Below, in pieces: positions 1 to 64,000 of a stretch of DNA of 64,000 nt. Under the pieces are notes generated by a model. It was not told the DNA's origin. It worked only from the letters and a program-made list of their open reading frames with translations, and ran no database searches. Position numbers and translations under genes: made by a program. This DNA is from Leucobacter chromiireducens (lineage in GTDB: Bacteria > Actinomycetota > Actinomycetes > Actinomycetales > Microbacteriaceae), in the NCBI RefSeq assembly GCF_003917135.1, contig NZ_RPDI01000002.1:62001-126000 (forward strand), read 5' to 3'. Numbering within the stretch: position 1 is the stretch's first letter; every line of letters starts with the position of its first letter.

Positions 1-1
1 C

Positions 2-361
2 TTCACGAAGTTCGGTGACGGCGCCGCCGACGTCCTGCCGCTCTCCGGGCTCACGAAGGGCCAGGGCGCCGCCATGCTGCGCGAGCTCGGCGCTCCGTCC
101 CGCCTCTGGGAGAAGACGCCCACCGCCGATCTGCTCGATGATCAGCCCGGGCAGTCCGACGAGTCGAGCCTTGGCGTCAGCTACCAGGAGATCGACGCGT
201 ACCTCCGCGGAGAGTCGGTCTCGGCTGCGGCAGCGGAGAATCTGGAGCGTCGCTACCGCGGCACCGAGCACAAGCGGCAGCTGCCCGTTGGCCCGGCCGA
301 CACCTGGTGGCGCGGCGGCGAGTCGCAGGCCGAGTCAGCATCCGAGTCGACGGGAGCATAG
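2..361 (+). CDS. nadE: NH3-dependent NAD+ synthetase, C-terminal part (cut by window edge)
   Basis: The last 119 residues of NAD+ synthetase, which amidates nicotinic acid adenine dinucleotide to NAD+ in the cytoplasm. The reading frame is open from base 2. Visible family signatures are TKFGDGAADVLPLSGLTKGQ, the nucleotide-handling segment EKTPTADLLDDQPGQSDE, GVSYQEIDAYL and the C-terminal EHKRQLP stretch, in the same order as in E. coli NadE. The amidation P-loop lies upstream of the window. msrA begins three bases after the stop, so the two are probably co-transcribed. The family assignment is strong; the start cannot be seen. Confidence 0.9.
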   Translation, partial: FTKFGDGAADVLPLSGLTKGQGAAMLRELGAPSRLWEKTPTADLLDDQPGQSDESSLGVSYQEIDAYLRGESVSAAAAENLERRYRGTEHKRQLPVGPADTWWRGGESQAESASESTGA

Positions 362-364
362 CCC

Positions 365-892
365 ATGACCACCACCACCTTCGTGCTCGCGGGCGGCTGC
401 TTCTGGTGCCTCGACGCGGCCTACCGTCAGCTCCGCGGGGTCTCCGAGGTGCTGTCCTGCTACACCGGCGGACACACCTCGAACCCGAGCTATGAGCAGG
501 TCTGCACCGGTGCAACCGGGCACGCTGAGGCCGTCGCTGTGACGTTCGACCCCGACGAGATCCCCGCCGACGTGATTCTCGATGCGTTCTTCACGATGCA
601 CGACCCCACTCAGCTGAACCGACAGGGCGCCGATGTCGGAACCCAGTACCGCTCGGCGATGTTCCCCGCGGACGATGCCCAGGCCGAGCTGTTCGCGGCC
701 GCACGCGAGCGCGCAGTCGAGTGGTGGCCGGGGGAGATCGTGACGACGCTCGAGCCGCTCGGCCAGGTGTTCGCTGCGGAAGACTCCCACCAGAACTTCT
801 TCGCGAAGAACCCCACACAGGGCTACTGCCTCGCGGTCGCAGTGCCGAAGGTGAACAAGGTGCGCGCGGCCTTCTCGGCCTACCTGCGCTGA
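365..892 (+). CDS. msrA: Peptide-methionine (S)-S-oxide reductase MsrA
   Basis: A 175-residue cytosolic repair enzyme that reduces the S-epimer of methionine sulfoxide in proteins. The signature GCFWC is at residues 11-15, so catalytic Cys12 has a nearby second cysteine at 15. Further family blocks are YTGGHTSNPSYEQVCTGATG with HAEAV, the AEDSHQNFF block and the NPTQGYC block, whose Cys may act as a resolving residue. Length is normal for the compact MsrA type. It begins three bases after nadE, which argues for translational coupling. No MsrB is visible here. Confidence 0.95.
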   Translation: MTTTTFVLAGGCFWCLDAAYRQLRGVSEVLSCYTGGHTSNPSYEQVCTGATGHAEAVAVTFDPDEIPADVILDAFFTMHDPTQLNRQGADVGTQYRSAMFPADDAQAELFAAARERAVEWWPGEIVTTLEPLGQVFAAEDSHQNFFAKNPTQGYCLAVAVPKVNKVRAAFSAYLR

Positions 893-907
893 GCGCCGGC
901 GCCTCGG

Positions 908-1384
908 TCACGCCGCGGCCTCGGCGTCGGCCGCAGCCGGGACTCCGAGCCGCGACGCTCCCGGTGCACCATCGCCGAGCGGCGAGACGGGCGCTGTCGC
1001 ACTCGGCGGCGCGCTGCGTGGCTCTGGCTGCTCGGCCGGGGTGAAGCGCGTGGTGCCCCACCGGAGGTCTGGGCCGACGGCGTCCGCTTCGATCTCCGCG
1101 GTGATCCCGCTCCGCTCCTCGCTCTGCCAGGACCGCATGCGGAGCCGGCCGGCAACGAGCACGCGGTGCCCCTTCGTGAGCGACGCCGCGGCGTGCTCGC
1201 CGAGGCTGCGAAACGCGTGCACGGTGTACCAACTCGTCTCGCCGTCGGTCCAGACGTTCTTTTCGCGGTCGTAGCGCCGGACGGTGTGCGCGAGGCGAAA
1301 CGTGCAGAGCGGGATGTCCGCCGCGGTGCGGATGAGCCGCGGGTCGGTGCCGATCGTGCCGACGATGCTGACGTGTGTGGTCAT
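908..1384 (-). CDS. Single-stranded DNA-binding protein paralogue (SSB family)
   Basis: A 158-residue OB-fold protein starting MTTHVSIVGTIGTDPRLI. It has the SSB core order: strand 1, CTFRLAHTVRRYD, WYTVHAFRSLGEHAAASLTKG, HRVLVAGRLRMRSW. The OB fold fills about residues 1-110. The tail is Ala/Pro-rich and ends in AAADAEAAA, without the acidic DDDIPF-like tip that housekeeping SSBs use to recruit partners. This therefore looks like an accessory SSB, comparable in type to the second SSB of other actinobacteria, rather than the replication one next to rpsF/rplI. The start at 1384 fits the OB fold; a longer upstream frame has no SSB-like sequence. It converges on msrA. Confidence 0.85.
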   Translation of the reverse strand: MTTHVSIVGTIGTDPRLIRTAADIPLCTFRLAHTVRRYDREKNVWTDGETSWYTVHAFRSLGEHAAASLTKGHRVLVAGRLRMRSWQSEERSGITAEIEADAVGPDLRWGTTRFTPAEQPEPRSAPPSATAPVSPLGDGAPGASRLGVPAAADAEAAA

Positions 1385-1601
1385 GGGGGAGCTCGCTTTC
1401 GTCGTGGCGCCTGAGCGCGAATGGGGGTGTGCGGCGGACGGCCCGTGCCGTGCGGGTGCCGGACCGTCCACCCACATCCAGCATCGCCGCTGACGGCGTC
1501 CCGGTGTCGAGTGGGGGTCGAACTGTGGAGAATGGGCCGGCCGAACCGCGCGGCCGCGTGCCTGTGAGCGAACCACCAGCGTGCTGCCGGGGTGAAGTGC
1601 G

Positions 1602-1616
1602 TAGACTGTCCACGTG
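1602..1616 (+). promoter_or_regulatory. Extended -10 (TAGACT) of a leaderless promoter
   Basis: TAGACT followed by exactly six bases and a GTG start at 1614. No Shine-Dalgarno sequence is possible in that space. Confidence 0.6.
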
Positions 1617-2102
1617 AATCCCCGAGCCCAGCACCGTCGTCGCGTCACTGCCATCGCCGCGCTCGCGGTCGTGCTGCCCCTCCTTGCGGGCTGCTCGCTG
1701 CTCGAGGGCCCCACGCCCGAGACCCCGCCGCGGGAGACCGTGGCGGCGCCCGAGGTGCCCCCGGAGTTCGTGCCGGGCGGCACCGCAGAGGAGAACCTGC
1801 CGTACTTCACCGAGGTGCTCCGCAGCTACGCGGCTGGCGAGAGCCCCATCCAGGGAGCGCCGATCGTGCAGGCGGTGACCGAGGCCGGCTTTGATCCCGC
1901 GCTGATGCAGGTGAGCTTCGACCAGACGAAGACGAACCTCGTCGCCGACAACATCTTCGTGTCCGTGCGTGCGGGCGCGGAGTGCTTGATCGGCCAGCTC
2001 GTCACCGACGATCGGAGCTTCGTCGCCCGCGTCGAGCCGGCGCTCGGCCCCGAGCAGACGATCTGCCTCATCGGGCAGACCGCGCCGATCGCCGGCCAGT
2101 AG
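1614..2102 (+). CDS. Small secreted lipoprotein of unknown function
   Basis: A 162-residue protein with a basic N-terminus (RAQHRRR), a hydrophobic stretch at residues 11-25 and a lipobox LLAGC ending at Cys27, so it should be lipid-anchored outside the membrane. The mature part starts with a Pro/Glu-rich linker. Two matching blocks, ECLIGQ and ICLIGQ, lie near the C-terminus, about 30 residues apart; their cysteines could form a disulfide. It resembles conserved Microbacteriaceae lipoproteins of undefined role, and I do not recognise an enzyme domain. The GTG start is chosen because a TAGACT -10 element sits six bases upstream. Confidence 0.7.
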   Translation: MNPRAQHRRRVTAIAALAVVLPLLAGCSLLEGPTPETPPRETVAAPEVPPEFVPGGTAEENLPYFTEVLRSYAAGESPIQGAPIVQAVTEAGFDPALMQVSFDQTKTNLVADNIFVSVRAGAECLIGQLVTDDRSFVARVEPALGPEQTICLIGQTAPIAGQ

Positions 2103-2196
2103 CCAGCGCCCGGAGACTGCGCGGCGCAGCCGCGAGTTTGTGTCGCTGACACCCGCGCGGCTGTGCGAACCGGCCCAGCGTCCCGGTTCCTGCCGG

Positions 2197-2266
2197 TAGA
2201 GTAGTTGCATTCATCACATCGACCACGAGCAGGGAGTTCGGGGCGCTCTTCGCGCCTGGAAAGCAT
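2197..2266 (+). promoter_or_regulatory. Putative -10 element and about 60-nt leader of ettA
   Basis: TAGAGT at 2197-2202 resembles a -10 element. It leaves a roughly 60-nt untranslated leader with GGAAAGCAT just before the ATG. Unlike the leaderless genes nearby, ettA therefore has a real 5' UTR. Confidence 0.4.
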
Positions 2267-3949
2267 ATGGCTGAGTACATTTACCAGATGGTTCGCGCGC
2301 GCAAGGCGCACGGCGACAAGGTCATCCTCGATGACGTGACGATGGCGTTCCTGCCGGGCGCGAAGATCGGTGTTGTCGGCCCGAACGGTGCGGGCAAGTC
2401 GACGATCCTGAAGATCATGGCCGGGATCGACACGCCATCGAACGGTGAGGCGATACTCACCCCGGGCTACACGGTCGGCATCCTCATGCAGGAGCCCGAG
2501 CTCGACGAGGACAAGACGGTTCTCGAGAACGTGCAGCAGGGTGTCGCCGGCATCAAGGGGAAGCTCGACCGCTTCAACGAAATCTCCGCGGAGATGGCGA
2601 ATCCCGACGCTGACTACGACAAGCTGCTCCCAGAGATGGGCGAGCTCCAGGAAGCCATCGACGCGGTCGACGGCTGGGACCTTGACAACCAGCTCGAGCA
2701 GGCCATGGACGCGCTGCGCTGCCCGCCGTCCGATGCGATCATCTCGAACCTCTCGGGCGGCGAGAAGCGCCGCGTCGCGCTCTGCAAGCTGCTCCTCGAG
2801 AAGCCCGACCTGCTGCTCCTCGACGAGCCGACCAACCACCTCGACGCCGAGAGCGTGCTGTGGCTTGAGCAGCACCTCGCGAAGTACCCCGGCGCCGTCA
2901 TGGCCGTTACCCACGACCGGTACTTCCTTGACCACGTCGCGACCTGGATCTGCGAGGTCGACCGCGGCCGCCTCTACCCGTACGAGGGCAACTACTCCAC
3001 CTACCTGGAGCAGAAGGCCGCGCGCCTCGAGGTGCAGGGCAAGAAGGATCAGAAGCTCCAGAAGCGTCTGAAGGAAGAGCTCGAATGGGTGCGCTCGAAC
3101 ACCAAGGGTCGCCAGGCGAAGTCGAAGGCGCGCCTCGCGCGCTACGAGGAGATGGCAGCCGAGGCCGAGCGCACGCGGAAGCTCGACTTCGAGGAGATCC
3201 AGATCCCCGCAGGCCCGCGCCTCGGAAACCTCGTGCTCGAGGCGAAGGATCTCACCAAGGGCTTCGACGGTCGCACACTCATCGACGGTCTGTCGTTCTC
3301 GCTGCCCCGCAACGGCATCGTCGGCATCATCGGCCCGAACGGCGTGGGCAAGACCACCCTCTTCAAGACGATCGTTGGGCTCGAGGAGCTCGACGGTGGC
3401 GAGCTGAAGATCGGCGAGACCGTGAAGCTCAGCTACGTCGACCAGACCCGCGGTGGCATCGACCCGAAGAAGACCGTCTGGGAGGTCGTCTCCGACGGGC
3501 TCGACTACATCCAGGTGGGCAACACCGAGATCCCGTCGCGCGCCTACGTGTCGACCTTCGGGTTCAAGGGGCCGGATCAGCAGAAGCCCTCAGGGGTGCT
3601 CTCCGGTGGTGAGCGCAACCGACTGAACCTCGCGCTCACGCTCAAGCAGGGCGGCAACCTGCTGCTGCTCGACGAGCCGACCAACGACCTCGACGTCGAG
3701 ACCCTCACAAGCCTCGAGAACGCGCTGCTCGAGTTCCCCGGCTGCGCCGTGGTGATCACGCACGATCGGTGGTTCCTCGACCGCATCGCAACGCACATCC
3801 TCGCCTACGAGGGCACCGAGGAGAACCCGGCGAACTGGTACTGGTTCGAGGGCAACTTCGAGGCGTACGAGGCGAACAAGATCGAGCGGCTCGGTGCCGA
3901 CGCGGCGAAGCCGTCGCGGGTCACCTACCGCAAGCTCACGCGCGACTAG
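2267..3949 (+). CDS. ettA: Energy-dependent translational throttle protein EttA (ABC-F ATPase)
   Basis: A 560-residue soluble ABC-F protein with two ATPase domains and no membrane segments. It binds the ribosomal E site and couples early elongation to the ATP/ADP ratio. Domain 1 has Walker A GPNGAGKST near residue 40, signature LSGGEKRRVAL and Walker B LLLLDEPTNHLDAES. The arm and P-linker between the domains are rich in charged residues (LKEELEWVRSNTKGRQAKSK). Domain 2 has GPNGVGKTT, LSGGERNRLNLAL and LLLLDEPTNDLDVE. The C-terminal WFEGNFEAYEANK is typical of EttA rather than of resistance-type ABC-F proteins. A terminator follows directly. Confidence 0.95.
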   Translation: MAEYIYQMVRARKAHGDKVILDDVTMAFLPGAKIGVVGPNGAGKSTILKIMAGIDTPSNGEAILTPGYTVGILMQEPELDEDKTVLENVQQGVAGIKGKLDRFNEISAEMANPDADYDKLLPEMGELQEAIDAVDGWDLDNQLEQAMDALRCPPSDAIISNLSGGEKRRVALCKLLLEKPDLLLLDEPTNHLDAESVLWLEQHLAKYPGAVMAVTHDRYFLDHVATWICEVDRGRLYPYEGNYSTYLEQKAARLEVQGKKDQKLQKRLKEELEWVRSNTKGRQAKSKARLARYEEMAAEAERTRKLDFEEIQIPAGPRLGNLVLEAKDLTKGFDGRTLIDGLSFSLPRNGIVGIIGPNGVGKTTLFKTIVGLEELDGGELKIGETVKLSYVDQTRGGIDPKKTVWEVVSDGLDYIQVGNTEIPSRAYVSTFGFKGPDQQKPSGVLSGGERNRLNLALTLKQGGNLLLLDEPTNDLDVETLTSLENALLEFPGCAVVITHDRWFLDRIATHILAYEGTEENPANWYWFEGNFEAYEANKIERLGADAAKPSRVTYRKLTRD

Positions 3950-3956
3950 CGTGATC

Positions 3957-3995
3957 GGGGCCCGGTTCCAGGTGGAGCCGGGCCCCGCTGTTTTT
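3957..3995 (+). terminator. Rho-independent terminator of ettA
   Basis: A perfect 9-bp stem, GGGGCCCGG (3957-3965) and CCGGGCCCC (3978-3986), followed by a T run at 3990-3995. Confidence 0.85.
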
Positions 3996-4014
3996 CGGAC
4001 TGGGAGGAGCGCAT

Positions 4015-4482
4015 ATGGCGCGCACACACATCGACCTTGAACTGCGCTGGGGCGACCAGGACGCGTACGGCCACGTGAACAACGTTGCCTACGCCCGTTT
4101 CCTTGAGGAGGCCCGCGTTCGCACGTTCTGGCTCGGCTCGGGGCGCGAGCGTACCGGCATGGAACGACACTTCCGTGGGGATGACCCAGCTGGCCCGAAA
4201 ATGCTCGTCGCGAACCAGCAGATCGAGTTCCTCAGCGTGCTCGAGTACAGCGATCGGCCCATCACCATCGAGCTCTGGATCGGCAAGCTCGGCGGGTCAA
4301 GCCTCGAGGTGCACTACGAGATCGTCGACGGTGCTGCGGCGGAGCGCACGGTCGTTGCGCGAGCGATCTCCCACATCGTGATCGTGGACGGCGTGACCAT
4401 GCGCCCGATTCGGCTCTCCGACGAGGGCCGCGAATCCGTGTCGGCATGGATGGATGAGCCGGTGCGTCTGCGGCGGGCGTGA
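4015..4482 (+). CDS. Acyl-CoA thioesterase, 4HBT hotdog family
   Basis: A 155-residue single-hotdog protein. The N-terminal block RWGDQDAYGHVNNVAYARFLEEAR carries the 4-hydroxybenzoyl-CoA thioesterase signature DxxGHVNN (Asp16, His20, Asn22-Asn23), with the Asp as probable catalytic base. The middle region (FLSVLEYSDRPITIELWI, SLEVHYEI) matches the central strands of the fold. It probably hydrolyses acyl-CoA or acyl-ACP thioesters in the cytoplasm; the substrate cannot be read from the sequence. It stands alone after the ettA terminator and converges on the DUF222 gene, eight bases away. Confidence 0.8.
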   Translation: MARTHIDLELRWGDQDAYGHVNNVAYARFLEEARVRTFWLGSGRERTGMERHFRGDDPAGPKMLVANQQIEFLSVLEYSDRPITIELWIGKLGGSSLEVHYEIVDGAAAERTVVARAISHIVIVDGVTMRPIRLSDEGRESVSAWMDEPVRLRRA

Positions 4483-4489
4483 GCCCCGT

Positions 4490-5911
4490 TCAGAACGGGT
4501 GGGGCGGATCCGAATCCGCGCGCGGTTCGGCTGTCGTCTGAGGCGTCTGGGGTGCGGCGCGAAACCTGACCCGGCTGGGCGGCCGGTCGAGCCGCACCCG
4601 ACCGGTCGGGCTGACCCACCGGAGGACCCCGCCCGGCAGCTGGGTGAGGCGCCAGTCCGTATGGTGCTTCAGTGAGTGGTGGGCGCGGCACAGGAGCGCG
4701 AGGTTCGCCGTTGAGGTGGGCCCGCCGTCCGCGGATGCGATCGTGTGATCGACATCGCAGCGGGTGCTCGGGGCCCGACACCCTGGTGCACGACAGTGCA
4801 GGTCGCGCGCAGCGATCCGGCGGTGCATTTCGGGGGTCGGGACGTAGCGGTCGACGGTGAGCACATCACCGCTCGGGGCGGTGGTCACTCCCTCCCAGAC
4901 CGGCGCTGCCGCGGCGAGGGCGCTCGCGGCCGCCGCGGGAATCGGGCCGTAGCCGATCAGCTCGGCCACCCAGCCAGACGCGCCGGTCGAGGGACGCCGT
5001 CCGAGCGCCGCGAACACCGGAGCAGCGCCAGCATCGGAGGGCTCTGGCGGAATCAGCATCTCCACCGGGACCACCACCTGAACCTTCGCGCGGATCGCCG
5101 GCCCTGGAGCGGAACTCGTGTCTGTGTCACCGCTCAGGAGCAGGTCACGGAGCACGTCTGCGCGCGTCGCATCTCTCGTGCGGTGTGGGAGACCGGACGC
5201 TTCGACGGTGTCCTCGGAACCCCGCGGCTCGTCCGCCTCAGGATGACGCGCTGCGGCCTCCTCCTGCACCGTGTTGCGTGCGATCCGCCCGAGCCGATCC
5301 ATGATCGCGTACGCCTCCACCGCGGGCAGGAAGGCCACGAGCTCCGCCATCCCGTCCTCGAAGTCGCGCACCCGCACGGAACGCCGTGCAACCGCTTCCC
5401 GGTGCCGCTCCTCGACGGTGCGCTCGGCGTACTTCGCGGCGATCGCCCGCGCGATCGGCCGCAATCGCGCCGGGGTCTCCTGCCTGGCCTGCGCGATGAC
5501 CTCGCTCTCGTACCCGCCGCGGCGCACGGCGTCCGCGCGCACGTCCCCGGTCACAAATACGGCACCCGCAGCGGTGATCACCCTCGCGTGCGCGAAACTG
5601 ATCTCACCCGCACGGAGCGCACCGAGCGTGTCGGTGAAGTGCTCAGTCAGTGTTGCCGCGTGGCTCAGCAATCGCTCCACTCGCGTCTCGCTACTCGCGC
5701 ACGCGGTCGCGAATTCAAGCCGCAGCGACCGGTAGGCGAGTTCGCGCTCACCCACCGTGGCCCCGCCCAGAACCGCGCTGAGCGCGTCAGCGAACACCGT
5801 GACGCGCTCCGCGTCCAACGCCCGCCGCGCCCGCTCGATGCGATCGATCTGGCGCACCGCGTCGGTGACGCGCGCGAGCTGCGTGGGGGTGAAATTTCCG
5901 GTGGCGGTCAT
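4490..5911 (-). CDS. DUF222 / 13E12-repeat protein with C-terminal HNH nuclease domain
   Basis: A 473-residue protein of a family greatly expanded in actinobacteria. Residues about 1-300 form the helical DUF222 region. The C-terminus carries an HNH motif within CRAPGCRAPSTRCDVDHTIA followed by GGPTSTANLALLCRAHHSLKH, with Cys and His pairs positioned for zinc and nuclease chemistry. Its biological role is not established; mobile-intron-like or DNA-processing functions have been suggested for the family. The start at 5911 (MTATGNFTPTQLARV) is favoured over an upstream GTG/ATG because the preceding eleven residues have no family similarity. It sits alone between convergent neighbours. Confidence 0.85.
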   Translation of the reverse strand: MTATGNFTPTQLARVTDAVRQIDRIERARRALDAERVTVFADALSAVLGGATVGERELAYRSLRLEFATACASSETRVERLLSHAATLTEHFTDTLGALRAGEISFAHARVITAAGAVFVTGDVRADAVRRGGYESEVIAQARQETPARLRPIARAIAAKYAERTVEERHREAVARRSVRVRDFEDGMAELVAFLPAVEAYAIMDRLGRIARNTVQEEAAARHPEADEPRGSEDTVEASGLPHRTRDATRADVLRDLLLSGDTDTSSAPGPAIRAKVQVVVPVEMLIPPEPSDAGAAPVFAALGRRPSTGASGWVAELIGYGPIPAAAASALAAAAPVWEGVTTAPSGDVLTVDRYVPTPEMHRRIAARDLHCRAPGCRAPSTRCDVDHTIASADGGPTSTANLALLCRAHHSLKHHTDWRLTQLPGGVLRWVSPTGRVRLDRPPSRVRFRAAPQTPQTTAEPRADSDPPHPF

Positions 5912-6086
5912 GGGACTATTGACCCACACACCACCGACACTCACGGCCTAGAAAACCGCAGAATCATGCGGATCTCCTGCTGGTTTCGGCAGAGTCCCTG
6001 CTCGCCAAAGCGGAAAGAGGTTTCGGGCAATCTCGCGAGCTGCCCCGCCGCCCCGCCGCGATGAAGCAGCCGAAGCCGCCTGCGCG

Positions 6087-6953
6087 CTACTCGCCGCCCG
6101 GCGTGCGGATCATGCCCTCCTGCGACACGCTCGCGACGAGCACGCCATCCCGATCGTAGAACTTCCCGTGCGTCAGCCCGCGGCCGCTCTGCGCGGTGGG
6201 TGACTCCAGCTCGTAGAGCAGCCACTCGTCCACGCGGAACGGGCGGTGGAACCACATCGCGTGATCCAGGCTCGCGAAGCGCATCCCCGGCGTCGCCCAC
6301 GGGATGCCGTGCATCCGCGCGATCGGCTCAAGCAGGAGATAGTCGCTCGCGAACGCCAGCGCGGCAGCGTGCAGCATCTGGGGCGCGTCAAACGTGTCGC
6401 GGCTGCGCATCCAGACTCGCTGCCGGTTCGTGCGCTCGGTCACCTCGAGCGTGATGTCCGACTCGACGTGGCGGAAGTCGAATGGGCGATTCAGCATCCA
6501 CGACGCCTGGCCGTTCGAGGCCAGGTGTCCGTACTTCTCCCACACGGTCGGAAGCGAATCGGGATCGGGGAGCGCCGACATGTCGATCGTGTCCTGGTGC
6601 TCGAGTCCCGTATCCGGCTCCTGGAAGGAGGAGATCAGCGACATGAGCACCTGTCCCTCCTGGTACGCCTGCACGCGGCGCGTCGAGAACGAGCGCCCGT
6701 CGTAGAGACGATCCACCTCGAAGGTCATGCGCTCGGAGCTGTTGCCCGGGCGGAGGAAGTAGCCGTGCATCGAATGGATGCTGCGTCCCTCGGGCGCCGT
6801 GGTGCCGGCCGCCGCGAGCGCCTGCCCCAGCACCTGGCCGCCGAACGAGCGGCCGTGCGGCGTTGGCAGTGCGGGGCCGGTGAGGATGTCCTCGCGGGTG
6901 CGCGCGCCCGAATCGAGGACGGCGAGCATCATGAGCAGATCAGCGGCGGTCAT
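6087..6953 (-). CDS. tesB: Acyl-CoA thioesterase II (TesB-like)
   Basis: A 288-residue double-hotdog thioesterase that hydrolyses acyl-CoA to free fatty acid and CoA. N-terminal hotdog signatures include GRSFGGQVLGQALAAA and SMHGYFLRPGNSSERMTFEVDRLYDGRSFSTRRV. The C-terminal hotdog contains FASDYLLLEP, SLDHAMWFHRPFRVDEWLLYE and TSQEG-like VSQEGMIR; the Asp of LDHAMWFHR and the later Gln correspond to the usual TesB catalytic network. The start at 6953 is set by a strong AGGAGG seven bases upstream; the 43 extra residues of the longer frame are not family-like. The length of about 288 residues matches E. coli TesB. Confidence 0.93.
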   Translation of the reverse strand: MTAADLLMMLAVLDSGARTREDILTGPALPTPHGRSFGGQVLGQALAAAGTTAPEGRSIHSMHGYFLRPGNSSERMTFEVDRLYDGRSFSTRRVQAYQEGQVLMSLISSFQEPDTGLEHQDTIDMSALPDPDSLPTVWEKYGHLASNGQASWMLNRPFDFRHVESDITLEVTERTNRQRVWMRSRDTFDAPQMLHAAALAFASDYLLLEPIARMHGIPWATPGMRFASLDHAMWFHRPFRVDEWLLYELESPTAQSGRGLTHGKFYDRDGVLVASVSQEGMIRTPGGE

Positions 6954-7052
6954 GGGTCCTCCTGGCGGTCGCTCGGATCGGGTGATCAGGAGTAAGTCTA
7001 GGCCCGCGCTGGTGCTCAGTGCGGGATGCTCGCGCTCACTACACTGAATGGA

Positions 7053-7700
7053 ATGGGTGCAACACTGCAGCTCGCGGACCACGCGACGCGAGACGATCTC
7101 CGCATTTTCCTTGAGCGCGTGCAGAAGGTCGGGCAGGACGAGGTGCGCCTCGTCACTCGCGGCAGCGTGCTCGCGGTCTACGGCTGCACGCAGGCGTCGC
7201 GCGGGATCACCGACACGGTGCCCGTTGTCCTGGTGATGCGGGGGTTCGAGCTGGCGGCCGCGCCAGAAGCCGAGATTGATGAGACGGTGCAGGCGCGCGC
7301 GCTACTCGACCGCATCGCGCGGCTCGGGATCATTGGCCTCGCGCTCGAGGTGCCCGATGTCACTGCAATGGCCGCCTGGGCCGGCGTGCTGCCACCGGTG
7401 TCGGGTTGGGAGCCTGCTGGCGCGCTCGACACCGCGTCGCTGAGCGCGGTGGCGCGTGATGGGATCGCTCGGGTCGCTGACGCGCTGCCGGATGACCCCG
7501 GCGAGGCGCTCGTGCACAAGGTGCGCGCGTCGGTCTGGGGCACGGAGATTGCGCCCGGGATCCCCGCTGCGGCGGCGTTCGCGGGGGAGACGCTGGGCTT
7601 CCTCGGTGTGCCGGAGCCCGTGCGTGTGTCGCGCTCGCTGACGTGGACGAGGCTGTCGACCCCACGCGGGCACGTGCTCGTGCGCTCCTTGCTGGGCTGA
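7053..7700 (+). CDS. Conserved hypothetical protein, 215 aa
   Basis: A cytosolic alpha/beta protein without signal peptide or clear membrane segment, starting MGATLQLADHATRDDLRIFL. I do not recognise a named domain. The N-terminal third (DEVRLVTRGSVLAVYGCTQA, then DTVPVVLVMRGFEL) reads as alternating strands and helices; the C-terminal third is Ala/Val-rich. Related proteins occur in Microbacteriaceae as uncharacterised genes. A TACACT -10 element lies seven bases before this ATG, which suggests a leaderless transcript; an ATG at 7048 is out of frame, and an in-frame ATG at 7026 lies upstream of the -10 element and is therefore unlikely. Confidence 0.65.
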   Translation: MGATLQLADHATRDDLRIFLERVQKVGQDEVRLVTRGSVLAVYGCTQASRGITDTVPVVLVMRGFELAAAPEAEIDETVQARALLDRIARLGIIGLALEVPDVTAMAAWAGVLPPVSGWEPAGALDTASLSAVARDGIARVADALPDDPGEALVHKVRASVWGTEIAPGIPAAAAFAGETLGFLGVPEPVRVSRSLTWTRLSTPRGHVLVRSLLG

Positions 7701-7726
7701 TGCACGGGAAGCGGAGCCCGGAGCCT

Positions 7727-7788
7727 TCTCGCATTTAGTGAAGGTTGGGTCCGGTACTGCTCGGTCCTAGCGGATCACACTCACTCCG
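7727..7788 (+). repeat. Dispersed CTCATTTAGTGAGG element, copy 1
   Basis: Head TCTCGCATTTAGTGAAGG, middle GGTCCGGTACTG, tail GCGGATCACACTCACTCC. It follows the consensus shared by seven intergenic copies in this window and faces copy 2 in inverted orientation. Confidence 0.75.
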
Positions 7789-7869
7789 AGTTCGGGATCG
7801 GCTCCGCGCTCGGGATCGGCTCCGCGTTCGTGCCCTCCTGGCTCGCAGGAGCCGCCCCCTCGCCGGATT

Positions 7870-7928
7870 GGTGCGAGATTGAACCGGTATCGACCGCCTC
7901 AGCGGATCGGACCCTCACTAAATGAGAG
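7870..7928 (-). repeat. Dispersed CTCATTTAGTGAGG element, copy 2
   Basis: On the minus strand the head is CTCTCATTTAGTGAGGGT and the tail is ACCGGTTCAATCTCGCACC. The tail end CTCGCACC is identical to that of copy 3. It lies upstream of rpoZ and points away from it. Confidence 0.75.
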
Positions 7929-8055
7929 AAAAGAAGGGCGGAGCTGCCGGTGCCGAGGCCCCGGATCGCGGACCGCCACTGCCCGCCGAGTGTCGGGTGC
8001 AGCACGAAAACGAAACCTCGGCTAAGATGGTGAGGTCAACCGGAGGAGTGTTTAC

Positions 8056-8322
8056 ATGGCAAATGTCAACGGCATCATCGACCCGCCCATCGACGATCTG
8101 CTCGAAAAGGTGGATTCGAAGTATGCGCTGGTGATCTTCGCCTCGCAGCGTGCTCGTCAGATCAACGATTACTACACGGATCTGCACGACGGCAACCTCT
8201 TCGACAACGTCGGGCCGCTCGTCGACTCGTCCGTCGACGACAAGCCGCTGTCGATCGCGCTGCACGAGGTCGTCGAGGGCAAGCTCACGATGACGAAGCG
8301 CGCGCCGGAGGCCGCCGAGTAA
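8056..8322 (+). CDS. rpoZ: DNA-directed RNA polymerase omega subunit
   Basis: An 88-residue omega subunit that stabilises the beta-prime subunit during RNA polymerase assembly. The conserved core is [26 protein letters not shown], the actinobacterial version of the (S/N)KY-LV--A-KRARQ motif, followed by the usual acidic linker and the [17 protein letters not shown] block. A CGGAGGAG sequence lies about six bases before the ATG. In actinobacteria rpoZ usually follows gmk and precedes coaBC/metK; here metK follows but coaBC and gmk are not present. Confidence 0.95.
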
Positions 8323-8349
8323 TCTTTTGTTGCACTCGCAGCAGTGTCT

Positions 8350-8394
8350 GTGGCGTCGGATACCCTGAATGGGTGCCGACGCCACCGGCGTTTT
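8350..8394 (+). terminator. Strong hairpin between rpoZ and metK
   Basis: A 10-bp perfect stem, GTGGCGTCGG (8350-8359) and CCGACGCCAC (8376-8385), with an inner ACCC/GGGT pairing and a TTTT at 8391-8394. It can end rpoZ transcription or act in the metK leader. A TACCCT (8361-8366) inside the hairpin also resembles a -10 element. Confidence 0.5.
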
Positions 8395-8446
8395 CGGGCC
8401 CCGTCCGCACCCACCCCGTTTCATCTCTCACGCTCAAGGAGCCATT

Positions 8447-9637
8447 GTGTCGCTGCGTCAGTTCACCTCGGAATCTGTGACCGAGGGGCACCCAGACAAG
8501 GTCTGCGACCGGATCTCGGACTCCATCCTCGACGCGATGCTCGAGCAGGATCCCGGCGCGCGCGTCGCCGTCGAGACGCTCGTGACCACGGGGCTCGTGC
8601 ACGTTGCCGGCGAGGTGTCGACCACGGGCTACGTCGAGATCCCGCAGATCGTGCGCGACGCGGTGCGCGAGATCGGGTACACGAGCTCGGACATGGGCTT
8701 CGACGGCTCGTCGTGCGGCGTGTCCGTGTCGATCGGCCAGCAGTCGCCAGACATCGCCGGCGGGGTCGACACCTCGCTTGAGTTGCGCAGCGGCGCCCTC
8801 GACGACGACCTCAGTCGGCAGGGCGCCGGCGATCAAGGCATCATGTTCGGCTACGCAACCGATGAGACGCCCGAGCTGCACCCGCTGCCGAGCTGGATCG
8901 CGCACCGCCTCGCCGAGCGCCTCTCGGCCGTGCGCCGCGCCGGGGTGATCCCCGAGCTCCGTCCAGACGGGAAGACCCAGGTCACCATCGGATACGACGG
9001 GGATCGCGCGGCCAGCATCGAGGCGGTCGTCGTGTCGACGCAGCACCAGGCGAGCATCACGCAGCCGGCGCTGCGCGAGGCGATCGAGCGCGAGGTGATC
9101 CGCCCCGTGCTGGATCGCGTTGAGCTCGCAAGCGACGGAGCGGAGTTCTTCATCAACCCGGCTGGCCCGTTCGTGGTGGGCGGGCCCATGGGCGACGCGG
9201 GGCTCACCGGCCGCAAGATCATCATCGACACCTACGGCGGTGCGAGTCGGCACGGCGGCGGCGCGTTCAGCGGCAAGGACCCCTCGAAGGTCGACCGCTC
9301 GGCAGCGTACGCAATGCGCTGGGTCGCGAAGCACGTGGTGCGCGCTGGACTCGCGAAGCGCGCGGAACTGCAGGTCGCGTACGCGATCGGCCGCGCGCAC
9401 CCGGTTGGCCTCTACGTCGAGACGTTCGGCACGGAGACGGTGCCGCGTGAGCGCATCGAGGAGGCCGTGCGTCAGGTCTTCGACCTGCGCCCGCTCGCGA
9501 TCATTCGCGACCTCTCGCTGCTGCGTCCCATCTACGCGCAGACGAGCGCGTTCGGCCACTTCGGCCGTGAGCTGCCCGACTTCACCTGGGAGGCTACGCC
9601 CCGCGTTGCGGAGCTGCAGGCCGCCGCGGGCCTGTAG
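8447..9637 (+). CDS. metK: S-adenosylmethionine synthetase
   Basis: A 396-residue cytosolic enzyme making S-adenosylmethionine from methionine and ATP, the cell's methyl donor. Signatures are [20 protein letters not shown] at the N-terminus, the FGYATDET loop near residue 140, the metal/ATP blocks [20 protein letters not shown] and [19 protein letters not shown], and the C-terminal [12 protein letters not shown]. The GTG start at 8447 is chosen because AAGGAG lies at 8436-8441 and homologues begin near (M/V)SLRQFTSE. An in-frame ATG at 8369 would add 26 unrelated residues that overlap the upstream hairpin. priA begins nine bases after the stop. Confidence 0.96.
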
Positions 9638-9646
9638 CGGAGCGCC

Positions 9647-11686
9647 GTGGGATCCGCGTTCGAGCGCGCTGAGGGTGCGGCTGGCCGCGCCGTCGCACGG
9701 GTGCTGCTCGATTCCGCGCTCCCGCAGCTCGACCACCTCTTCGACTACGCGATACCGGCCGAGCTGGCCGACGAGATCCGTGTCGGTCAGCGCGTGCGCG
9801 TGCCGTTCCGTTCACGTGAGCGGAAGAGCTTCGGCTACGTCATCGAGTTCGTCGCGCGCAGCGAGTTCGGGGGTGAGCTCGCGCCCATCGCCGATATCGT
9901 CACGCGCGTGCCGCAGCTCACGCCGGAGATCTGGCGGCTCGCCCGCGCCGTCGCGGATCGGGCGGGCGGCTCGGCCGGCGACATTCTGCGTCTCGCCATC
10001 CCCACGCGCCAGGTGCGCGTCGAGAAGCAGCACCTCGCGGCTGCCGAGGCGGCGGCCACTGATGCGGCGGAGCCAACGGCGCAGGCAACCGACGCAGCGC
10101 CACCGGCGACCCCAACGCCCGAGGCGCCCATCGCGGCGGAGCTGATCGCCGGCGCGCGCCTCGCGCTCACCCCATCGCACGGCCCCGAGCGGCTGCACAC
10201 CGGCGAGTGGGTGGGCGGCTGGGCCGCGCAACTCGCGCGCCTCGCGCTCGAAGTGCACGCGCTGGAACGCAGCGTGATCCTCGTCGTCCCCGACTACCGT
10301 GACCTCGATCAGCTCCGCGATGCGCTCGCGGCGCTCGGACACGACGGCGCGGTGCGCGTCGACTCGCGGCAGTCGAACGGGGAACGATACGCCGGCTTCC
10401 TGCGCGCGCTCGACGGTGAGCCGCGGATCATCCTCGGCAACCGCTCTGCGGTGTATGCGCCGGCGCACGCGCTCGGCGCGATCCTGCTCTGGGATGATGG
10501 GGATCCGGTGCTCGCCGAACCGCTCGCGCCATACGTGCACGCGCGGGACGCGGCACTCGTGCGCGCCGAGCAGAGCGGCGCCGGGCTCTTCTTCGCGGGG
10601 CACGCGCGCAGCGCCGAGGTGCAGCGCCTCGTCGAGATCGGCTACGTGCGCGCGCAGGAGCACCCGCCGCGCCGCACCCGCGTGGTGCACGCCGACGCCT
10701 CGCTCACACCCGACGCCTTCGCCGGCCGGGTGCCCGAGTTCGCCGCGCGCACGATCCGCGAGGGCTTGAAATCGGGCCCCGTGCTCGTGCAGGTGGCCAC
10801 CCCCGGGTACGCTCCCGTCGCCGTGTGCGGCGACTGCGGCGACCTCGCACGGTGCCGCGCCTGCGCCGGCCCCATCGGGTTTCGCGTGGTGGGTCGCGCC
10901 TCGTGCCGGTGGTGCGGCGAATACGCGAGCGACTGGCGGTGCGGATCCTGCGCGAGCACACGCCTCGAAGAGCGCGGCATGGGATCCGGGCGCACCGTCG
11001 AGCAGTTCGAACGCCAGTTCCAGGGCACGCGCGTGATCCTGAGCGATGGCGAGCATCCGCGCGAGCGCGTCGACGCCCGGCCGGCGCTCGTGGTCGCGAC
11101 GCGCGGCGCCGAGCCGCTCGCGGCAGGCGGGTACCGCGCCGTCGTGCTGCTCGACGCGGAGCGCCTGCTCAGCATCGAGACGCTGCGCGCCGGCGAGGAC
11201 TGCCTGCGCTGGTGGGAGAACGCGGCCGCGCTCGCGGCTCCCGATGGGCTCTGCCTGATGGCGTCCGGCGGCGGCCCGGTGGTGCGCGCTTTCGTCACCG
11301 GCCGCACCGAGGAGTGGCTGCGCGCGGAGCTGGGGGATCGCCAGGCGCTCCGTTATCCGCCCGTGGTGCGCGTGGCGAGCGTGAGCGGCGGCGTCGACGA
11401 GGTGGAGCGCGCGCTGCAGCCGCTGCGCGACCTCCCCGGCGTTGACTTCCTCGGACCGACCCAGCTGCCGGCCGGTGGCGTCGCGCGCCGGCCGGCCGGT
11501 CTCGTGCGCGCGATCGTCCGCTTCGACTACGGGCAGGGCGCCGAGGTGGCGAGCCGACTCCGCGGTGCCCTCGTCGCCGACGCCGCTGGTTCGGCCTCCC
11601 GCACCCGGGCGAAGAGCGCGCCGGGCCGGGCGCGGCCCGAGGCCTTGCGGCTGCGCTTTGACGATCGGGGCGTGTTCGACGCGTAG
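9647..11686 (+). CDS. priA: Primosomal protein N' (PriA), helicase-degenerate actinobacterial form
   Basis: A 679-residue replication-restart protein. The N-terminal DNA-binding domain (ARVLLDSALPQLDHLFDYAI, RVRVPFRSRERKSFGYVIE) and the zinc-binding block (CGDCGDLARCRACAGP then CRWCGEYASDWRCGSC, eight cysteines in four pairs, about residues 390-440) are intact. The helicase part is not: no Walker A GxGKT is present and the DEEH box reads WDDGD. It therefore probably loads or recognises forks without unwinding them, as is known for other actinobacterial PriA proteins. A Pro/Ala linker at about residues 120-170 is long. It follows metK by nine bases. Confidence 0.88.
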   Translation: MGSAFERAEGAAGRAVARVLLDSALPQLDHLFDYAIPAELADEIRVGQRVRVPFRSRERKSFGYVIEFVARSEFGGELAPIADIVTRVPQLTPEIWRLARAVADRAGGSAGDILRLAIPTRQVRVEKQHLAAAEAAATDAAEPTAQATDAAPPATPTPEAPIAAELIAGARLALTPSHGPERLHTGEWVGGWAAQLARLALEVHALERSVILVVPDYRDLDQLRDALAALGHDGAVRVDSRQSNGERYAGFLRALDGEPRIILGNRSAVYAPAHALGAILLWDDGDPVLAEPLAPYVHARDAALVRAEQSGAGLFFAGHARSAEVQRLVEIGYVRAQEHPPRRTRVVHADASLTPDAFAGRVPEFAARTIREGLKSGPVLVQVATPGYAPVAVCGDCGDLARCRACAGPIGFRVVGRASCRWCGEYASDWRCGSCASTRLEERGMGSGRTVEQFERQFQGTRVILSDGEHPRERVDARPALVVATRGAEPLAAGGYRAVVLLDAERLLSIETLRAGEDCLRWWENAAALAAPDGLCLMASGGGPVVRAFVTGRTEEWLRAELGDRQALRYPPVVRVASVSGGVDEVERALQPLRDLPGVDFLGPTQLPAGGVARRPAGLVRAIVRFDYGQGAEVASRLRGALVADAAGSASRTRAKSAPGRARPEALRLRFDDRGVFDA

Positions 11687-11787
11687 GGCTGCGGTGCGAC
11701 GCGGAGCCCCGCCGGCCTCGCCACGCAGGCGCCGACGCCCACTACGAAACTTTGCGCGGCGTCCGCGATCCTGAGCGAAGTGTGAAA

Positions 11788-11802
11788 TACCCTGAACACA
11801 TG
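11788..11802 (+). promoter_or_regulatory. -10 element (TACCCT) of a leaderless promoter, symporter gene
   Basis: TACCCT, six bases, then the ATG at 11800. Confidence 0.6.
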
Positions 11803-13269
11803 GACTTTCTCAACGACGTCGTTCTCGCCGCTGGCGATCGGCTGTGGACCTGGGCAGTGCTGCCAGTGCTCGTGGCGCTCGGCCTGTACTTCACGATCCG
11901 CTCGGGCGTCGTGCAGTTCCGCTGGCTGCCCGAAATGTTCCGCACCCTCACCGACAAGACCCCCGTGAAGAGCGACGGTACGCCGCAGTCGGTGTCGGCC
12001 TTCCAAGCTTTCACGATCTCGGCAGCCTCGCGCGTCGGTGTCGGCAACATCGCCGGCGTCGGCACCGCGATCGCGATCGGCGGGCCAGGTGCCGTGTTCT
12101 GGATGTGGACCATGGCGTTCATCGGCGGGGCGTCGAGCTTCGTCGAGTCCACGCTCGGACAGCTCTTCAAGGTGCGCGACGCCGACGGCTTCCGCGGCGG
12201 CCCCGCCTACTACATGCTGCACGGGCTCCGATCCCGCTGGATGGGTACCCTGTTCGCTGGGATCCTGATCGTCTGCTTCCCGTTCGCGTTCTCCTCGCTG
12301 CAGGCAAACACGATCAGCGCGACGCTCACCACCACCGCTGGGTTGCCCCAGGAGGGCGCCGGCTGGGCGACGATCCTGATCGGGATCGTGCTCGCCGTGC
12401 TCACCGGGCTCGTCGTGTTCGGCGGCGTCCGCCGGATCGCGAGCGTGACGCAGGCGGTCGTGCCGGCCATGGCGCTCGCGTACCTGCTGCTCGGGCTGGT
12501 GATCGTGTTCCTGAACATCGAGGAACTCCCCGGCGTCTTCGCCTCAATCTACACGCAGGCGTTCGGCTTCAACGAGGTCGTTGGCGCCGCGTTCGGCATG
12601 ATCCTCATGACCGGGATCAAGCGCGGCATGTTCTCGAATGAGGCCGGCCTCGGCTCGGCGCCCAACGCCGGCGCCTCGGCCGCGGTGACCCACCCGGTGA
12701 AACAGGGACTCGTGCAGACGCTCGGCGTGTACTTCGACACGTTCCTGATCTGCTCGATCACCGCCTTCATCATCCTCGTGACCGGACCCGACCTGTCGTC
12801 GGCGACCCGGGGCATCGCGCTCACGCAGAACGCGATCGAGGGCACGCTCGGGCCGTGGGCGAGCGTGCTGCTCAGCATCATCATCTTCCTGCTGGCGTTC
12901 AGCTCGATCCTCGGCAACTACTACTACGGCGAATCAAACATCGAGTTCATCTCCATGCGGCCGCGGGTGCTCTTCGGGTACCGCGTGCTCGCGGTCCTCG
13001 CGATCTTTGTTGGAGCTGTGGCCTCGGCCGACCTCATTTGGAATACCGCCGACGCGATCATGGGGCTCATGGCGCTCGTCAACCTGATCGCGATCGCGCT
13101 GCTGTCCGGGCTCGTGTTCCGCCTCATGCGGGACTACTCAGCGCAGCGGCGCGCCGGGCTGGACCCCGTGTTCACGCGCGACCGCCTGCCGGACGTTTCC
13201 GGTATCAGCTGCTGGGAGGACGAGCTGAGCGTCACCGGCGCGATTCCGGTGACGCGCGCGGAGCGCTGA
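11800..13269 (+). CDS. Sodium:alanine symporter, AGCS family
   Basis: A 489-residue inner-membrane transporter with about eleven hydrophobic segments. AGCS signatures include GLYFTIRSGVVQFRWLPEM, the family block FQAFTISAASRVGVGNIAGV with the following GTAIAIGGPGAVFWMW, and the GMFSNEAGLGSAPNAGASA region. It should import alanine or glycine with Na+. The start at 11800 is set by TACCCT six bases upstream. It is monocistronic and converges on trpB across a long perfect hairpin. Substrate choice between alanine, glycine and serine cannot be read from the sequence. Confidence 0.9.
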   Translation: MDFLNDVVLAAGDRLWTWAVLPVLVALGLYFTIRSGVVQFRWLPEMFRTLTDKTPVKSDGTPQSVSAFQAFTISAASRVGVGNIAGVGTAIAIGGPGAVFWMWTMAFIGGASSFVESTLGQLFKVRDADGFRGGPAYYMLHGLRSRWMGTLFAGILIVCFPFAFSSLQANTISATLTTTAGLPQEGAGWATILIGIVLAVLTGLVVFGGVRRIASVTQAVVPAMALAYLLLGLVIVFLNIEELPGVFASIYTQAFGFNEVVGAAFGMILMTGIKRGMFSNEAGLGSAPNAGASAAVTHPVKQGLVQTLGVYFDTFLICSITAFIILVTGPDLSSATRGIALTQNAIEGTLGPWASVLLSIIIFLLAFSSILGNYYYGESNIEFISMRPRVLFGYRVLAVLAIFVGAVASADLIWNTADAIMGLMALVNLIAIALLSGLVFRLMRDYSAQRRAGLDPVFTRDRLPDVSGISCWEDELSVTGAIPVTRAER

Positions 13270-13300
13270 GCGCGCCCGCGCCCCCACCCCCCAATCCCTC

Positions 13301-13360
13301 GGAGAAATCCAGAATCTCGGAGCCTTTCTCGCGAAAGCCCCCGAGATTCTGGATTTCTCC
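13301..13360. repeat. Perfect 20-bp inverted repeat between convergent genes
   Basis: Arms GGAGAAATCCAGAATCTCGG (13301-13320) and its exact complement (13341-13360), with a 20-nt loop that itself folds (CTTTC-TCGC-GAAAG). It lies between the ends of the symporter gene and trpB. It may serve as a bidirectional terminator, but neither side has a T run. Confidence 0.8.
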
Positions 13361-13417
13361 GTGCGAGAGGGGGAGGGGGGGGAGGAGTGGGAGGGGGAGG
13401 AGGATGCGGGTGCGGGA

Positions 13418-14626
13418 TCACGCCCCGCGCAGGCGCTCCGCGACGAAGTCCACGTCCTTGTCGCCGCGCCCCGACAGGTTCGCGATGATCACCGCGTCGG
13501 CGGGCAGCGTCGGCGCCAGCTTGATCGCGTGCGCGATGGCGTGCGCCGACTCGAGCGCAGGGATGATCCCCTCGGTGCGGGTGAGTAGCTGGAACGCGGC
13601 GAGCGTCTCCGCGTCCGTCGCGGTCACGTACTCCGCGCGGCCGAGCTTCTCGAGGTGTGCGTGCTGCGGGCCCACGCCCGGGTAGTCGATCCCGGATGCG
13701 ATCGAGTGCACGGGGGAGGGCTCACCGTTCGCGTCCTGCAGCACCTTCGTGTGCATGCCGTGCAGCATGCCGGGCGTGCCGAGCGTCATGGTCGCCGCGT
13801 GGCGATCCCCATCGAGGCCCTCGCCGGCCGGCTCCACCCCGATGATGCGCACGGACTCGTCCTCCAGGAAAGCATCGAACAGTCCCATCGCGTTGGATCC
13901 GCCACCCACCGCGGCGACGAGCACGTCGGGGAGCTTGCCCTCCGCGTCGAGCACCTGGGCCCGAGCTTCGCGCCCAACGACCGACTGGAAGTCGCGCACC
14001 ATCGACGGGTACGGGTGCGGCCCGACCACCGAGCCGATGGCGAAGAAGTAGTCCTCTGGCTGCGCCGCGTAGACGGCGAACGCCGAGTCGACGGCCTCCT
14101 TGAGGGTCTTTCCGCCCGCCTCGACCGACACGACCTTCGCGCCGAGCAGCTCCATGCGCACCACATTGGGGTGCTGCTTCGCAACGTCGATGGCGCCCAT
14201 GTGGATCTCGCACTCGAGCCCAACGAGCGCGGCGGCGGTGGCGAGCGCCACGCCGTGCTGGCCGGCCCCCGTCTCCGCGATCAGCTTCGTCTTGCCCATG
14301 CGCTTCGCGAGCAGCGCTTCGCCGAGGCAGTGGTTGATCTTGTGCGCGCCCGTGTGGTTCAGGTCCTCGCGTTTCAGGTACACCTTCGCGCCCCCGAGCT
14401 CGCGGGTGAGGTTCTCGGCGAAGTACAGCAGCGACGGGCGGCCAACATACTTCGAGAGCAACGCCTGGTACTCCTGCTGGAACGCGGGATCCGCGCTCGC
14501 TTCGGCGTACGCGCGCGCCACCTCGGCGATGGGCTCCACCAGGAACGGGGGCAGCGGGGCGCCGCCGAACTCACCGAAGAAGCCGGCCTCGTCGGCGCGG
14601 TAGGGGGAAGACGTGGTCTGTGTCAT
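13418..14626 (-). CDS. trpB: Tryptophan synthase beta chain, stand-alone second copy
   Basis: A 402-residue PLP enzyme that condenses indole with serine. The PLP lysine is Lys96 in HTGAHKIN, the catalytic Glu is in [10 protein letters not shown], the phosphate loop is GGGSNAMG and the C-terminal block is [11 protein letters not shown]. It differs clearly from the operon TrpB at 27713, which has HTGSHKIN, so it is not a recent duplicate. No trpA is adjacent. It sits behind a leader peptide with tandem Trp codons and an intrinsic terminator, so its expression should rise when charged tRNA-Trp is scarce. The start at 14626 (MTQTTSS) lies beyond the terminator; a longer frame would begin inside the terminator. 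It may scavenge indole or act as a low-Trp reserve enzyme. Confidence 0.9.
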
Positions 14627-14670
14627 GGGAGGGATCCTTTGCGTCGTTGCGCCGCTCGTGAGACAAAAAA

Positions 14671-14693
14671 ACACCGCCTCCGAGAGGCGGTGT
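14671..14693 (-). terminator. Attenuator terminator hairpin
   Basis: A perfect 10-bp stem with a 3-nt loop (plus-strand arms 14671-14680 and 14684-14693), followed on the minus strand by seven Ts (14671-14665). Confidence 0.92.
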
Positions 14694-14726
14694 CGTGTGC
14701 ATGCAGATGCGTGAAGAGTGACCGCC

Positions 14727-14759
14727 CTAGGCGGCCCACCACTGAATCACGATGTGCAT
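14727..14759 (-). CDS. trpL: trp leader peptide [10 protein letters not shown]
   Basis: Ten codons plus TAG, with two consecutive UGG codons at positions 7-8, just before the attenuator stem. The start codon is six bases after a TACACT -10 element, so the leader would be translated from a leaderless transcript. The stop codon lies in the loop between regions 1 and 2, the position expected for a classical trp leader. Confidence 0.88.
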
Positions 14760-14833
14760 GGGGCGAGTGTAGCACCATCTGAACGCCGCGAGCCGGCGCG
14801 GGCGTTCGGCTGATGCTCGCCCCGCGAAGGTGC

Positions 14834-14848
14834 GAGAATAGGCGGATG
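14834..14848 (+). promoter_or_regulatory. Possible -10 (GAGAAT) of a leaderless fmt promoter
   Basis: GAGAAT, six bases, then the ATG at 14846. It departs from TANNNT at the first position but keeps the spacing. It is divergent from the trpL promoter, about 60 bp away. Confidence 0.45.
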
Positions 14849-15781
14849 CGCATTGTCTTCGCCGGAACCCCCGAGTTCGCCGTCCCCAGCCTCCTGGCGC
14901 TGGTCGAAGCTGGCCACGAGGTCGCTGGTGTCATCACCCGCGAGGACGCGCCGCTCGGCCGCAAGCGCGTGCTCACGCCCTCGCCGGTTGCGGTCGCCGC
15001 AGAGGAGCTCGGGATCCCGGTGCTCCGCGCAAACCGGCTGGACGACGTCGCGACCGCCTGGGTCGCGGAACTCGACCCCGAGCTGGGCGTGATCGTGGCC
15101 TACGGCGGCCTGGTGCGCGAGCCGCTGCTCAGCCTGCCGACGCACGGCTGGATCAACCTGCACTTCTCCGAGCTGCCACGCTGGCGCGGAGCTGCGCCCG
15201 TGCAGCGCGCCCTCGAGGCGGGGGAGCAGACCCTCGGGGTCACGGTGTTCCGCCTGGTCGCTGCGCTCGATGCCGGCGACGTGCTTGCACGCGACGCGCG
15301 CGAGTTCCCGCCGGGCACCTCTGCTGGCGCCGCGCTCACCGAGCTGGCCGACTTCGGCACATCAGCGGTCCGCGACGCGGTGGATCTCCTTGCCGCGCAG
15401 CCCGCAGCCGGCGAGCCGCAGACCGGGGAGGCGACGTACGCGCACAAGCTCACGCGTGAGGACGGGAGGCTCGACCTCACCCGGCCGGCCGCCGAGGTGC
15501 TTGCGCACTGGGCGGGTGTCACGCCGGAGCCCGGCGCGTTCGCGCTGCACGATGGTCAGTCAATCAAACTGCTCGAGCTCGCGGCCGCCGCCGGCCTCGC
15601 ACCCGGCGCGGCGCCGGGCGCCGTCGATTTCGTCGCGGGCACCGTCGTGCTCACCACCGGTGCCGGCGCGGACGGCGCGCTCGGCGCGCTCGAGGTGCGT
15701 CGCGTCCAGCCCGCTGGGAAGCCAGCGATGGACGCCGCGGCCTGGTTGCGTGGCCGCGAGGGATCGGCGGTGCTCGCGTGA
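14846..15781 (+). CDS. fmt: Methionyl-tRNA formyltransferase
   Basis: A 311-residue cytosolic enzyme that formylates Met-tRNA(fMet) for initiation. It has the N-terminal Rossmann motif MRIVFAGTPEFAVPSLLAL and the catalytic block GWINLHFSELPRWRGAAPVQ, with the Asn-x-His of the family (the usual NLHPSLLP reads NLHFSELP here), then GDVLARDA. A C-terminal OB-type domain covers roughly residues 200-311. The ATG at 14846 is the start expected from the family; the frame upstream is divergent promoter DNA. It overlaps rsmB by four bases (GTGA), so the two are translationally coupled. A def gene is not in view. Confidence 0.94.
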   Translation: MRIVFAGTPEFAVPSLLALVEAGHEVAGVITREDAPLGRKRVLTPSPVAVAAEELGIPVLRANRLDDVATAWVAELDPELGVIVAYGGLVREPLLSLPTHGWINLHFSELPRWRGAAPVQRALEAGEQTLGVTVFRLVAALDAGDVLARDAREFPPGTSAGAALTELADFGTSAVRDAVDLLAAQPAAGEPQTGEATYAHKLTREDGRLDLTRPAAEVLAHWAGVTPEPGAFALHDGQSIKLLELAAAAGLAPGAAPGAVDFVAGTVVLTTGAGADGALGALEVRRVQPAGKPAMDAAAWLRGREGSAVLA

Positions 15782-17292
15782 GCCGGGCGGGGGGCGGCCA
15801 GAACTCGCGCGGCCAGGGCGGTCAGCGCGGCCAGAACTCCCGCGGCCAGCGCGGACCGCGGGATCGGGATCAGCGCCAGCCGCGCGCGCACATCTCTGCC
15901 GCGCGCCTCGTGGCGTACGACGTGCTCCGCGACGTCGATGAACGCGAGGCGTACGCGAACCTCGCCCTGCCCGCGCGCGTGCGCGAAGCCGGGCTCGACT
16001 CCCGCGACGCTGGCCTCGCGACCGAGCTTGTCGCCGGGGCGCTCCGCTGGCGCGGCCGCTACGACCGCATCATCGAGATCGCGTCGGGGCGTGCGATCGA
16101 CGACGTCGATTCGCGCACGCGCAACGTGCTGCGCCTCGGTGTGCACCAGCTGCTCGGGATGCGCACGGCGGCGCACGCCGCGGTCAACGAGAGCGTGGAG
16201 CTGCAGCGCCGCGTGGCGAACGCGAACGCGGCCGGATTCGTGAACGGCGTGCTTCGCGCCGTCGGCCGCGGGTCGAACGAGGAGTGGGACGCCGAGATCG
16301 AGGCGAGCGCCCCGTCCGCCGACGACGCGCTCGCCGTGACCCACTCGCACCCGGCCTGGGTGCTGCGCGCGCTCCGCGATGCGCTTCGCGCCGAGGGTCG
16401 CGAGGACGAACTCGGCGCGCTGCTCGCGGCGGACAACGACGCCCCGCGCGTCAGCCTCGCACTGCTGCCGGGCGCCGGCATTGATCCCGATCAGCTGGTC
16501 GCTGACGAGCACGCGTCCGAGCCGCACCCCGTGCTCGCGGTCGCTGGGCCGTCGCCGCTCGGCATCGAGCTCGCTGGCGGGGATCCCGGGCGCGCGATCG
16601 CTGACGCCGGCTTGCCTGAGGGCGAGCTGCGGGTGCAGGATCAGGGGTCTCAGCTCGCCGCACTCGCGCTGACGCGCGTCGCGCCGGTGCGTGCGGGGGA
16701 GCGCTGGCTCGACCTGTGCGCCGGCCCGGGCGGCAAGACTGCGGTGCTCGGTGCCGAGGCCCGCGTCGGTGGCGCGAGTGTGCGCGCGAACGAGGTGTCG
16801 GAGCACCGCGCCGAGCTGGTGCGGCGCTCCGTTGCGGCGGTGTCGGAGACGGTGGAGGTCGTGTCGCACGACGGGCGCGACGACGACGCGTACGGGGGCG
16901 AGACGTTCGACCGGATCCTGGTCGATGCGCCGTGCACCGGGCTCGGCGCGCTGCGTCGGCGGCCCGAGGCGCGCTGGCGGAAGCAGCCCTCCGACCTGCC
17001 CGTGCTCACCGCGCTGCAGTCCGAACTGCTCGACGCCGCGGTCGCGCACCTCGCACCGGGCGGGCTGCTCGCGTACGTGACGTGCTCGCCGCACCTCGCC
17101 GAGACGCGCATCGCTGTCTCGCGGCTGCTGCGCCGCACGCCAGGCCTCACGCAGCTCGACGCGCGCGCCGTGCTGCGTGAGGTGGCGCGCGGCGAACTCG
17201 ACATCGCGGGCGACGAGCTGAGCGCGCAGCTGTGGCCGCACCGGCACGGCACCGACGCGATGTTCGTCGCGCTGTTCCGCCGCGAGGCGTAG
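15778..17292 (+). CDS. rsmB: 16S rRNA (cytosine-C5) methyltransferase RsmB
   Basis: A 504-residue enzyme that methylates C967 (E. coli numbering) of 16S rRNA using SAM. Residues 1-35 are a Gly/Gln/Arg-rich unstructured tail with repeated NSRGQ. A NusB-like RNA-binding domain follows (ARLVAYDVLRDVDEREAYAN to about residue 170). The methyltransferase core has LDLCAGPGGKTAVLG as SAM motif I, DAPCTGLGALRRRPEARW with one catalytic Cys, and YVTCSPHLAET with the second Cys. The GTG start overlaps the fmt stop. The fmt-rsmB pairing is conserved widely. Confidence 0.93.
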   Translation: MSRAGGGQNSRGQGGQRGQNSRGQRGPRDRDQRQPRAHISAARLVAYDVLRDVDEREAYANLALPARVREAGLDSRDAGLATELVAGALRWRGRYDRIIEIASGRAIDDVDSRTRNVLRLGVHQLLGMRTAAHAAVNESVELQRRVANANAAGFVNGVLRAVGRGSNEEWDAEIEASAPSADDALAVTHSHPAWVLRALRDALRAEGREDELGALLAADNDAPRVSLALLPGAGIDPDQLVADEHASEPHPVLAVAGPSPLGIELAGGDPGRAIADAGLPEGELRVQDQGSQLAALALTRVAPVRAGERWLDLCAGPGGKTAVLGAEARVGGASVRANEVSEHRAELVRRSVAAVSETVEVVSHDGRDDDAYGGETFDRILVDAPCTGLGALRRRPEARWRKQPSDLPVLTALQSELLDAAVAHLAPGGLLAYVTCSPHLAETRIAVSRLLRRTPGLTQLDARAVLREVARGELDIAGDELSAQLWPHRHGTDAMFVALFRREA

Positions 17293-17309
17293 GCGGCGCG
17301 CTGAGATCG

Positions 17310-17397
17310 CGCGCTGAGATCGCGCGCATCTTTCGAGAACGCGCGGATCTCAACGGTAATCGCTTCGGCTTCGAAAGATGCGCGCGATTTCAGCGCG
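17310..17397. repeat. 27-bp near-perfect inverted repeat after rsmB
   Basis: Arms at 17310-17336 (CGCGCTGAGATCGCGCGCAT plus CTTTCGA) and 17371-17397 pair with one mismatch around a 34-nt loop. The arm start is also partly duplicated upstream (GCGCTGAGATC occurs twice from 17298). It sits between co-directional rsmB and rpe and has no T run. Confidence 0.78.
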
Positions 17398-17437
17398 GGC
17401 GGACGGGCGGACCGGCCGCCGCCCGCGTCGACACGCG

Positions 17438-17452
17438 TAGACTGGTGTCGTG
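17438..17452 (+). promoter_or_regulatory. -10 element (TAGACT) of a leaderless rpe promoter
   Basis: TAGACT, six bases, then the GTG at 17450. Confidence 0.6.
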
Positions 17453-18112
17453 ACCGCGCAGCGCATTAACCCCAGCATTCTGTCCGCCGACTTCGTCAAT
17501 CTGCAGGCTGAGCTCGAGGCCATCGGCTCGGCTGACCTCGTGCACGTCGACGTGATGGACAACCACTTCGTGCCCAACCTCACGATGGGCCCGCCGATCG
17601 TCGAACGCATCCAAGCCGTGTCGCCCGTGCCGCTCGACGTGCACCTCATGATCGCCGACGCCGACCGCTGGGCCCCCGGCTACGCCGAGCTCGGCGCATA
17701 CTCGGTCACCTTCCACGCCGAGGCCGCGGCGGACCCCGTCGCGCTCGCGCGCCGCATCCGAGAGATCGGCGCGCGCGCCGGCATTGCGCTGAAGCCCGGC
17801 ACCGATCCCGAGCCGTACCTCGAGCTGCTGCCCGAGTTTGACCAGGTGCTCGTGATGACGGTGGAGCCCGGCTTCGGCGGCCAGTCGTTCATGCCCGACA
17901 TGATGCCGAAGCTGCGCCGCTTCGCCGAGGCGAAGGCGAAGCTGGGGCTCGACCTCTGGCTGCAGGTCGACGGTGGCATCACGGTGGACACGATCGGGAT
18001 CGCTGCCGAGGCCGGCGCCGACACCTTCGTCGCGGGCTCGGCGGTCTACGGCGGCGTGCCGGAGGACCGGATCGCAGCGCTCCGCGCCGCGGCGGCTGCC
18101 CACACGCACTAG
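17450..18112 (+). CDS. rpe: Ribulose-phosphate 3-epimerase
   Basis: A 220-residue TIM-barrel enzyme interconverting ribulose 5-phosphate and xylulose 5-phosphate in the pentose phosphate pathway. Motifs: [17 protein letters not shown] at the first strand, [18 protein letters not shown] with the metal-binding His and Asp, LDVHLMI, the [12 protein letters not shown] phosphate loop, and [10 protein letters not shown] with the second catalytic Asp, then [14 protein letters not shown]. Length is exactly that of the family. The GTG start is fixed by TAGACT six bases upstream. It is transcribed separately from rsmB, with a long hairpin between them. Confidence 0.96.
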
Positions 18113-18136
18113 CCGCCAGCTGGGCCACCCCACCTA

Positions 18137-18154
18137 TGTCAAGTCACCTTGACA
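18137..18154. promoter_or_regulatory. Palindromic operator O1, TGTCAAG-N4-CTTGACA
   Basis: TGTCAAGTCACCTTGACA is a perfect 7-bp inverted repeat with a 4-bp spacer. Its right half contains a TTGACA that could be a -35 box, so binding there would occlude a promoter for the ABC/XRE operon. Confidence 0.8.
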
Positions 18155-18180
18155 TTCGACCCGCGCCGTGATTCCCTCGA

Positions 18181-18198
18181 TGTCAAGGAAACTTGACG
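18181..18198. promoter_or_regulatory. Palindromic operator O2, TGTCAAG-N4-CTTGACG
   Basis: TGTCAAGGAAACTTGACG is the same palindrome as O1 with one mismatch. Its centre lies 44 bp from that of O1, about four helical turns, so dimers could bind both on one face. It ends 12 bases before the first start codon. Confidence 0.78.
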
Positions 18199-18210
18199 TC
18201 TGGAGGAGTG

Positions 18211-19263
18211 ATGCAGCCACGCACCCGCGCCGGCGCGTTCCGTGCGCTCGTCCGCGCCGACGCGCGCGATCTGCGCCGGGACCGCCTGGTCAGCCTGTCG
18301 ATGCTCACGATGGCGCTCGTGCTCGTCATCCTGCACAGCTGCATGTGGCTGGCCTTCTCCGTCGCGGGAGCCGCGCCGCGGGTCGACACGACCGGGCTCG
18401 GCGGCCCAGCCGCCGCCCGCATCGACGCCGCGCTCGACGCTGCCGAGCTGCGGGTCAATCAGGCGGACGCCGCCCCCAACACGCGCGTCTCTGGCGGCGC
18501 AGCCGGCGAGCACATCCTCGTTGCCGTGACCGAGCCGCGCGTCGGCTGGGACCCCGTGTGGCGTGCCCTCCGCACGGCCGGGGTTCCCGCGGGCGAGATC
18601 GACGTGGTCGGGCGCGATGACCTCCCGATGCCCGACTTCCTGCGCCTCAACCTCGGCACGATCCTGGTCGCAGCGCTCGCCTCGATCGCGCTGCTCGGCA
18701 CCACCGTGCCGCTCGTCGCCGCGCGCGGCCGGGGGACACTGCAGCTGCTCGGCACGACGCCGCTGCCGCGCGGCCTCTTCCTGCTGTCCCGTGTGCCGAA
18801 TCGGCTGGGACTCGTGCTCGTCAGCGTGTGCGGCGTGATCGCGATCGCCTTCGCGCGCCAGACCATCGAGGCTGCGGCGCTGCCGCGACTGCTCATCACC
18901 GTGCTGTGCGCGCTCGTGCTGCTGTTCGGCCTCGCCGCACTCTTCGCGTCCCGCGCCGCCCAGCCGGAGGCGAGCCAGGCCCTCATGACCGGGGTGTGCT
19001 TCGCGCTCGTCATGAGCGCCGGCTCCGTGCTCCCCGTCGCGCTGCTGCCGGAGCCGGTCCGCATCGCGAGCGGGATCCTCCCTGGCGGCTGGCTCGTTGA
19101 GTCGCTCGCCGCGGACCTCGCCGGCATGCCGCCGCTCCTGCCCGTCCCCGTGTACTGGGCGCTCATGCTGCTCGCTGGCCTCGGCTGCGGCGTCGCCGCC
19201 GCCCGCCGCTTCAGCTGGGCGGCGAGCCACACCCACCCCCGAGCCGAGGAGGCACACACATGA
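18211..19263 (+). CDS. ABC transporter permease (ABC-2-like, drug-export type)
   Basis: A 350-residue membrane protein starting MQPRTRAGAFRALVRADARDL, with about six hydrophobic segments: one near residues 30-50, a group at about 150-260 and more to the C-terminus. The soluble segment between the first and second membrane spans fits an extracytoplasmic loop. It resembles permeases paired with fluoroquinolone-exporter-type ATPases; the substrate is unknown. The start at 18211 is fixed by GGAGGAG at 18202-18208. It is the first gene of a five-gene operon in which every junction is a four-base overlap. Confidence 0.75.
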   Translation: MQPRTRAGAFRALVRADARDLRRDRLVSLSMLTMALVLVILHSCMWLAFSVAGAAPRVDTTGLGGPAAARIDAALDAAELRVNQADAAPNTRVSGGAAGEHILVAVTEPRVGWDPVWRALRTAGVPAGEIDVVGRDDLPMPDFLRLNLGTILVAALASIALLGTTVPLVAARGRGTLQLLGTTPLPRGLFLLSRVPNRLGLVLVSVCGVIAIAFARQTIEAAALPRLLITVLCALVLLFGLAALFASRAAQPEASQALMTGVCFALVMSAGSVLPVALLPEPVRIASGILPGGWLVESLAADLAGMPPLLPVPVYWALMLLAGLGCGVAAARRFSWAASHTHPRAEEAHT

Positions 19264-19661
19264 GCGAAATGACCACGCGCGAGCGGAACAACGTGCGGCG
19301 CTTCGCCTGGCAGATCGGGATCGCGGCCGTGCTGTACCTCGCGCTCTTCCTCGGTGGTGGCGGCATCGCCGACCCCGGCACCCCGCTCGGCGTCGTGCTG
19401 GGCCTCCTGCCGATCCTGCCCGTGCTGTGGATGCTGCTCGCCACGCTCGGCTTCGTGCGCGGCCTTGACGAGTTCATGAAGCCCCGAATGATGTCCGCTG
19501 CCGCGGTGGGCTTTGTCGCGGCGATGCTCGCGGCGGTGGTGCTCGGCATGGTCGAGACCGTGATCGGCCCGATCCCGTTCGCGCTCTGGGGGGTCTTCGT
19601 GATCGGTATGACGAGTTGGGGCGGCGCGGCCATGGTGATCTCGTACCGGGCAGCCACATGA
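19260..19661 (+). CDS. Small four-TM membrane protein of the ABC/XRE operon
   Basis: A 133-residue protein with a short charged N-terminus (SEMTTRERNNVRRFAWQ) and four hydrophobic segments at about residues 18-35, 45-65, 78-98 and 103-128. I recognise no named domain. Small membrane proteins of this size are commonly encoded next to the short YgzD-type XRE regulator that follows here, so it may belong to the sensing side of the system. It overlaps the upstream permease and the downstream regulator by ATGA at both ends. Confidence 0.65.
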   Translation: MSEMTTRERNNVRRFAWQIGIAAVLYLALFLGGGGIADPGTPLGVVLGLLPILPVLWMLLATLGFVRGLDEFMKPRMMSAAAVGFVAAMLAAVVLGMVETVIGPIPFALWGVFVIGMTSWGGAAMVISYRAAT

Positions 19662-19882
19662 GAAACGACGTGCGCGCACTCCGCACCGCGGCCGGGTGGT
19701 CGCAGGTGCAGCTCGCCGAGGCGCTCGGCGTCTCCCGCCAGACCATCAACGCGCTCGAGACCGGGAAATACGATCCTTCGCTGCCGCTCGCGTTTGGGAT
19801 CTCGCGGGTGTTCGGCCGGACGATCGAGGAGATATTCACCCCCGACGCCGCAGACGCCCCGCCATCCGGGGGCCGAAAGTGA
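19658..19882 (+). CDS. Short XRE-family transcriptional regulator (YgzD type)
   Basis: A 74-residue protein that is almost only a helix-turn-helix. MRNDVRALRTAAGWSQVQLA leads into EALGVSRQTINALETGKYDP and a conserved tail FGRTIEEIF. The recognition helix SRQTINALETGKYDPSL is typical of this short family. It is probably the autoregulator of the operon, acting on the two palindromes at 18137 and 18181; that link is inference from position and palindromy. Start by ATGA overlap with the previous gene. The downstream ATPase starts with a GTGA overlap. Confidence 0.85.
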   Translation: MRNDVRALRTAAGWSQVQLAEALGVSRQTINALETGKYDPSLPLAFGISRVFGRTIEEIFTPDAADAPPSGGRK

Positions 19883-20805
19883 GCGCGCAGGCGGCACCGA
19901 TCATCGAGGCCGTCGACGTGCATCAGCGCTTCGCGGACACCGAGATCCTGCGCGGGATCTCCCTCAGCGTGCACCCCGGGGAGATCGTTGGGCTCCTCGG
20001 CCCGAACGGGGCGGGGAAGAGCACCACCGTCGACCTGCTCGCCGGGCTCACCGCGCCGAGCAGCGGGAGCGTGCGGGTGCTCGGCGTCGACCCGGCGCGC
20101 GAGCGCGCCACCATCACCGCGGCGGTCGGTGTGCAGCCGCAGCAGGCGGCGCTGTTCCCGATCCTCACCGTCGATGAGACGCTCGCGCTCTTCGCGTCGT
20201 TCCACGAGCGGCCGGCGGAACTCGCCGAGCTTCGCGCGCGCGTGCAGCTCGACGAGTGCCGCGGCACCCAGGTGCGCCGGCTCTCCGGGGGCGAGACGCG
20301 GCGGCTCCTCATCGCGATCGCGCTGATCGGCCGGCCGCGCGTCGTGATCCTCGACGAGCCAGCCGCCGGCCTCGACCCAGCGAGCCGGCTCAGGATCGCC
20401 GAGCTGATCCGCGACATCCGCGCGGGAGGCACCACCGTGCTGCTCACCACCCACCACCTCGACGACGCGCAGTCGCTGTGCGACCAGGTGCTGATCCTCG
20501 TCGACGGCAGCATCATCGCGCAGGGGGCGCCAGCCGAGCTGGCACGCACGAACACGGAGGGCGCCGAACTGTCGTTCTCGATCCCCGCGGACACGCCCCG
20601 CGAGCTCCTCACCACGGCCGTGGGGGATCGCTATCAGGAGGCGCCGCCACTCGCGGGCAGCGTACGGGTCAGCGTGCGCAGCGCCGATCCCGATCAGCTG
20701 CTGCGGCGCATCACCTTCACCCGCGGGCTCCACGCCTCGGGGATCGCTGTGCGGGAGGCGACGCTCGAGGACGTGTACCTGCGCGCGGTGAACGGGGAAC
20801 CGTGA
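19879..20805 (+). CDS. ABC transporter ATP-binding protein
   Basis: A 308-residue ATPase of the ABC-2/DrrA type. Walker A is GLLGPNGAGKST at about residues 38-49, the Q-loop VGVQPQQAALF, the signature RLSGGETRRLL, Walker B RVVILDEPAAGLDP and the switch LLTTHHLDDA. The C-terminal 85 residues (after APAELARTNTEG) form the small accessory domain seen in this ATPase type. It should drive the two permeases at 18211 and 20802 to export an unknown hydrophobic compound or lipid. The GTG start overlaps the regulator stop. Confidence 0.88.
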   Translation: MSAQAAPIIEAVDVHQRFADTEILRGISLSVHPGEIVGLLGPNGAGKSTTVDLLAGLTAPSSGSVRVLGVDPARERATITAAVGVQPQQAALFPILTVDETLALFASFHERPAELAELRARVQLDECRGTQVRRLSGGETRRLLIAIALIGRPRVVILDEPAAGLDPASRLRIAELIRDIRAGGTTVLLTTHHLDDAQSLCDQVLILVDGSIIAQGAPAELARTNTEGAELSFSIPADTPRELLTTAVGDRYQEAPPLAGSVRVSVRSADPDQLLRRITFTRGLHASGIAVREATLEDVYLRAVNGEP

Positions 20806-21578
20806 ATCTCCGCGAGGCCGTGCGCGCCGAACGGCGGCGCGCCCCGCTGCGCGCGCTCGCCGCAGGTGGGATCCCCATCGCCAGCATTGTGCTGCTCGCG
20901 CTCTCGGACGTGCTGCTCGGGGCGGCGGGGCTCGTCATGCGCGCCGGGCTCCCGCTCACCCTTGCCGTCGTGCTCATCATGCTCCCGTTCGGCGCCGTCG
21001 CGGTGCCCGTGGTCGACGCGCGCGAGCGCGGGGTGCTGCGCCTCCTCGCCACCACGCCGGTGGGGCCCGGCGCCCTGCTGCGCGCGCAGCTGCACGACGC
21101 GATCCGGCCACTCGCCGTGGTGATCGGCGTCGCGCTCGCCGCAGCCGCCGCCGTGCCAGGCGCGGTCGCGATCCCGCGCAGCGTCGCGCACCACCAGCTC
21201 GGGATCGATCCGCGCCTCACGGCGCTCGCCGTCGCCCTCGGGATGCTGCTCACCGCCGCGGTGGCCTGCGCCGCCCTCGGGGCGCTGCTCGCCGCCATCG
21301 TCGCCGCCCGCGTGACGCGCACCGCGCGGGCCATGGCGCTCGGCATCGTGGTCCCCGCGGTGGTGCTGCTCACCGGCGGCGTTCTCCCGCTCGACATCCT
21401 CGCCCCGTGGCTCGCGCGCGTGTTCGAGTGGGTGCCAACCTCGGTGCTGAGTCGCGCGGCGGCGTCGGCGCTCGCGGGGGAGACCGCCTGGCTCCTCCCC
21501 GGCGTGCTCATCGCCTGCGGTGCGGTGGCCTGCGCGGCGCTGCTCACCCGGCGCAGCATTCGCGCGTGCGCGCCGTGA
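20802..21578 (+). CDS. ABC transporter permease, ABC-2 family
   Basis: A 258-residue membrane protein beginning (M)NLREAVRAERRRAPLRALAA. About six hydrophobic segments: residues 20-42, 48-70, 95-118, 140-165, 172-195 and 228-250. The cytoplasmic stretch VVDARERGVLRLLATTPVGP between spans 2 and 3 is the usual ABC-2 contact with the ATPase. It is the last gene of the operon, overlapping the ATPase by four bases. Substrate unknown. GTG start by the overlap. Confidence 0.78.
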   Translation: MNLREAVRAERRRAPLRALAAGGIPIASIVLLALSDVLLGAAGLVMRAGLPLTLAVVLIMLPFGAVAVPVVDARERGVLRLLATTPVGPGALLRAQLHDAIRPLAVVIGVALAAAAAVPGAVAIPRSVAHHQLGIDPRLTALAVALGMLLTAAVACAALGALLAAIVAARVTRTARAMALGIVVPAVVLLTGGVLPLDILAPWLARVFEWVPTSVLSRAAASALAGETAWLLPGVLIACGAVACAALLTRRSIRACAP

Positions 21579-21649
21579 TCCGGGTGCCCACCGCGCCAGG
21601 ATCCCGAGCTGCTGTTGGCCCCGTGGCCGTCGTCGCCCGCGAAACCCGG

Positions 21650-21664
21650 TAGTGTAGAACCGTG
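21650..21664 (+). promoter_or_regulatory. -10 element (TAGTGT) of a leaderless hisE promoter
   Basis: TAGTGT, six bases, then the GTG at 21662. Confidence 0.6.
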
Positions 21665-21925
21665 AAATCCTTCGACTCGCTCTTCGCTGAGCTCTCCGAG
21701 AAGGCCGCGGCCCGGCCTGAGGGGAGCGACACGGTCGCGCGCCTCGATGCCGGCATCCACTCGATCGGGAAGAAGATCGTTGAGGAGGCCGCCGAGGTCT
21801 GGATGGCCGCCGAGCACGAGTCCGACGAGGCGTGCGCTGAGGAGATCAGCCAGCTGCTCTACCACCTGCAGGTGCTCATGCTCGCCAAGGGACTGAGCCT
21901 TGAGGACGTGTACACGCATCTCTAG
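21662..21925 (+). CDS. hisE: Phosphoribosyl-ATP pyrophosphatase
   Basis: An 87-residue MazG-fold enzyme that converts PR-ATP to PR-AMP, the second step of histidine synthesis. The helical core has the metal-binding pattern [16 protein letters not shown] and the later [24 protein letters not shown]. Length is normal for the stand-alone form. It is the first gene of hisE-hisG-hisF-hisI; the TAGTGT box six bases upstream indicates that the operon starts here. A 97-bp gap separates it from hisG. Confidence 0.95.
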
Positions 21926-22022
21926 CGTCGGTGCCCTTCCCGGCGCCGACGCTTGCCGCTGACCTCACCCTCACCCGGCACGCTGCAGATTCGGCTGCCA
22001 CCACGGAAGGAACCCCTCCACC

Positions 22023-22865
22023 ATGCTTCGCATCGCCGTCCCGAACAAGGGATCGCTCTCCGAGATCGCCGCCGAAATGCTCGCCGAGGCCGGCTACTCC
22101 GGGCGTCGTGACAGCCGCAAGCTCGTCCACGCGGACACCCGCAACGACGTCGAGTTCTTCTACCTCCGCCCGCGCGACATCGCCACCTATGTGGGATCCG
22201 GGGCGCTCGACGTCGGCATCACCGGGCGCGACCTGCTGCTCGACTCGGGCTCGACGGCCACCGAGGTGGAGACGCTCGAGTTCGCCGACTCGACGTTCCG
22301 CTTCGCGGCCCCGGCTGGTGGCGGTTTCGCAGAACTCTCGCACCTCGCTGGCAAGCGGATCGCCACCAGCTACCCGAAGCTCGTCGACGACTTCCTGCGC
22401 GCGCGCGGCGTCGAGTCGGTGCTCGTGAAGCTCGACGGCGCCGTCGAATCGGCGGTGCAGCTCGGCGTTGCCGACGCGGTCGCCGACGTCGTGTCGACCG
22501 GTGCGACGCTTCGCGCCGCCGGGCTCGAGATCTTCGGCCCCGTGATTCTCGAGTCGACCGCCGTGCTCATCGGTGGGCCGAACGAGCACCCAGGCATCGA
22601 GCGGCTGCTGCGCCGCCTGCGCGGCGTGCTCGTCGCGCGCAAGTACGTGCTCATGGACTACGACCTGCCGGCCGCGCAGCTCGAGGCCGCCTCGCAGGTG
22701 GCCGGTGGCATGGAGTCGCCGACGGTGTCGCCGCTGAAGGACGAGGCGTGGGTGGCCGTGCGCGTCATGGTGCGCGCCGACGAGGCGAACACGATCATGG
22801 ACGAGCTCTACGACCTCGGCGCGCGCGCGATCCTGGTCACGCCGATCCACGCCGCGCGCCTCTAA
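22023..22865 (+). CDS. hisG: ATP phosphoribosyltransferase (long form)
   Basis: A 280-residue enzyme joining ATP and PRPP, the committed step of histidine synthesis. Catalytic-domain motifs: [51 protein letters not shown] and the PRPP loop in [19 protein letters not shown]. The C-terminal approximately 70 residues ([20 protein letters not shown] onward) form the ACT-like regulatory domain through which histidine inhibits the long form. It ends 14 bases before hisF. Confidence 0.96.
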
Positions 22866-22879
22866 CGAGAGGGCTGCTG

Positions 22880-23677
22880 ATGACTGTTGCAACGCGCGTG
22901 ATCCCGTGCCTCGACGTCGCCGCCGGCCGCGTCGTGAAGGGCGTGAACTTTCTGAATCTCCGCGACGCTGGGGACCCCGTCGAGCTCGCCGCGAAGTACG
23001 CCGAGCAGGGGGCCGACGAGCTGACCTTCCTCGACGTCACGGCGACCGTCGACGACCGCTCCACCACCTACGACGTGGTGCAGCGCACCGCCGAGCAGGT
23101 GTTCATCCCGCTGACGGTGGGCGGCGGCGTGCGCAGCGCCGAGGATGTCGCGCGGCTGCTTGGCGTCGGCGCGGACAAGGTGGGCATCAACAGCGGGGCG
23201 ATCGCGCGGCCCGAGGTGATCGGCGAGATCGCCGACCGCTTCGGCGCGCAGGTGCTCGTGCTCTCGCTCGACGTGCGGCGCAGCGATCGCACCCCGTCCG
23301 GGTTCGTGGTGACCACGCACGGCGGCAAGCGCGAGACCGATCTCGACGCGCTGGCGTGGTGCCGCGAGGCGGTGGAGCGAGGCGCAGGCGAGCTGCTCGT
23401 CAACTCCATGGACGCCGACGGCACGCAGGACGGTTTCGACCTGGAGCTCACGCGACTGGTGCGCGAGATCGCGGATGTGCCCGTGATCGCGTCCGGCGGG
23501 GCCGGGGAGCTTGCGCACTTCGCGCCGGCGGTGGAGGCTGGAGCGGACGCGGTGCTCGCCGCGTCGGTGTTCCACTACAACAAGTTCACGATCGGCGAGG
23601 TGAAGGGCGCGCTGGCCGAGGCCGGCCACACGGTGCGTCTGCCCGGCGCCGGCGCACGTGCGAGGAGCGGCGAGTGA
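22880..23677 (+). CDS. hisF: Imidazole glycerol phosphate synthase, cyclase subunit
   Basis: A 265-residue TIM barrel that uses ammonia from HisH to close the imidazole ring, releasing AICAR. The first catalytic Asp is in [19 protein letters not shown], the second in [19 protein letters not shown]. Phosphate loops are [11 protein letters not shown] and [12 protein letters not shown]. hisH and hisA are not in this cluster. The ATG at 22880 follows GAGAGGG. The tail [12 protein letters not shown] goes slightly beyond the barrel. It overlaps hisI by four bases. Confidence 0.96.
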
Positions 23678-24039
23678 CCCCCACCGATGCAGTGCCCGAC
23701 AGCGTGACGTTCGGGGCCGACGGGCTCCTGCCCGCCATCATCCAGGACGACGCCTCCGGCGAGGTGCTCATGCTCGCGTGGATGGACCACGAGGCGCTGC
23801 GCCGCACGCTCACGACGGGCCGGGTGACGTTCTGGTCGCGGTCGCGCCAGGAGTACTGGCGGAAGGGCGACACGTCCGGGCACCGCCAGTACGTGCGGAG
23901 CGTCGCGCTCGACTGCGACGGCGACACCCTGCTGGTGCGCGTCGAGCAGATCGGCGCGGCCTGCCACACGGGGACCCGCAGCTGCTTCACGGGCCGCGAG
24001 ATCCCGGCGCTCGTCGGTGAGGCGGCTGCGGGGGAGTAG
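23674..24039 (+). CDS. hisI: Phosphoribosyl-AMP cyclohydrolase
   Basis: A 121-residue zinc enzyme that opens the adenine ring of PR-AMP, the third step of histidine synthesis. Signatures: [37 protein letters not shown], the metal-binding [13 protein letters not shown] and the cysteine motif [10 protein letters not shown]. It is the single-domain form (HisE is separate at 21662). The GTG start overlaps the hisF stop by GTGA. It is the last gene of the his cluster before a repeat-rich gap. Confidence 0.95.
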
Positions 24040-24060
24040 CTGGCGGGGCGGGGTGCGGTG

Positions 24061-24158
24061 CGGCTTGCGGTGCGGGTCGGCTTGCGGTGCGGGTCGGCTT
24101 GCGGTGCGGGTCGGCTTGCGGTGCGGGTCGGCTTGCGGTGCGGGTCGGCTTGCGGTGC
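24061..24158 (+). repeat. 17-bp tandem repeat array (five copies plus a partial sixth)
   Basis: The unit CGGCTTGCGGTGCGGGT is repeated perfectly at 24061, 24078, 24095, 24112 and 24129, followed by a partial copy from 24146. There are no spacers, so it is not a CRISPR. Copy number is likely to vary between strains. Confidence 0.92.
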
Positions 24159-24160
24159 AC

Positions 24161-24220
24161 ACTCTCATTTAGTTGGGGTTTGGACCGGATACCTTCCCAG
24201 ATTCCGGATCACACTCGCAC
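24161..24220 (+). repeat. Dispersed CTCATTTAGTGAGG element, copy 3
   Basis: Head ACTCTCATTTAGTTGGGG, middle TTTGGACCGGATACC, tail TTCCGGATCACACTCGCACC. It is preceded by GGTGCAC, shared with copy 4. Confidence 0.78.
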
Positions 24221-24315
24221 CAAAGCTGCGGCGGGCGCGGTTCCTGTGTCCCCGGGGTGCGACCTCTGTGTGGTTCCGGTGCTGGCGGGGAGCGGTGGGG
24301 TCGCTGACCGGTGCA

Positions 24316-24375
24316 CACTCTCACTAAGTGAGGGGTATGGGCAGAACGGCCCCCGGATTGTGGTGCAGAGTTCAA
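24316..24375 (+). repeat. Dispersed CTCATTTAGTGAGG element, copy 4 (degenerate)
   Basis: Head ACTCTCACTAAGTGAGGGG preceded by GGTGCAC as in copy 3. The middle and tail are diverged, but CCCCGGATTGTGGTGCAGAG keeps the CCGGAT core spacing. Confidence 0.5.
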
Positions 24376-24384
24376 CTTAGTGCC

Positions 24385-24460
24385 CGGGCTGGTGGCCCGG
24401 GGCTGGTGGGCGCGGGGGCTTGGTGGCGCGGGGGCTGGTGGGGGCGGGTGCTGGTGCGCC
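24385..24460 (+). repeat. G-rich imperfect repeat before trpE
   Basis: GGCTGGTGG-type units recur with runs of three to five Gs (GGTGGCCCGGGGCTGGTGGG, GCGGGGGCTTGGTGGCGCGG and so on). It could form G-quadruplexes on the coding strand, directly upstream of the trpE promoter. Confidence 0.6.
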
Positions 24461-24487
24461 CGGGCGCGGGCGTACAGCGCCGCGCGA

Positions 24488-24502
24488 TAGGCTGGGCGGG
24501 TG
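24488..24502 (+). promoter_or_regulatory. -10 element (TAGGCT) of a leaderless trpE promoter
   Basis: TAGGCT, six bases, then the GTG at 24500. A leaderless start leaves no room for a leader-peptide attenuator in front of trpE. Confidence 0.62.
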
Positions 24503-26083
24503 ACCCTGACGACCACGCGCGCAGCGTTCGACGCCGCGCGATCCACCCACGCCGTGATCCCCGTCTGCCGGGAGGTGTTCGCGGACGCCGACACCCCGGT
24601 GAGCATCTACCGCAAGGTGGCTGACTCGCGGCCCGGCACGTTCCTCCTCGAATCCGCCGAGCAGGGCGGGGTGTGGACCCGGTTCAGCTTCGTCGGTGCC
24701 GGCAGCTTCGGCGTGCTCGGCGAGCGCGACGGCAAAGCGCACTGGGCGCCAGCACCGGGCGGATCCGTCACGCAGGAGCGGCTGCTCCCTGGCGGCGTCG
24801 CCGGGCTCGCCCCGGTCGAAGCGCTCCGCGCGACGTACGAGCGCTGGCGCGCCCCTCAAGTGCCCGGCCTCCCACCGCTCGCGAGCGGCTTCGTCGGCTA
24901 CCTCGGCTGGGAGACCGTCCGCCAGTTTGAGAAGCTCGAGCACGGCCCGAGCGAGGGTCCCGGGCTACCGACGCAGGGGCTGAGCTTCGTCTCCGAGCTC
25001 GTGGTGATCGATCACCGCGAGGGGAGCGTCGTGCTCCTCGCCAACGTGCTGAACGACGGAGCGCTTGAGCCAGAATCCGCAGCGCCAGGATCCCCAGCAG
25101 CTGATGCCGACGCCCAGTGGGCCGACGCGCAGGCGCGCCTCGACGCGCTGCAGGCGGCGCTCGCGCGCCCCGTCGGATCGCCGCTCGGCACCTTCGATCG
25201 CGACGCGCAGCCGGCCCCGCGCCGTCTGACGAGCACGCCCGAGTTCCTCCGCGCCGTTGAGGTCGCACAGCGCCACATCGTGGACGGCGACATCTTCCAG
25301 GTGGTGCCGTCGCAGCGCTTCGATCAGGAGTGCACCGCGGATCCGCTCGATGTGTACCGCGTGCTCCGCCACCTGAACCCGAGCCCGTACCTCTACCTGC
25401 TGCAGCTCGAGGACACTGAGGGTACGCCGTTCGCCGTCGTGGGCTCGAGCCCCGAGGCGCTCGTCACCGTGCAGGAGAGCGGTCACGTGATGACCCACCC
25501 GATCGCGGGATCGCGGCCGCGCGGCGCCTCCGTCGAGGAGGATCAGCAGCACGAGCGCGATCTCCTCGCCGACGAGAAGGAGCGCGCCGAGCACCTCATG
25601 CTCGTCGACCTCGCGCGGAACGATCTGCTGCGCGCCTGTGAGCCGGCCTCGGTCGAGGTGACCGAGTTCATGCGCATTGAGCGCTTCAGCCACATCATGC
25701 ACATCGTCTCGACGGTGGAGGGCAAGGTGCGCGAGGGGCAGAGCCCCATCGACGTGTTCCAGGCGACGTTCCCAGCAGGCACGCTCTCCGGCGCGCCGAA
25801 GCCGCGCGCGCTCGAGATTATCGACGCGCTGGAACCCGTGCAGCGCGGCGTGTACGGCGGCGTGGTCGGCTACTTCGGCCTCGGCGGCGCGGCGGACCTC
25901 GCGATCGCGATCCGCACCGCAACGATCAAGGACGGCATCGCGATGGTGCAGGCCGGCGCCGGGATCGTCGCGGACTCGGTGCCCGAGTCCGAAGACGCCG
26001 AGTGCCGCAGCAAGGCCGCGGCGCCCCTGCGCGCGATCGCGATCGCCAACACGCTGCACGAACTGAAGGAGTCCGCACGATGA
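24500..26083 (+). CDS. trpE: Anthranilate synthase component I
   Basis: A 527-residue chorismate-using enzyme that with TrpG makes anthranilate. The feedback-inhibition site is visible at FLLESAEQGGVWTRFSF near residue 50. The C-terminal chorismate-binding domain has GDIFQVVPSQRF, MTHPIAGSRPRG, DLARNDLLRACEPASV, FSHIMHIVSTVEG, FPAGTLSGAPKPRALEII and GGVVGYFGLGG. trpG and trpD are absent here. It heads a cluster running to trpA; the next gene overlaps by ATGA. The GTG start is supported by TAGGCT six bases upstream. Confidence 0.96.
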   Translation: MTLTTTRAAFDAARSTHAVIPVCREVFADADTPVSIYRKVADSRPGTFLLESAEQGGVWTRFSFVGAGSFGVLGERDGKAHWAPAPGGSVTQERLLPGGVAGLAPVEALRATYERWRAPQVPGLPPLASGFVGYLGWETVRQFEKLEHGPSEGPGLPTQGLSFVSELVVIDHREGSVVLLANVLNDGALEPESAAPGSPAADADAQWADAQARLDALQAALARPVGSPLGTFDRDAQPAPRRLTSTPEFLRAVEVAQRHIVDGDIFQVVPSQRFDQECTADPLDVYRVLRHLNPSPYLYLLQLEDTEGTPFAVVGSSPEALVTVQESGHVMTHPIAGSRPRGASVEEDQQHERDLLADEKERAEHLMLVDLARNDLLRACEPASVEVTEFMRIERFSHIMHIVSTVEGKVREGQSPIDVFQATFPAGTLSGAPKPRALEIIDALEPVQRGVYGGVVGYFGLGGAADLAIAIRTATIKDGIAMVQAGAGIVADSVPESEDAECRSKAAAPLRAIAIANTLHELKESAR

Positions 26084-26658
26084 GCCCGAAGCTGCTGTCA
26101 CTGAGCGGGATCGCGATCGTGGGTGGCGCCGGCCTCCTCGCCGGCGCCCAGACCTGGGTGTCGTTCATGCTCGACGGCACGCACGACATCGAGAAGGTCA
26201 CGGGCCACGCGCTGAACCCCGCGCTCTCGCCGGTCGCGATCGCGATCGTGGCCGCGGCGCTCGCGCTCACGATCGCCGGCCCCGTGTTCCGCCGCGTGCT
26301 CGGGGTGCTCGTCGCGCTGCTCGGCGCAGGGCTCGCGGCGCTCACGGTCGGCGTCACGCAGGCGCCGCTCGCCGCGATCTCCGGTCGTATCACCGAGATC
26401 ACCGGCATCGCCGGCGGCGCCAGCACCACCATGGTGGTGTGGAGCCAGGTCTCGGTGTGGGCGTGGGTGAGCCTCGCGGCCGGCATCCTCGCCGTGCTGC
26501 TCGGGCTGCTCGTCGCGATCACGGGCGGGCGCTGGGTCACCGGTGGGCGGAAATATGACTCCGGACCGGCGACAAAGCGCCAGGGCGGCGCCCCTGATCG
26601 CATTTCGGACTGGGACGCGCTGAGCGACGGCGACGACCCCACCGCGGATATCCGCTAG
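26080..26658 (+). CDS. Trp biosynthesis-associated membrane protein
   Basis: A 192-residue membrane protein starting MSPKLLSLSGIAIVGGAGLL, with four hydrophobic segments at about residues 7-25, 48-68, 75-97 and 123-147, and a cytoplasmic charged tail (SDWDALSDGDDPTADIR). This family is found in actinobacterial trp operons directly after trpE. The block LLAGAQTWVSFML carries the family-typical QTW. Its role is unknown; transport of Trp or indole has been proposed only by context. The ATGA overlap with trpE makes co-expression certain. Confidence 0.85.
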   Translation: MSPKLLSLSGIAIVGGAGLLAGAQTWVSFMLDGTHDIEKVTGHALNPALSPVAIAIVAAALALTIAGPVFRRVLGVLVALLGAGLAALTVGVTQAPLAAISGRITEITGIAGGASTTMVVWSQVSVWAWVSLAAGILAVLLGLLVAITGGRWVTGGRKYDSGPATKRQGGAPDRISDWDALSDGDDPTADIR

Positions 26659-26692
26659 GCTTAAACTGTTCACACCCGTTCAGAGGAGATTC

Positions 26693-26926
26693 ATGAGTAC
26701 CCAGCACGGAGACCCCGGTCACGGTGATTCGCCCGCCGCATGGACGGCGGTCGTGGTGATGCTGCTTGGCATCGCAGCCGGCACCGTCTTCTTCTTCCTG
26801 CACATGTCGACCATGGTGTGGGTGTGCGCGGGCGTTGTCCTCCTCGGCGCGATCCTCGGTTGGGTCATGTCGAAGGCTGGCTACGGCGTCAACGGCCCGA
26901 AGTTCGCCCCCAAGACGCACGACTAG
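26693..26926 (+). CDS. HGxxPAAW family small membrane protein
   Basis: A 77-residue protein with the name-giving motif HGDSPAAW at about residues 10-17, then two hydrophobic segments (TAVVVMLLGIAAGTVFFFL, MVWVCAGVVLLGAILGWVM) and a short polar tail. Members occur in trp operons of Microbacteriaceae and relatives between trpE and trpC. Function unknown. AGAGGAGAT lies seven bases upstream of the ATG. trpC begins one base after its stop. Confidence 0.82.
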   Translation: MSTQHGDPGHGDSPAAWTAVVVMLLGIAAGTVFFFLHMSTMVWVCAGVVLLGAILGWVMSKAGYGVNGPKFAPKTHD

Positions 26927-26927
26927 C

Positions 26928-27698
26928 GTGCTCGACCAACTGCTCGCGGGGTCCCTCGAGGACGCGCGGGCGCGCAGAGAGCTTCGGTCTTCCGCACAGG
27001 TGGAGGCCGAAGCTCTTAGTCGTGCCCCCGCGCTCGACGCGCTCGCCGCGCTCGCGCCGGCCGACCACATCAAGGTGATCGCGGAGGTGAAGCGCGCGAG
27101 CCCATCGCGCGGGGACCTCGCGGAGATCGCCGAGCCGCAGACGCTCGCCGCCCAGTACGAGTCGGGCGGCGCGAGCGCCGTGAGCGTGCTGACCGAGGAG
27201 CGCAAGTTCAAGGGCTCGCTCGCCGACCTCGAGGCCGTGCGCAAGGCCGTGAGCATCCCGGTGCTCCGCAAAGACTTCATCGGCGACGAGTACCAGGTGC
27301 TTGAGGCGCGCGCCGCCGGCGCCGACCTCGTGCTGCTCATCGTCGCTGCGCTGCCGCAGGACCGCCTCGTCTCGCTGCACGCGATGATCCGCGAGCTGGG
27401 GATGACCCCGCTCGTTGAGGCGCACTCGGCCGACGAGGTGGCGCGCGCGGTTGACCTCGGCGCCCAGCTGATCGGCGTGAACGCGCGTGACCTGCGGACC
27501 TTCGAACTCGACCGCGAGCTCTTCGGCCGCGTGGCCGATCAGATCCCCGCCGGCGTGATTCGCGTTGCCGAGTCCGCCGTGCTCAACGTCGCCGACGTTG
27601 CGCACTACCGCGAGGCCGGCGCCGACGTCGTGCTCGTCGGCGAGGCGCTTGTGACCAACGATCCCGTCGCGACGCTGCAGTCCTACCTCAGCGTCTGA
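26928..27698 (+). CDS. trpC: Indole-3-glycerol-phosphate synthase
   Basis: A 256-residue TIM barrel converting CdRP to indole-3-glycerol phosphate. Motifs: [18 protein letters not shown] with the catalytic Glu-x-Lys, [55 protein letters not shown] and VAESAV. It is monofunctional, not fused with PRAI (TrpF), which is not visible here. The GTG start lies two bases after the HGxxPAAW stop; no in-frame alternative is closer to the family start. Confidence 0.95.
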
Positions 27699-27712
27699 CA
27701 CCGAGGAAAACC

Positions 27713-28984
27713 ATGACAGATCACCCCGCAGCCGCGACGACGCCAGCCGGGGCCGAGCCGGACTCCGTGACGAGCCTGCGCGAGCAGCACGGCCCGTTCT
27801 TCGGCAAGTTCGGCGGACGCTTCATGCCCGAGTCGCTCATCGCGGCGATCGACGAGCTGACGGAGGCGTACGTCGACGCGCAGGCTGATCCGGCCTTCCG
27901 CGCCGAGCTTGTCGAGCTGCTCCAGAGCTACGCCGGTCGGCCCTCGCCGATCACCGAGGTGCCGCGGTTCGCCGCGCACGCCGGGGGCGCGCGGATCTTT
28001 CTGAAGCGCGAGGACCTGAACCACACGGGCTCGCACAAGATCAACAACGTGCTCGGTCAGGCGCTGCTCACGAAGCGCCTCGGCAAGCAGCGCGTGATCG
28101 CGGAGACCGGCGCTGGCCAGCACGGCGTCGCGACCGCGACCGCCGCCGCGCTCTTCGGCCTGGAGTGCACGGTCTACATGGGCGAGGTCGACACGGAGCG
28201 GCAGGCGCTCAACGTGGCACGCATGCGGCTGCTCGGCGCCGAGGTGATCCCGGTCACGACCGGATCCCGCACGCTGAAGGACGCGATCAACGAGGCGTAC
28301 CGCGACTGGGTGGCAACGGTGGATCGCACGAACTACATCTTCGGAACGGCCGCGGGCCCGCACCCGTTCCCCGCGATGGTGCGCGACTTCCAGAAGATCA
28401 TCTCGGAGGAGGCGCGCGCCCAGCTCCTGGAGCGCGAGGGGCGCCTGCCCGACGCGGTCGTCGCCTGCGTGGGCGGCGGCTCGAACGCGATCGGCATGTT
28501 CGACGCGTACCTCGATGACGCCGACGTTGCGATCTACGGCGTCGAGGCCGCAGGCGACGGCGTGGACACCGAGCGTCACGCCGCGTCGATCGAGCGCGGC
28601 CGCCCGGGGATCCTGCACGGCGCGAAGACCTACGTGCTGCAGGACACGGACGGGCAGACTATCGAGTCGCACTCCATCTCGGCCGGCCTCGACTACCCGG
28701 GGGTCGGACCGGAACACGCCTGGCTGTCCGACATCGGCCGCGTGAGCTACATTCCCGCGACCGACGACGAGGCGATGCAGGCACTCCGCCTGCTCAGCCA
28801 GACCGAGGGCATCATCCCGGCGATCGAGTCGGCGCACGCGCTCGCTGGGGCGCTGCGCATCGCGCGGGATCTCGGCCCAGAGCAGATCGTGATGGTGAGC
28901 CTCTCCGGTCGCGGCGACAAGGACATGGCAACGGCTGGCCGGTACTTCGGCCTGCTCGACGGCGCAGCGGGAGCAGAGGGATGA
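27713..28984 (+). CDS. trpB: Tryptophan synthase beta chain (operon copy)
   Basis: A 423-residue PLP enzyme that forms tryptophan from serine and indole channelled from TrpA. The PLP lysine is Lys109 in [39 protein letters not shown] and [11 protein letters not shown] mark the other active-site loops. A 25-residue N-terminal extension precedes the canonical start ([16 protein letters not shown]). It overlaps trpA by four bases, so the alpha2beta2 partners are made together, unlike the other trpB at 13418. Confidence 0.97.
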
Positions 28985-29778
28985 GCGGGACCGAGTCTCA
29001 GGTCGAGCGCGCGATTCGCGCGGCGAAGGCGGAGCGAGCAGGCGCGCTGATCGGCTACCTGCCGGTCGGCTTCCCCGACCTCGACACGAGCGTCGCCGCA
29101 GCGATCGAGATGGCGAACTCAGGCGCCGACGTGCTCGAGCTCGGCCTCCCGTACTCGGACCCCGTGATGGACGGCCTCGTCATCCAGGAGGCCACCCAGA
29201 CCGCGCTCGCCGGCGGGTTCCGCGTCGCGCACGTCTTCGAGGCGGTGCGCCGGGTGCGCGAAGCGGTCGACGTTCCCGTGCTCGTGATGACGTACTGGAA
29301 CCCCGTGCTGCAGTACGGGGTCGAGCGCTTCGCCACCGACCTCGCGGCTGCCGGCGGCGCCGGCCTCATCACCCCGGACATCACGCCGGACGCGGCGGCC
29401 GAGTGGATCGCGATCTCGGAGCGTGTCGGCCTCGATCGCGTATTCCTCGCCGCGCCCAGTTCGAGCGACGCGCGCCTCACGCTCGTCGCCGAGTCGAGCA
29501 CCGGCTTCGTCTACACCGTCTCCACGATGGGGATCACGGGCGAGCGCGCCGAACTCGACGCGGCCGCACGCGGCCTCACCGCGCGCCTTCGCGCGCAGGG
29601 CGCTGAGCTCGCCTGCGTGGGGATCGGGATCTCGACCGCCGCGCAGGTGGCCGGCGCGCTCGAGTACGCGGACGGCGCGATCGTCGGCACCGCGTTCGTG
29701 CGTGCGCTGCGCGACGGCGGCGTGCCGCAGCTCGGCGAAACCGTGCGAGCAATCGCTGCGGGAACCGCGCCGCGCTAG
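28981..29778 (+). CDS. trpA: Tryptophan synthase alpha chain
   Basis: A 265-residue TIM barrel cleaving indole-3-glycerol phosphate to indole. The catalytic Glu lies in [16 protein letters not shown], together with the Asp of YSDP. Further blocks: [43 protein letters not shown] and [11 protein letters not shown] for phosphate binding. It begins by ATGA overlap with trpB and closes the trp cluster; about 90 bp separate it from lgt. Confidence 0.96.
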
Positions 29779-29870
29779 GATGAATTCCGACCGCTGTGCC
29801 GATCCGGCTCAGCACCACCAGCACTATCAGCAGCTTCCGGCGGCCTAGCCCGCGGGCGAAAGAGGAGTGA
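29776..29870 (+). promoter_or_regulatory. Probable lgt promoter and leader
   Basis: TAGGAT (29776-29781) resembles a -10 element, and AAAGAGGAG just before the ATG at 29871 is the ribosome-binding site. The leader between them is rich in CAC/CAG and shows no strong hairpin. Confidence 0.35.
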
Positions 29871-30824
29871 ATGATTCTCCCACTCAGCATCCCGAGCCCT
29901 GACCTGCAGTTTCTGCAGATCGGCCCCCTGCGGGTCTACTTCTACGCGCTCTGCATCATCGCGGGGATCGTCATCGCGGGGATCTGGACGGCTCGCCGTC
30001 TGAGCGCCCGCGGGGGAGAGAAGGGTGCGACGCTCGACTTCCTGGTGTGGTCGCTCGTGCTCGGTATCATCGGCGCGCGCCTCTACCACGTCGTCACGCA
30101 CTGGGGCGACTACATCGGTGCGGGGAAGAACCCGCTCGAGATCTTCGCGTTCTGGAACGGCGGCATCGCGATCTTCGGCGCGCTGCTCGGCGGCGGCATC
30201 GGTGTGCTCATCGCCTCGCGCATCACGGGGATCCGCTTCGCCTCGTTCGCCGATGCGCTCGTTCCCGGTCTCCTCATCGCGCAGGCGGTGGGCCGCCTCG
30301 GCAACTGGTTCAACCACGAGCTCTTCGGTGGTCCGACCACCCTGCCGTGGGGCCTTGAGATCGAGTCCTCCAACCCCACATTCCCGATCGGCCTGCCCGA
30401 GGGCACGCTCTTCCACCCGACGTTCCTCTACGAGGCGCTCTGGAACATCCTCGGCATCATCGTGCTGCTCGCGATCGAGCGCAAGTGGCGCCCGCGCTGG
30501 GGCACCTTCTTCGGCATGTACCTCGTGTGGTACGGCATCGGCCGCGCCTTCACGGAGTCGCTGCGCGTCGATCCCAGTCTGCTCTTCCTCGGGATCCGCA
30601 CCAACGTGCTCGCCGCGCTGCTCGCGATCGTGGTCGGCCTGATCGTGATCATCGTGCAGCGTCGCCGCCACGTCGGCCTCGAGTCGTCCGTGTACCTCCC
30701 GGGCCGCAGCAACCCGCTCGACTCGGTGCTGCGCGACACCGCAGATCCCGAAGCGTATTTCCACGTGATCGACCGCGGCGACGCAGCAGCGACGCCCGTC
30801 GAATCCGCACCGTCGTCCCGCTAA
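29871..30824 (+). CDS. lgt: Prolipoprotein diacylglyceryl transferase
   Basis: A 317-residue inner-membrane enzyme that attaches diacylglycerol to the lipobox Cys of prolipoproteins, such as those encoded at 1614 and 32369. About seven membrane segments. Signatures: LRVYFYALCIIAGIV, the GGIAIFGALLGG region and VGRLGNWFNHELFGGPT (Lgt signature with essential Arg, Asn and Glu), then FHPTFLYEALWNI. The cytoplasmic tail after residue 270 is polar. Upstream AAAGAGGAG sets the ATG. pyk follows 13 bases later. Confidence 0.96.
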   Translation: MILPLSIPSPDLQFLQIGPLRVYFYALCIIAGIVIAGIWTARRLSARGGEKGATLDFLVWSLVLGIIGARLYHVVTHWGDYIGAGKNPLEIFAFWNGGIAIFGALLGGGIGVLIASRITGIRFASFADALVPGLLIAQAVGRLGNWFNHELFGGPTTLPWGLEIESSNPTFPIGLPEGTLFHPTFLYEALWNILGIIVLLAIERKWRPRWGTFFGMYLVWYGIGRAFTESLRVDPSLLFLGIRTNVLAALLAIVVGLIVIIVQRRRHVGLESSVYLPGRSNPLDSVLRDTADPEAYFHVIDRGDAAATPVESAPSSR

Positions 30825-30837
30825 GCAAGGAGAGTTG

Positions 30838-32307
30838 ATGCGCCACGCCAAGATCGTTGCGACCTGGGGGCCTGCGGTCTCTAGCTACGACCACACGTTG
30901 GAACTGATCCGGGCCGGCGTCAACGTTGCCCGGCTCAACATGTCGCACGGCACGTACAACGTGCACGAGGGCATCTACCGCAACATCCGCCGCGCCGAGA
31001 TCGAGGTGGGACGTCCCATCGCGGTGCTCGCCGACCTGCAGGGCCCGAAGATCCGCCTCGGCAAGTTCGAGGGTGGGCCGTACGAACTCGAGGTGGGCGA
31101 CGAGTTCGCGATCACCACGCGCGAGATCGTCGGCGACCGCACGATCTCGGGGACCACGCACAAGGGCCTCCCCGGCGACGTGAAGGTGGGCGATCCGCTG
31201 CTCGTCGACGACGGCAAGGTGGGACTCCGCGCGATCCGCGTCACCGAGGACACCGTGTACACCACGGTGGAGATCCCCGGCGCGGTGTCGAACAACAAGG
31301 GCATCAACCTCCCAGGCGTCGCGGTGAACGTGCCAGCGCTGTCGGAGAAGGACGAGCAGGATCTCCGCTGGGCGATCGCGCTCGGCGCCGACTACATCGC
31401 GCTCTCGTTCGTGCGCGACGCGGCGGACATCACCCGCGTGCACGAGATCATGGACGAGGAGGGCGTGCGCCTCCCCGTGATCGCGAAGATCGAGAAGCCG
31501 CAGGCGGTCGAGCACCTCGAGGAGATCGTCGAGGCGTTCGACGGCATCATGGTCGCCCGTGGCGACCTGGGCGTCGAGCTGCCGCTCGAGCAGGTGCCCC
31601 TCGTGCAGACCGAGGCGATCGCGCTGGCACGCCGCAACGCGAAGCCCGTCATCGTGGCGACGCAGGTGCTCGAATCGATGATCGAGAACCCCCGCCCCAC
31701 CCGCGCCGAAGCGTCGGACTGCGCGAACGCGGTGCTCGACGGCGCCGACGCGGTGATGCTGTCCGGCGAGACGAGCGTCGGCGCGTACCCCGTCGAGGCG
31801 GTCGCCACAATGGCCCGCATCATCGAGGCCACCGAGGATCACGCGCTCGACCGGATCGAGCCGCTCGGCGTCGAGCCGCGCAGCCAGGGCGGCGCGCTCA
31901 CGCTCGCAGCGTCAGAGGTCGCCGAGTTCATCGGCGCGCGCTACATCTGCGTGTTCACGGAGTCCGGCGACACGGTGCGGCGCATGTCGCGCCTGCGCAA
32001 GCCGATCCCGATCATCGGGTTCACGCCCGACGCCGGCACGCGCCGCCGCATGGAGCTCACGTGGGGCGCCCGCAGCTACGAGGTGCCGCGCGTCGACAGC
32101 ACCGACGCCATGTTCACGCAGGCCGACGAGCTGCTGCTTGAGCGCTCGCGTGCCGAGGTGGGCGACAAGGTCGTCATCATCGCGGGATCTCCTCCCGGGA
32201 TCGTCGGCACCACCAACACGCTGCGCATCCACCGGATGGGCGAGACGACGGGCAAGCTGCCCGAGGCCGGGCCGCGCAAGCACACGCTCGGCCAGGGCGA
32301 GGCGTAG
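30838..32307 (+). CDS. pyk: Pyruvate kinase
   Basis: A 489-residue glycolytic enzyme making pyruvate and ATP from phosphoenolpyruvate. Motifs: MRHAKIVATWGPAVSS, ARLNMSHGTYNVHEG, VLADLQGPKIRLGKFEGGP, the active-site block VIAKIEKPQAVEHLEEIV with the catalytic Lys, IMVARGDLGVELPLEQVPLV, and TRAEASDCANAVLDGADAVM followed by SGETSVG. The C-terminal regulatory domain runs to the end. Start: the ATG at 30838 follows AAGGAGAG; the TTG three bases earlier is the alternative. A 13-base gap to lgt suggests co-transcription. Confidence 0.96.
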   Translation: MRHAKIVATWGPAVSSYDHTLELIRAGVNVARLNMSHGTYNVHEGIYRNIRRAEIEVGRPIAVLADLQGPKIRLGKFEGGPYELEVGDEFAITTREIVGDRTISGTTHKGLPGDVKVGDPLLVDDGKVGLRAIRVTEDTVYTTVEIPGAVSNNKGINLPGVAVNVPALSEKDEQDLRWAIALGADYIALSFVRDAADITRVHEIMDEEGVRLPVIAKIEKPQAVEHLEEIVEAFDGIMVARGDLGVELPLEQVPLVQTEAIALARRNAKPVIVATQVLESMIENPRPTRAEASDCANAVLDGADAVMLSGETSVGAYPVEAVATMARIIEATEDHALDRIEPLGVEPRSQGGALTLAASEVAEFIGARYICVFTESGDTVRRMSRLRKPIPIIGFTPDAGTRRRMELTWGARSYEVPRVDSTDAMFTQADELLLERSRAEVGDKVVIIAGSPPGIVGTTNTLRIHRMGETTGKLPEAGPRKHTLGQGEA

Positions 32308-32356
32308 CGCCGGGGCCGCGGCTCCGGGGCCGCGGCTGCGGCGTTGCGCTCATGGT

Positions 32357-32371
32357 TATGATGGAGCTATG
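32357..32371 (+). promoter_or_regulatory. -10 element (TATGAT) of a leaderless promoter
   Basis: TATGAT, six bases, then the ATG at 32369. Confidence 0.6.
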
Positions 32372-33076
32372 AGCGCACCGCAGGCGACCGCCCGACCTCG
32401 TCCGGCCCGCTGGGGCATCCGTTCCGCGGGGCTCGCGCTCGCGCTCGGCTGCGCCTTCGGGCTCGCAGCGTGCGCGCCCGAGCCGGGGGAGGAGCCCGCG
32501 CCGTCGGCCTCCGCGACGTCGACTCCGAGTTCGCCTGTCGAGGAGACCGAGTCGCCCGAGCCGACGCCCGAGCCGACGAAGGCGCCGCTCGCCGCCCCGG
32601 TGACGATCCCGGCGTGCGGCGCGCTCATCACCGCGCAGCAGGCCACCGAGCTCGGCGAACCGCGCTACGTCGAGCTCGACGCAGACACCACCGCGCAGCT
32701 CGCCCGCGTGGTGCGAGAGGGGGCGCTGGGGCCCGCGGCGAACGCGGCGCTCGACGCGGCGACCGAGCTGCGCGCCTGCTCGTGGGGCGTGCCGGGGAGC
32801 GACTCGCTGACGCACCTGTTTGTCGCGGTGCTCGAACCCGGCGTACAGCAGGAGCTGCGCGCCGCGCTCGACGCGTCAGACTTCACCAAGGGCAGGGAGG
32901 GGGAGGCGACGAGCTACGGCCTGAGCGTGGACAGCCCGATCCAGCGCACCACGCAGTGGTACCTGTTCGCCGGCGACGTGTGGGTCGCCGAAGTGGGCCG
33001 CCCCGAGCACCGCTTCGCCGGCGCGGCGCTGACCGCGCTCGAGGCGGCGAACACCGCGGCGCCGGCAGGCGGGTAG
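32369..33076 (+). CDS. Secreted lipoprotein of unknown function
   Basis: A 235-residue protein with a twin-basic N-terminus, hydrophobic stretch SAGLALALGCAFGLAACAP and lipobox LAAC near residue 31, so it should be lipid-anchored on the outer face. A Pro/Ser/Thr/Glu linker (residues about 35-72) holds the domain away from the membrane. The domain has two cysteines (PACGALI and LRACSWG) that may be disulfide-bonded. The overall pattern fits the broad class of actinobacterial DUF lipoproteins; no enzyme motif is visible. TATGAT six bases upstream fixes the ATG. Confidence 0.68.
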   Translation: MSAPQATARPRPARWGIRSAGLALALGCAFGLAACAPEPGEEPAPSASATSTPSSPVEETESPEPTPEPTKAPLAAPVTIPACGALITAQQATELGEPRYVELDADTTAQLARVVREGALGPAANAALDAATELRACSWGVPGSDSLTHLFVAVLEPGVQQELRAALDASDFTKGREGEATSYGLSVDSPIQRTTQWYLFAGDVWVAEVGRPEHRFAGAALTALEAANTAAPAGG

Positions 33077-33090
33077 CTGCGCGGGTGCGG

Positions 33091-34212
33091 CTAACGTGCC
33101 CGGCCGTACTGGGCTGAGACCGGGCACTCGAACGGGTCGCGCGCGCTCAGGCCGACACGGTTCAGGTACTCGATCACGATCGCGTACGAGCGCAGCAGCG
33201 AGGTCTCCGTGTACGGAACCCGATGCTCCGCGCAGAACTCGCGCACGATCTTGCTGGCCCGTGCGAGGTGCGGGCGGGCCATGCTGGGGAACAGGTGGTG
33301 CTCGACCTGATAGTTGAGCCCGCCCATGAGCGACGTCGCCCACCAGCCGCCGCGGATGTTGCGCGACGTGCGCACCTGCTTCGAGAAGAAGTCGAGCCTT
33401 GCGGAGCTGGCGATCACCGGCATGCCCTTGTGATTCGGCGCGAACGAGGCGCCCATGTACACGCCGAAGACCGCGAACTGCACGCCGAGGAACGCGCAGG
33501 CCATGCCGAACGGCAGCAGCGCGAACACCGGAACGAGGAGCGCGACGAAGCGCGCGGCGATGATGCTCAGCTCGATCCACCGGCCGGGCAGCGGGCCGCG
33601 CGCGAACAGGTGCCGGAAGCTGTGCAGGTGGAGGTTGAGCCCCTCAAGCGTGAGTAGCGGAAAGAAGAGCCACCCCTGCCTGCGCGTGATCGCGCGGCGC
33701 AGCCCGCGTGCCTCGACCGCGTCCTCCTCGAGGAACGAGATCGTGTCGACCTCGATGTCGGGATCCTTGCCGACGCGGTTCGGGTTCGCGTGGTGGCGCG
33801 AGTGCTTCGAGTCCCACCAGGAGTAGCTCATGCCGATCACGCCGGCGAGCACGCGGGCGAGCCGGTCGTTCGCCGGGCCGGTGGACAGGATCTGGCGGTG
33901 CGCTGCCTCGTGCGCGAGGAAGGCGATCTGCGTGAAGATGATACCGAGCGCGGCGGCGATGAGGAGCTGGAACCAGCTGGGCCCGAGCTGGATCGAGCCC
34001 GCGATTGCGCCGGCGAGGGCCACCAGGAGCGCGGCGCCAACCGAGGCGTAAAAGACCGGAGTGCGCCTGAGTAGGCCCTGCTCCTTCGCAGTGCGGGAGA
34101 TCTCGATGTACGCGCGAGCGATCGGCGGAAAGTCAGCCTGCGAGGAGCGTGTTGGCCGAAGCGGACCGAGCGCGCTGAGCGGTTGAGCGAGGAGTGTGGA
34201 CGGGGTCGTCAT
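33091..34212 (-). CDS. Membrane fatty acid desaturase
   Basis: A 373-residue integral membrane di-iron enzyme that introduces a double bond in acyl chains of lipids or acyl-CoA. The three histidine boxes are HEAAHRQ, HSRHHANPN (HxxHH) and QVEHHLFP. Hydrophobic pairs precede boxes 1 and 3. The box pattern with Q-x-x-H-H at the third position is that of the front-end/acyl-lipid type. The start at 34212 (MTTPSTLLAQPLSAL) is preferred; the extra 32 residues of a longer frame overlap the divergent promoter region. It probably adjusts membrane fluidity. Confidence 0.9.
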   Translation of the reverse strand: MTTPSTLLAQPLSALGPLRPTRSSQADFPPIARAYIEISRTAKEQGLLRRTPVFYASVGAALLVALAGAIAGSIQLGPSWFQLLIAAALGIIFTQIAFLAHEAAHRQILSTGPANDRLARVLAGVIGMSYSWWDSKHSRHHANPNRVGKDPDIEVDTISFLEEDAVEARGLRRAITRRQGWLFFPLLTLEGLNLHLHSFRHLFARGPLPGRWIELSIIAARFVALLVPVFALLPFGMACAFLGVQFAVFGVYMGASFAPNHKGMPVIASSARLDFFSKQVRTSRNIRGGWWATSLMGGLNYQVEHHLFPSMARPHLARASKIVREFCAEHRVPYTETSLLRSYAIVIEYLNRVGLSARDPFECPVSAQYGRAR

Positions 34213-34382
34213 GAGGCGGCCACCAATCGGATCGGAGAACACCTCTCGGAGTTCCGCGCAGAGCGCAGGGCGGGTGCCGTTCGCTGCCTTCAGCGTAGTC
34301 ACACGCACATGTGTGCCCGGGCATGTTGGGGGTGTACGGGCCGCTCGCCCGCCGGGGATTCGGTCTCAGCGTCACACCGGCG

Positions 34383-34397
34383 TACCCTCGAAGTATG
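34383..34397 (+). promoter_or_regulatory. -10 element (TACCCT) of a leaderless promoter
   Basis: TACCCT, six bases, then the ATG at 34395. Confidence 0.6.
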
Positions 34398-34601
34398 AGC
34401 GAGAACCGATCACCCTCCCGTGCCGCCTCGATCGCCTGGATGACGGGCGGCTTGGTCGTCGGCGGTGGGCTCGGGCTCGTCGCCGGCATCGCGATGGGCT
34501 GGGTCGGAATGGGGATCGGGGTCGGTCTCGCGCTTGGCGCGATCGTTGGCTTCATCGGGGGCGCCCCGGGGAGCGGCGACAGCACGGACGAGGCGCGCTA
34601 G
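34395..34601 (+). CDS. Small glycine-rich membrane protein, 68 aa
   Basis: A short basic N-terminus (MSENRSPSRAAS) is followed by two glycine-zipper-like hydrophobic segments (about residues 17-36 and 38-58) with repeated GxxxG spacing, and a polar tail GSGDSTDEAR. No family assigned. The glycine pattern suggests helix packing or oligomerisation in the membrane. The start is set by TACCCT six bases upstream. Divergent from the desaturase. Confidence 0.6.
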   Translation: MSENRSPSRAASIAWMTGGLVVGGGLGLVAGIAMGWVGMGIGVGLALGAIVGFIGGAPGSGDSTDEAR

Positions 34602-34647
34602 CGCGGCCGGTGCCCCCGGATCCCGGTTCCGATCCCGACCCCCAAGC

Positions 34648-34703
34648 CACTTAGTGTGGGTTCGGTGCGCGTTCGCTCGCTAATCCGGATCAGACTCGCT
34701 GCA
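34648..34703 (+). repeat. Dispersed CTCATTTAGTGAGG element, copy 5
   Basis: Head CCACTTAGTGTGGGTTCGG, tail AATCCGGATCAGACTCGC. It is the only unpaired copy in the window and lies just before a leaderless 38-codon gene. Confidence 0.65.
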
Positions 34704-34749
34704 ATAGCGGGGTTGGTGGGGAAGCGGGCCTGGCTGGGTCGGGCACTGC

Positions 34750-34764
34750 TACGGTTGGGGCGTG
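34750..34764 (+). promoter_or_regulatory. -10 element (TACGGT) of a leaderless promoter
   Basis: TACGGT, six bases, then a GTG at 34762, which favours the GTG over the ATG three bases later. Confidence 0.55.
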
Positions 34765-34878
34765 ATGATTCTCGGAGCTGTGATCTCCTGGGCCGTGTTC
34801 GTTGGCGCCGGGGTCGTGGTCGGCGTGACCCTGTGGCGCAACGCGAAGCGGAAGCGCGAGGGGCGCGACTCCGAGTAG
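34762..34878 (+). CDS. Very small single-span membrane protein, 38 aa
   Basis: Reads (M)MILGAVISWAVFVGAGVVV, then GVTLWRNAKRKREGRDSE and stop: one hydrophobic helix followed by a strongly basic cytoplasmic tail. The start is GTG 34762 (or ATG 34765), supported by a TACGGT -10 element. It is too short for standard gene callers. The composition and promoter spacing match the two neighbouring small genes, so I think it is real. Function unknown. Confidence 0.55.
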   Translation: MMILGAVISWAVFVGAGVVVGVTLWRNAKRKREGRDSE

Positions 34879-34895
34879 CGGGACGCGGTGCGCGC

Positions 34896-34910
34896 TAGGG
34901 TGCTCCTATG
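34896..34910 (+). promoter_or_regulatory. -10 element (TAGGGT) of a leaderless promoter
   Basis: TAGGGT, six bases, then the ATG at 34908. Confidence 0.6.
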
Positions 34911-35126
34911 AAAGACGTCGTCCCCATGGGGCTGTTCTGGATCACGCTAGCCCTCATCAATGCCGGGCTCGCGGAGCAGAAGGACCGATCCCGATGGAAC
35001 TGGTTTCTCTTGAGCCTGCTGCTCGGTCCCATCGCCACCTGGTACATCGTGGCCACGCCGAAACCTGCCCCTCGCGTCCCGGACAGCGTGCCGGCCGCGC
35101 CGGCGCCGGGCTCGTCCGCAGAGTGA
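34908..35126 (+). CDS. Small two-span membrane protein, 72 aa
   Basis: Two hydrophobic segments (VVPMGLFWITLALINAGLA and WNWFLLSLLLGPIATWYIV) are separated by the charged loop EQKDRSR, with a Pro/Ala-rich tail. The loop and WNWFLLSLLLGPIAT resemble short antitoxin-like or PMP-type membrane proteins found in many bacteria, but no function can be assigned. TAGGGT six bases upstream gives the start. It ends about 50 bp before the convergent tRNA-Leu. Confidence 0.6.
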   Translation: MKDVVPMGLFWITLALINAGLAEQKDRSRWNWFLLSLLLGPIATWYIVATPKPAPRVPDSVPAAPAPGSSAE

Positions 35127-35174
35127 TGGGAGCGCCGCGCACCCGCCAGTGAGCAGGGTGCGTGAAGTGCAGGG

Positions 35175-35256
35175 TGCCGGATGCGGGACTCGAACCCGCA
35201 CGTCTTTCGACAACGCATTTTGAGTGCGCCGCGTCTGCCAATTCCGCCAATCCGGC
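35175..35256 (-). tRNA. tRNA-Leu (anticodon CAA)
   Basis: On the minus strand, 82 nt from GCCGGAT to its complement ATCCGGC plus discriminator A. The anticodon stem-loop is GCGCA-CTCAAAA-TGCGT, so the anticodon is CAA (codon UUG). The variable arm is long (GTTGTCGAAAGACGT), as in class II tRNAs, and the T arm contains GGGTTCGAACCCC. CCA is not encoded. It lies between a small membrane gene and pdtaR. Confidence 0.93.
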
Positions 35257-35406
35257 TGGATGGAACTCGCCGCACCCGAGGGAGCGGTGGAACAACAGAA
35301 CTACCCTAGCGCAGTGACGTGTCGCTCTGCGCGCCAGCACGCCCCTGGACCCGCGACCCGCCGTGCGACTCCCTCCGGTTTCAGGGAATCCGGGCGGCGA
35401 ATGTCG

Positions 35407-35421
35407 TAAGCTGGAACCGTG
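35407..35421 (+). promoter_or_regulatory. -10 element (TAAGCT) of a leaderless pdtaR promoter
   Basis: TAAGCT, six bases, then the GTG at 35419. Confidence 0.62.
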
Positions 35422-36027
35422 AATGACCAGAGCACTGCCCCGAACACTCCGCGTCGCGTTGTCGTCGCTGAGGATGAGTCCCTGATTCGTCTCGACATCG
35501 TTGAGACGCTGCGCGACAACGGATTTGATGTGGTCGGCGAGGCCGGCGATGGCGAGACCGCTGTGAAGCTGGTTGAGGAGCTCCGCCCTGACCTCGTGGT
35601 CATGGACGTGAAGATGCCCCAGCTCGACGGCATCTCCGCGGCAGAGCGCATCAACAAGACGCACCTCGCGCCGGTCGTGCTGCTGACGGCGTTCAGCCAG
35701 CGTGAGCTGGTGGAGCGCGCGAGCGAGGCTGGCGCGCTCGCCTACGTGGTGAAGCCCTTTACTCCCGCTGACCTGCTGCCCGCGATCGAGATCGCCCTCT
35801 CCCGCTTCCAGCAGATCGTCACGCTCGAGAACGAGGTTGCCGACCTCGCTGAGCGCTTCGAGACGCGGAAGCTCGTCGACCGCGCGAAGGGGATCCTCAA
35901 CGACAAGATGGGGCTCAGCGAGCCGGAGGCGTTCCGCTGGATCCAGAAGGCATCGATGGATCGACGCCTCACCATGCAGGACGTCGCGAAGACGATTATC
36001 GACCAGCTCGGGCCGAAGAAGGACTAG
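35419..36027 (+). CDS. ANTAR-domain response regulator (PdtaR-like)
   Basis: A 202-residue protein with an N-terminal receiver domain and a C-terminal RNA-binding ANTAR domain. Receiver residues: the acidic pair in VVVAEDESLIRLD, the phospho-acceptor Asp in LVVMDVKMPQLDG and the Lys of YVVKPF. The ANTAR part is RKLVDRAKGILNDKMGLSEP to the end. Such proteins bind tandem hairpins in mRNA leaders to prevent termination. In actinobacteria the partner kinase PdtaS is encoded elsewhere. The GTG start follows TAAGCT by six bases. A bidirectional terminator follows. Confidence 0.9.
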   Translation: MNDQSTAPNTPRRVVVAEDESLIRLDIVETLRDNGFDVVGEAGDGETAVKLVEELRPDLVVMDVKMPQLDGISAAERINKTHLAPVVLLTAFSQRELVERASEAGALAYVVKPFTPADLLPAIEIALSRFQQIVTLENEVADLAERFETRKLVDRAKGILNDKMGLSEPEAFRWIQKASMDRRLTMQDVAKTIIDQLGPKKD

Positions 36028-36049
36028 TCCACTTCCCGCCCGAACGACG

Positions 36050-36082
36050 AGCGCCCCGGATCCGATTGGGATCCGGGGCGCT
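36050..36082. terminator. Bidirectional terminator between pdtaR and a thioesterase gene
   Basis: A perfect 14-bp stem, AGCGCCCCGGATCC (36050-36063) and GGATCCGGGGCGCT (36069-36082), with a GATTG loop. It lies between convergent genes; T runs are weak on both sides. Confidence 0.75.
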
Positions 36083-36109
36083 GGTGTATTTCTGGGCCTG
36101 CGGTCGCTG

Positions 36110-36562
36110 CTACTTCGAGACCTGCTTGTAGAAATTCGTGATGCGCACGGTGGAGCAGCGCTGCCCATCCTCGTTTTCGATGGTGATCTCGTGCACCGTG
36201 ATCGACCGCCCGAGCTTGATCGGTACGCAGGTGCCCGTGACGAGTCCCGTGCGGGCGGAGCCCGTGTGCGTCGCGTTGATGTCGACGCCGACCGCGACGG
36301 TGCCCTCGGGCGCGACCAGGTTCGCGTGCATGGAACCCAGCGTTTCGCCGAGCACGACGTATGCGCCGCCGTGCATCAGCATGATCGGCTGAGTGTTGCC
36401 CTCGACGGGCATAGTTGCCACCGCGCGTTCGCGGGTGAACTCGGTGAACTCGATCCCCATCCGATCTGCGAGCGCTCCAACGCCGCGCTCGCGGATGTAG
36501 GCGAGGGCGTCGTCCGGGTGGACATCGCTCGGCAGAGTGGACGCAGCTTCCTTCGCGGTCAT
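36110..36562 (-). CDS. PaaI-family acyl-CoA thioesterase
   Basis: A 150-residue single-hotdog protein. The family signature is MLMHGGAYVVLGETLGSMHA (HGG then the catalytic acidic residue in GE), followed by VGVDINATHTGSARTGLV and GRSITVHEITIENEDG. Related enzymes hydrolyse aromatic or short acyl-CoA. Starts at 36562 (MTAKEAASTL), because the 19 extra residues of a longer frame are Pro/Gly-rich and lie in the polA promoter region. It is divergent from polA. Confidence 0.85.
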   Translation of the reverse strand: MTAKEAASTLPSDVHPDDALAYIRERGVGALADRMGIEFTEFTRERAVATMPVEGNTQPIMLMHGGAYVVLGETLGSMHANLVAPEGTVAVGVDINATHTGSARTGLVTGTCVPIKLGRSITVHEITIENEDGQRCSTVRITNFYKQVSK

Positions 36563-36651
36563 CGGGTCGAACGGGCCTTTCTGTGTGGGCGGCGCTGCTG
36601 GAGCGCCTCGCCCGCGCACAATTCCACGGTGTGGATGTCGGTGGTGACTTG

Positions 36652-36666
36652 TAGGCTGGGCATGTG
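36652..36666 (+). promoter_or_regulatory. -10 element (TAGGCT) of a leaderless polA promoter
   Basis: TAGGCT, six bases, then the GTG at 36664. Identical in box and spacing to the trpE promoter. Confidence 0.62.
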
Positions 36667-39315
36667 TCGAATACGCCTCAGCCTACCCTTATGATCATCG
36701 ACGGCCACTCGTTGGCCTTCCGCGCGTTCTACGCGCTGCCTGTCGATAGTTTCCAGACGCAGACCGGTCAGCACACGAACGCGATCCATGGCTTCATTGC
36801 CATGCTGATCAACCTGTTGAGCAATGAGAATCCCGATTCGCTCGCGGTGGCCTTCGATATTTCGCGGCATTCGTTCCGCACGGAGGAGTACCCCGAGTAC
36901 AAGGGAACGCGCGGTGAGACGCCGCCGGAATTCAAGGGGCAGATCCCGCTGCTGCAAGAGGCCCTCCACGCGATGGGGATCGCCACGCTAGAGAAGGAGA
37001 ACTTCGAGGCCGACGACATCCTCGCTACTCTCGCGACACGCGGCGCGGACGCCGGTTATCGCGTCCTCGTGGTGAGCGGCGACCGCGACACGATCCAGCT
37101 GGTTGACGACCGGATTACGCTGCTGTATCCGTCGAAGCAGGGCGTGAGCGAGCTCACCCGCTACGACGCCGAGAAGGTCATGGAGCGTTACGGCGTGCGC
37201 CCCGAGCAGTACCCGGAGATCGCGGCACTCGTCGGTGAGACGAGTGACAACCTGCCCGGTATCCCCCGGGTGGGCGAGAAGACGGCCGTCAAGTGGATCA
37301 ACCAGTTTGGCTCGCTCGAGGAGATTCTGCGCCGCCAGGACGAGGTAGGCGGCAAAGTGGGGGAGAGCCTGCGCGAGCACGCGCACCTCGCCGAGCGCAA
37401 TCGTCGCCTCAATCGGCTCGTTCGCGACGTGGAGCTTGATGTCACCCTCGACGAGCTGAAGCGCGGTGAGGTGGACATGGCCGCCGTTGGCGACGTGTTC
37501 GCGAAGCTCGAGTTCCGCACGCTCCTGCAGCGCGTCGGGAAGTTGGCTGGCGCGGAGGTGCCCACCGGGGGGTCGACCGCGTCGGCGACACCGCTCGCCC
37601 CCGAGCGGCCTACCGCGAAGCTTCTCATCGACGAGGAGCTTGGAGACTGGTTGGCGAAGGCCGATACTCCCGCGGTCGTGATTCAATCGAGCGAGGCGAG
37701 CATCACGGTCGGTCTCGCCACTGCCGAGTCTTCGGTACTGTTCCACTGGCAGCCTGGTGGGCGTGACTACGCGCAGTTCGAGGAGTGGCTGGGGAGCGAC
37801 GCGCCCAAGGTGTTCTTCGATGCGAAGCATCAACTGCGGCTCGCCGACGAGGCCGGCGTGCGAATTGGCGGAATTGCTGGTGATTTGCTCATTGCCGCGT
37901 GGCTGCTCCGGCCCGCAACCGCTGAGAAGAGCATCGCTGAGGCGGTGTTCCGTTTTCTCGGCGAGCAGGTGCCAGAGGGGGATCCCAATCAGCTCGTCCC
38001 CGACGAGGGAAGCGTGGCGGACCCGGCGGCGCTCGCATGGTACGTGGTTCGCGCGCACGCTGCAGTCCTCGAGCGATTCCCTGATCGCACCGGCGAGATC
38101 TACGCAGGAATTGAGCTGCCGCTCGTTTCGGTGCTCACGGACCTCGAAGAGCGTGGCGTTGAGATCGACCTGCCGCTCTTTGAAGCGCACCACGCCGAGC
38201 TGACGGAGCGGGTTGCCGGGCTGGAGCAGGAGGCCTTCGCCGCCATCGGGCACGAGGTCAATCTTTCGTCGCCGAAGCAGCTGCAGGTCGTGCTGTTTGA
38301 AGAGCTCGATATGCCGAAGACCCGCAAGACGAAGAGCGGCTACACCACAGATGCCGCGGCGCTTGCTGATCTGCAGCAGAAGAACCCGCACCCGTTCCTG
38401 GGAGCGCTCCTCTCGCACCGCGACGCGAACAAGCTGCGGCAGATGGTGGAGACGCTCATCAAGGCGGTGCAGCCCGACGGCCGTATCCACACGACGCTTG
38501 TGCAGACCGGTGCGAGTACCGGACGCTTGGCCTCCACCGACCCGAACCTGCAGAACATCCCGGTGCGCTCGGAAGAGGGGCGTCGCATCCGCGAGGGCTT
38601 CATCCACTCGGGTGACTTCGAGACGCTGATGACCGCGGACTACTCTCAGATCGAGATGCGCATCATGGCCCACCTCTCCGGGGATGCCGGGCTCATCGAA
38701 GCGTTCAATGCCGGGGAAGATCTGCACCGCTTCGTTGGCGCGCGTATCTTCGGGGTGCCGCCCGAGGAAGTGAGCAACGAGATGCGATCGAAGGTGAAGG
38801 CGATGTCCTACGGGCTCGCGTACGGGCTCTCCGCCTTTGGCTTGTCCAAGCAGCTCGGGATATCCGCGGCCGAGGCAAAGCAGCTGATGACTGACTACTT
38901 CGAGCGATTCGGTGGCGTCCGCGACTACCTCCGCTCGGTGGTGGATCAGGCGAAGCGTGACACCTTCACCGAGACCATCTTCGGCCGTCGTCGGCCGTTC
39001 CCCGATCTCGCGAGCCCGAACCGCATCCTGCGTGAGAACGCCGAGCGCGCGGCGCTGAACGCGCCCATCCAGGGCTCCGCCGCGGACATCATCAAGGTCG
39101 CGATGATCGGAGTGGAGCGCCGGATGCGCGAGGCGGAGCTCTCTTCTCGGATGCTGCTCCAGATCCATGACGAACTGATGTTTGAGGTCGCCGCCGGCGA
39201 GTGGGACGTGCTCGAGACGATCGTGCGCGAGGAGATGGCGGGCGCCGCCGAGCTGTCGGTGCCGCTTGAGGTCCAGGTGGGTCGCGGCGCGAACTGGAAC
39301 GCGGCGGCGCACTAG
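36664..39315 (+). CDS. polA: DNA polymerase I
   Basis: An 883-residue repair and Okazaki-fragment polymerase. Residues 1-290 are the 5'-nuclease (MIIDGHSLAFRAFYALP, VAFDISRHSFR, FEADDILATLA, VSGDRDTIQLVDD, VGEKTAVKW). Residues about 310-490 form a 3'-5' exonuclease-like fold in which the DTE catalytic pattern is not present, so proofreading is probably absent. Residues about 500-883 are the polymerase: TGASTGRLASTDPNLQNIPV (motif near A), LMTADYSQIEMRIMAHLSGD (motif A), RSKVKAMSYGLAYGLSAFGL (motif B) and LLQIHDELMFEV (motif C). GTG start by TAGGCT six bases upstream. Confidence 0.96.
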   Translation: MSNTPQPTLMIIDGHSLAFRAFYALPVDSFQTQTGQHTNAIHGFIAMLINLLSNENPDSLAVAFDISRHSFRTEEYPEYKGTRGETPPEFKGQIPLLQEALHAMGIATLEKENFEADDILATLATRGADAGYRVLVVSGDRDTIQLVDDRITLLYPSKQGVSELTRYDAEKVMERYGVRPEQYPEIAALVGETSDNLPGIPRVGEKTAVKWINQFGSLEEILRRQDEVGGKVGESLREHAHLAERNRRLNRLVRDVELDVTLDELKRGEVDMAAVGDVFAKLEFRTLLQRVGKLAGAEVPTGGSTASATPLAPERPTAKLLIDEELGDWLAKADTPAVVIQSSEASITVGLATAESSVLFHWQPGGRDYAQFEEWLGSDAPKVFFDAKHQLRLADEAGVRIGGIAGDLLIAAWLLRPATAEKSIAEAVFRFLGEQVPEGDPNQLVPDEGSVADPAALAWYVVRAHAAVLERFPDRTGEIYAGIELPLVSVLTDLEERGVEIDLPLFEAHHAELTERVAGLEQEAFAAIGHEVNLSSPKQLQVVLFEELDMPKTRKTKSGYTTDAAALADLQQKNPHPFLGALLSHRDANKLRQMVETLIKAVQPDGRIHTTLVQTGASTGRLASTDPNLQNIPVRSEEGRRIREGFIHSGDFETLMTADYSQIEMRIMAHLSGDAGLIEAFNAGEDLHRFVGARIFGVPPEEVSNEMRSKVKAMSYGLAYGLSAFGLSKQLGISAAEAKQLMTDYFERFGGVRDYLRSVVDQAKRDTFTETIFGRRRPFPDLASPNRILRENAERAALNAPIQGSAADIIKVAMIGVERRMREAELSSRMLLQIHDELMFEVAAGEWDVLETIVREEMAGAAELSVPLEVQVGRGANWNAAAH

Positions 39316-39698
39316 TCCGAAGGGCACCGGGCCAGGCTGGCGGGCCAGCGGCTGGCTAGGGCCCTGGTCTCGGCCGTGCCGCTGCTGGGCGGGGCCCGGC
39401 CGTGCTCGGGTCCCGCCCGCCGGCCCGGAGCCGCTGGTTCCGGGCTCTCCCGCGATCTCACTCTGGCTTCGTCCGCACCCGGTTGCACTTTGTCCCGCTT
39501 TGTCTCGCGCAGAGCGGCGCAAAGTCTCAGCAGTGTTGAGTGGGCGGAGGGTGCGGACGCGTTGAATCGTAGTTGCCGCGAGCTTGACCCAGTCTGCAGC
39601 CCAGATTGCGGAGCAGAGTCGTTCCACGTGTGTGCCGCGCCGCGGAGCCGGGGCGGTGGTGCCTCCTCGGCCAGCGAGGCGGTGAGCGGAACTGCGCA
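39316..39698. other. 383-bp gap after polA
   Basis: The left part (39316-39470) is a GC-rich stretch with overlapping GGCC/GGCGGG inverted segments and no clean terminator. A hairpin at 39487-39525 is the only ordered structure. I see no gene and no copy of the 60-bp dispersed element. Confidence 0.6.
39487..39525. repeat. Two-part hairpin downstream of polA
   Basis: ACTTTG and CAAAGT form an outer 6-bp stem; CCGCTTTG and CAGAGCGG form an inner 8-bp stem with one mismatch; 7-nt loop. There is no T run. It may be a processed 3' end or a weak terminator for polA. Confidence 0.45.
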
Positions 39699-40694
39699 TC
39701 AGCCCATGCCCTGCGTGAGAGCCGTGCCGATCCGTTGCCGGAGCGTCTCGGGGCGGCGGTACAGGAGCTCTGCGGTGACGCGGAGGATGGTCCACCCGTG
39801 TTCGGCATACAGCTGAGCCTTCTCGATGTCGCGCGCATACTGCTTCGCCAGACTGAAGTGGTGCGCGCCCTCATACTCGAGCGCGAGGCGTTGATCGGGA
39901 AATGCGATCTCGCTGTTGCCGAGGAGGTGCCCGTGAGGATCCCACACGTCATGATCGAGACTCGGCGCGGGGAAATCCCACTGGCGGAGGAGGAGTCGCA
40001 GATGGCTCTCTGGGGGAGATGCGGCGTGCCGCGAGAGCTCAGCGAAGAGCGCGCGCAGCCTCGGCCGATAGCGTCGGTAGGGCACTGCAAGGGCCGCCCA
40101 CAGCTGATCCGGCGTCGCGAGCGGTGGAGAGCGCAGTTCATTCGTGCCCGGTCGCCTGCTCTCATGCAGGATGGCGTCGCCGAGCGCGATCGCCTCGAGC
40201 CTGCTGAGCCCAGGGGCGAGCAGCGCCCAGGTGCTAGCGGGATCGGTGAGCCGAGTTCCGTGCCGTGTGACGACGTTGGCTAGTCGTGGCGAAAGTGAAC
40301 GCGAAGCGATTCCGGCTCGCGGTATCCCTGGCCGCTGCCCGAACGCGGCGAGATCGAGTCGATCGGGGTGCACTTCCGGCGGCGAGACTGGCAGCCGCCA
40401 GAGCGTTGCGGCGGTGCGGTGCGTGAAGAACGCGCCGGGCGGAATGTGCGCCGAGAGGGCCATCGCGCGGCCCCTGCTCTCGCGGCGCCAGCGTTCGTGC
40501 ACGTGTGGCGCGAGGCCGTCCAGGCCCGGTTGGCTGTCCCACGAATGGGTAGATCGCCTGGCATAGCTGCCGCGCGCAAGTCGCGCAACATCACGCTGTG
40601 CGAGTCGTCTTGAGTGCACTCCGAGCGCGCGAGCCTGGGCTGCCGTGAAGGTGTCGCCAAGTGCGTCCGGTAGGGGAGTTGGTGTTCTGCTCAT
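39699..40694 (-). CDS. AbiEi-like N-terminal domain plus DUF559 endonuclease-like protein
   Basis: A 331-residue protein. The N-terminus (FTAAQARALGVHSRRLAQRD, VARLARGSYARR) is a winged-helix region of the kind seen in AbiEi-type antitoxins; the middle includes FFTHRTAATLWRLP. The C-terminal part (DFPAPSLDHDVWDPHGHLLG, EIAFPDQRLALEYEGAHHF, DIEKAQLYAEHGWTILRVT) is the DUF559/Vsr-like restriction-endonuclease fold with the expected Asp, Glu-x-Glu and the Lys in EKAQLY region. No toxin partner is adjacent. Family members are common and multicopy in actinobacteria; their role is not settled. It lies beside a pair of dispersed elements. Confidence 0.72.
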   Translation of the reverse strand: MSRTPTPLPDALGDTFTAAQARALGVHSRRLAQRDVARLARGSYARRSTHSWDSQPGLDGLAPHVHERWRRESRGRAMALSAHIPPGAFFTHRTAATLWRLPVSPPEVHPDRLDLAAFGQRPGIPRAGIASRSLSPRLANVVTRHGTRLTDPASTWALLAPGLSRLEAIALGDAILHESRRPGTNELRSPPLATPDQLWAALAVPYRRYRPRLRALFAELSRHAASPPESHLRLLLRQWDFPAPSLDHDVWDPHGHLLGNSEIAFPDQRLALEYEGAHHFSLAKQYARDIEKAQLYAEHGWTILRVTAELLYRRPETLRQRIGTALTQGMG

Positions 40695-40920
40695 GCAAGG
40701 AGTCTGAGCGTCTCGGAGCGGTGAGCGACGAGAACATTGAGATTGTGGATGATCTGGCTGAGGTTCGCGTGCGCCCTGCGCCTGTGAGCGAGTCGTGTCC
40801 CCTCCCGGGCAGGGGCGTCAGCCTGGAACTGCGCGGACGGGTCTGCCGGATCCCGCACTGCTCCTGCCCGCTCCCCGCTGAGATCGGTGCGCCGCAGATC
40901 TCACCAGCCTGCCAGCAACT

Positions 40921-40983
40921 CGCAGCGGGTATGGTCCGGTGCCTGCGAGCCATTCCGGCCCGAACCGCAACTAAATGCGAGAG
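40921..40983 (-). repeat. Dispersed CTCATTTAGTGAGG element, copy 6
   Basis: On the minus strand: head CTCGCATTTAGTTGCGGTTC, core GGCCGGAATGG, tail CACCGGACCATACCCGC. Confidence 0.72.
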
Positions 40984-41081
40984 TGGGCCCTCCCACTCCG
41001 CCCGGCCCACCCACGCCGGACCGCCCAGGCGCCCACCCTGCCCCCAACCCCTACCCACCACCCCCGCAATCCCAACCCACT

Positions 41082-41133
41082 TTGATCCAGTACCCCACCA
41101 GGATTCCGGATCAAACCCTCACTAAATGAGAGA
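41082..41133 (-). repeat. Dispersed CTCATTTAGTGAGG element, copy 7
   Basis: On the minus strand the head is CTCTCATTTAGTGAGGG, followed by a hairpin whose arms TTTGATCC and GGATCAAA are exact complements around GGAATCCTGGTGGGGTACT. This copy best shows the fold. Confidence 0.78.
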
Positions 41134-41228
41134 AAGGACCTCACTGGCCAATCGGTCGAGTCGCCGAATCTCGCCAGTTTTGGCCCCAGGCGGCACACCG
41201 CTACCGGTGCCCGTGATGGGATGGAGTC

Positions 41229-42299
41229 ATGCACACTGACATCACCAAGCGCGACCTCGGGCGCTTCGTCACCGAGCGCCGCCGCGCGCTCGGACTCACC
41301 CAGAAGGAGCTCGCCGCGCGGCTGCACGTCACCGAGTCGGCGGTCTCCAAGTGGGAGCGCGGCCTCTCCTACCCCGACATCACCATGGTGCAGGCCCTCG
41401 CCGCGGAACTCGGCGTGACCGGGCAAGAACTCATCAGCGCGAGCGAGGACCACGAGGCACGCGCCGACACCCGCGACGCCAAGATGTACCGCGGCTGGCG
41501 CTCCGCGCTGCTCTGGAGCACCGGCATCGCCTACGCCGCGACGATCCTCACCTGCCTCATCGTGAACCTCTCCGTGTCGCACACGCTGTCCTGGTTCTGG
41601 ATCGTGCTCGCGGCGGTCGGCATCGCCTTCAGCCTCACCACGCTGCCCATGCTCGGCCTCCCGCACCCGGGCTGGTGGGCGCTCGGGGGAGCCACGGCGA
41701 GCCTCGTCGCGCTGCTCCTCCTCGTCTGGGCGCAGGCGGCGCCCGGCATGTGGCTGTGGATCGCGGTCGCGGCCGTGCTGCTCGGCCTGCTCGTGGTGTT
41801 CACCCCGATCCTGCTCGCGCTCCTCCCGCTCCCCGAACCGCTGCGCCGCCACCGCACCGTCCTCACGCTGGCCATCGACACGGTCGCACTCGCGCTGTTC
41901 CTCGGCGTCATCGCGCTCGCGATCGGGCAGCCGGGACTGTGGCTCACCCGGATGCTGCCGCTCGCGGCCGTCGGCGTCGCGCTGGTGTGGGCGCTTGCGC
42001 TCGTGATCCGTTACGTGCCGGGTCCCGCGGCGCTGCGCATCTCGATGGTCGCTGCGCTGCTCGGCGCAGGGGGCGTCGTCGTCGACTGGGCGGTGGCGCG
42101 CATCCTCGGGCAGCCGTGGCAGTGGGCGCCGAACCTGCTCGTGTGGAATGACGACACGATCGACGTGAACATCAAGCTTCTCGTGGTGATCGGGGCCTTC
42201 GCCGTCGTGGTCGTGGGCGCCGTCGGCGGCATCGTGCTGCACCTGGCGAATCGGCCCGCCGCTGCGCTTGCAACTCCCGAGAATCCCGAGGTAGACTGA
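41229..42299 (+). CDS. XRE-type helix-turn-helix fused to a multi-span membrane domain
   Basis: A 356-residue protein. Residues 1-70 are a helix-turn-helix (LGRFVTERRRALGLTQKELA, RLHVTESAVSKWERGLSYPD, VTGQELI). After a short charged linker come about eight hydrophobic segments from residue 92 to the end. This architecture suggests a membrane-bound transcriptional regulator that responds to something in or across the membrane. No sensor motif is visible. It is monocistronic; the ATG at 41229 begins the HTH exactly. Target genes are unknown. Confidence 0.78.
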   Translation: MHTDITKRDLGRFVTERRRALGLTQKELAARLHVTESAVSKWERGLSYPDITMVQALAAELGVTGQELISASEDHEARADTRDAKMYRGWRSALLWSTGIAYAATILTCLIVNLSVSHTLSWFWIVLAAVGIAFSLTTLPMLGLPHPGWWALGGATASLVALLLLVWAQAAPGMWLWIAVAAVLLGLLVVFTPILLALLPLPEPLRRHRTVLTLAIDTVALALFLGVIALAIGQPGLWLTRMLPLAAVGVALVWALALVIRYVPGPAALRISMVAALLGAGGVVVDWAVARILGQPWQWAPNLLVWNDDTIDVNIKLLVVIGAFAVVVVGAVGGIVLHLANRPAAALATPENPEVD

Positions 42300-42425
42300 G
42301 TTGTCACATTTGTGGCGACTCAACCATGTCCACATGCGATGGGTGCGCGTTCATTTCGGACTTCGACGTGAACACCATTGTGCACGCATCGCCTGAATAT
42401 CCTGTCCATTCTGGAGACCATTTAC

Positions 42426-43874
42426 ATGACGAACGCAACGACCACCAGCAAGCAGGTCGCGATCAACGACATCGGCTCGGCCGACGACTTCCTTGCTGCG
42501 GTCGAAGAGACCATTAAGTCCTTCAACGACGGAGACCTCATCGAGGGCACCGTCGTGAAGATTGACCGCGACGAGGTGCTCCTCGACGTCGGGTTCAAGA
42601 CCGAGGGTGTGATCCCCTCACGCGAGCTGTCCATCAAGCACGACGTCGACCCCGATGAGGTCGTCGAGGTCGGCGACTCTGTTGAGGCACTCGTGCTCCA
42701 GAAGGAGGACAAGGAAGGTCGCCTGATCCTGTCCAAGAAGCGCGCGCAGTACGAGCGTGCGTGGGGCGACGTGGAGAAGATCAAGGAGAACGAGGGCGTC
42801 GTCACCGGCACCGTCATCGAGGTTGTCAAGGGCGGCCTCATCGTTGACATCGGGCTCCGTGGCTTCCTCCCGGCTTCGCTCATCGAGCTGCGCCGCGTGC
42901 GCGACCTGACCCCGTACCTGGGCCAGGAGATCGAGGCGAAGATCCTCGAGCTCGACAAGAACCGCAACAACGTGGTGCTCTCGCGCCGTGCGCTCCTCGA
43001 GGAGACGCAGTCGGCGACCCGCTCCTCGTTCCTCGCCGAGCTCAAGCCCGGCCAGGTGCGCAAGGGTGTCATCTCGTCGATCGTCAACTTCGGTGCGTTC
43101 GTCGACCTGGGCGGCGTGGACGGCCTCGTGCACGTCTCCGAGCTGTCCTGGAAGCACATCGAGCACGCCTCCGACGTCGTCGAGGTGGGCCAGGAGGTCA
43201 CCGTCGAGGTGCTCTCCGTCGAGCTCGACCGCGAGCGCGTCTCGCTGTCGCTCAAGGCGACGCAGGAGGATCCGTGGCAGGTCTTCGCACGCACCCACGC
43301 GATCGGCCAGATCGCCCCGGGTGTCGTCACGAAGCTCGTTCCCTTCGGCGCGTTCGTTCGCGTTGCCGACGGCATCGAGGGCCTCGTCCACATCTCTGAG
43401 CTGTCGGGTCAGCACGTTGAGCTCGCTGAGCAGGTCGTTTCGGCCGGCCAGGAGGTCTTCGTCAAGATCATCGACATCGATCTCGATCGCCGCCGCATCT
43501 CGCTCAGCCTCAAGCAGGCGAACGACGGCGTCGACCCCGAGGGCACCGAGTTCGATCCCGCGCTCTACGGCATGACCACGGAGTACGACGAGAACGGCGA
43601 GTACAAGTACCCCGAGGGCTTCGATCCCGAGACGCAGGAGTGGAAGGAAGGCTTCGAGTCGCAGCGCGAGAAGTGGGAGCAGGAGTACGCTGCTGCCCAG
43701 GAGCGCTGGGAGGCTCACAAGAAGCAGGTCGCCGCGGCGCTCACCGAGGTCATCGCGGCTCCGGCTGCGGCCGAGGCCAGCGGCTCGAGCTTCTCGAGCG
43801 ACTCGGCTTCGACCGGCGCGCTCGCTGACGACGCGGCACTCGCCGCGCTGAAGGCGCAGCTCGAGGGCAACTAA
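42426..43874 (+). CDS. rpsA: 30S ribosomal protein S1
   Basis: A 482-residue mRNA-binding ribosomal protein with four S1 repeats at about residues 36-105, 122-190, 207-276 and 293-362 (DLIEGTVVKIDRDEVLLDVG, EGVVTGTVIEVVKGGLIVDI, GQVRKGVISSIVNFGAFVDL, GQIAPGVVTKLVPFGAFVRV). This is the four-repeat actinobacterial type, shorter than the six-repeat E. coli protein. The acidic and Ala/Ser-rich C-terminal region (residues about 370-482) is unstructured. The start at 42426 (MTNATTTSKQ) matches the family; an in-frame codon 48 bases upstream adds a non-conserved stretch. Its stop overlaps that of the convergent DUF4126 gene. Confidence 0.96.
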   Translation: MTNATTTSKQVAINDIGSADDFLAAVEETIKSFNDGDLIEGTVVKIDRDEVLLDVGFKTEGVIPSRELSIKHDVDPDEVVEVGDSVEALVLQKEDKEGRLILSKKRAQYERAWGDVEKIKENEGVVTGTVIEVVKGGLIVDIGLRGFLPASLIELRRVRDLTPYLGQEIEAKILELDKNRNNVVLSRRALLEETQSATRSSFLAELKPGQVRKGVISSIVNFGAFVDLGGVDGLVHVSELSWKHIEHASDVVEVGQEVTVEVLSVELDRERVSLSLKATQEDPWQVFARTHAIGQIAPGVVTKLVPFGAFVRVADGIEGLVHISELSGQHVELAEQVVSAGQEVFVKIIDIDLDRRRISLSLKQANDGVDPEGTEFDPALYGMTTEYDENGEYKYPEGFDPETQEWKEGFESQREKWEQEYAAAQERWEAHKKQVAAALTEVIAAPAAAEASGSSFSSDSASTGALADDAALAALKAQLEGN

Positions 43875-44521
43875 CCCTCTGCTCCGAAGGCCCGGTCACC
43901 CGCGTGGGTGGCCGGGCCTTCGGCGTTCCCGGCGAGTTGCTCAGCGCGTTGCCGCCGCACACGCGTGAGCCGGCGCGCCATGAGCACGACACCGAGCACG
44001 AGCGCGCCGAGCGCGATGACGGGCACAAGCACGGCCAGGATCGTGAGCAGCGCGGCACCGATGTCCTCGAGCGTGCTCGAGATCGCGGCCCCTGCGCCGG
44101 CGGTGAGCACGTTCAGGATGGGGCGGACGACCGACTTCAGGATGTGCGGGATCAGGGCGACCGCCACGCCGATGAGGAACGGCCAGAACTGCGGCGACTC
44201 CGCGAACGCCGCGGGATCGGTGACCGCCACCGTGTCGCTCGCGGAGCCAGCGGCAAACACCATGCCGCCCGAGGCTGGACGCACGATCGTCTGCAGGAGG
44301 TCGTTGATGCTGTCGAGCGCGGGCACTTTGTCGACGATCACCTCGAGCAGCAGCAGGACGCCCAGGATGCCGAGCGCCCAGCCGTTCTCCAGCCACGCCC
44401 AGCCGGCCGGCAGCTCCACCCAGCTCGTGAACCGCGAGAGCAGCCCGAGACCGAGCAGCGGAATGTAGGCGTTGAGGCCCGCCGAGGCCGCGAGTGTGAT
44501 TCCGGTGATGACCTCGAGCAT
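43871..44521 (-). CDS. DUF4126 membrane protein
   Basis: A 216-residue membrane protein starting MLEVITGITLAASAGLNAYI, the DUF4126 opening with Gly-Leu-Asn-Ala-Tyr. About five hydrophobic segments: residues 5-25, 45-65, 105-125, 140-160 and 165-185. The region EVIVDKVPALDSINDLLQTI followed by RPASGGMVFA is also family-typical. Function unknown; the fold has been discussed as a small transporter-like bundle. It converges on rpsA, with stop codons overlapping. Confidence 0.8.
   Translation of the reverse strand: MLEVITGITLAASAGLNAYIPLLGLGLLSRFTSWVELPAGWAWLENGWALGILGVLLLLEVIVDKVPALDSINDLLQTIVRPASGGMVFAAGSASDTVAVTDPAAFAESPQFWPFLIGVAVALIPHILKSVVRPILNVLTAGAGAAISSTLEDIGAALLTILAVLVPVIALGALVLGVVLMARRLTRVRRQRAEQLAGNAEGPATHAGDRAFGAEG
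43884..43923. terminator. Hairpin at the rpsA/DUF4126 junction
   Basis: A 12-bp perfect stem, CCGAAGGCCCGG (43884-43895) and CCGGGCCTTCGG (43912-43923), extended inward by CACCC/GGGTG. It has no T run and overlaps the last codons of the DUF4126 gene. Confidence 0.55.
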
Positions 44522-44570
44522 GCGCGCCTCCCTCTGGCGCCAGCATAGCCGCCAGCCGCGGCCGGCGCGC

Positions 44571-44585
44571 TACGCTGGGGGAATG
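44571..44585 (+). promoter_or_regulatory. -10 element (TACGCT) of a leaderless coaE promoter
   Basis: TACGCT, six bases, then the ATG at 44583. Confidence 0.6.
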
Positions 44586-45188
44586 ACGCTCATCGGACTC
44601 ACGGGCGGGATCGCCGCGGGAAAATCGACGATCGGCCGTCGGCTCGCCGAGCTGGGCGCGACCCGAATCGATGCGGATCAGCTTGCTCGCGACGCTGTGG
44701 CGCCCGGCACCCCGGGGCTCGCCAGGGTGGCCGAGCGTTTCGGCGCGGACCGCGTGATCCTCCCGGACGGTTCGCTCGACCGCCAGGCGCTCGGCGCGCT
44801 GGTGTTCGCCGACTCCACCGCGCTCGCCGCGCTGAACGGGATCGTGCATCCCGAGGTGCAGCGGCTCTTCGACGGTGCGGTGCGTGCGGCGCGCTCCGCC
44901 GATCCGGATCGGGTGGTGGTGTACGAGATCCCCCTGCTCGTCGAGGCGGCCAGGGAACTCCCGTTCGACCTCGTCGTGGTCGCCGAAGCGCCACCGGAGG
45001 TGCGGATCGCGCGCATGGTCGAGCTGCGCGGCATGAGCGAGGAGGACGCCCGCAACCGGATCGCGAATCAGGCGAGCAACGCGGAGCGGCGCGCGATCGC
45101 CGACGTGGTCATCGACACGGGGGGCACCGAGGCGGACACGATCCGCCAGGTCGACGAGCTGTGGCGGCGGCTCGTCCCAGTCAGCTGA
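44583..45188 (+). CDS. coaE: Dephospho-CoA kinase
   Basis: A 201-residue P-loop kinase that phosphorylates dephospho-CoA in the last step of CoA synthesis. Walker A is GLTGGIAAGKSTIGRRLAEL at residues 5-24; ATRIDADQLARDAVAPG binds substrate; NGIVHPEVQRLF and VYEIPLLVEAARELPFDLVV follow. It is the short form without the actinobacterial C-terminal GrpB/DUF domain seen in mycobacteria. TACGCT six bases upstream gives the start. The stop codon touches that of the convergent VKOR gene with no gap. Confidence 0.95.
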   Translation: MTLIGLTGGIAAGKSTIGRRLAELGATRIDADQLARDAVAPGTPGLARVAERFGADRVILPDGSLDRQALGALVFADSTALAALNGIVHPEVQRLFDGAVRAARSADPDRVVVYEIPLLVEAARELPFDLVVVAEAPPEVRIARMVELRGMSEEDARNRIANQASNAERRAIADVVIDTGGTEADTIRQVDELWRRLVPVS

Positions 45189-45803
45189 CTAGACGCTCCG
45201 CGCGATCTCGGCGAACCAGTCGAGCTCGAGCTGCGCGAGGAACGCGATGATGAGCACCGTGACGAGCACCAGCACCCAGGCCCACGACTGGGCTTGCTGG
45301 AAGCCGCGCCGCCGCGCGTCAGAACCCGGGATGAGGCCCTGCGCGTCCGGTGCGAACGCGCTGAACCACCAGAGCGGGATCGTGGCCGACCACACCACCA
45401 TGCACCAGGGGCACAGGGTGCCGATCGAGTAGACGCTCTGCGAGAAGAGCCAGCACACGAACACGAAGCCGGCGAGGAGGCCGAGCTGGTAGAGCCGCCA
45501 GAACCACGGCGCGAAGCGCGCGCCCGCGAGGAGTGCGACGCCCACGATGATGGGAGCCATGAACGCGGACACCCCGATGATGGTGTTGCTGAAGCCGAGC
45601 ACCGAGCCCTGCCAGGAGCCCATGTTCGGTCCGCAGGTGACGAGCAGGCTGACCGCACAGTTCGGCACGTAGCCGGGCTGCGCGAGCGTCTTGATGTACT
45701 CGGTGAGGAGCTCCCACGAGGCGAACCAGCCCACCGCGCCGGCGATGATCGTGAACACGGCGAAACCCACGGGGCGCCGGGCGGTGTCAAGTGCAGAGCT
45801 CAT
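45189..45803 (-). CDS. Vitamin K epoxide reductase (VKOR) family protein
   Basis: A 204-residue inner-membrane protein of the VKOR fold, which in actinobacteria reoxidises DsbA-like thioredoxins outside the membrane using menaquinone. Four to five hydrophobic segments. The active-site CPWC is in SIGTLCPWCMVVWSA, and the loop cysteine pair is CAVSLLVTCGPNMGSW. The start at 45803 (MSSALDTARRP) is preferred; a 25-residue longer frame contains no family sequence. No thioredoxin domain is fused. Confidence 0.9.
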   Translation of the reverse strand: MSSALDTARRPVGFAVFTIIAGAVGWFASWELLTEYIKTLAQPGYVPNCAVSLLVTCGPNMGSWQGSVLGFSNTIIGVSAFMAPIIVGVALLAGARFAPWFWRLYQLGLLAGFVFVCWLFSQSVYSIGTLCPWCMVVWSATIPLWWFSAFAPDAQGLIPGSDARRRGFQQAQSWAWVLVLVTVLIIAFLAQLELDWFAEIARSV

Positions 45804-45912
45804 GTCGCCGATCATAATGCGCCAGCCTGCGTGCCGCCCGACTGAGACGCCTCCCACGCCCGGAACGTGACGCCGCATTGCCCGGATCCTGCGGAATTCA
45901 GGGACCGCGTGA

Positions 45913-46115
45913 CATAATGAGTATCGCAGTGCATGTCACCCCGGTATTGGGAACAGCACGCACAGTCTTTTGGTGGCCGCCAGGTCGTCACCGGTCGAAG
46001 AACGACCGAGCGCGGGTGCAGGCATCCGCGGGGAACAGGATGAGCGGGACGTCCCGCCGAACAAAGAATTGCCGGAGCGAGCAATGCTTTCTCCGGATCG
46101 AAGGAGACACCAGGA
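45913..46115 (+). promoter_or_regulatory. Putative -10 and long 5' UTR of the RNase E/G gene
   Basis: CATAAT (45913-45918) is a good -10 match and would leave a leader of about 190 nt. The leader contains a perfect palindrome GCGGGACGTCCCGC (46044-46057), a CCGGAG/CTCCGG stem (46074-46099) and AAGGAG before the ATG. A long structured leader would suit autoregulation by RNase E cleavage. Confidence 0.45.
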
Positions 46116-48494
46116 ATGGTGAAGCAGACGACAGAAGAACAGCACGACACGGAGCCGCAGCTGCCGGAGGCGGTGGACACCGCGGTGGAGGCGCCAGCGG
46201 ACACGAGCGCGACTGCGGAGCCCGCTGGGGCGGACGCCCCGGCTGAGCCGGCAGCGCCGCTCGTGCTCCCGCTTTCGGAGATGACGCCTGAGGAGCGCTT
46301 CCGCGCGACGACGCGCCTCATCTTCCTCGCGCCCGACGTGCCCCCGATCGCGCCGCGCCCGCGCCGCAGCGAGCTGCGCCCGAGCGAGCTGCGCCAGCTG
46401 GATGACATCCTCGACCAGCGCTTCCAGCCCGAGGACGAGGCCGAGGAGCGCGAGAGCACCACGTCGTCGTCGCGCACGCGCCGGCGGCGCGGGAGCAGCT
46501 TCGAATCGCCGCAGGACGATGAGGGATCGCGCCGACCGCAGCGGCAGGCGCCCGTCATCACCGAGCCGCAGAAGGTGAAGGGCTCGACGCGCCTCGAGGC
46601 GAAGAAGCAGCGCCGCCGTGATGGCCGCGATGCGGGGCGCCGCCGCGTCGTCATCACCGAGTCCGAGTTCCTCGCGCGCCGCGAGTCGGTCGACCGTGAA
46701 ATGATCGTCCGCACGACCGCAGACCGCGTGCAGATCGGCGTCATGGAGGACAAGGTGCTGGTTGAGCACTACGTCGCCCGCTCCAGCGAGTCCTCGCTCA
46801 TCGGGAACGTGTACCTCGGTCGCGTGCAGAACGTGCTGCCCAGCATGGAGGCGGCGTTCGTCGACATCGGGCGCGGCCGCAACGCCGTGCTCTACTCCGG
46901 CGAGGTGGACTGGTCGGAGTTCGAGGGCGGCAACACGGCCCGGAAGATCGAGAACGCGCTGAAGCCGGGCGACCAGGTGCTCGTCCAAGTGACGAAGGAT
47001 CCGGTCGGCCACAAGGGCGCGCGCCTCACGAGCCAGATCTCGCTGCCCGGCCGCTTCCTCGTGTACGTGCCAGGCGGTGCGATGAACGGCATCTCGCGCA
47101 AGCTCCCCGACACCGAGCGCGCGCGCCTGAAGAAGATCCTGAAGGAGGTGCTCCCCACCGGCGCAGGCGTGATCGTGCGCACCGCGGCGGAGGGCGCGAG
47201 CGAGGATCAGCTCACGCACGACGTGCAGCGCCTCACCCGCCAGTGGGAGTCGATTCAGAAGCGCGTCGCCAAGGGCGGCGGCCCGGTGCTCTTGCACTCC
47301 GAGCCGGACATGCTCATCAAGATCGTGCGCGACGTCTTCAACGAGGACTTCCAGAAGCTCAAGATCGCTGGCGAGGACACCTACACGGTCATTGAGAACT
47401 ACCTCTCGCAGGTGGCGCCGGATCTGCTGGAGCGCGTCGAGCGCTACACCGGTGAGCGCGACATCTTCGACGAGTACCGCGTGACCGAGCAGATCGCGAA
47501 GGCGCTCGATCGCAAGGTCTGGCTGCCCTCCGGCGGCTCGCTCGTGATCGACCGAACCGAGGCGATGACCGTCGTCGACGTGAACACCGGGAAGTTCGTC
47601 GGCTCCGGGGGCAACCTCGAGGAGACCGTCACGAAGAACAACCTCGAAGCCGCCGAGGAGATCGTGCGCCAGCTGCGGCTCCGCGACATCGGCGGCATCA
47701 TCGTGGTCGACTTCATCGACATGGTGCTCGAGTCGAACCGCGACCTCGTGCTCCGCCGCATGGTCGAGTGCCTGAGCCGTGACCGCACGAAGCACCAGGT
47801 CGCCGAGGTGACGTCGCTTGGCCTCGTGCAGATGACGCGCAAGAAGCTCGGGCTCGGGCTGCTCGAGTCGTTCAGCGAGCCGTGCGAGGTGTGCGCTGGG
47901 CGCGGCGTGATCGTGCACCACGAGCCCGTGTCGAAGCACCGCAGCGAGGCGCCGTCGCGCGGCTCGAAGCGCGGGGGTCGCGGCGGCAATGGCGGCAACG
48001 GCGGCGGCAACTCCGCCGGCGGGCAGCAGGCACCGCACCACACGGACGCGAAGGCGCACTCCATCACGGACGGCGCGAAGAACATGCTCGCGCAGGTCGC
48101 AGCCTCGACGATTCCCGTCGCGAAGGCGACGGAACAGAGCGCGGAAGGCCGCGGCGAGGATGAGCGCACCGGCGCGGCGCAGCCGCGCCAGACGGGCCGG
48201 GTCACCTCGCGTGGCTCGCGCCAGGCCGGTGACGGCGCCGCGTTCGAGCGCCAGGAGCCGCAGGCCCCGCGCGTGGAGGCCTCGGCCCCCGGCAATCTCC
48301 TCGACTCCGTGCTCGACGCGCTGCCCGACGCCCCCAGCGCTGGGGCCGGGCGTGCGCGGAGCCGCCGCGTCACGACCGCGCCGCTGCGTCCGAACGGCGA
48401 GCCGCAGCCGAAGGACGACGCCCAGGCGGCGCAGCTCGCGCTTGCCGAAGCGCTCGAGGCAACGGTGCGCCGCAAGGAGGGCGAGCGGCAGTGA
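46116..48494 (+). CDS. rne: Ribonuclease E/G family endoribonuclease
   Basis: A 792-residue endonuclease central to mRNA decay and rRNA maturation. The first approximately 190 residues and last approximately 190 are disordered, acidic then basic and Gly-rich, as in actinobacterial RNase E. The core begins at VITESEFLARRESVDREMIV; an S1 domain has GNVYLGRVQNVLPSMEAAFV; the 5' sensor follows. Catalytic Asps lie in RTEAMTVVDVNTGKF and GGIIVVDFIDM. The zinc link is CEVCAGRGV. The C-terminus has Arg/Gly patches that may bind RNA or partners. rplU follows 145 bp later with its own promoter. Confidence 0.94.
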   Translation: MVKQTTEEQHDTEPQLPEAVDTAVEAPADTSATAEPAGADAPAEPAAPLVLPLSEMTPEERFRATTRLIFLAPDVPPIAPRPRRSELRPSELRQLDDILDQRFQPEDEAEERESTTSSSRTRRRRGSSFESPQDDEGSRRPQRQAPVITEPQKVKGSTRLEAKKQRRRDGRDAGRRRVVITESEFLARRESVDREMIVRTTADRVQIGVMEDKVLVEHYVARSSESSLIGNVYLGRVQNVLPSMEAAFVDIGRGRNAVLYSGEVDWSEFEGGNTARKIENALKPGDQVLVQVTKDPVGHKGARLTSQISLPGRFLVYVPGGAMNGISRKLPDTERARLKKILKEVLPTGAGVIVRTAAEGASEDQLTHDVQRLTRQWESIQKRVAKGGGPVLLHSEPDMLIKIVRDVFNEDFQKLKIAGEDTYTVIENYLSQVAPDLLERVERYTGERDIFDEYRVTEQIAKALDRKVWLPSGGSLVIDRTEAMTVVDVNTGKFVGSGGNLEETVTKNNLEAAEEIVRQLRLRDIGGIIVVDFIDMVLESNRDLVLRRMVECLSRDRTKHQVAEVTSLGLVQMTRKKLGLGLLESFSEPCEVCAGRGVIVHHEPVSKHRSEAPSRGSKRGGRGGNGGNGGGNSAGGQQAPHHTDAKAHSITDGAKNMLAQVAASTIPVAKATEQSAEGRGEDERTGAAQPRQTGRVTSRGSRQAGDGAAFERQEPQAPRVEASAPGNLLDSVLDALPDAPSAGAGRARSRRVTTAPLRPNGEPQPKDDAQAAQLALAEALEATVRRKEGERQ

Positions 48495-48511
48495 CACGCG
48501 GTCGCGCCTAT

Positions 48512-48541
48512 TTGACCAGGTGCGGGTGTCCGAGATATTAT
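48512..48541 (+). promoter_or_regulatory. rplU promoter (TTGACC - 18 bp - TATTAT)
   Basis: A -35-like TTGACC at 48512-48517 and a -10-like TATTAT at 48536-48541, 18 bp apart. It would give rplU-rpmA its own start in the rne-rplU gap, leaving a leader of about 90 nt with a GCCGCC/GGCGGC hairpin. Confidence 0.6.
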
Positions 48542-48639
48542 TGAGCGTTGGTGCCGCCCCGGCGGCATACCTCAAGACTTCGAAGTCGGCACGGCCGCGC
48601 TTCGACACAAAAACAATCCTCTAAGAAAAAGGGTGAGAA

Positions 48640-48948
48640 GTGGTTTACGCAGTTGTGCGCACAAGCGGCCGTCAGGAGAAGGTCGAGGTCGGCTCGATCA
48701 TCACCGTCAACCGTGTTTCGGGTGACGCCAAGGGCAAGCTGGAGCTTCCCGCGGTGCTGCTCGTTGATGGCGACAAGGTGACCACCGACGCCGCGGCGCT
48801 CGCGAAGGTCAAGGTCACGGCTGAGGTCCTCAACGACCTCCGTGGCCCGAAGATCGTGATCCAGCGCTACAAGAACAAGACCGGTTACAAGAGCCGCCAG
48901 GGGCACCGTCAGGATCTGACGCGCCTCAAGGTCACCGGCATCAAGTAA
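48640..48948 (+). CDS. rplU: 50S ribosomal protein L21
   Basis: A 102-residue ribosomal protein. [20 protein letters not shown] is the standard opening; the C-terminal signature [20 protein letters not shown] and [12 protein letters not shown] are conserved. The GTG start at 48640 follows AAAGGGTGAGAA. rpmA follows 34 bases after the stop, in the universal L21-L27 order. Confidence 0.97.
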
Positions 48949-48982
48949 CACTTTCCAGGCACTACCGAAGGAGTAGAGACTC

Positions 48983-49237
48983 ATGGCATCCAAAAAGGGC
49001 GTGGGCTCCAGCAAGAACGGTCGCGACTCGAACGCGCAGCGCCTCGGCGTGAAGCGCTTCGGCGGCCAGCAGGTGAACGCCGGCGAGATCATCGTTCGCC
49101 AGCGCGGCACCCGTTTCCACCCCGGCGCGAACGTCGGTCGTGGCAAGGACGACACCCTGTTCGCTCTCGCAGCGGGCTCGGTTGAGTTCGGTGCGAAGGG
49201 CGGCCGCAAGGTCGTCAACATCGTTTCCGCAGCCTAA
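48983..49237 (+). CDS. rpmA: 50S ribosomal protein L27
   Basis: An 84-residue protein near the peptidyl-transferase centre. The N-terminal [20 protein letters not shown] and [28 protein letters not shown] are the family pattern. It starts directly with ASKKG and so does not need the protease-cleaved extension found in Firmicutes. Upstream GAAGGAGTAGAG sets the start. It is co-transcribed with rplU. Confidence 0.97.
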
Positions 49238-49251
49238 CTTAGGCGATCAAC

Positions 49252-49278
49252 GGCGAGGCGGGCTTCGGCTCGCCTTTT
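49252..49278 (+). terminator. Weak terminator between rpmA and obgE
   Basis: GGCGAG (49252-49257) and CTCGCC (49269-49274) with an 11-nt loop, followed by TTTT. It may reduce rather than stop read-through into obgE. Confidence 0.5.
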
Positions 49279-49305
49279 GCCGTATCTAGCGAAGGATTTC
49301 TCAGC

Positions 49306-50811
49306 ATGGTGACATTCGTTGACCAGGTGCAGGTGCACCTCCAGGCGGGACGCGGCGGCAACGGCTGCGTGTCGGTCAGGCGAGAGAAATTCAAGCCACT
49401 CGCCGGCCCGGACGGCGGCGCCGGCGGTGACGGTGGCGACATCGTCATCGTCGCCGACCCGCAGGTCAACACCCTGCTCGAGTACCACCGCCGCCCGCAT
49501 CGCGTCGCCGAGAACGGCGGATTCGGCGCCGGCGGCTACCGCGCCGGCACCACGGGCGAGGAGCTCGTGCTGCCCGTGCCGGTCGGCACCGTGGTCAAGG
49601 ATGCGGCGGGGGAGACCCTCGTCGACCTCGACGAGCCCGGGCTGCGCTTCGTCGCGGCACGCGGCGGCATCGGCGGGCTCGGCAACAACGCGCTCGCGAG
49701 CGCGAAGCGCGTGGCGCCCGGCTTCGCGCTGCTCGGCACCGAGGGCGAAGCGGGATCGCTCACGCTCGAGCTGAAGACGATCGCCGACGTTGCGCTCGTC
49801 GGGTACCCCTCGGCGGGCAAGTCGAGCCTCATCGCCGCGATGAGCGCCGCGAAGCCGAAGATCGCCGACTACCCGTTCACCACGCTGCACCCGAACCTCG
49901 GGGTCGTGCAGGCCGGGGAGTCGCGCTTCACCGTCGCCGACGTGCCCGGCCTCATCGAGGGCGCGAGCGAGGGGCGCGGCCTCGGCCTCGACTTCCTGCG
50001 CCACGTCGAGCGCTGCAGCGCGCTGCTGCACGTCCTCGACTGCGCGACGCTCGAGCCCGGCCGCGATCCCATCTCCGACCTCGACGTGATTCTGCGCGAG
50101 CTCGAGGCGTACCCCGTGCCCGATGGGCAGATCCCGCTCCTCGAGCGCCCGCAGCTCGTCGCGCTCAACAAGATCGACGTGCCCGAGGCGCGCGAGCTCG
50201 CCGAGTTCGTGCGCGCCGACCTCGAGGCGCGCGGCTACCGCGTGTTCCTCATCTCGACGGTCTCGCACGAGGGACTGCGCGAACTCGGCTTCGCGCTCGG
50301 CGCGCTCGTTGAGGACGCGCGCGCGAAGGCGCTCGCCGAGGCGCCGGAGCAGCCGCGTATCGTCCTCACGCCGAAGGCGAAAGACGACAACGGCTTCCGC
50401 GTCGTCACCGAGGGCGGCACCTACGGCACGATCTACCGGATCCTCGGCCCGAAGCCCGAGCGCTGGGTCGCGCAGACCGACTTCCAGAACGACGAGGCCG
50501 TTGGCTACCTCGCCGATCGACTGCAGAAGATCCGCATCGACGACGCGCTCGTGAAGGCCGGCGCGGTCGCCGGCTCCACCGTGGTGATCGGCCCCGGCTC
50601 CGGCGTCGTCTTCGACTGGGAGCCGACGGTCACGAGCGCGGCCGAGGTCCAGATCGGCGTGCGCGGCACCGACGCGCGGATCGATCCGAATCAGCGTCGC
50701 ACCAACAAGGAGCGCCGCACCGAGTACCACGAAATGATGGACGGTAAGGCTGAGGCGCGCGCCGAGCTCGAGCGCGAGCGCGAGGCGGGGCTCTGGAGCG
50801 AGGAGTCGTGA
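49306..50811 (+). CDS. obgE: Obg-family GTPase (ObgE/CgtA)
   Basis: A 501-residue ribosome-associated GTPase. Residues 1-160 form the Gly-rich Obg domain ([36 protein letters not shown]). The G domain follows: G1 [11 protein letters not shown]2 in [12 protein letters not shown]3 [15 protein letters not shown]4 [10 protein letters not shown]. The C-terminal OCT domain ([20 protein letters not shown] region) is followed by a charged tail, characteristic of the actinobacterial type. It overlaps proB by four bases. Confidence 0.96.
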
Positions 50812-51590
50812 GCGTCGGCGACGAACTGCTCGCCGCCCGCCGCGTCGTCGTGAAGGTCGGCTCCTCCTCGGTGAGCGGCGACAACGCCGGCCAGATCCCC
50901 ACGCTCGTCTCGTCCCTCGCGCGGCTCCACGCCGCAGGCGCCGAGGTGATCCTCGTCTCGAGCGGCGCGATCGCGACCGGCGTGCCCTTCCTCCGGCTCG
51001 ACGAGCGCCCCGACGACCTCGCCACGCAGCAGGCGGCGGCTGCGGTGGGCCAGAACATCCTGGTGAACCGCTACCAGCGTGCGCTCAGCAGCCACGACGT
51101 GATCGCCGGCCAGGTGCTGCTCACCGCGCACGACATGGAGAATCCGACGCACCGCGGCAACGCGCGGCGCGCCATCGAGCGCCTCCTGCAGCTCGGGATC
51201 CTGCCGATCATCAACGAGAACGACACCGTGGCGACGCACGAGATCCGCTTCGGCGACAACGATCGGCTCGCCGCGCTCGTTGCGCGCCTCGTTGGCGCCG
51301 ATCGCCTCGTGCTGCTCTCCGACGTCGACGCGCTCTACACCGCGCCGCCGACCGTCGTCGGCGCGACGCGGATCCCGCACGTCCCCTACGGCGACGAACT
51401 CGCCGGCATCGAGATCGGTGCCGCGCAGTCCGGGTGGGGCACCGGCGGCGCGGCGACGAAAGTGCAGGCGGCACGTCTTGCCGCCGACGCTGGCACCCAG
51501 GTGCTGCTCACCGAGACGCGGCTGTTCGCCGGCGTGCTCGACGGTGCGGATCACGGGACGCGCTTCGACGGCAACCCGGACGCAGCGTAG
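50808..51590 (+). CDS. proB: Glutamate 5-kinase, short form
   Basis: A 260-residue amino-acid kinase phosphorylating glutamate in proline synthesis. Motifs: [67 protein letters not shown] and the [15 protein letters not shown] block. The C-terminal PUA domain of E. coli ProB (367 residues) is absent, which is a common short variant. The GTG start overlaps obgE by GTGA. proA follows 28 bases later with its own promoter-like box. Confidence 0.94.
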
Positions 51591-51606
51591 TCGGAGCCGA
51601 ACCGGC

Positions 51607-51621
51607 TAAGCTTGGGCCATG
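51607..51621 (+). promoter_or_regulatory. -10 element (TAAGCT) of a leaderless proA promoter
   Basis: TAAGCT, six bases, then the ATG at 51619. It allows proA expression separately from proB. Confidence 0.55.
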
Positions 51622-52872
51622 TCCCAGGCTGATCTCTTCCTCCAGAAGCTCGAGCGCGCGCGCAGCGCGGCCAAGTCGCTCGCCACCGTCACGACCGCGC
51701 AGAAGAATGCCGCGCTCGAGGCGATCGCGGTGGAACTGGAGCGCAGCGTCCCAGAGGTCGTTGTGGAGAACGCGAAGGATCTCGAGGCCGGCGAGCGCAA
51801 CGGCATCGGGGAGGGGCTGCTCGACCGGCTGCGACTCGATGAGGATCGGCTCCGCGCGCTTGCCGCCGCGGTGCGCTCCGTGATCGCGCTGCCGGATCCG
51901 GTCGGGGAGGTGCTGCGCGGCTCGACGCTCGCGAACGGCATCCGCATCAACCAGGTACGCGTGCCCTTCGGCGTGGTCGGCGCCATCTACGAGGCGCGGC
52001 CGAACGTCACGATCGACATCGCGGCGCTCGCGCTCAAGAGCGGCAACGGCGCGGTGCTGCGCGGCGGCACCGCAGCGGAGCACAGCAACCGCGTGCTCGT
52101 CGCGCTGATCCAGCGCGCACTCACGAGCGTCGGCCTCGACGGCGACGCCGTGCAGACGATCGACGAGTTCGGGCGCGAGGGGGCCGGCCGGCTGATGCGC
52201 GCCCGCGGCTACGTCGACGTGCTGATCCCGCGCGGGAGCGCCGGCCTCATCGCCACGGTGGTGCAGGAGTCGACGGTGCCCGTGATCGAGACCGGATCCG
52301 GCATTGTGCACGTCTACGTCGACGAGACCGCCGACGAGGAGATGGCCGCCGCGATCGTGCACAACGCGAAAACGCACCGGCCGAGCGTGTGCAACGCGGC
52401 CGAGACGCTGCTCGTGCACCGCGCCGCCGCGGAGCGGATGCTGCCGCGACTCGCCCGCGCGCTCACCGACTCGGGGGTCGCCCTCGCCGGTGACGCCGAG
52501 AGCCGGGCGCTCGTCCCCGAGATCGCCGCCGCCGACGAGGAGACCTGGTCCACGGAGCACCTCGCGCTCGAGATGGGCGTGCGGATCGTCGACTCCATGG
52601 ACGAGGCGATCGCGCACATCGGCCAGTACTCCAGCCACCACACCGAGTCGATCGTCACGCAGGATTACGCCAATGCTGAGCGATTCCTCGCCGAGGTTGA
52701 CTCGGCGGTCGTGATGGTCAACGCGTCCACCCGGTTCACCGACGGCGGCGAGTTCGGCTTCGGCGCTGAGGTGGGCATCTCGACGCAGAAGCTGCACGCG
52801 CGCGGACCGATGGGCCTGCCCGAGCTCACCAGCACAAAGTGGCTGGTGCGTGGCAACGGCCAGATTCGCTAA
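51619..52872 (+). CDS. proA: Glutamate-5-semialdehyde dehydrogenase (gamma-glutamyl phosphate reductase)
   Basis: A 417-residue aldehyde-dehydrogenase-fold enzyme reducing gamma-glutamyl phosphate with NADPH. Motifs: VPFGVVGAIYEARPNVTIDI, the nucleotide-binding GNGAVLRGGTAAEHSN, the active-site Cys in HRPSVCNAAETLLVH, and the C-terminal FGFGAEVGISTQKLHARGPM followed by GLPELTS. It works with ProB in channelling the labile intermediate. Start by TAAGCT spacing. Confidence 0.96.
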   Translation: MSQADLFLQKLERARSAAKSLATVTTAQKNAALEAIAVELERSVPEVVVENAKDLEAGERNGIGEGLLDRLRLDEDRLRALAAAVRSVIALPDPVGEVLRGSTLANGIRINQVRVPFGVVGAIYEARPNVTIDIAALALKSGNGAVLRGGTAAEHSNRVLVALIQRALTSVGLDGDAVQTIDEFGREGAGRLMRARGYVDVLIPRGSAGLIATVVQESTVPVIETGSGIVHVYVDETADEEMAAAIVHNAKTHRPSVCNAAETLLVHRAAAERMLPRLARALTDSGVALAGDAESRALVPEIAAADEETWSTEHLALEMGVRIVDSMDEAIAHIGQYSSHHTESIVTQDYANAERFLAEVDSAVVMVNASTRFTDGGEFGFGAEVGISTQKLHARGPMGLPELTSTKWLVRGNGQIR

Positions 52873-52910
52873 CCGAAACCGGTACACTGGGACCGAGTAT
52901 CCAATCTGTC

Positions 52911-52932
52911 TAGAATGCAGGGGTTTTCCATG
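52911..52932 (+). promoter_or_regulatory. Putative -10 (TAGAAT) of a small membrane protein gene
   Basis: TAGAAT at 52911-52916. If this is the -10, transcription starts near 52923, so the in-frame ATG at 52915 cannot be used and the ATG at 52930 is the start. Confidence 0.5.
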
Positions 52933-53139
52933 TCACTTCTCGCCACGATCACCGCAGCTTCGGAGGCGGGCTCGCACGTTGTCAACGAGCTGCCGTTCCC
53001 TGCCCCCGTCTTTGGGCTGATCACCCTGTCACTCTTCGTGGTGCTTGGCCTGGTCACGTTCTCGTTCCGCGATGTGGCGAACCGTCACGCGGCGAAGGCT
53101 GAGGCATACGCGCGCGAGCACGGCGCGGCCCAGCACTAA
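52930..53139 (+). CDS. Small single-span membrane protein, 69 aa
   Basis: [20 protein letters not shown], then [20 protein letters not shown] and [20 protein letters not shown] with a short polar end. One hydrophobic helix (about residues 27-47) and a charged, probably helical, C-terminus rich in Ala/Lys/Glu. It is conserved in position between proA and nadD in Microbacteriaceae, to my knowledge. No function known. It starts 15 bases before nadD. Confidence 0.7.
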
Positions 53140-53153
53140 GGGGACACACCCGG

Positions 53154-53759
53154 ATGGTGACGCCACGGCGCCGAATCGGGGTGATGGGCGGAACGTTCGA
53201 TCCGATTCATCACGGACACCTCGTCGCGGCGAGCGAAGTCGCCCAGAGCTTCGACCTCGACGAGGTCGTTTTCGTGCCAACGGGCAATCCGTGGCAGAAG
53301 AGCAACGTCTCGCCGAGCGAGCACCGCTACCTGATGACGGTGATCGCGACGGCGTCGAACCCGCGCTTCACGGTCAGCCGCGTGGACGTCGACCGCGAGG
53401 GCCCCACCTACACGGTCGACACGCTCCGCGATCTGCGTGAGCAGTGGCCGGAGGCCGAGCTCTTCTTCATCTCGGGCGCCGACGCGGTCGAACAGATCCT
53501 GAGCTGGAAGGACGTGGACAAGCTCTGGGAGCTCGCCCACTTCATTGCCGTGTCACGGCCGGGGCATGAGCTCTCGCTTTCAGGATTGTCCGGCGAACAC
53601 GTAAGCTTGTTGGAAGTTCCCGCGCTGGCCATCTCTTCGACGGACTGCCGTGCGCGGGTAGCCAGGGGGTATCCGGTGTGGTATCTCGTGCCGGACGGTG
53701 TCGTGCAGTACATTGCGAAGCACGAGTTGTACACCGAGGAAGCGACAGAGGATGAGTGA
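53154..53759 (+). CDS. nadD: Nicotinate-nucleotide adenylyltransferase
   Basis: A 201-residue nucleotidyltransferase making deamido-NAD from nicotinate mononucleotide and ATP. The HxGH motif is in [20 protein letters not shown], with [13 protein letters not shown] next. Further blocks: [25 protein letters not shown] and the ISSTDCR (ISST-x-R) ATP-binding motif near the C-terminus. The product feeds NadE, whose gene end is at the left edge. It overlaps the next gene by eight bases. Confidence 0.96.
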
Positions 53760-55191
53760 ACACGACGAACAACGACCGTTGACGCGGCGCGAGCTGCGTC
53801 TCCGGGAGATGGGCGAGACCGGTGCGCTTGACCTCACCGAGGTCGCTGAACCGCAGGCGGAGTCGGGGGACTCCGCGCCCGTGGAGACGCCCGCGCCCGC
53901 TCCGGTGAGCGAGGAGATAGAGATCTCCCCGTTCAACGAAGACGGCACGCCCCGCAGCCGACGCGAAATGCGGCAGCTGCGCGAGGAGGCGCTCGCGGCC
54001 CGCGAGGCGGCGGCTGAGCCTGAGCCCGAGCCGGCCGCCGAGGAGACCCCGGCCGAGGACGCACCGGCCGATGAAGCCCCCGTCGAGGACGCGCCCGTCG
54101 AGGATGCCCCCGCGGCGCCCCTCACCGGCGAGATGGACTTCGACTCGCTGATCTCGCCGCCCACCGAGCCATTCACGGTCGAGGAACTCCGCGAGGCGGA
54201 GCGCGCGGCCGAGGCGGAGGAGGAGGCCCCCGCGGCCGAGCCCGAGGCTGAGCCCGAGGCAGACTCGGTCGTCGACGCCGATCCCGCAGCGGCGGAGGAC
54301 GCCGACGACGCGGCTCCGAAGGCGAAGCGGCGGTTCCCGTGGCAGCGCCGCGGCGCGGACGAGTCCGCTGCGCCGGCCGACGCTGAGACTGAGCAGGCTG
54401 AGGCCGAGCAGGCAGAGCCCGAGCAGGCAGCGGACGAGGCAGACGCCGCCCCGGACGCGCCCGTCGCCGATCCCGAGCAGATGGTCGATGACGCGGCCCC
54501 CACGGTTGCCGTTCCCGTCGACGCCGTGCTCGCCGATCCCGCGCCGAGTGAGGCCGCCGAGGATCTGCCCGCCGCCCCAACGGATGAGGCTCCGGCCGAG
54601 GACGCCCCAGCGGAGCCCGCCGAGGAGAAGCCCAGCTACTCCTTCCCGGATATCGCACCGCCGGAGGAGTGGCGATCGGTGTTCGACGATCCCGCGACGC
54701 GGAGCATGCCCGCGCAGGGCGGCGACGCGCAGGGCGGGTTTGACGACCTCATCTCGCGCGCCGTGTCGCAGGAGGGCGCCGGCGGGACCTCGAACACCTC
54801 GGCGCTGATTCTCCCGTCGATGCCGGAGGAGACCACCGGCGGCCTCACCGGCCCGCTCGGCGGCACCGGCGACCTGTACGTGACGGGTTCGCTGCAGCTT
54901 CCGAAGTCGCTCGGCGAGACCGGCGGCCACTCCAGCCTGCACGACTCGATCGAGATCGACCCGATCACGGGCGCAGAGTCGGGCGACCCGCAGGTCACCG
55001 GCCAGGGCCCCGCACCCGTCTCGGCGCGCCACGCGGTGAGCGCGCGCGTCGACTCCACCATCCCCGTCGTTGCGAAGCCCGCGAAGGAACGCAGCAAGCT
55101 GCCGCTCGTGCTCTCGCTCACCGGCGGCGGGCTGCTGCTCGCCGTGGTTGCGCTGGGCATCTGGGGTGCAAGCAACGGTATGTTCGGCTAG
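53752..55191 (+). CDS. Large acidic low-complexity protein with C-terminal membrane anchor
   Basis: A 479-residue protein encoded between nadD and rsfS. The N-terminus has [17 protein letters not shown] and a second [17 protein letters not shown]. Residues about 60-330 are Ala/Glu/Asp/Pro-rich repeats ([24 protein letters not shown]). A patch [11 protein letters not shown] lies near residue 190. One hydrophobic segment near the C-terminus ([20 protein letters not shown]) could anchor it as a tail-anchored protein with a long acidic cytoplasmic arm. The position is conserved in relatives, but no function is known. Overlap with nadD argues for co-expression. Confidence 0.75.
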
Positions 55192-55219
55192 GGGCATTCC
55201 CCGCGCCGCGCACACAATC

Positions 55220-55234
55220 AAAGGAACTGAACTG
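55220..55234 (+). promoter_or_regulatory. Shine-Dalgarno and CTG start of rsfS
   Basis: AAAGGA at 55220-55225, six bases, then CTG at 55232. No ATG, GTG or TTG occurs in frame near this ribosome-binding site. Confidence 0.65.
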
Positions 55235-55636
55235 AACACGCAGACCCCCACGCGCACCGATTTTCGCGCAGACCTTGCCCTTGCCGTCCGCGCTGCGGAC
55301 AGCAAGGGCGCGATCGCTCCCGTCGCGCTCGAGGTGAGCGAGCACTTCGGGCTCGCCGATGCCTTCCTCGTGCTCACCGGCTCGGTGGAGCGCAACGTGC
55401 AGGCGATCTCCGACGCGATCGAGGACGCGCTGAACGACGCTGGCGTCCGCACGATCCGCCGCGAGGGCCGCGAGAGCGGCCGATGGGTGCTGCTCGACTT
55501 CGGCGACCTCATCGTGCACGTCTTCCACCAGGAGGAGCGCGACTTCTACCAGCTCGAGCGTCTCTGGCAGGACTGCCCCGTCATCGACGTGGCGGACATG
55601 CTCCCCGCGCCGGCCGACGCCGCAGCCGAGGCCTAG
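55232..55636 (+). CDS. rsfS: Ribosome silencing factor RsfS
   Basis: A 134-residue protein that binds L14 and blocks subunit joining in starved cells. Family signatures: KGAIAPVALEVSEHFGLADA, VLTGSVERNVQAISDAIEDA, GRESGRWVLLDFGDLIVHVF and HQEERDFYQLERLWQDCPVI. It most likely begins with CTG at 55232: the only in-frame GTG upstream lies within the preceding gene, and the first later alternative would cut into the domain. The last gene before tRNA-Ala. Confidence 0.9.
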   Translation: MNTQTPTRTDFRADLALAVRAADSKGAIAPVALEVSEHFGLADAFLVLTGSVERNVQAISDAIEDALNDAGVRTIRREGRESGRWVLLDFGDLIVHVFHQEERDFYQLERLWQDCPVIDVADMLPAPADAAAEA

Positions 55637-57691
55637 TCAGCTCGCGCCGCTCGTCCGCGCGAGTGGCACGCCCGGGATCGCATGATTTGCGTCACCCGGG
55701 GGCGTGTGCGGTAGAGTAGAGGAGTTGTCGGGGGAGCATTTCTCCGACTTCCACGGGTCTGTGGCGCAGTTGGTAGCGCACCTGCATGGCATGCAGGGGG
55801 TCAGGGGTTCGAATCCCCTCAGATCCACCATGATGCTCTTACTCGAACCCTCGACAAGAGCAATGAGATTATCGGACATTGCGTCCAGGGAGAGCCCGCC
55901 GGTTTCGGCGGGCTCTTTTGTTTGCGCCGTGATGTCGGGGATGGTGGTTGACTGCGTGCGTCGTGCGTCGTGGACGAGTGCTTGGCTGGCTGGGCTGTAG
56001 ATGATGTCGAATGGCGTTGCGCAGGTTGCTTCTAGCTGGTGCTGGCCGTTGTTGTCGGTGGTGACGAGGAGCTTGTCGAAGAGGAGCTGGTTGAGCATGC
56101 GGCGGATGTGTTCGGGTGCTTGCAGGTAGGTGTTTCCGGCGTGCTGGGCGATGTCGAGCGCGATCGCGATGAGTTCGTCGGCTTCGGCGATATCGGCGGT
56201 GAGGTTGCTGAGGCTGCGGTTGGTGGCGGCCAGTTCGGTGTCGAGGCGTTTCTGCTCGGTGCGGAGCATATCGATGGGGATCGCGTCGTTGTAGTGGGCT
56301 TCGAGGAGCTTGCGTTGGCGACGCTCGATAGTCTGCTTCGTGGCCTCGAGTTGTTCCCGTTCAAGGTCGGTGTCGGTGCGATGCTGCTTCAGTCCGTGCC
56401 GGAGGAGTGTTTCGAGGTCGCGGCGAAACTCGGGCGCGAGACTGATGCGGTCGTAGAGATCTTGGATCAGGTCTTCGGCGTGTTCGATCTGGATGGAGCG
56501 GAGGGTGCAGCCGGTGCGCTTGGAGTGTCGTCCGAGGCAGGAGTAGTACGGGTAGGTTTCGCCGTGACGGTTCTTGACGACTTGGACGACCATGCGGAAT
56601 CCGCAGTGCCCGCAGTGCATCGTGGACTTGAGGTAGTGGTCGTGCTTGATGGAGCGTTCTCCGTTGATCTTCTCTTTCAGGATGGTCTGGACTTTTTCGA
56701 AGGTTTCGCGGTTGATGAGCGGGGTGTGGTTGCCGGGGTACTCAACGCCTTTGAATGTGGTGATGCCGGTGTAGTAGATGTTGGTGAGCATCGAGTGGAC
56801 GTGGCGGATCTCGACCGGCTTCTCCACGAGCCGCGCGGTGGGTACTGTTGTGAGTCCTCGCCGGACGAGTTCTTTGGTGAGGGTGCGTACGGAGTGTTCA
56901 CCGGTGGCGTAGGCGTTGAACGCCCAGGTGACCAGTGGCGCGCGCCTGTCGTCGACGGTGACGGTGCGGTTCTCGCGGCCGTTTTCGATGGTGCGGGTGT
57001 TGAGGTAGCCGATCGGTGCGCGGCTGACGGAGCCGCCGTTCTTGACCTTCTCGCTCATGCCTTTGATGACTTCGTTGGCGAGGTTGCGGGAGTAGAACTC
57101 GGCGATCGAGCTCATGATGCCGTGGAGGAGGATGCCGCCGGGAGTCTGGTCGATGTTCTCGCTGGTGGAGATGAGCCGGATGCCGAGTTCGCTGAACCGC
57201 TGGTTAAGGGTGACGTCGTCGGCGCGGTTGCGTGCGAGACGGTCCAGCTTGTGCACGATGACGTAATCGATGTTGCCTTGCTCGGCTTCGAGGTAGCGCA
57301 GCATCTCTTGGAGCGCGGGGCGGTTGGTGGAGGTGCCGGAGACGCCACGCTCGACGAACTCTTTGACGACCATCGCACCGACGGCTTGAGCCTTCTTCTT
57401 GTTCGCGTCGCGCTGCGCCGGGATCGAGAATCCTTCTTCCCTGCCGCCGCGTTCCGCTTGCTCGCGCGTCGAGACGCGCAGGTATGAGACGGCTCGCTTC
57501 GGGGTGAAGCTCTGAGTGAGCGCAGCGAAGGGGTCTGCGGCGGTGAGCGGGCTGGTGGTGTATGGAGTTGTGGTCATGTTTCCATTGACGCTCTCTTGCC
57601 CGTGTGAGTCCAGTGCGAAATCATCCGCCTGGTCAGGGTTTTCCACAGGACGCTGATGTGCACCGGGGTCAGGGCTATCGGATGAAGACAT
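55637..57691 (-). CDS. int: Large serine recombinase (integrase) of the conjugative element
   Basis: A 684-residue integrase. After an N-terminal leader of about 55 residues, the resolvase domain has the catalytic Ser in YLRVSTREQAE and the Arg in HKLDRLARN; the recombinase domain includes GYLNTRTI; a zinc ribbon has CGHCGF and YYSCLGRHSKRTGC; a coiled coil follows (EREQLEATKQTIERRQRK). The last approximately 63 codons, from VDLRGFEPLTPCMPCRCATN, are read antisense through tRNA-Ala into host DNA, so the C-terminus was altered by integration. The start at 57691 is preferred because AGGAGGTGAAG precedes it; the ATG at 57577 has no strong ribosome-binding site. It overlaps the upstream gene by 17 bases. 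Confidence 0.9.
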   Translation of the reverse strand: MSSSDSPDPGAHQRPVENPDQADDFALDSHGQESVNGNMTTTPYTTSPLTAADPFAALTQSFTPKRAVSYLRVSTREQAERGGREEGFSIPAQRDANKKKAQAVGAMVVKEFVERGVSGTSTNRPALQEMLRYLEAEQGNIDYVIVHKLDRLARNRADDVTLNQRFSELGIRLISTSENIDQTPGGILLHGIMSSIAEFYSRNLANEVIKGMSEKVKNGGSVSRAPIGYLNTRTIENGRENRTVTVDDRRAPLVTWAFNAYATGEHSVRTLTKELVRRGLTTVPTARLVEKPVEIRHVHSMLTNIYYTGITTFKGVEYPGNHTPLINRETFEKVQTILKEKINGERSIKHDHYLKSTMHCGHCGFRMVVQVVKNRHGETYPYYSCLGRHSKRTGCTLRSIQIEHAEDLIQDLYDRISLAPEFRRDLETLLRHGLKQHRTDTDLEREQLEATKQTIERRQRKLLEAHYNDAIPIDMLRTEQKRLDTELAATNRSLSNLTADIAEADELIAIALDIAQHAGNTYLQAPEHIRRMLNQLLFDKLLVTTDNNGQHQLEATCATPFDIIYSPASQALVHDARRTQSTTIPDITAQTKEPAETGGLSLDAMSDNLIALVEGSSKSIMVDLRGFEPLTPCMPCRCATNCATDPWKSEKCSPDNSSTLPHTPPGDANHAIPGVPLARTSGAS
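55712..55717 (+). promoter_or_regulatory. tRNA-Ala promoter -10 (TAGAGT)
   Basis: TAGAGT at 55712-55717, with TTGCGT at 55687-55692 as a possible -35 (19-bp spacer). The mature tRNA starts at 55755. Confidence 0.5.
55755..55830 (+). tRNA. tRNA-Ala (anticodon GGC), CCA encoded
   Basis: 76 nt including the encoded CCA. Acceptor GGGTCTG pairs with CAGATCC; the anticodon arm is CCTGC-ATGGCAT-GCAGG, giving GGC (codon GCC); the T arm is AGGGGTTCGAATCCCCT. The integrated element begins at its 3' end. Confidence 0.96.
55803..55830 (+). other. Inferred attachment site at the 3' end of tRNA-Ala (left end of the element)
   Basis: The tRNA 3' segment from AGGGGTTCGAATCCCCT to CCA is the usual att core for elements at tRNA genes. 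The integrase gene lies directly beyond. The second copy of the core would mark the other end of the element and is not seen within this window. Confidence 0.55.
55892..55923 (+). terminator. Rho-independent terminator after tRNA-Ala
   Basis: A perfect 10-bp stem, GAGCCCGCCG (55892-55901) and CGGCGGGCTC (55906-55915), with a GTTT loop and TTTTGTTT. It is antisense to the integrase C-terminal coding region. Confidence 0.85.
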
Positions 57692-58106
57692 GCACTTCAC
57701 CTCCTCGCTCGTGGAACTCGAAATCGCCGCGCAGATGCTCGAGCATCGCGGCGCGGTCGAAGATGAGGATGTTGTTTGGGATGGCCCATTCGCGGATGGC
57801 GTGGTCGCGGGCGTCGGCCCATCCCAGGCTTTCGATGAAGTCGTTGACGAACTGCTCGATGCGTTCATACGACGCCCAGTGCAGGTTGTTGAAGTCCGCC
57901 TCCATGTCGGTGATGGTCTCGATGCCGTTCCAAACCGAGTCGAGGTAGACGTCGAACGCAGTGCCGTATCCACGGCGTAGCCGTTCCAGCTCGCGGGCTT
58001 CCTGCCGTGTGGTCGGTACGGGCGATGCGCGTCGCTCGGGGGTCGTTGGTGAGGTTGTTCTGTTTTCGGCGTCAGCGCCTGGGTAAAAATTGTGTTCAGG
58101 TTTCAT
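57675..58106 (-). CDS. Hypothetical protein of the element, 143 aa
   Basis: A soluble 143-residue protein. The N-terminal 40 residues are polar and probably disordered; the rest is helical with conserved-looking aromatic blocks ERLRRGYGTAFDVYLDSVWN, DFNNLHWASYERIEQFVNDF and IESLGWADARDHAIREW. No recognised family. Encoded between the Replic_Relax protein (11-base overlap) and the integrase (17-base overlap), so the three genes form one operon. It could assist excision or integration, but that is inference from position only. Confidence 0.7.
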   Translation of the reverse strand: MKPEHNFYPGADAENRTTSPTTPERRASPVPTTRQEARELERLRRGYGTAFDVYLDSVWNGIETITDMEADFNNLHWASYERIEQFVNDFIESLGWADARDHAIREWAIPNNILIFDRAAMLEHLRGDFEFHERGGEVHVFIR

Positions 58107-58908
58107 AGGGGGTGTTCTCCTTCCTGGTGTTGTTCTGTTTCGTGAGAGGCGGCCCGTCTCGGATGATGCCGGACAGTTCGTCGAGAGTGAGTACGGCGAA
58201 CATGCTCTGCGGTAGCTCGGCGGCAACGAGGTGTGCACGCAGTTGTGTTCGACGTTTCGTCGTCGGCACGATCCACAGCACTGCGGGGAACGCGCCGCTG
58301 GCCTGTTGCTCTGCTCCGCTGCGGCGGTAGCGCACGTACTGCCAGCACTTCGCGATCACCCGGGCGGGGTTCTCCGTGGCACGGTCGACCTCGATGAAGT
58401 AGCGATCCAGATACTCGGGAGTGGTCACGCTCATCAAGAGGTCGGGTCGCAGTGTGAGGCGTTCGCCGTGCGGCCCGAGGTAGTTCCTCCAGCGGACGGG
58501 CTCGGTCTTGACCCGTAGCTCTGCGCTCGGGATCCGCTGGACGGTTTCGTACGCGATGATCCGGGTCTCGGCGATCGCGAGCAGATGTTCCAGGAACGTC
58601 GTTGAGATGAGGTTCGGTCGCTGTCTCGTGCGGGCCTGCCCGGCGACCTGACGATAGCCGGTGGTGGTGAGCGCCCAGATGGATTGTGCAGAGCCGCGCT
58701 GCCATCCACCGACACGACGCTCCAAGCGCAACAGCTGGCCGTGCTGCTCGAGCTTGGACAGGTGCCGCATCGTCTGCCGTCGCGCAGACTGGGCGCTTCC
58801 GTAGTGTTCCCTCGTGAGCCTGGCAAGTTGCCCCGTCGTCGCGAAGCGCAGCTCGAGCAGATGCGCGAGAAGCTCCTGATAGATCGGATGGTCAAGTAAA
58901 GCGGTCAT
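58096..58908 (-). CDS. Replication-relaxation (Replic_Relax) family protein
   Basis: A 270-residue protein. An N-terminal winged helix (LLELRFATTGQLARLTREHY, RQTMRHLSKLEQHGQLLRLE) is followed by a nuclease-like alpha/beta domain (RWRNYLGPHGERLTLRPDLL, YFIEVDRATENPARVIAKCW), in which the Asp of RPDLL and Glu of IEVDR resemble a PD-(D/E)XK arrangement. This family occurs on plasmids and integrative elements with conjugation genes and is thought to help DNA processing at transfer or replication. AGGACTCC-type ribosome-binding site before the ATG. Confidence 0.82.
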   Translation of the reverse strand: MTALLDHPIYQELLAHLLELRFATTGQLARLTREHYGSAQSARRQTMRHLSKLEQHGQLLRLERRVGGWQRGSAQSIWALTTTGYRQVAGQARTRQRPNLISTTFLEHLLAIAETRIIAYETVQRIPSAELRVKTEPVRWRNYLGPHGERLTLRPDLLMSVTTPEYLDRYFIEVDRATENPARVIAKCWQYVRYRRSGAEQQASGAFPAVLWIVPTTKRRTQLRAHLVAAELPQSMFAVLTLDELSGIIRDGPPLTKQNNTRKENTPYET

Positions 58909-59065
58909 GACTGGAGTCCTCCGCCGATTGGGACGGCCGGGTGACCTGGGATGACCGGGTCAGTCACGTCCTGCCGCCGTGGTTCTCCCCCGCGACGTCC
59001 GGCAAGCGCGTGTTTGTTGGGTGCAGCGATACGTCTCCCGATGCGTCTCGATCGAGGACGGCCAG

Positions 59066-61195
59066 TCATCGTCGGCTCCTTCCTACTGGGCCGTCGTCGG
59101 CGTCTGTGAAGTCGGGTGTGGTCGGGGCGATGAGATCGCGGATTTGTTGCTCGGTGATCGTGGCGGCGACGCCGTAGCGTTCGTGTGCGGCGGCGTAGAT
59201 GGCCGCTGGGTCGCTGATACCTGCCGGTGGTGGTGCGGTTGCGATGCTGATCCAGCCGGTGGCTTGACCGTGCTGCATGACGTTCGCGTACGCGTGGTAT
59301 TTCGGAAGCAGCAGAAGATCCTGGGCGTCCAGACCGGTCGAGTGCTTGGCGATGGTGGGCGCGTCGGTGCCGCCGAGGCCGAAGTAGATTTTGCTGCGCG
59401 TGTTGGTCTCCACCGAGGCTTGCATGGCCGAGGTGAACTGCTTCAGGTATTGGTTCGCGACGGTGAACGCCGCGCCGAGGGAGCGGGCCTGGGCGAGGGC
59501 GTCGGAGAGGTCACCGGGGATGCCTGCGAGGAAGTCATGGATCTCGTCGATGTAGATGCTGACGATGTGCCGGTGTTGGAGACTGTCACGTTGCCTGGCG
59601 AGGATCTTTGCCCATAGTTGCCCAATGAGGAGCGTGCCGAGCAGTCTTGCGGCGTCAGCGCCGAGCAGGCCCTTGTTGAGGTTCACGACGACGATGCGCC
59701 GCTTGCTGAACAGGTCGGTGAGATCGAAGCGCGGATCACTCTGACCGAGCATCGCCCGCATCCCAGGTCGTAGGATCAGTTGGCGGAGCTTGTTCAGCAC
59801 CGGCCCGATCTCTTCGGCCTGCTGCGCAGGTGACTTCGCCTCGTACTGCTCCCAGAACCCTCCGAGCCCAATCGGATCGTCGATGTTCTTCAGCACCTTG
59901 CGGCGGAACGCGGTGTTCGTGAGCAGCGGGGCTACCCAGAGCAGGTTGGCCCCGTCGATCTGCGCGAGCGTGTTGAACACCGCCGTGAAGATGTCCGCGG
60001 AGCGGATGCCCCAGTGCTTCGCGAAGACCGCTTCGAAGGTTGCCAGCAGTGTGTCGGCCGTAACCTGGGCCTGACGTCGGTGACCGGCGAGCGGGTTGAA
60101 CCCGACCGGAGCGGCGTTCGTCGGGTCGATGACAACGACGTCGTGTTCTCGGTTCTTCGGAACGTGTGCGAGGACGCGATCAGCAAGGTCTCCCTTCGGA
60201 TCAAGGACCAGCACGCCGCGACCGGCCGTGATGTCTGCGGCGATGAGGCCCAGCATCACGGTCGACTTTGCCGAGCCGGTCGGCCCGAGCAGATGAGTAT
60301 GGAACGCGGCGTCCCGGATCGGGATGCCGATCTTCTCGCTATAGCCGGGGGCGCTGGTCTTGCCGATGATGCGGTCCGTTCGCACAAGCATTTCGGGCGG
60401 TGGGAGCTGGCGTGGGTGGAGTCTGCCGAGCAACGGCAACGGCGGTTCACCGATCGGCCAGCCGGTCAAGCCAATGACTTCCCCGCTGGTCAACGTGAGT
60501 GGCCATCGCCACGGCCGTGCGGCCCGGTTGAGGTGCACTGCTGAACCGGTCACGGCGCTGATGCGGCTGGTGGCGGATTCGAGGACGCGAAACGCACCGA
60601 TCACGTCACCGACAAGCTGCTTCGCTCGCGGGGCGGCTGCGCCGGTGATGCCGATGCGCAGGCTGAGAGAGAAGCCGTGCTGACCGTCTCGCCGTTTCAA
60701 CGTCATGCCGGTTCGTGGCGGGACCGCAAGCACACGGAGCCAAGCGCCGAGCGATTCTCGCGGGCGTACGGGCGGCGTGTGGCGGCGACCGAGCAGGAGC
60801 TGTAGGACGACTTCTTCCTCCCCGTGGAGGCGCGACAGTGCCCCGTAGAGGCCGCGGATACTCGCGGTGACCTTGGCGGCCTCGAGGCTGAGGTCGGTGC
60901 CGGTGATGCGCAGGTCGACCGCATGCTGCACCTCGTGTCGGCGTCGGCGGGGAGTGTGCGCACGGACCGTGAGGTGTGCGCGGAGCCCGTCAAGTACCGT
61001 GTCGATGCGGGTCGGCTTGGCCGCGATCAGCCAGCGCAGACCCGTCTTCGTTGCGCGGGCCTCGAGCACGATCGGGCCGAGCATGGACGAGGCGGCCAGG
61101 TGTTCCAGTGTGGCGTGGACAGCGTCGGGGGTGAGCGTGTCGGGCCATGCGAGTTCTTGCCACTCCCACTCCTCGTGTTTAGTTTTTCTCGTCAT
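59066..61195 (-). CDS. VirD4/TraG-like type IV coupling ATPase
   Basis: A 709-residue DNA-pumping ATPase of the conjugative element. Walker A is LLGPTGSAKSTVMLGLIAAD at about residue 310; then VLVLDPKGDLADRVLAHVPK; Walker B is SIYIDEIHDFLAGIPGDLSD at about residue 550; ARSLGAAFTVANQYLKQF and the STGLDAQDLLLLPKYHAY region match the TraM-recognition/TraG family. No obvious N-terminal membrane pair is present; the neighbouring small membrane proteins might supply the anchor. The start at 61195 is used because the preceding gene ends at 61179 and the upstream 54 residues lack family character. It overlaps that gene by 17 bases. Confidence 0.88.
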   Translation of the reverse strand: MTRKTKHEEWEWQELAWPDTLTPDAVHATLEHLAASSMLGPIVLEARATKTGLRWLIAAKPTRIDTVLDGLRAHLTVRAHTPRRRRHEVQHAVDLRITGTDLSLEAAKVTASIRGLYGALSRLHGEEEVVLQLLLGRRHTPPVRPRESLGAWLRVLAVPPRTGMTLKRRDGQHGFSLSLRIGITGAAAPRAKQLVGDVIGAFRVLESATSRISAVTGSAVHLNRAARPWRWPLTLTSGEVIGLTGWPIGEPPLPLLGRLHPRQLPPPEMLVRTDRIIGKTSAPGYSEKIGIPIRDAAFHTHLLGPTGSAKSTVMLGLIAADITAGRGVLVLDPKGDLADRVLAHVPKNREHDVVVIDPTNAAPVGFNPLAGHRRQAQVTADTLLATFEAVFAKHWGIRSADIFTAVFNTLAQIDGANLLWVAPLLTNTAFRRKVLKNIDDPIGLGGFWEQYEAKSPAQQAEEIGPVLNKLRQLILRPGMRAMLGQSDPRFDLTDLFSKRRIVVVNLNKGLLGADAARLLGTLLIGQLWAKILARQRDSLQHRHIVSIYIDEIHDFLAGIPGDLSDALAQARSLGAAFTVANQYLKQFTSAMQASVETNTRSKIYFGLGGTDAPTIAKHSTGLDAQDLLLLPKYHAYANVMQHGQATGWISIATAPPPAGISDPAAIYAAAHERYGVAATITEQQIRDLIAPTTPDFTDADDGPVGRSRR

Positions 61196-61382
61196 GCCCG
61201 CCCCCTTTCTGCTCGGCCGTTGGTGCCGATTTCTGCTTCCGTGTATGAGCCGCTCGACGGGTTTCGTCAAGATGCATCGCGAGCAGCAGCAGAACCCTGG
61301 CCAGGCCTTCCCGGTCGACCTTGTCCTTCCAGATCGGGGTGAGACGGTGGTGCCCACCGGCCTTGTTTCGCTTTCGGTTCAT
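61179..61382 (-). CDS. Small basic protein of the element, 67 aa
   Basis: MNRKRNKAGGHHRLTPIWKD, then a helix (REGLARVLLLLAMHLDETRR) and a basic tail AAHTRKQKSAPTAEQKGGGH. No known family. AGGAGGTCAACG before the ATG is one of the strongest ribosome-binding sites in the region, so it is a real gene. It overlaps the coupling ATPase gene by 17 bases and may act with it, for example as a DNA-binding accessory protein. Confidence 0.7.
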   Translation of the reverse strand: MNRKRNKAGGHHRLTPIWKDKVDREGLARVLLLLAMHLDETRRAAHTRKQKSAPTAEQKGGGHDEKN

Positions 61383-61404
61383 CGTTGACCTCCTGTCCGA
61401 GAGT

Positions 61405-61605
61405 TCAGGGCCAGGTGTTTCGGCGTCGCCACCACCACAGCAGCCCGCCGACGATGACGACGGTGAGCGCGATCAGGGCGAGGATCCACCAGATGCTCTT
61501 GATCAGCTCGATCGCCAGTACGAGCAGGATCACGCCGCCGAAGATGAGCAGGCACATCTGAAAGAACTTCTCCGCGATCGAGCGCGGCCCGGTATCGTCC
61601 GGCAT
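61405..61605 (-). CDS. Small two-span membrane protein of the element, 66 aa
   Basis: Two hydrophobic helices (FFQMCLLIFGGVILLVLAIE and WWILALIALTVVIVGGLLWW) and a basic end RRRNTWP. Such short proteins accompany VirD4-like ATPases in actinobacterial elements and may form part of the membrane pore, or resemble VirB2/VirB3-type subunits; that is not proven here. The ATG at 61605 lies 12 bases after the methyltransferase stop. Confidence 0.72.
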   Translation of the reverse strand: MPDDTGPRSIAEKFFQMCLLIFGGVILLVLAIELIKSIWWILALIALTVVIVGGLLWWWRRRNTWP

Positions 61606-61617
61606 GTTTCACGCCCC

Positions 61618-62259
61618 TCACGTCCAAATCTCCGCTGCCGGGGCGTGGTTGGGTTGGTCATCGGCAGGCACGGGGTATCCCCATTTCGCGAGCGAGATTG
61701 TCGCGTCGCACTCGTTTCCCCAGATATCCCAGTGCTTGCTCGAGGGAGCGGGTCTGCGGGCGAACAGCTCGAGGAATGGTCCGTCCCCGCCAACGAGCCT
61801 CTCGACGATGAGGTGGATTTCCTCGGGCTACCGGCTGTGGGCTTGCAGGGCATGCATGCCCCAGTTCGGCTGACCTTTGAACGCGACTTTCGTGCCCTTC
61901 CCACGTACGCCGAGGAGCAGCAGTTCCCCGGAGTTGCGGAACGTGTTGCCGAGCATGAGTCGGGGCTTGGCCCAGAAGTAGAAGCTCGTGTACCGGTAGC
62001 CCCATGCTTCGAGGACCTTGATGCCCAGGGGAACGGCCGCGGTGGTGACCCACAGGAAGCAGAACGAGTTCTCCGCCATGATCTCCTGCATGGCCTCGCT
62101 CATCCCGAGGATGCGCTCATCGGTCATGAGGTCATAGTGATTGACCGCGCCGAGGTCGCCCTTCTGCTGCAGCGACCACGGTGGATCGCACAGCGCCGCA
62201 CGGAATGTCCCCGGCAGCGGCGTCTTGTCCGGCAGGTTGTGATTGATGTGAATGCTCAT
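61618..62259 (-). pseudogene. MT-A70 family adenine methyltransferase with an in-frame TAG
   Basis: An N6-adenine methyltransferase frame of 214 codons. It has LCDPPW at residues 24-28, SFCFLWVTTAAVPLGIKVLE, FYFWAKPRLMLGNTFRNSGE and LLLLGVRGKG. Codon 144 is TAG (plus-strand 61828-61830), in the sequence HALQAHSR-stop-PEEIHL, where homologues typically have Lys (HSRKPEE). The frame then continues with normal MT-A70 sequence (VGGDGPFLELFARRPAPSS, WDIWGNECDA) to a TGA at 61618. A single nonsense change, or deliberate read-through, therefore splits an otherwise intact gene. AGGAGGAGTCTGCG precedes the ATG. Confidence 0.85.
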
Positions 62260-62490
62260 ACGCAGACTCCTCCTTTCAAGAGGTAAGAAGTTGATGGATC
62301 GGCCCGCCAGCAGAGGCCAGCTCTGGGCGGCGTCAGCGCCCATTACGCACCTCAATGACCGAACCGTGAAGACCACACCGCGCCGCTCCGCGGCTCGATC
62401 CGACACGGCGGTGACCGAGGTAACCCACGGCGGGCGGTGCGGTGAAAGCCGTCGTTGTGAAATAGGCAACGATGCGCTCTCGCTGAGGGG
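62260..62490. other. 231-bp gap within the element
   Basis: I see the methyltransferase ribosome-binding site at the left end, and no promoter consensus or gene. An antisense stretch upstream of the methyltransferase is open but lacks coding character. Confidence 0.4.
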
Positions 62491-62778
62491 CTACGAACGA
62501 GGAAGATCGGTGCGCCCGGTCGTCAGGAACATCGCTCGCGTCAACGCCTTGGACGCCTCATCACGGTCGTTCGCAAGGTCGTCGGCGAGGGAGAGGATCG
62601 TCTGCCGGAGCTGCTCGGACTTCGCGTCCAGCTCCGCCTCAATCCGTGCACGACGACGCTCCTGCCACGCCTCGTACTCGTCCCACAACACTTCGACCAC
62701 ACACAATGCGACGAAGGCCGTAATCGTGACAAGGAGAGCGACGCCCGCGACCGTCGCGATCGCGGCGACGGCCTCCAT
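62491..62778 (-). CDS. Membrane-anchored coiled-coil protein of the element, 95 aa
   Basis: One N-terminal hydrophobic helix (VAAIATVAGVALLVTITAFV, continuing ALCVVEVL) followed by a long charged helix (YEAWQERRRARIEAELDAKS, EQLRQTILSLADDLANDRDE) likely to form a coiled coil. ATG at 62778, or the GTG three bases earlier that overlaps the upstream stop. Function unknown; the architecture would suit a spacer or adaptor in a conjugation complex. Confidence 0.68.
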   Translation of the reverse strand: MEAVAAIATVAGVALLVTITAFVALCVVEVLWDEYEAWQERRRARIEAELDAKSEQLRQTILSLADDLANDRDEASKALTRAMFLTTGRTDLPRS

Positions 62779-63071
62779 CACAGCCCCCGAGCGATGCGCT
62801 GGCCCGCGCCGATGGCGTATCCGGCGATGATCGCCTCGTAGAACTGCGCCCCTGCCGGAGCAATCTTCATCTGCGCCTCCGCCTGCGCCACCAGCGTCGC
62901 GACATTCGTCATCGCCTGCGACGCCAGGAACGCGTGCCCCTGCTCCCGCACCGCCGCGATCTCCGTGGACGCAGCAACCTGCTCGACCTCACGCTTGGTC
63001 TGGCGCACGAGGCTCCCGGTGATCTTCTGCCCCTGCTGGGTCAACATCGGCACCACCTGATTGCTCGACAT
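62778..63071 (-). CDS. Helical protein of the element, 97 aa
   Basis: MSSNQVVPMLTQQGQKITGS, then an Ala/Gln-rich helical body (REVEQVAASTEIAAVREQGH, MTNVATLVAQAEAQMKIAPA) ending near GYAIGAGQRIARGL. No hydrophobic span long enough for a firm membrane call. No known family. AAGGACTT before the ATG at 63071. It is the first gene of the leftward operon, divergent from the gene at 63205. Confidence 0.66.
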   Translation of the reverse strand: MSSNQVVPMLTQQGQKITGSLVRQTKREVEQVAASTEIAAVREQGHAFLASQAMTNVATLVAQAEAQMKIAPAGAQFYEAIIAGYAIGAGQRIARGL

Positions 63072-63101
63072 GTTGTAAGTCCTTCCAGTTGAAGAGAACA
63101 G

Positions 63102-63115
63102 CCCGGATTTCCGGG
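63102..63115. promoter_or_regulatory. Palindrome in the divergent control region
   Basis: CCCGGATTTCCGGG has 6-bp arms and a 2-bp centre. It lies in the 133-bp gap between two divergent genes and could be an operator for a regulator of the element. Confidence 0.45.
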
Positions 63116-63204
63116 ACACTTCGACCGTAGAAACTCACCCGAGGGCACTCTGAAACTCGGAATAAAGTTGGAAGCGAACACGGGCGCGAGGCGGAGGTGA
63201 TGGC

Positions 63205-64000
63205 GTGAGACTCGATGAAGACGATGTCGCCACCCTTCACCAGCAGCTCGCCTGGCTGACCAAACGCGAGGGCTTCGTCCAACGTCGCCTCGCCCAGGCC
63301 GGGATCGTCGACGAACTCCTCCGCGGCTCCCTCGAGGACAGCTTCGAACGCCTCCGGCACCGCTTCATCTCCGCGATCCACACCCTGCCCGGCGAGCAAG
63401 CAGACCTGCTGCTCGACGTGTTCGCGCTCAGCCCCGACACACACCAGGTGCCCGAGCTGATGCAACGGCGACAGATCCACGGCGACAAGATCGGTCGGAA
63501 AGTCGACACCGTTCGCACACGAGAGACCGCGGCGCTCAAGGCGTTGCACTCCCGTCTCGTCACCGGCCGCTACGCGCAGGCACCACTCGTGCTCGACGTG
63601 CCCGAGATGCACGGTGGGATCATCTACGAAGAGACCAGCACCCTTGTCGTGGTCAAGAACCGACGCTGGCAGGCCACCTACGAGCATTACCGGTTCGCGA
63701 ACATGGCAGGCGAACTCGACTACGTCACGATCGGCCGCTCCTATCCCGGCATTGTGACTCCGAGCAACAAGGGCGACTTCAAAGTCAACACACGCCCGGT
63801 CGACGGCGCGGGCTGGAACGACCACTTCTGGCACCTCAACACCGCCCGCACGGCGACCGAGCCGATGCAAGACCGGACACGCTACGACCTGCGCTTCCGC
63901 ATCACACCGCCCGAAGACGGCAGCGAACCAGAACCGATGACTCTCTCCAGCCGGGCGCTCCACCACCGCTCACTGCTGTTCACGCTCCGCATCGGGTTCA
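63205..64000 (+). CDS. Unknown protein of the element, 3' end beyond the window
   Basis: An open frame of at least 265 codons reaching the right edge. It starts (M)RLDEDDVATLHQQLAWLTKR, with GGAGG seven bases before the GTG. The N-terminal 95 residues are helical and Arg/Leu/Glu-rich; from about 130 on it is beta-rich with many aromatics (GGIIYEETSTLVVVKNRRWQ, EHYRFANMAGELDYVTIGRS, GWNDHFWHLNTARTATEPMQ). I recognise no family. Being divergent to the transfer operon, it could be a regulator or an accessory (cargo) gene. Confidence 0.72.
   Translation, partial: MRLDEDDVATLHQQLAWLTKREGFVQRRLAQAGIVDELLRGSLEDSFERLRHRFISAIHTLPGEQADLLLDVFALSPDTHQVPELMQRRQIHGDKIGRKVDTVRTRETAALKALHSRLVTGRYAQAPLVLDVPEMHGGIIYEETSTLVVVKNRRWQATYEHYRFANMAGELDYVTIGRSYPGIVTPSNKGDFKVNTRPVDGAGWNDHFWHLNTARTATEPMQDRTRYDLRFRITPPEDGSEPEPMTLSSRALHHRSLLFTLRIGF

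Follow-up and report, generated by a model that had tools for sequence, protein, structure and literature searches.

Why would a bacterium whose trp operon already contains a trpB hold a second trpB elsewhere, and what decides when this copy is expressed? The question is raised by a 64-kb stretch of Leucobacter chromiireducens DNA (the whole of which we call the window). Upstream of its second, stand-alone trpB, the minus-strand span 14771-14665 is a predicted ribosome-mediated Trp attenuator (Table 1). The explanation that fits the locus best, and which quite probably holds, is that this attenuator gates the stand-alone TrpB for starvation-controlled indole salvage; taken separately, the attenuation mechanism is very likely and the indole salvage likely. 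The parts of the attenuator, their geometry, their conservation and their association with a lone trpB can be read off the sequence itself.

Table 1. Parts of the predicted attenuator, the stand-alone trpB and the trp operon in the window
Feature	Position	Strand	Basis or remark
-10 box TACACT (in TGCTACACT)	14766..14771	-	6 nt upstream of leader ATG
Leader peptide, 10 codons	14727..14759	-	ORF reading and conservation
Tandem Trp codons (TGG TGG), codons 7 and 8	14736..14741	-	ORF reading and leader alignment
Outer stem, 5' strand, over leader start	14747..14759	-	partner 14701-14714
Outer stem, 3' strand	14701..14714	-	partner 14747-14759
Segment 1	14730..14743	-	pairing with segment 2 (14726-14715)
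Segment 2	14715..14726	-	pairs with segment 1, or by its first 6 nt with segment 3 (antiterminator)
Segment 3, 5' arm of terminator	14684..14694	-	folding
Segment 4 (14680-14670) and T7 run (14671-14665)	14665..14680	-	folding
trpB ribosome-binding site AAAGGA	14635..14640	-	by reading
Stand-alone trpB, 402 aa, TrpB1 type, monocistronic by position	13418..14626	-	profile and tree
trpE -10 TAGGCT	24488..24493	+	6 nt before GTG start, leaderless type
trpE of trp operon	24500..26083	+	de novo trp operon
Operon trpB, adjoins trpA	27713..28984	+	de novo trp operon
trpA	28981..29778	+	de novo trp operon

Anatomy of the attenuator

A leader with tandem Trp codons does precede the second trpB, as the initial annotation had claimed, and its start lies 133 nt from that of the gene. 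The annotation had also described three pairings and a 10-bp terminator with a T run. Pairings 1:2 (14743-14730 with 14726-14715), 2:3 (14726-14721 with 14691-14686) and 3:4 are all present, as are the seven Ts, and pairings 1:2 and 2:3 compete for segment 2; the terminator stem, on the other hand, is 11 bp long (arms 14694-14684 and 14680-14670, outermost pair G.U, 3-nt loop). Two further parts had gone unmentioned, namely a -10 box, 6-7 nt upstream of the leader, and an outer stem spanning the leader start. At the gathering score of Rfam release 15 no attenuator family matched the 64-kb window, the only hits being two tRNAs. Between terminator and trpB, at 14635-14657, a GAGTGGCGCAATGAAGCAAAGGA-like stretch common to many Leucobacter loci extends beyond the ribosome-binding site.

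The spacing of the -10 box predicts a leaderless leader mRNA, starting at or near 14759. TANNNT stands 6-7 nt before the leader ATG in 32/32 actinobacterial rows, which are not all independent and in which the box-bearing ATG was counted where several were in frame, compared with 10 among 1180 ATGs in the window; a Shine-Dalgarno-like string is also present in 2 of the 32. In Patescibacteria the motif lies at exactly 6 nt in 6/11 leaders versus 56/1612 control ATGs. Leaderless leader peptides have already been reported from mapped starts in Streptomyces lividans (PMC8079986) and C. glutamicum (PMC11857589), so a leaderless leader here is expected rather than new. In those reports the mRNAs of TrpL1 (MFAHSTRNWWWTAHPAAH) and IlvL likewise start 0-1 nt from the start codon, the difference being that their starts were mapped whereas the Leucobacter one is predicted from the -10 spacing alone. 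The first hairpin of C. glutamicum ilvBNC is moreover said to shield the translation start (PMC11857589), much like the outer stem here.

Folding and ribosome position

Folding of the 171-nt region gives -65.7 kcal/mol (z -2.21), a value that 8/200 shuffles match. When pairings of the window sequence (row L004) are set against their own shuffles, 2:3 reaches p ~0.02-0.03, 1:2 taken in this sequence alone is not beyond chance (p 0.09), and the outer stem is matched by 0/200 shuffles. Both-sided base changes occur in 6/14 consensus pairs, every one of them in the terminator. Because segment 2 is misplaced by MAFFT, pairings 1:2 and 2:3 were scored per sequence and not by covariation. At p 0.05, and with the reservation that related rows are not independent, 1:2 is better than shuffles in 23/30 actinobacteria (segment 2 taken after the stop), the antiterminator in 24/31 actinobacteria and 9/11 Patescibacteria; the outer stem is better than shuffles in 19/39 likewise non-independent rows, all of them actinobacterial. 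Unlike the segment 2 that follows the stop, that of most Patescibacteria sits within the leader ORF. For these pairing statistics, terminators were assigned by hand in L091, L094 and L013, and L068 has none by rule.

We also folded the nascent leader with the ribosome-covered stretch held single-stranded, using assumed footprints. Pairing 2:3 retains 8-9 pairs with cover up to nt 33, 7 at nt 34, 3 at nt 36 and 0 from nt 38, and under the assumed footprint the cover would reach ~nt 33 with codon 7 in the A site, ~nt 36 with codon 8 and ~nt 45 at the stop. A stall at codon 7 leaves 7-9 pairs of 2:3 and one at codon 8 only 3, which by this estimate makes codon 7 the effective Trp codon. With no ribosome, 1:2 and the outer stem merge into one composite hairpin of -25.0 kcal/mol in which the start codon is also paired. 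At equilibrium the terminator is present in every ribosome state, and antitermination must consequently be kinetic.

The following course of events would accommodate these features, with the transcription start and the response to Trp-tRNA being steps that we infer. RNA polymerase would start at or adjoining the leader AUG. With plentiful Trp-tRNA the ribosome would reach the stop and cover segment 2, leaving the 3:4 terminator to form and trpB off; with scarce Trp-tRNA it would stall at the Trp codons, mainly the first of them (codon 7), allowing 2:3 to pair and trpB to be transcribed. If no ribosome is present, 1:2 and the outer stem would form, and termination would again be the default. 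The stand-alone TrpB would then make Trp from free indole and serine, and the de novo operon (trpE...CBA) would be driven from its own leaderless-type promoter, at which no attenuator was detected.

Conservation in Leucobacter and the trp operon

Conservation was followed in 40 genomes including that of the window, 25 from the genus and 15 from other families. The second TrpB (at least 84% identity) occurs in 18/25 genus genomes and in 0/15 of the others; one of the seven genus genomes without it is only 72% complete. The WW leader is kept by 17/18 copies, and the Trp codon pair is invariant across the 17 aligned leaders, which were picked for having it. In the exception, G005 (L009), segments 2-4 and trpB are kept and other sequence replaces the leader start and Trp codons. 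Relatives with the same trpB and no conserved leader Trp codons and stems, which the initial annotation had named as evidence against attenuation, are thus not what 17/18 Leucobacter copies present, G005 excepted.

A search of 54 Leucobacter genomes with a leader pattern gave 28 matches in 25 genomes, compared with a single match for the reversed control pattern. A WW leader ORF accompanies 21 of them, and 21/21 of these precede a stand-alone trpB, the TrpB match beginning 108-155 nt downstream; the pattern misses variants in five more known copies (L015-L017, L020, L021). The remaining 7/28 have no leader ORF, and an attenuator of the same kind elsewhere in the genus is rejected on this ground. 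A stricter pattern, which does not match the window's own leader, gave four matches in 394 genomes of the class, three without a stop codon in the WW frame and one before a gene reading as trpS. TrpB matches at E 1e-152 were confined to 2/394 class genomes, the window's own and G228, and no attenuator was detected before the close TrpB relative in G228 (L144). Two irregular copies were also seen: the lone trpB of L199 (G044) is spread over two frames (TrpB matches 1630-2259 and 2235-2804), by frameshift or assembly error, and a Leucobacter without the second TrpB carries, besides its operon copy, a partial TrpB-like match (G015:C1:450300-450992, 52%, one internal TGA).

The operon presents a different picture. 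TANNNT lies 6-7 nt before the trpE GTG in 30/30 Leucobacter loci (30 fetched, 54 genomes searched), and the detector described below found an attenuator upstream of trpE in 0/30; at the trpE of the window none was detected. This agrees with the earlier view of a leaderless-type trpE promoter without attenuation, and the 21/21 leader-bearing matches at the lone gene in 54 genomes, set against 0/30 trpE loci, support the annotation's view that attenuation is confined to the reserve trpB. The absence of an attenuator does not mean that trpE is unregulated. As a feedback-inhibited first enzyme of the pathway, TrpE can restrain de novo flux; a lone TrpB working on free indole would have no such brake. 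In the gap before trpE in the window (24060-24400), GGCTTGCGGTGCGGGTC recurs in short tandem repeats and an element CACACTCTCA is repeated.

Occurrence beyond Leucobacter

Relatives of the second TrpB were taken as the best 80 of 561 from a scan of named genomes. Our detector looked for a WW leader with a terminator 15-130 nt after it, the antiterminator being scored and not required; L078 and L134 offered it just 153 and 70 nt of upstream sequence. Across 104 upstream regions in five groups it found 27 attenuators, compared with 0/2,080 shuffles. Four of the groups come from the best 80 of 561. They comprise the Leucobacter group (11/12, one of the 12 being a MAG titled only Actinomycetota), other actinobacteria (7/14), relatives labelled Patescibacteria (5/8, three of the eight titled just 'uncultured bacterium') and the remaining, mostly proteobacterial relatives (0/46). 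The fifth consists of TrpB loci from a sample of 379 Patescibacteria genomes (4/24). The seven other actinobacteria with an attenuator are Zimmermannella alba, Boudabousia, Gleimia, Micrococcus lylae, Brachybacterium and two MAGs; among the seven in which none was detected is Timonella, which lies inside the Leucobacter branch. WW leaders were recognised by eye in L091, L094 and L151 as well, and the region upstream of L155 showed no attenuator. The initial annotation's description of the arrangement as unusual thus needs qualifying, in that it is conserved in Leucobacter and recurs in other actinobacteria and in Patescibacteria.

A covariance search among relatives, as the annotation had proposed, succeeded in part. 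Model R1, built from actinobacteria only and run over 96 sources, finds the window by construction; its further hits at E <= 0.003 were L221, L148 (0.0004), L102 (0.0009) and L149 (0.003). With L148 and L149 it reached beyond the actinobacteria, finding 2/12 Patescibacteria loci with WW leaders, but it missed the other 10/12. The L221 match (1501-1958), from an 8.6-Mb actinobacterium, is an attenuator of the same type before a gene reading as trpS; that of L102 (2805-2925), an Austwickia relative, is attenuator-like with a single Trp codon (MFADLSWRAT*). Another small ORF, xFKxHCTExW[RQ], is conserved upstream of trpB in L088, L092, L094, L146 and L147, its third-base changes being synonymous. 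It lies 3' of the terminator where there is one, persists in L146, a locus without a detected WW leader, and is perhaps a second Trp-reading leader peptide.

The stand-alone TrpB and its possible partners

The second TrpB is clearly diverged from the operon copy, as had been stated, with 54% identity, and its nearest named relative among the listed matches is from L. chromiireducens (96%). It scores 566 bits against TIGR00263 (TrpB1; cut-off 392) and 162 against TIGR01415 (TrpB2-like; cut-off 519), and on the latter score a TrpB2-type enzyme is rejected. Its neighbours in the window are agcS and an fmt-like gene. The absence of an adjacent trpA, noted earlier for the window, extends to the best 80 of 561 relatives, whose flanks (up to 3 kb a side, shorter in 15/80) gave no match to TrpA, TrpE or TrpC; as a control, the same TrpA query found an adjacent TrpA at 32/32 operon loci, Proteobacteria included.

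A quick maximum-likelihood tree covers 112 of the 137 TrpBs; six rows of the Leucobacter group had been dropped beforehand and, starting at L103, every other row except L109 and L120; L144, L145 and L155 had been left out of the TrpB set. The window TrpB falls in a clade of 64 (SH-aLRT 98) together with the 55 relatives kept from the best 80 of 561 and 8 sampled Patescibacteria. The clade contains 0/33 TrpA-adjacent copies (adjacency checked at 32 loci and the window operon). It splits into a mostly proteobacterial part without labelled attenuators and a weakly supported (87) Actinobacteria-Patescibacteria part in which 24/34 are labelled attenuated (21 by detector, 3 by eye); the by-eye labels are L068, L091 and L094, L151 being unlabelled despite its WW leader. 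An attenuated Patescibacteria row, L152, is basal. Attenuator presence needs eight changes on this tree, which means that both gain and loss have to be reckoned with.

The 86 lone TrpBs differ from the 33 operon TrpBs at 21 diagnostic positions. Among these, clade-specific positions 99, 100 and 103 fall just after the lysine of HKIN, which we take to be the PLP lysine. The motif SGRGDKD is intact, as is another motif. The best solved-structure match is the ancestral LBCA-TrpB (5ey5), and six residues (Res6: E36, E42, T53, S187, A279, M280) have been tied to the stand-alone activity of LBCA-like TrpB in the part of PMC11917138 that treats them. At these sites, with a numbering offset of 2 that we deduced, the window TrpB has A, Q, S, S, M and H. 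Res6 as an explanation of stand-alone activity is rejected on this 1/6 agreement; the sole residue kept, S199, is among the 21 separating positions.

Could the second TrpB nevertheless work with TrpA? With the attenuator acting as described, it might serve as a beta subunit induced by starvation and join the operon TrpA in a different synthase complex. Leucobacter itself encodes TrpA, so such pairing is possible, and a TrpA is encoded in 24/34 tested genomes with relatives (from the best 80 of 561, no Leucobacter among them); the intact SGRGDKD and the other motif are also compatible with it. We regard it as unlikely, given that 10/34 genomes gave no TrpA match, that none lies in the flanks searched around the best 80 of 561 relatives, and that Met-His occupies the LBCA alpha-beta interface positions 279-280. 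The Patescibacteria weigh further against it: among 23 sampled genomes with TrpB, 15 have TrpA over the cut-off, and the 8 without (L146-L152 and L156; one, G730, has a short TrpA match below the cut-off) are those whose TrpB lies inside the clade of 64, the TrpBs of the other 15 all lying outside.

Still less probable is a PLP enzyme that makes no Trp and couples serine with a different nucleophile (an analogue of indole or Trp), the attenuator tuning it to Trp supply. The 21 clade-specific positions, with the three close to the HKIN lysine, would suit such a change of substrate; the TrpB equivalog score (566 versus 392), the Trp codons of the leader, which imply Trp as the product, and the adjacency of the gene to trpR and/or trpS in several Patescibacteria speak against it. 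A last reading takes the hairpin for a plain terminator that follows a fortuitous WW ORF, and the commonness of terminator-like hairpins and the chance-level 1:2 of the window sequence lend it something. It is refuted, as far as sequence can do so, by the conservation of leader, spacing and segments across genera and the 0/2,080 shuffles passing the detector, and since the upstream fmt-like gene diverges, no neighbouring transcript needs ending there.

The relatives also bear on indole salvage by the stand-alone TrpB. TrpC gave a match in 0/13 Patescibacteria tested (3 of them labelled Patescibacteria in this analysis) and in 6/6 actinobacteria, two of which lack TrpA; these two, an Actinomycetaceae MAG (L086, G079) and Gleimia coleocanis (L120, G100), may therefore reflect gaps or a different route. 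As many of the Patescibacteria genomes are MAGs, absence of a gene in them is not proof; in one size fraction of a groundwater survey, the portion of it relevant here gives trpA in 15% and trpB in 18% of Patescibacteria MAGs (PMC8672522). The attenuated gene lies near trpR (Pfam) in the Patescibacteria L085, L091 and L101, and near trpS in L091 and L101 (Pfam class I W/Y synthetase) and, by sequence reading alone, in L148, L149 and L152. In L091 and L101, CTAG palindromes that we take to resemble the TrpR operator consensus lie where the leader begins. Tryptophanase gave no match in 53/54 Leucobacter genomes and a single match below the cut-off, so that any indole would be of external origin or the result of leakage. 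Together, the TrpA and TrpC absences, the trpR and trpS neighbours and the lack of tryptophanase favour the use of outside indole. We infer indole as the substrate, and an outside source for it, from this pattern, and the role is strengthened by relatives for which neither TrpA nor TrpC was detected.

Discussion

Attenuation, leaderless leaders and lone trpB genes are each already known. The Trp attenuators of Actinobacteria, as outlined by Seliverstov et al. 2005 (PMC1262725), have a short leader with tandem UGG, a GC-rich terminator with poly-U and a competing antiterminator, a plan that the Leucobacter one shares. Those in that account control the trp operon or trpS, whereas here the target is a monocistronic trpB, and none was detected at the organism's own trpE. 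In C. diphtheriae trpB1EDGC (PMC1262725, PMC5784534), trpB likewise stands first after a Trp leader (MTNMNAHNWWWRA); it heads an operon with trpEDGC, unlike the lone Leucobacter gene, and we liken the two by gene arrangement, not by clade. A trpB outside the trp operon, as here, is described for non-operon TrpB1 (species type i1_o1, PMC1854888) and for the orphan trpB of Mycoplasma californicum (PMC4081997), for which use of exogenous indole was proposed; neither description, in the sections devoted to these genes, mentions an attenuator, and the likeness is again one of description, not of clade. As reported in PMC11085991, Bifidobacterium TrpB makes Trp from external indole and serine, as tested with a trpB mutant; it is part of a chimeric polypeptide with TrpC and not a lone gene. 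A limited search of the open-access (PMC) literature found no description of an attenuator before a lone trpB, nor of ribosome-mediated attenuation in Patescibacteria.

It is evenly balanced, in our estimate, whether the lone TrpB and its Trp attenuator form a mobile indole-salvage module common to Actinobacteria and Patescibacteria. Where the latter have neither TrpA nor TrpC, this module can sit with trpR and trpS, and these minimal genomes may place Trp synthesis from the indole of a host or neighbour under dual control, by TrpR and attenuation. If this reading is true, ribosome-mediated attenuation would operate in Patescibacteria, a phylum for which the limited search found no report of it. 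The TrpB subfamily without adjacent trpA, with its 21 diagnostic positions, would be useful to enzyme work, and the combination may allow indole-dependent bacteria to be recognised from sequence, among them uncultured Patescibacteria, where amino-acid dependence is in question. For Leucobacter, the control logic would be that the salvage enzyme alone, and not the de novo operon, is wired by attenuation to Trp starvation.
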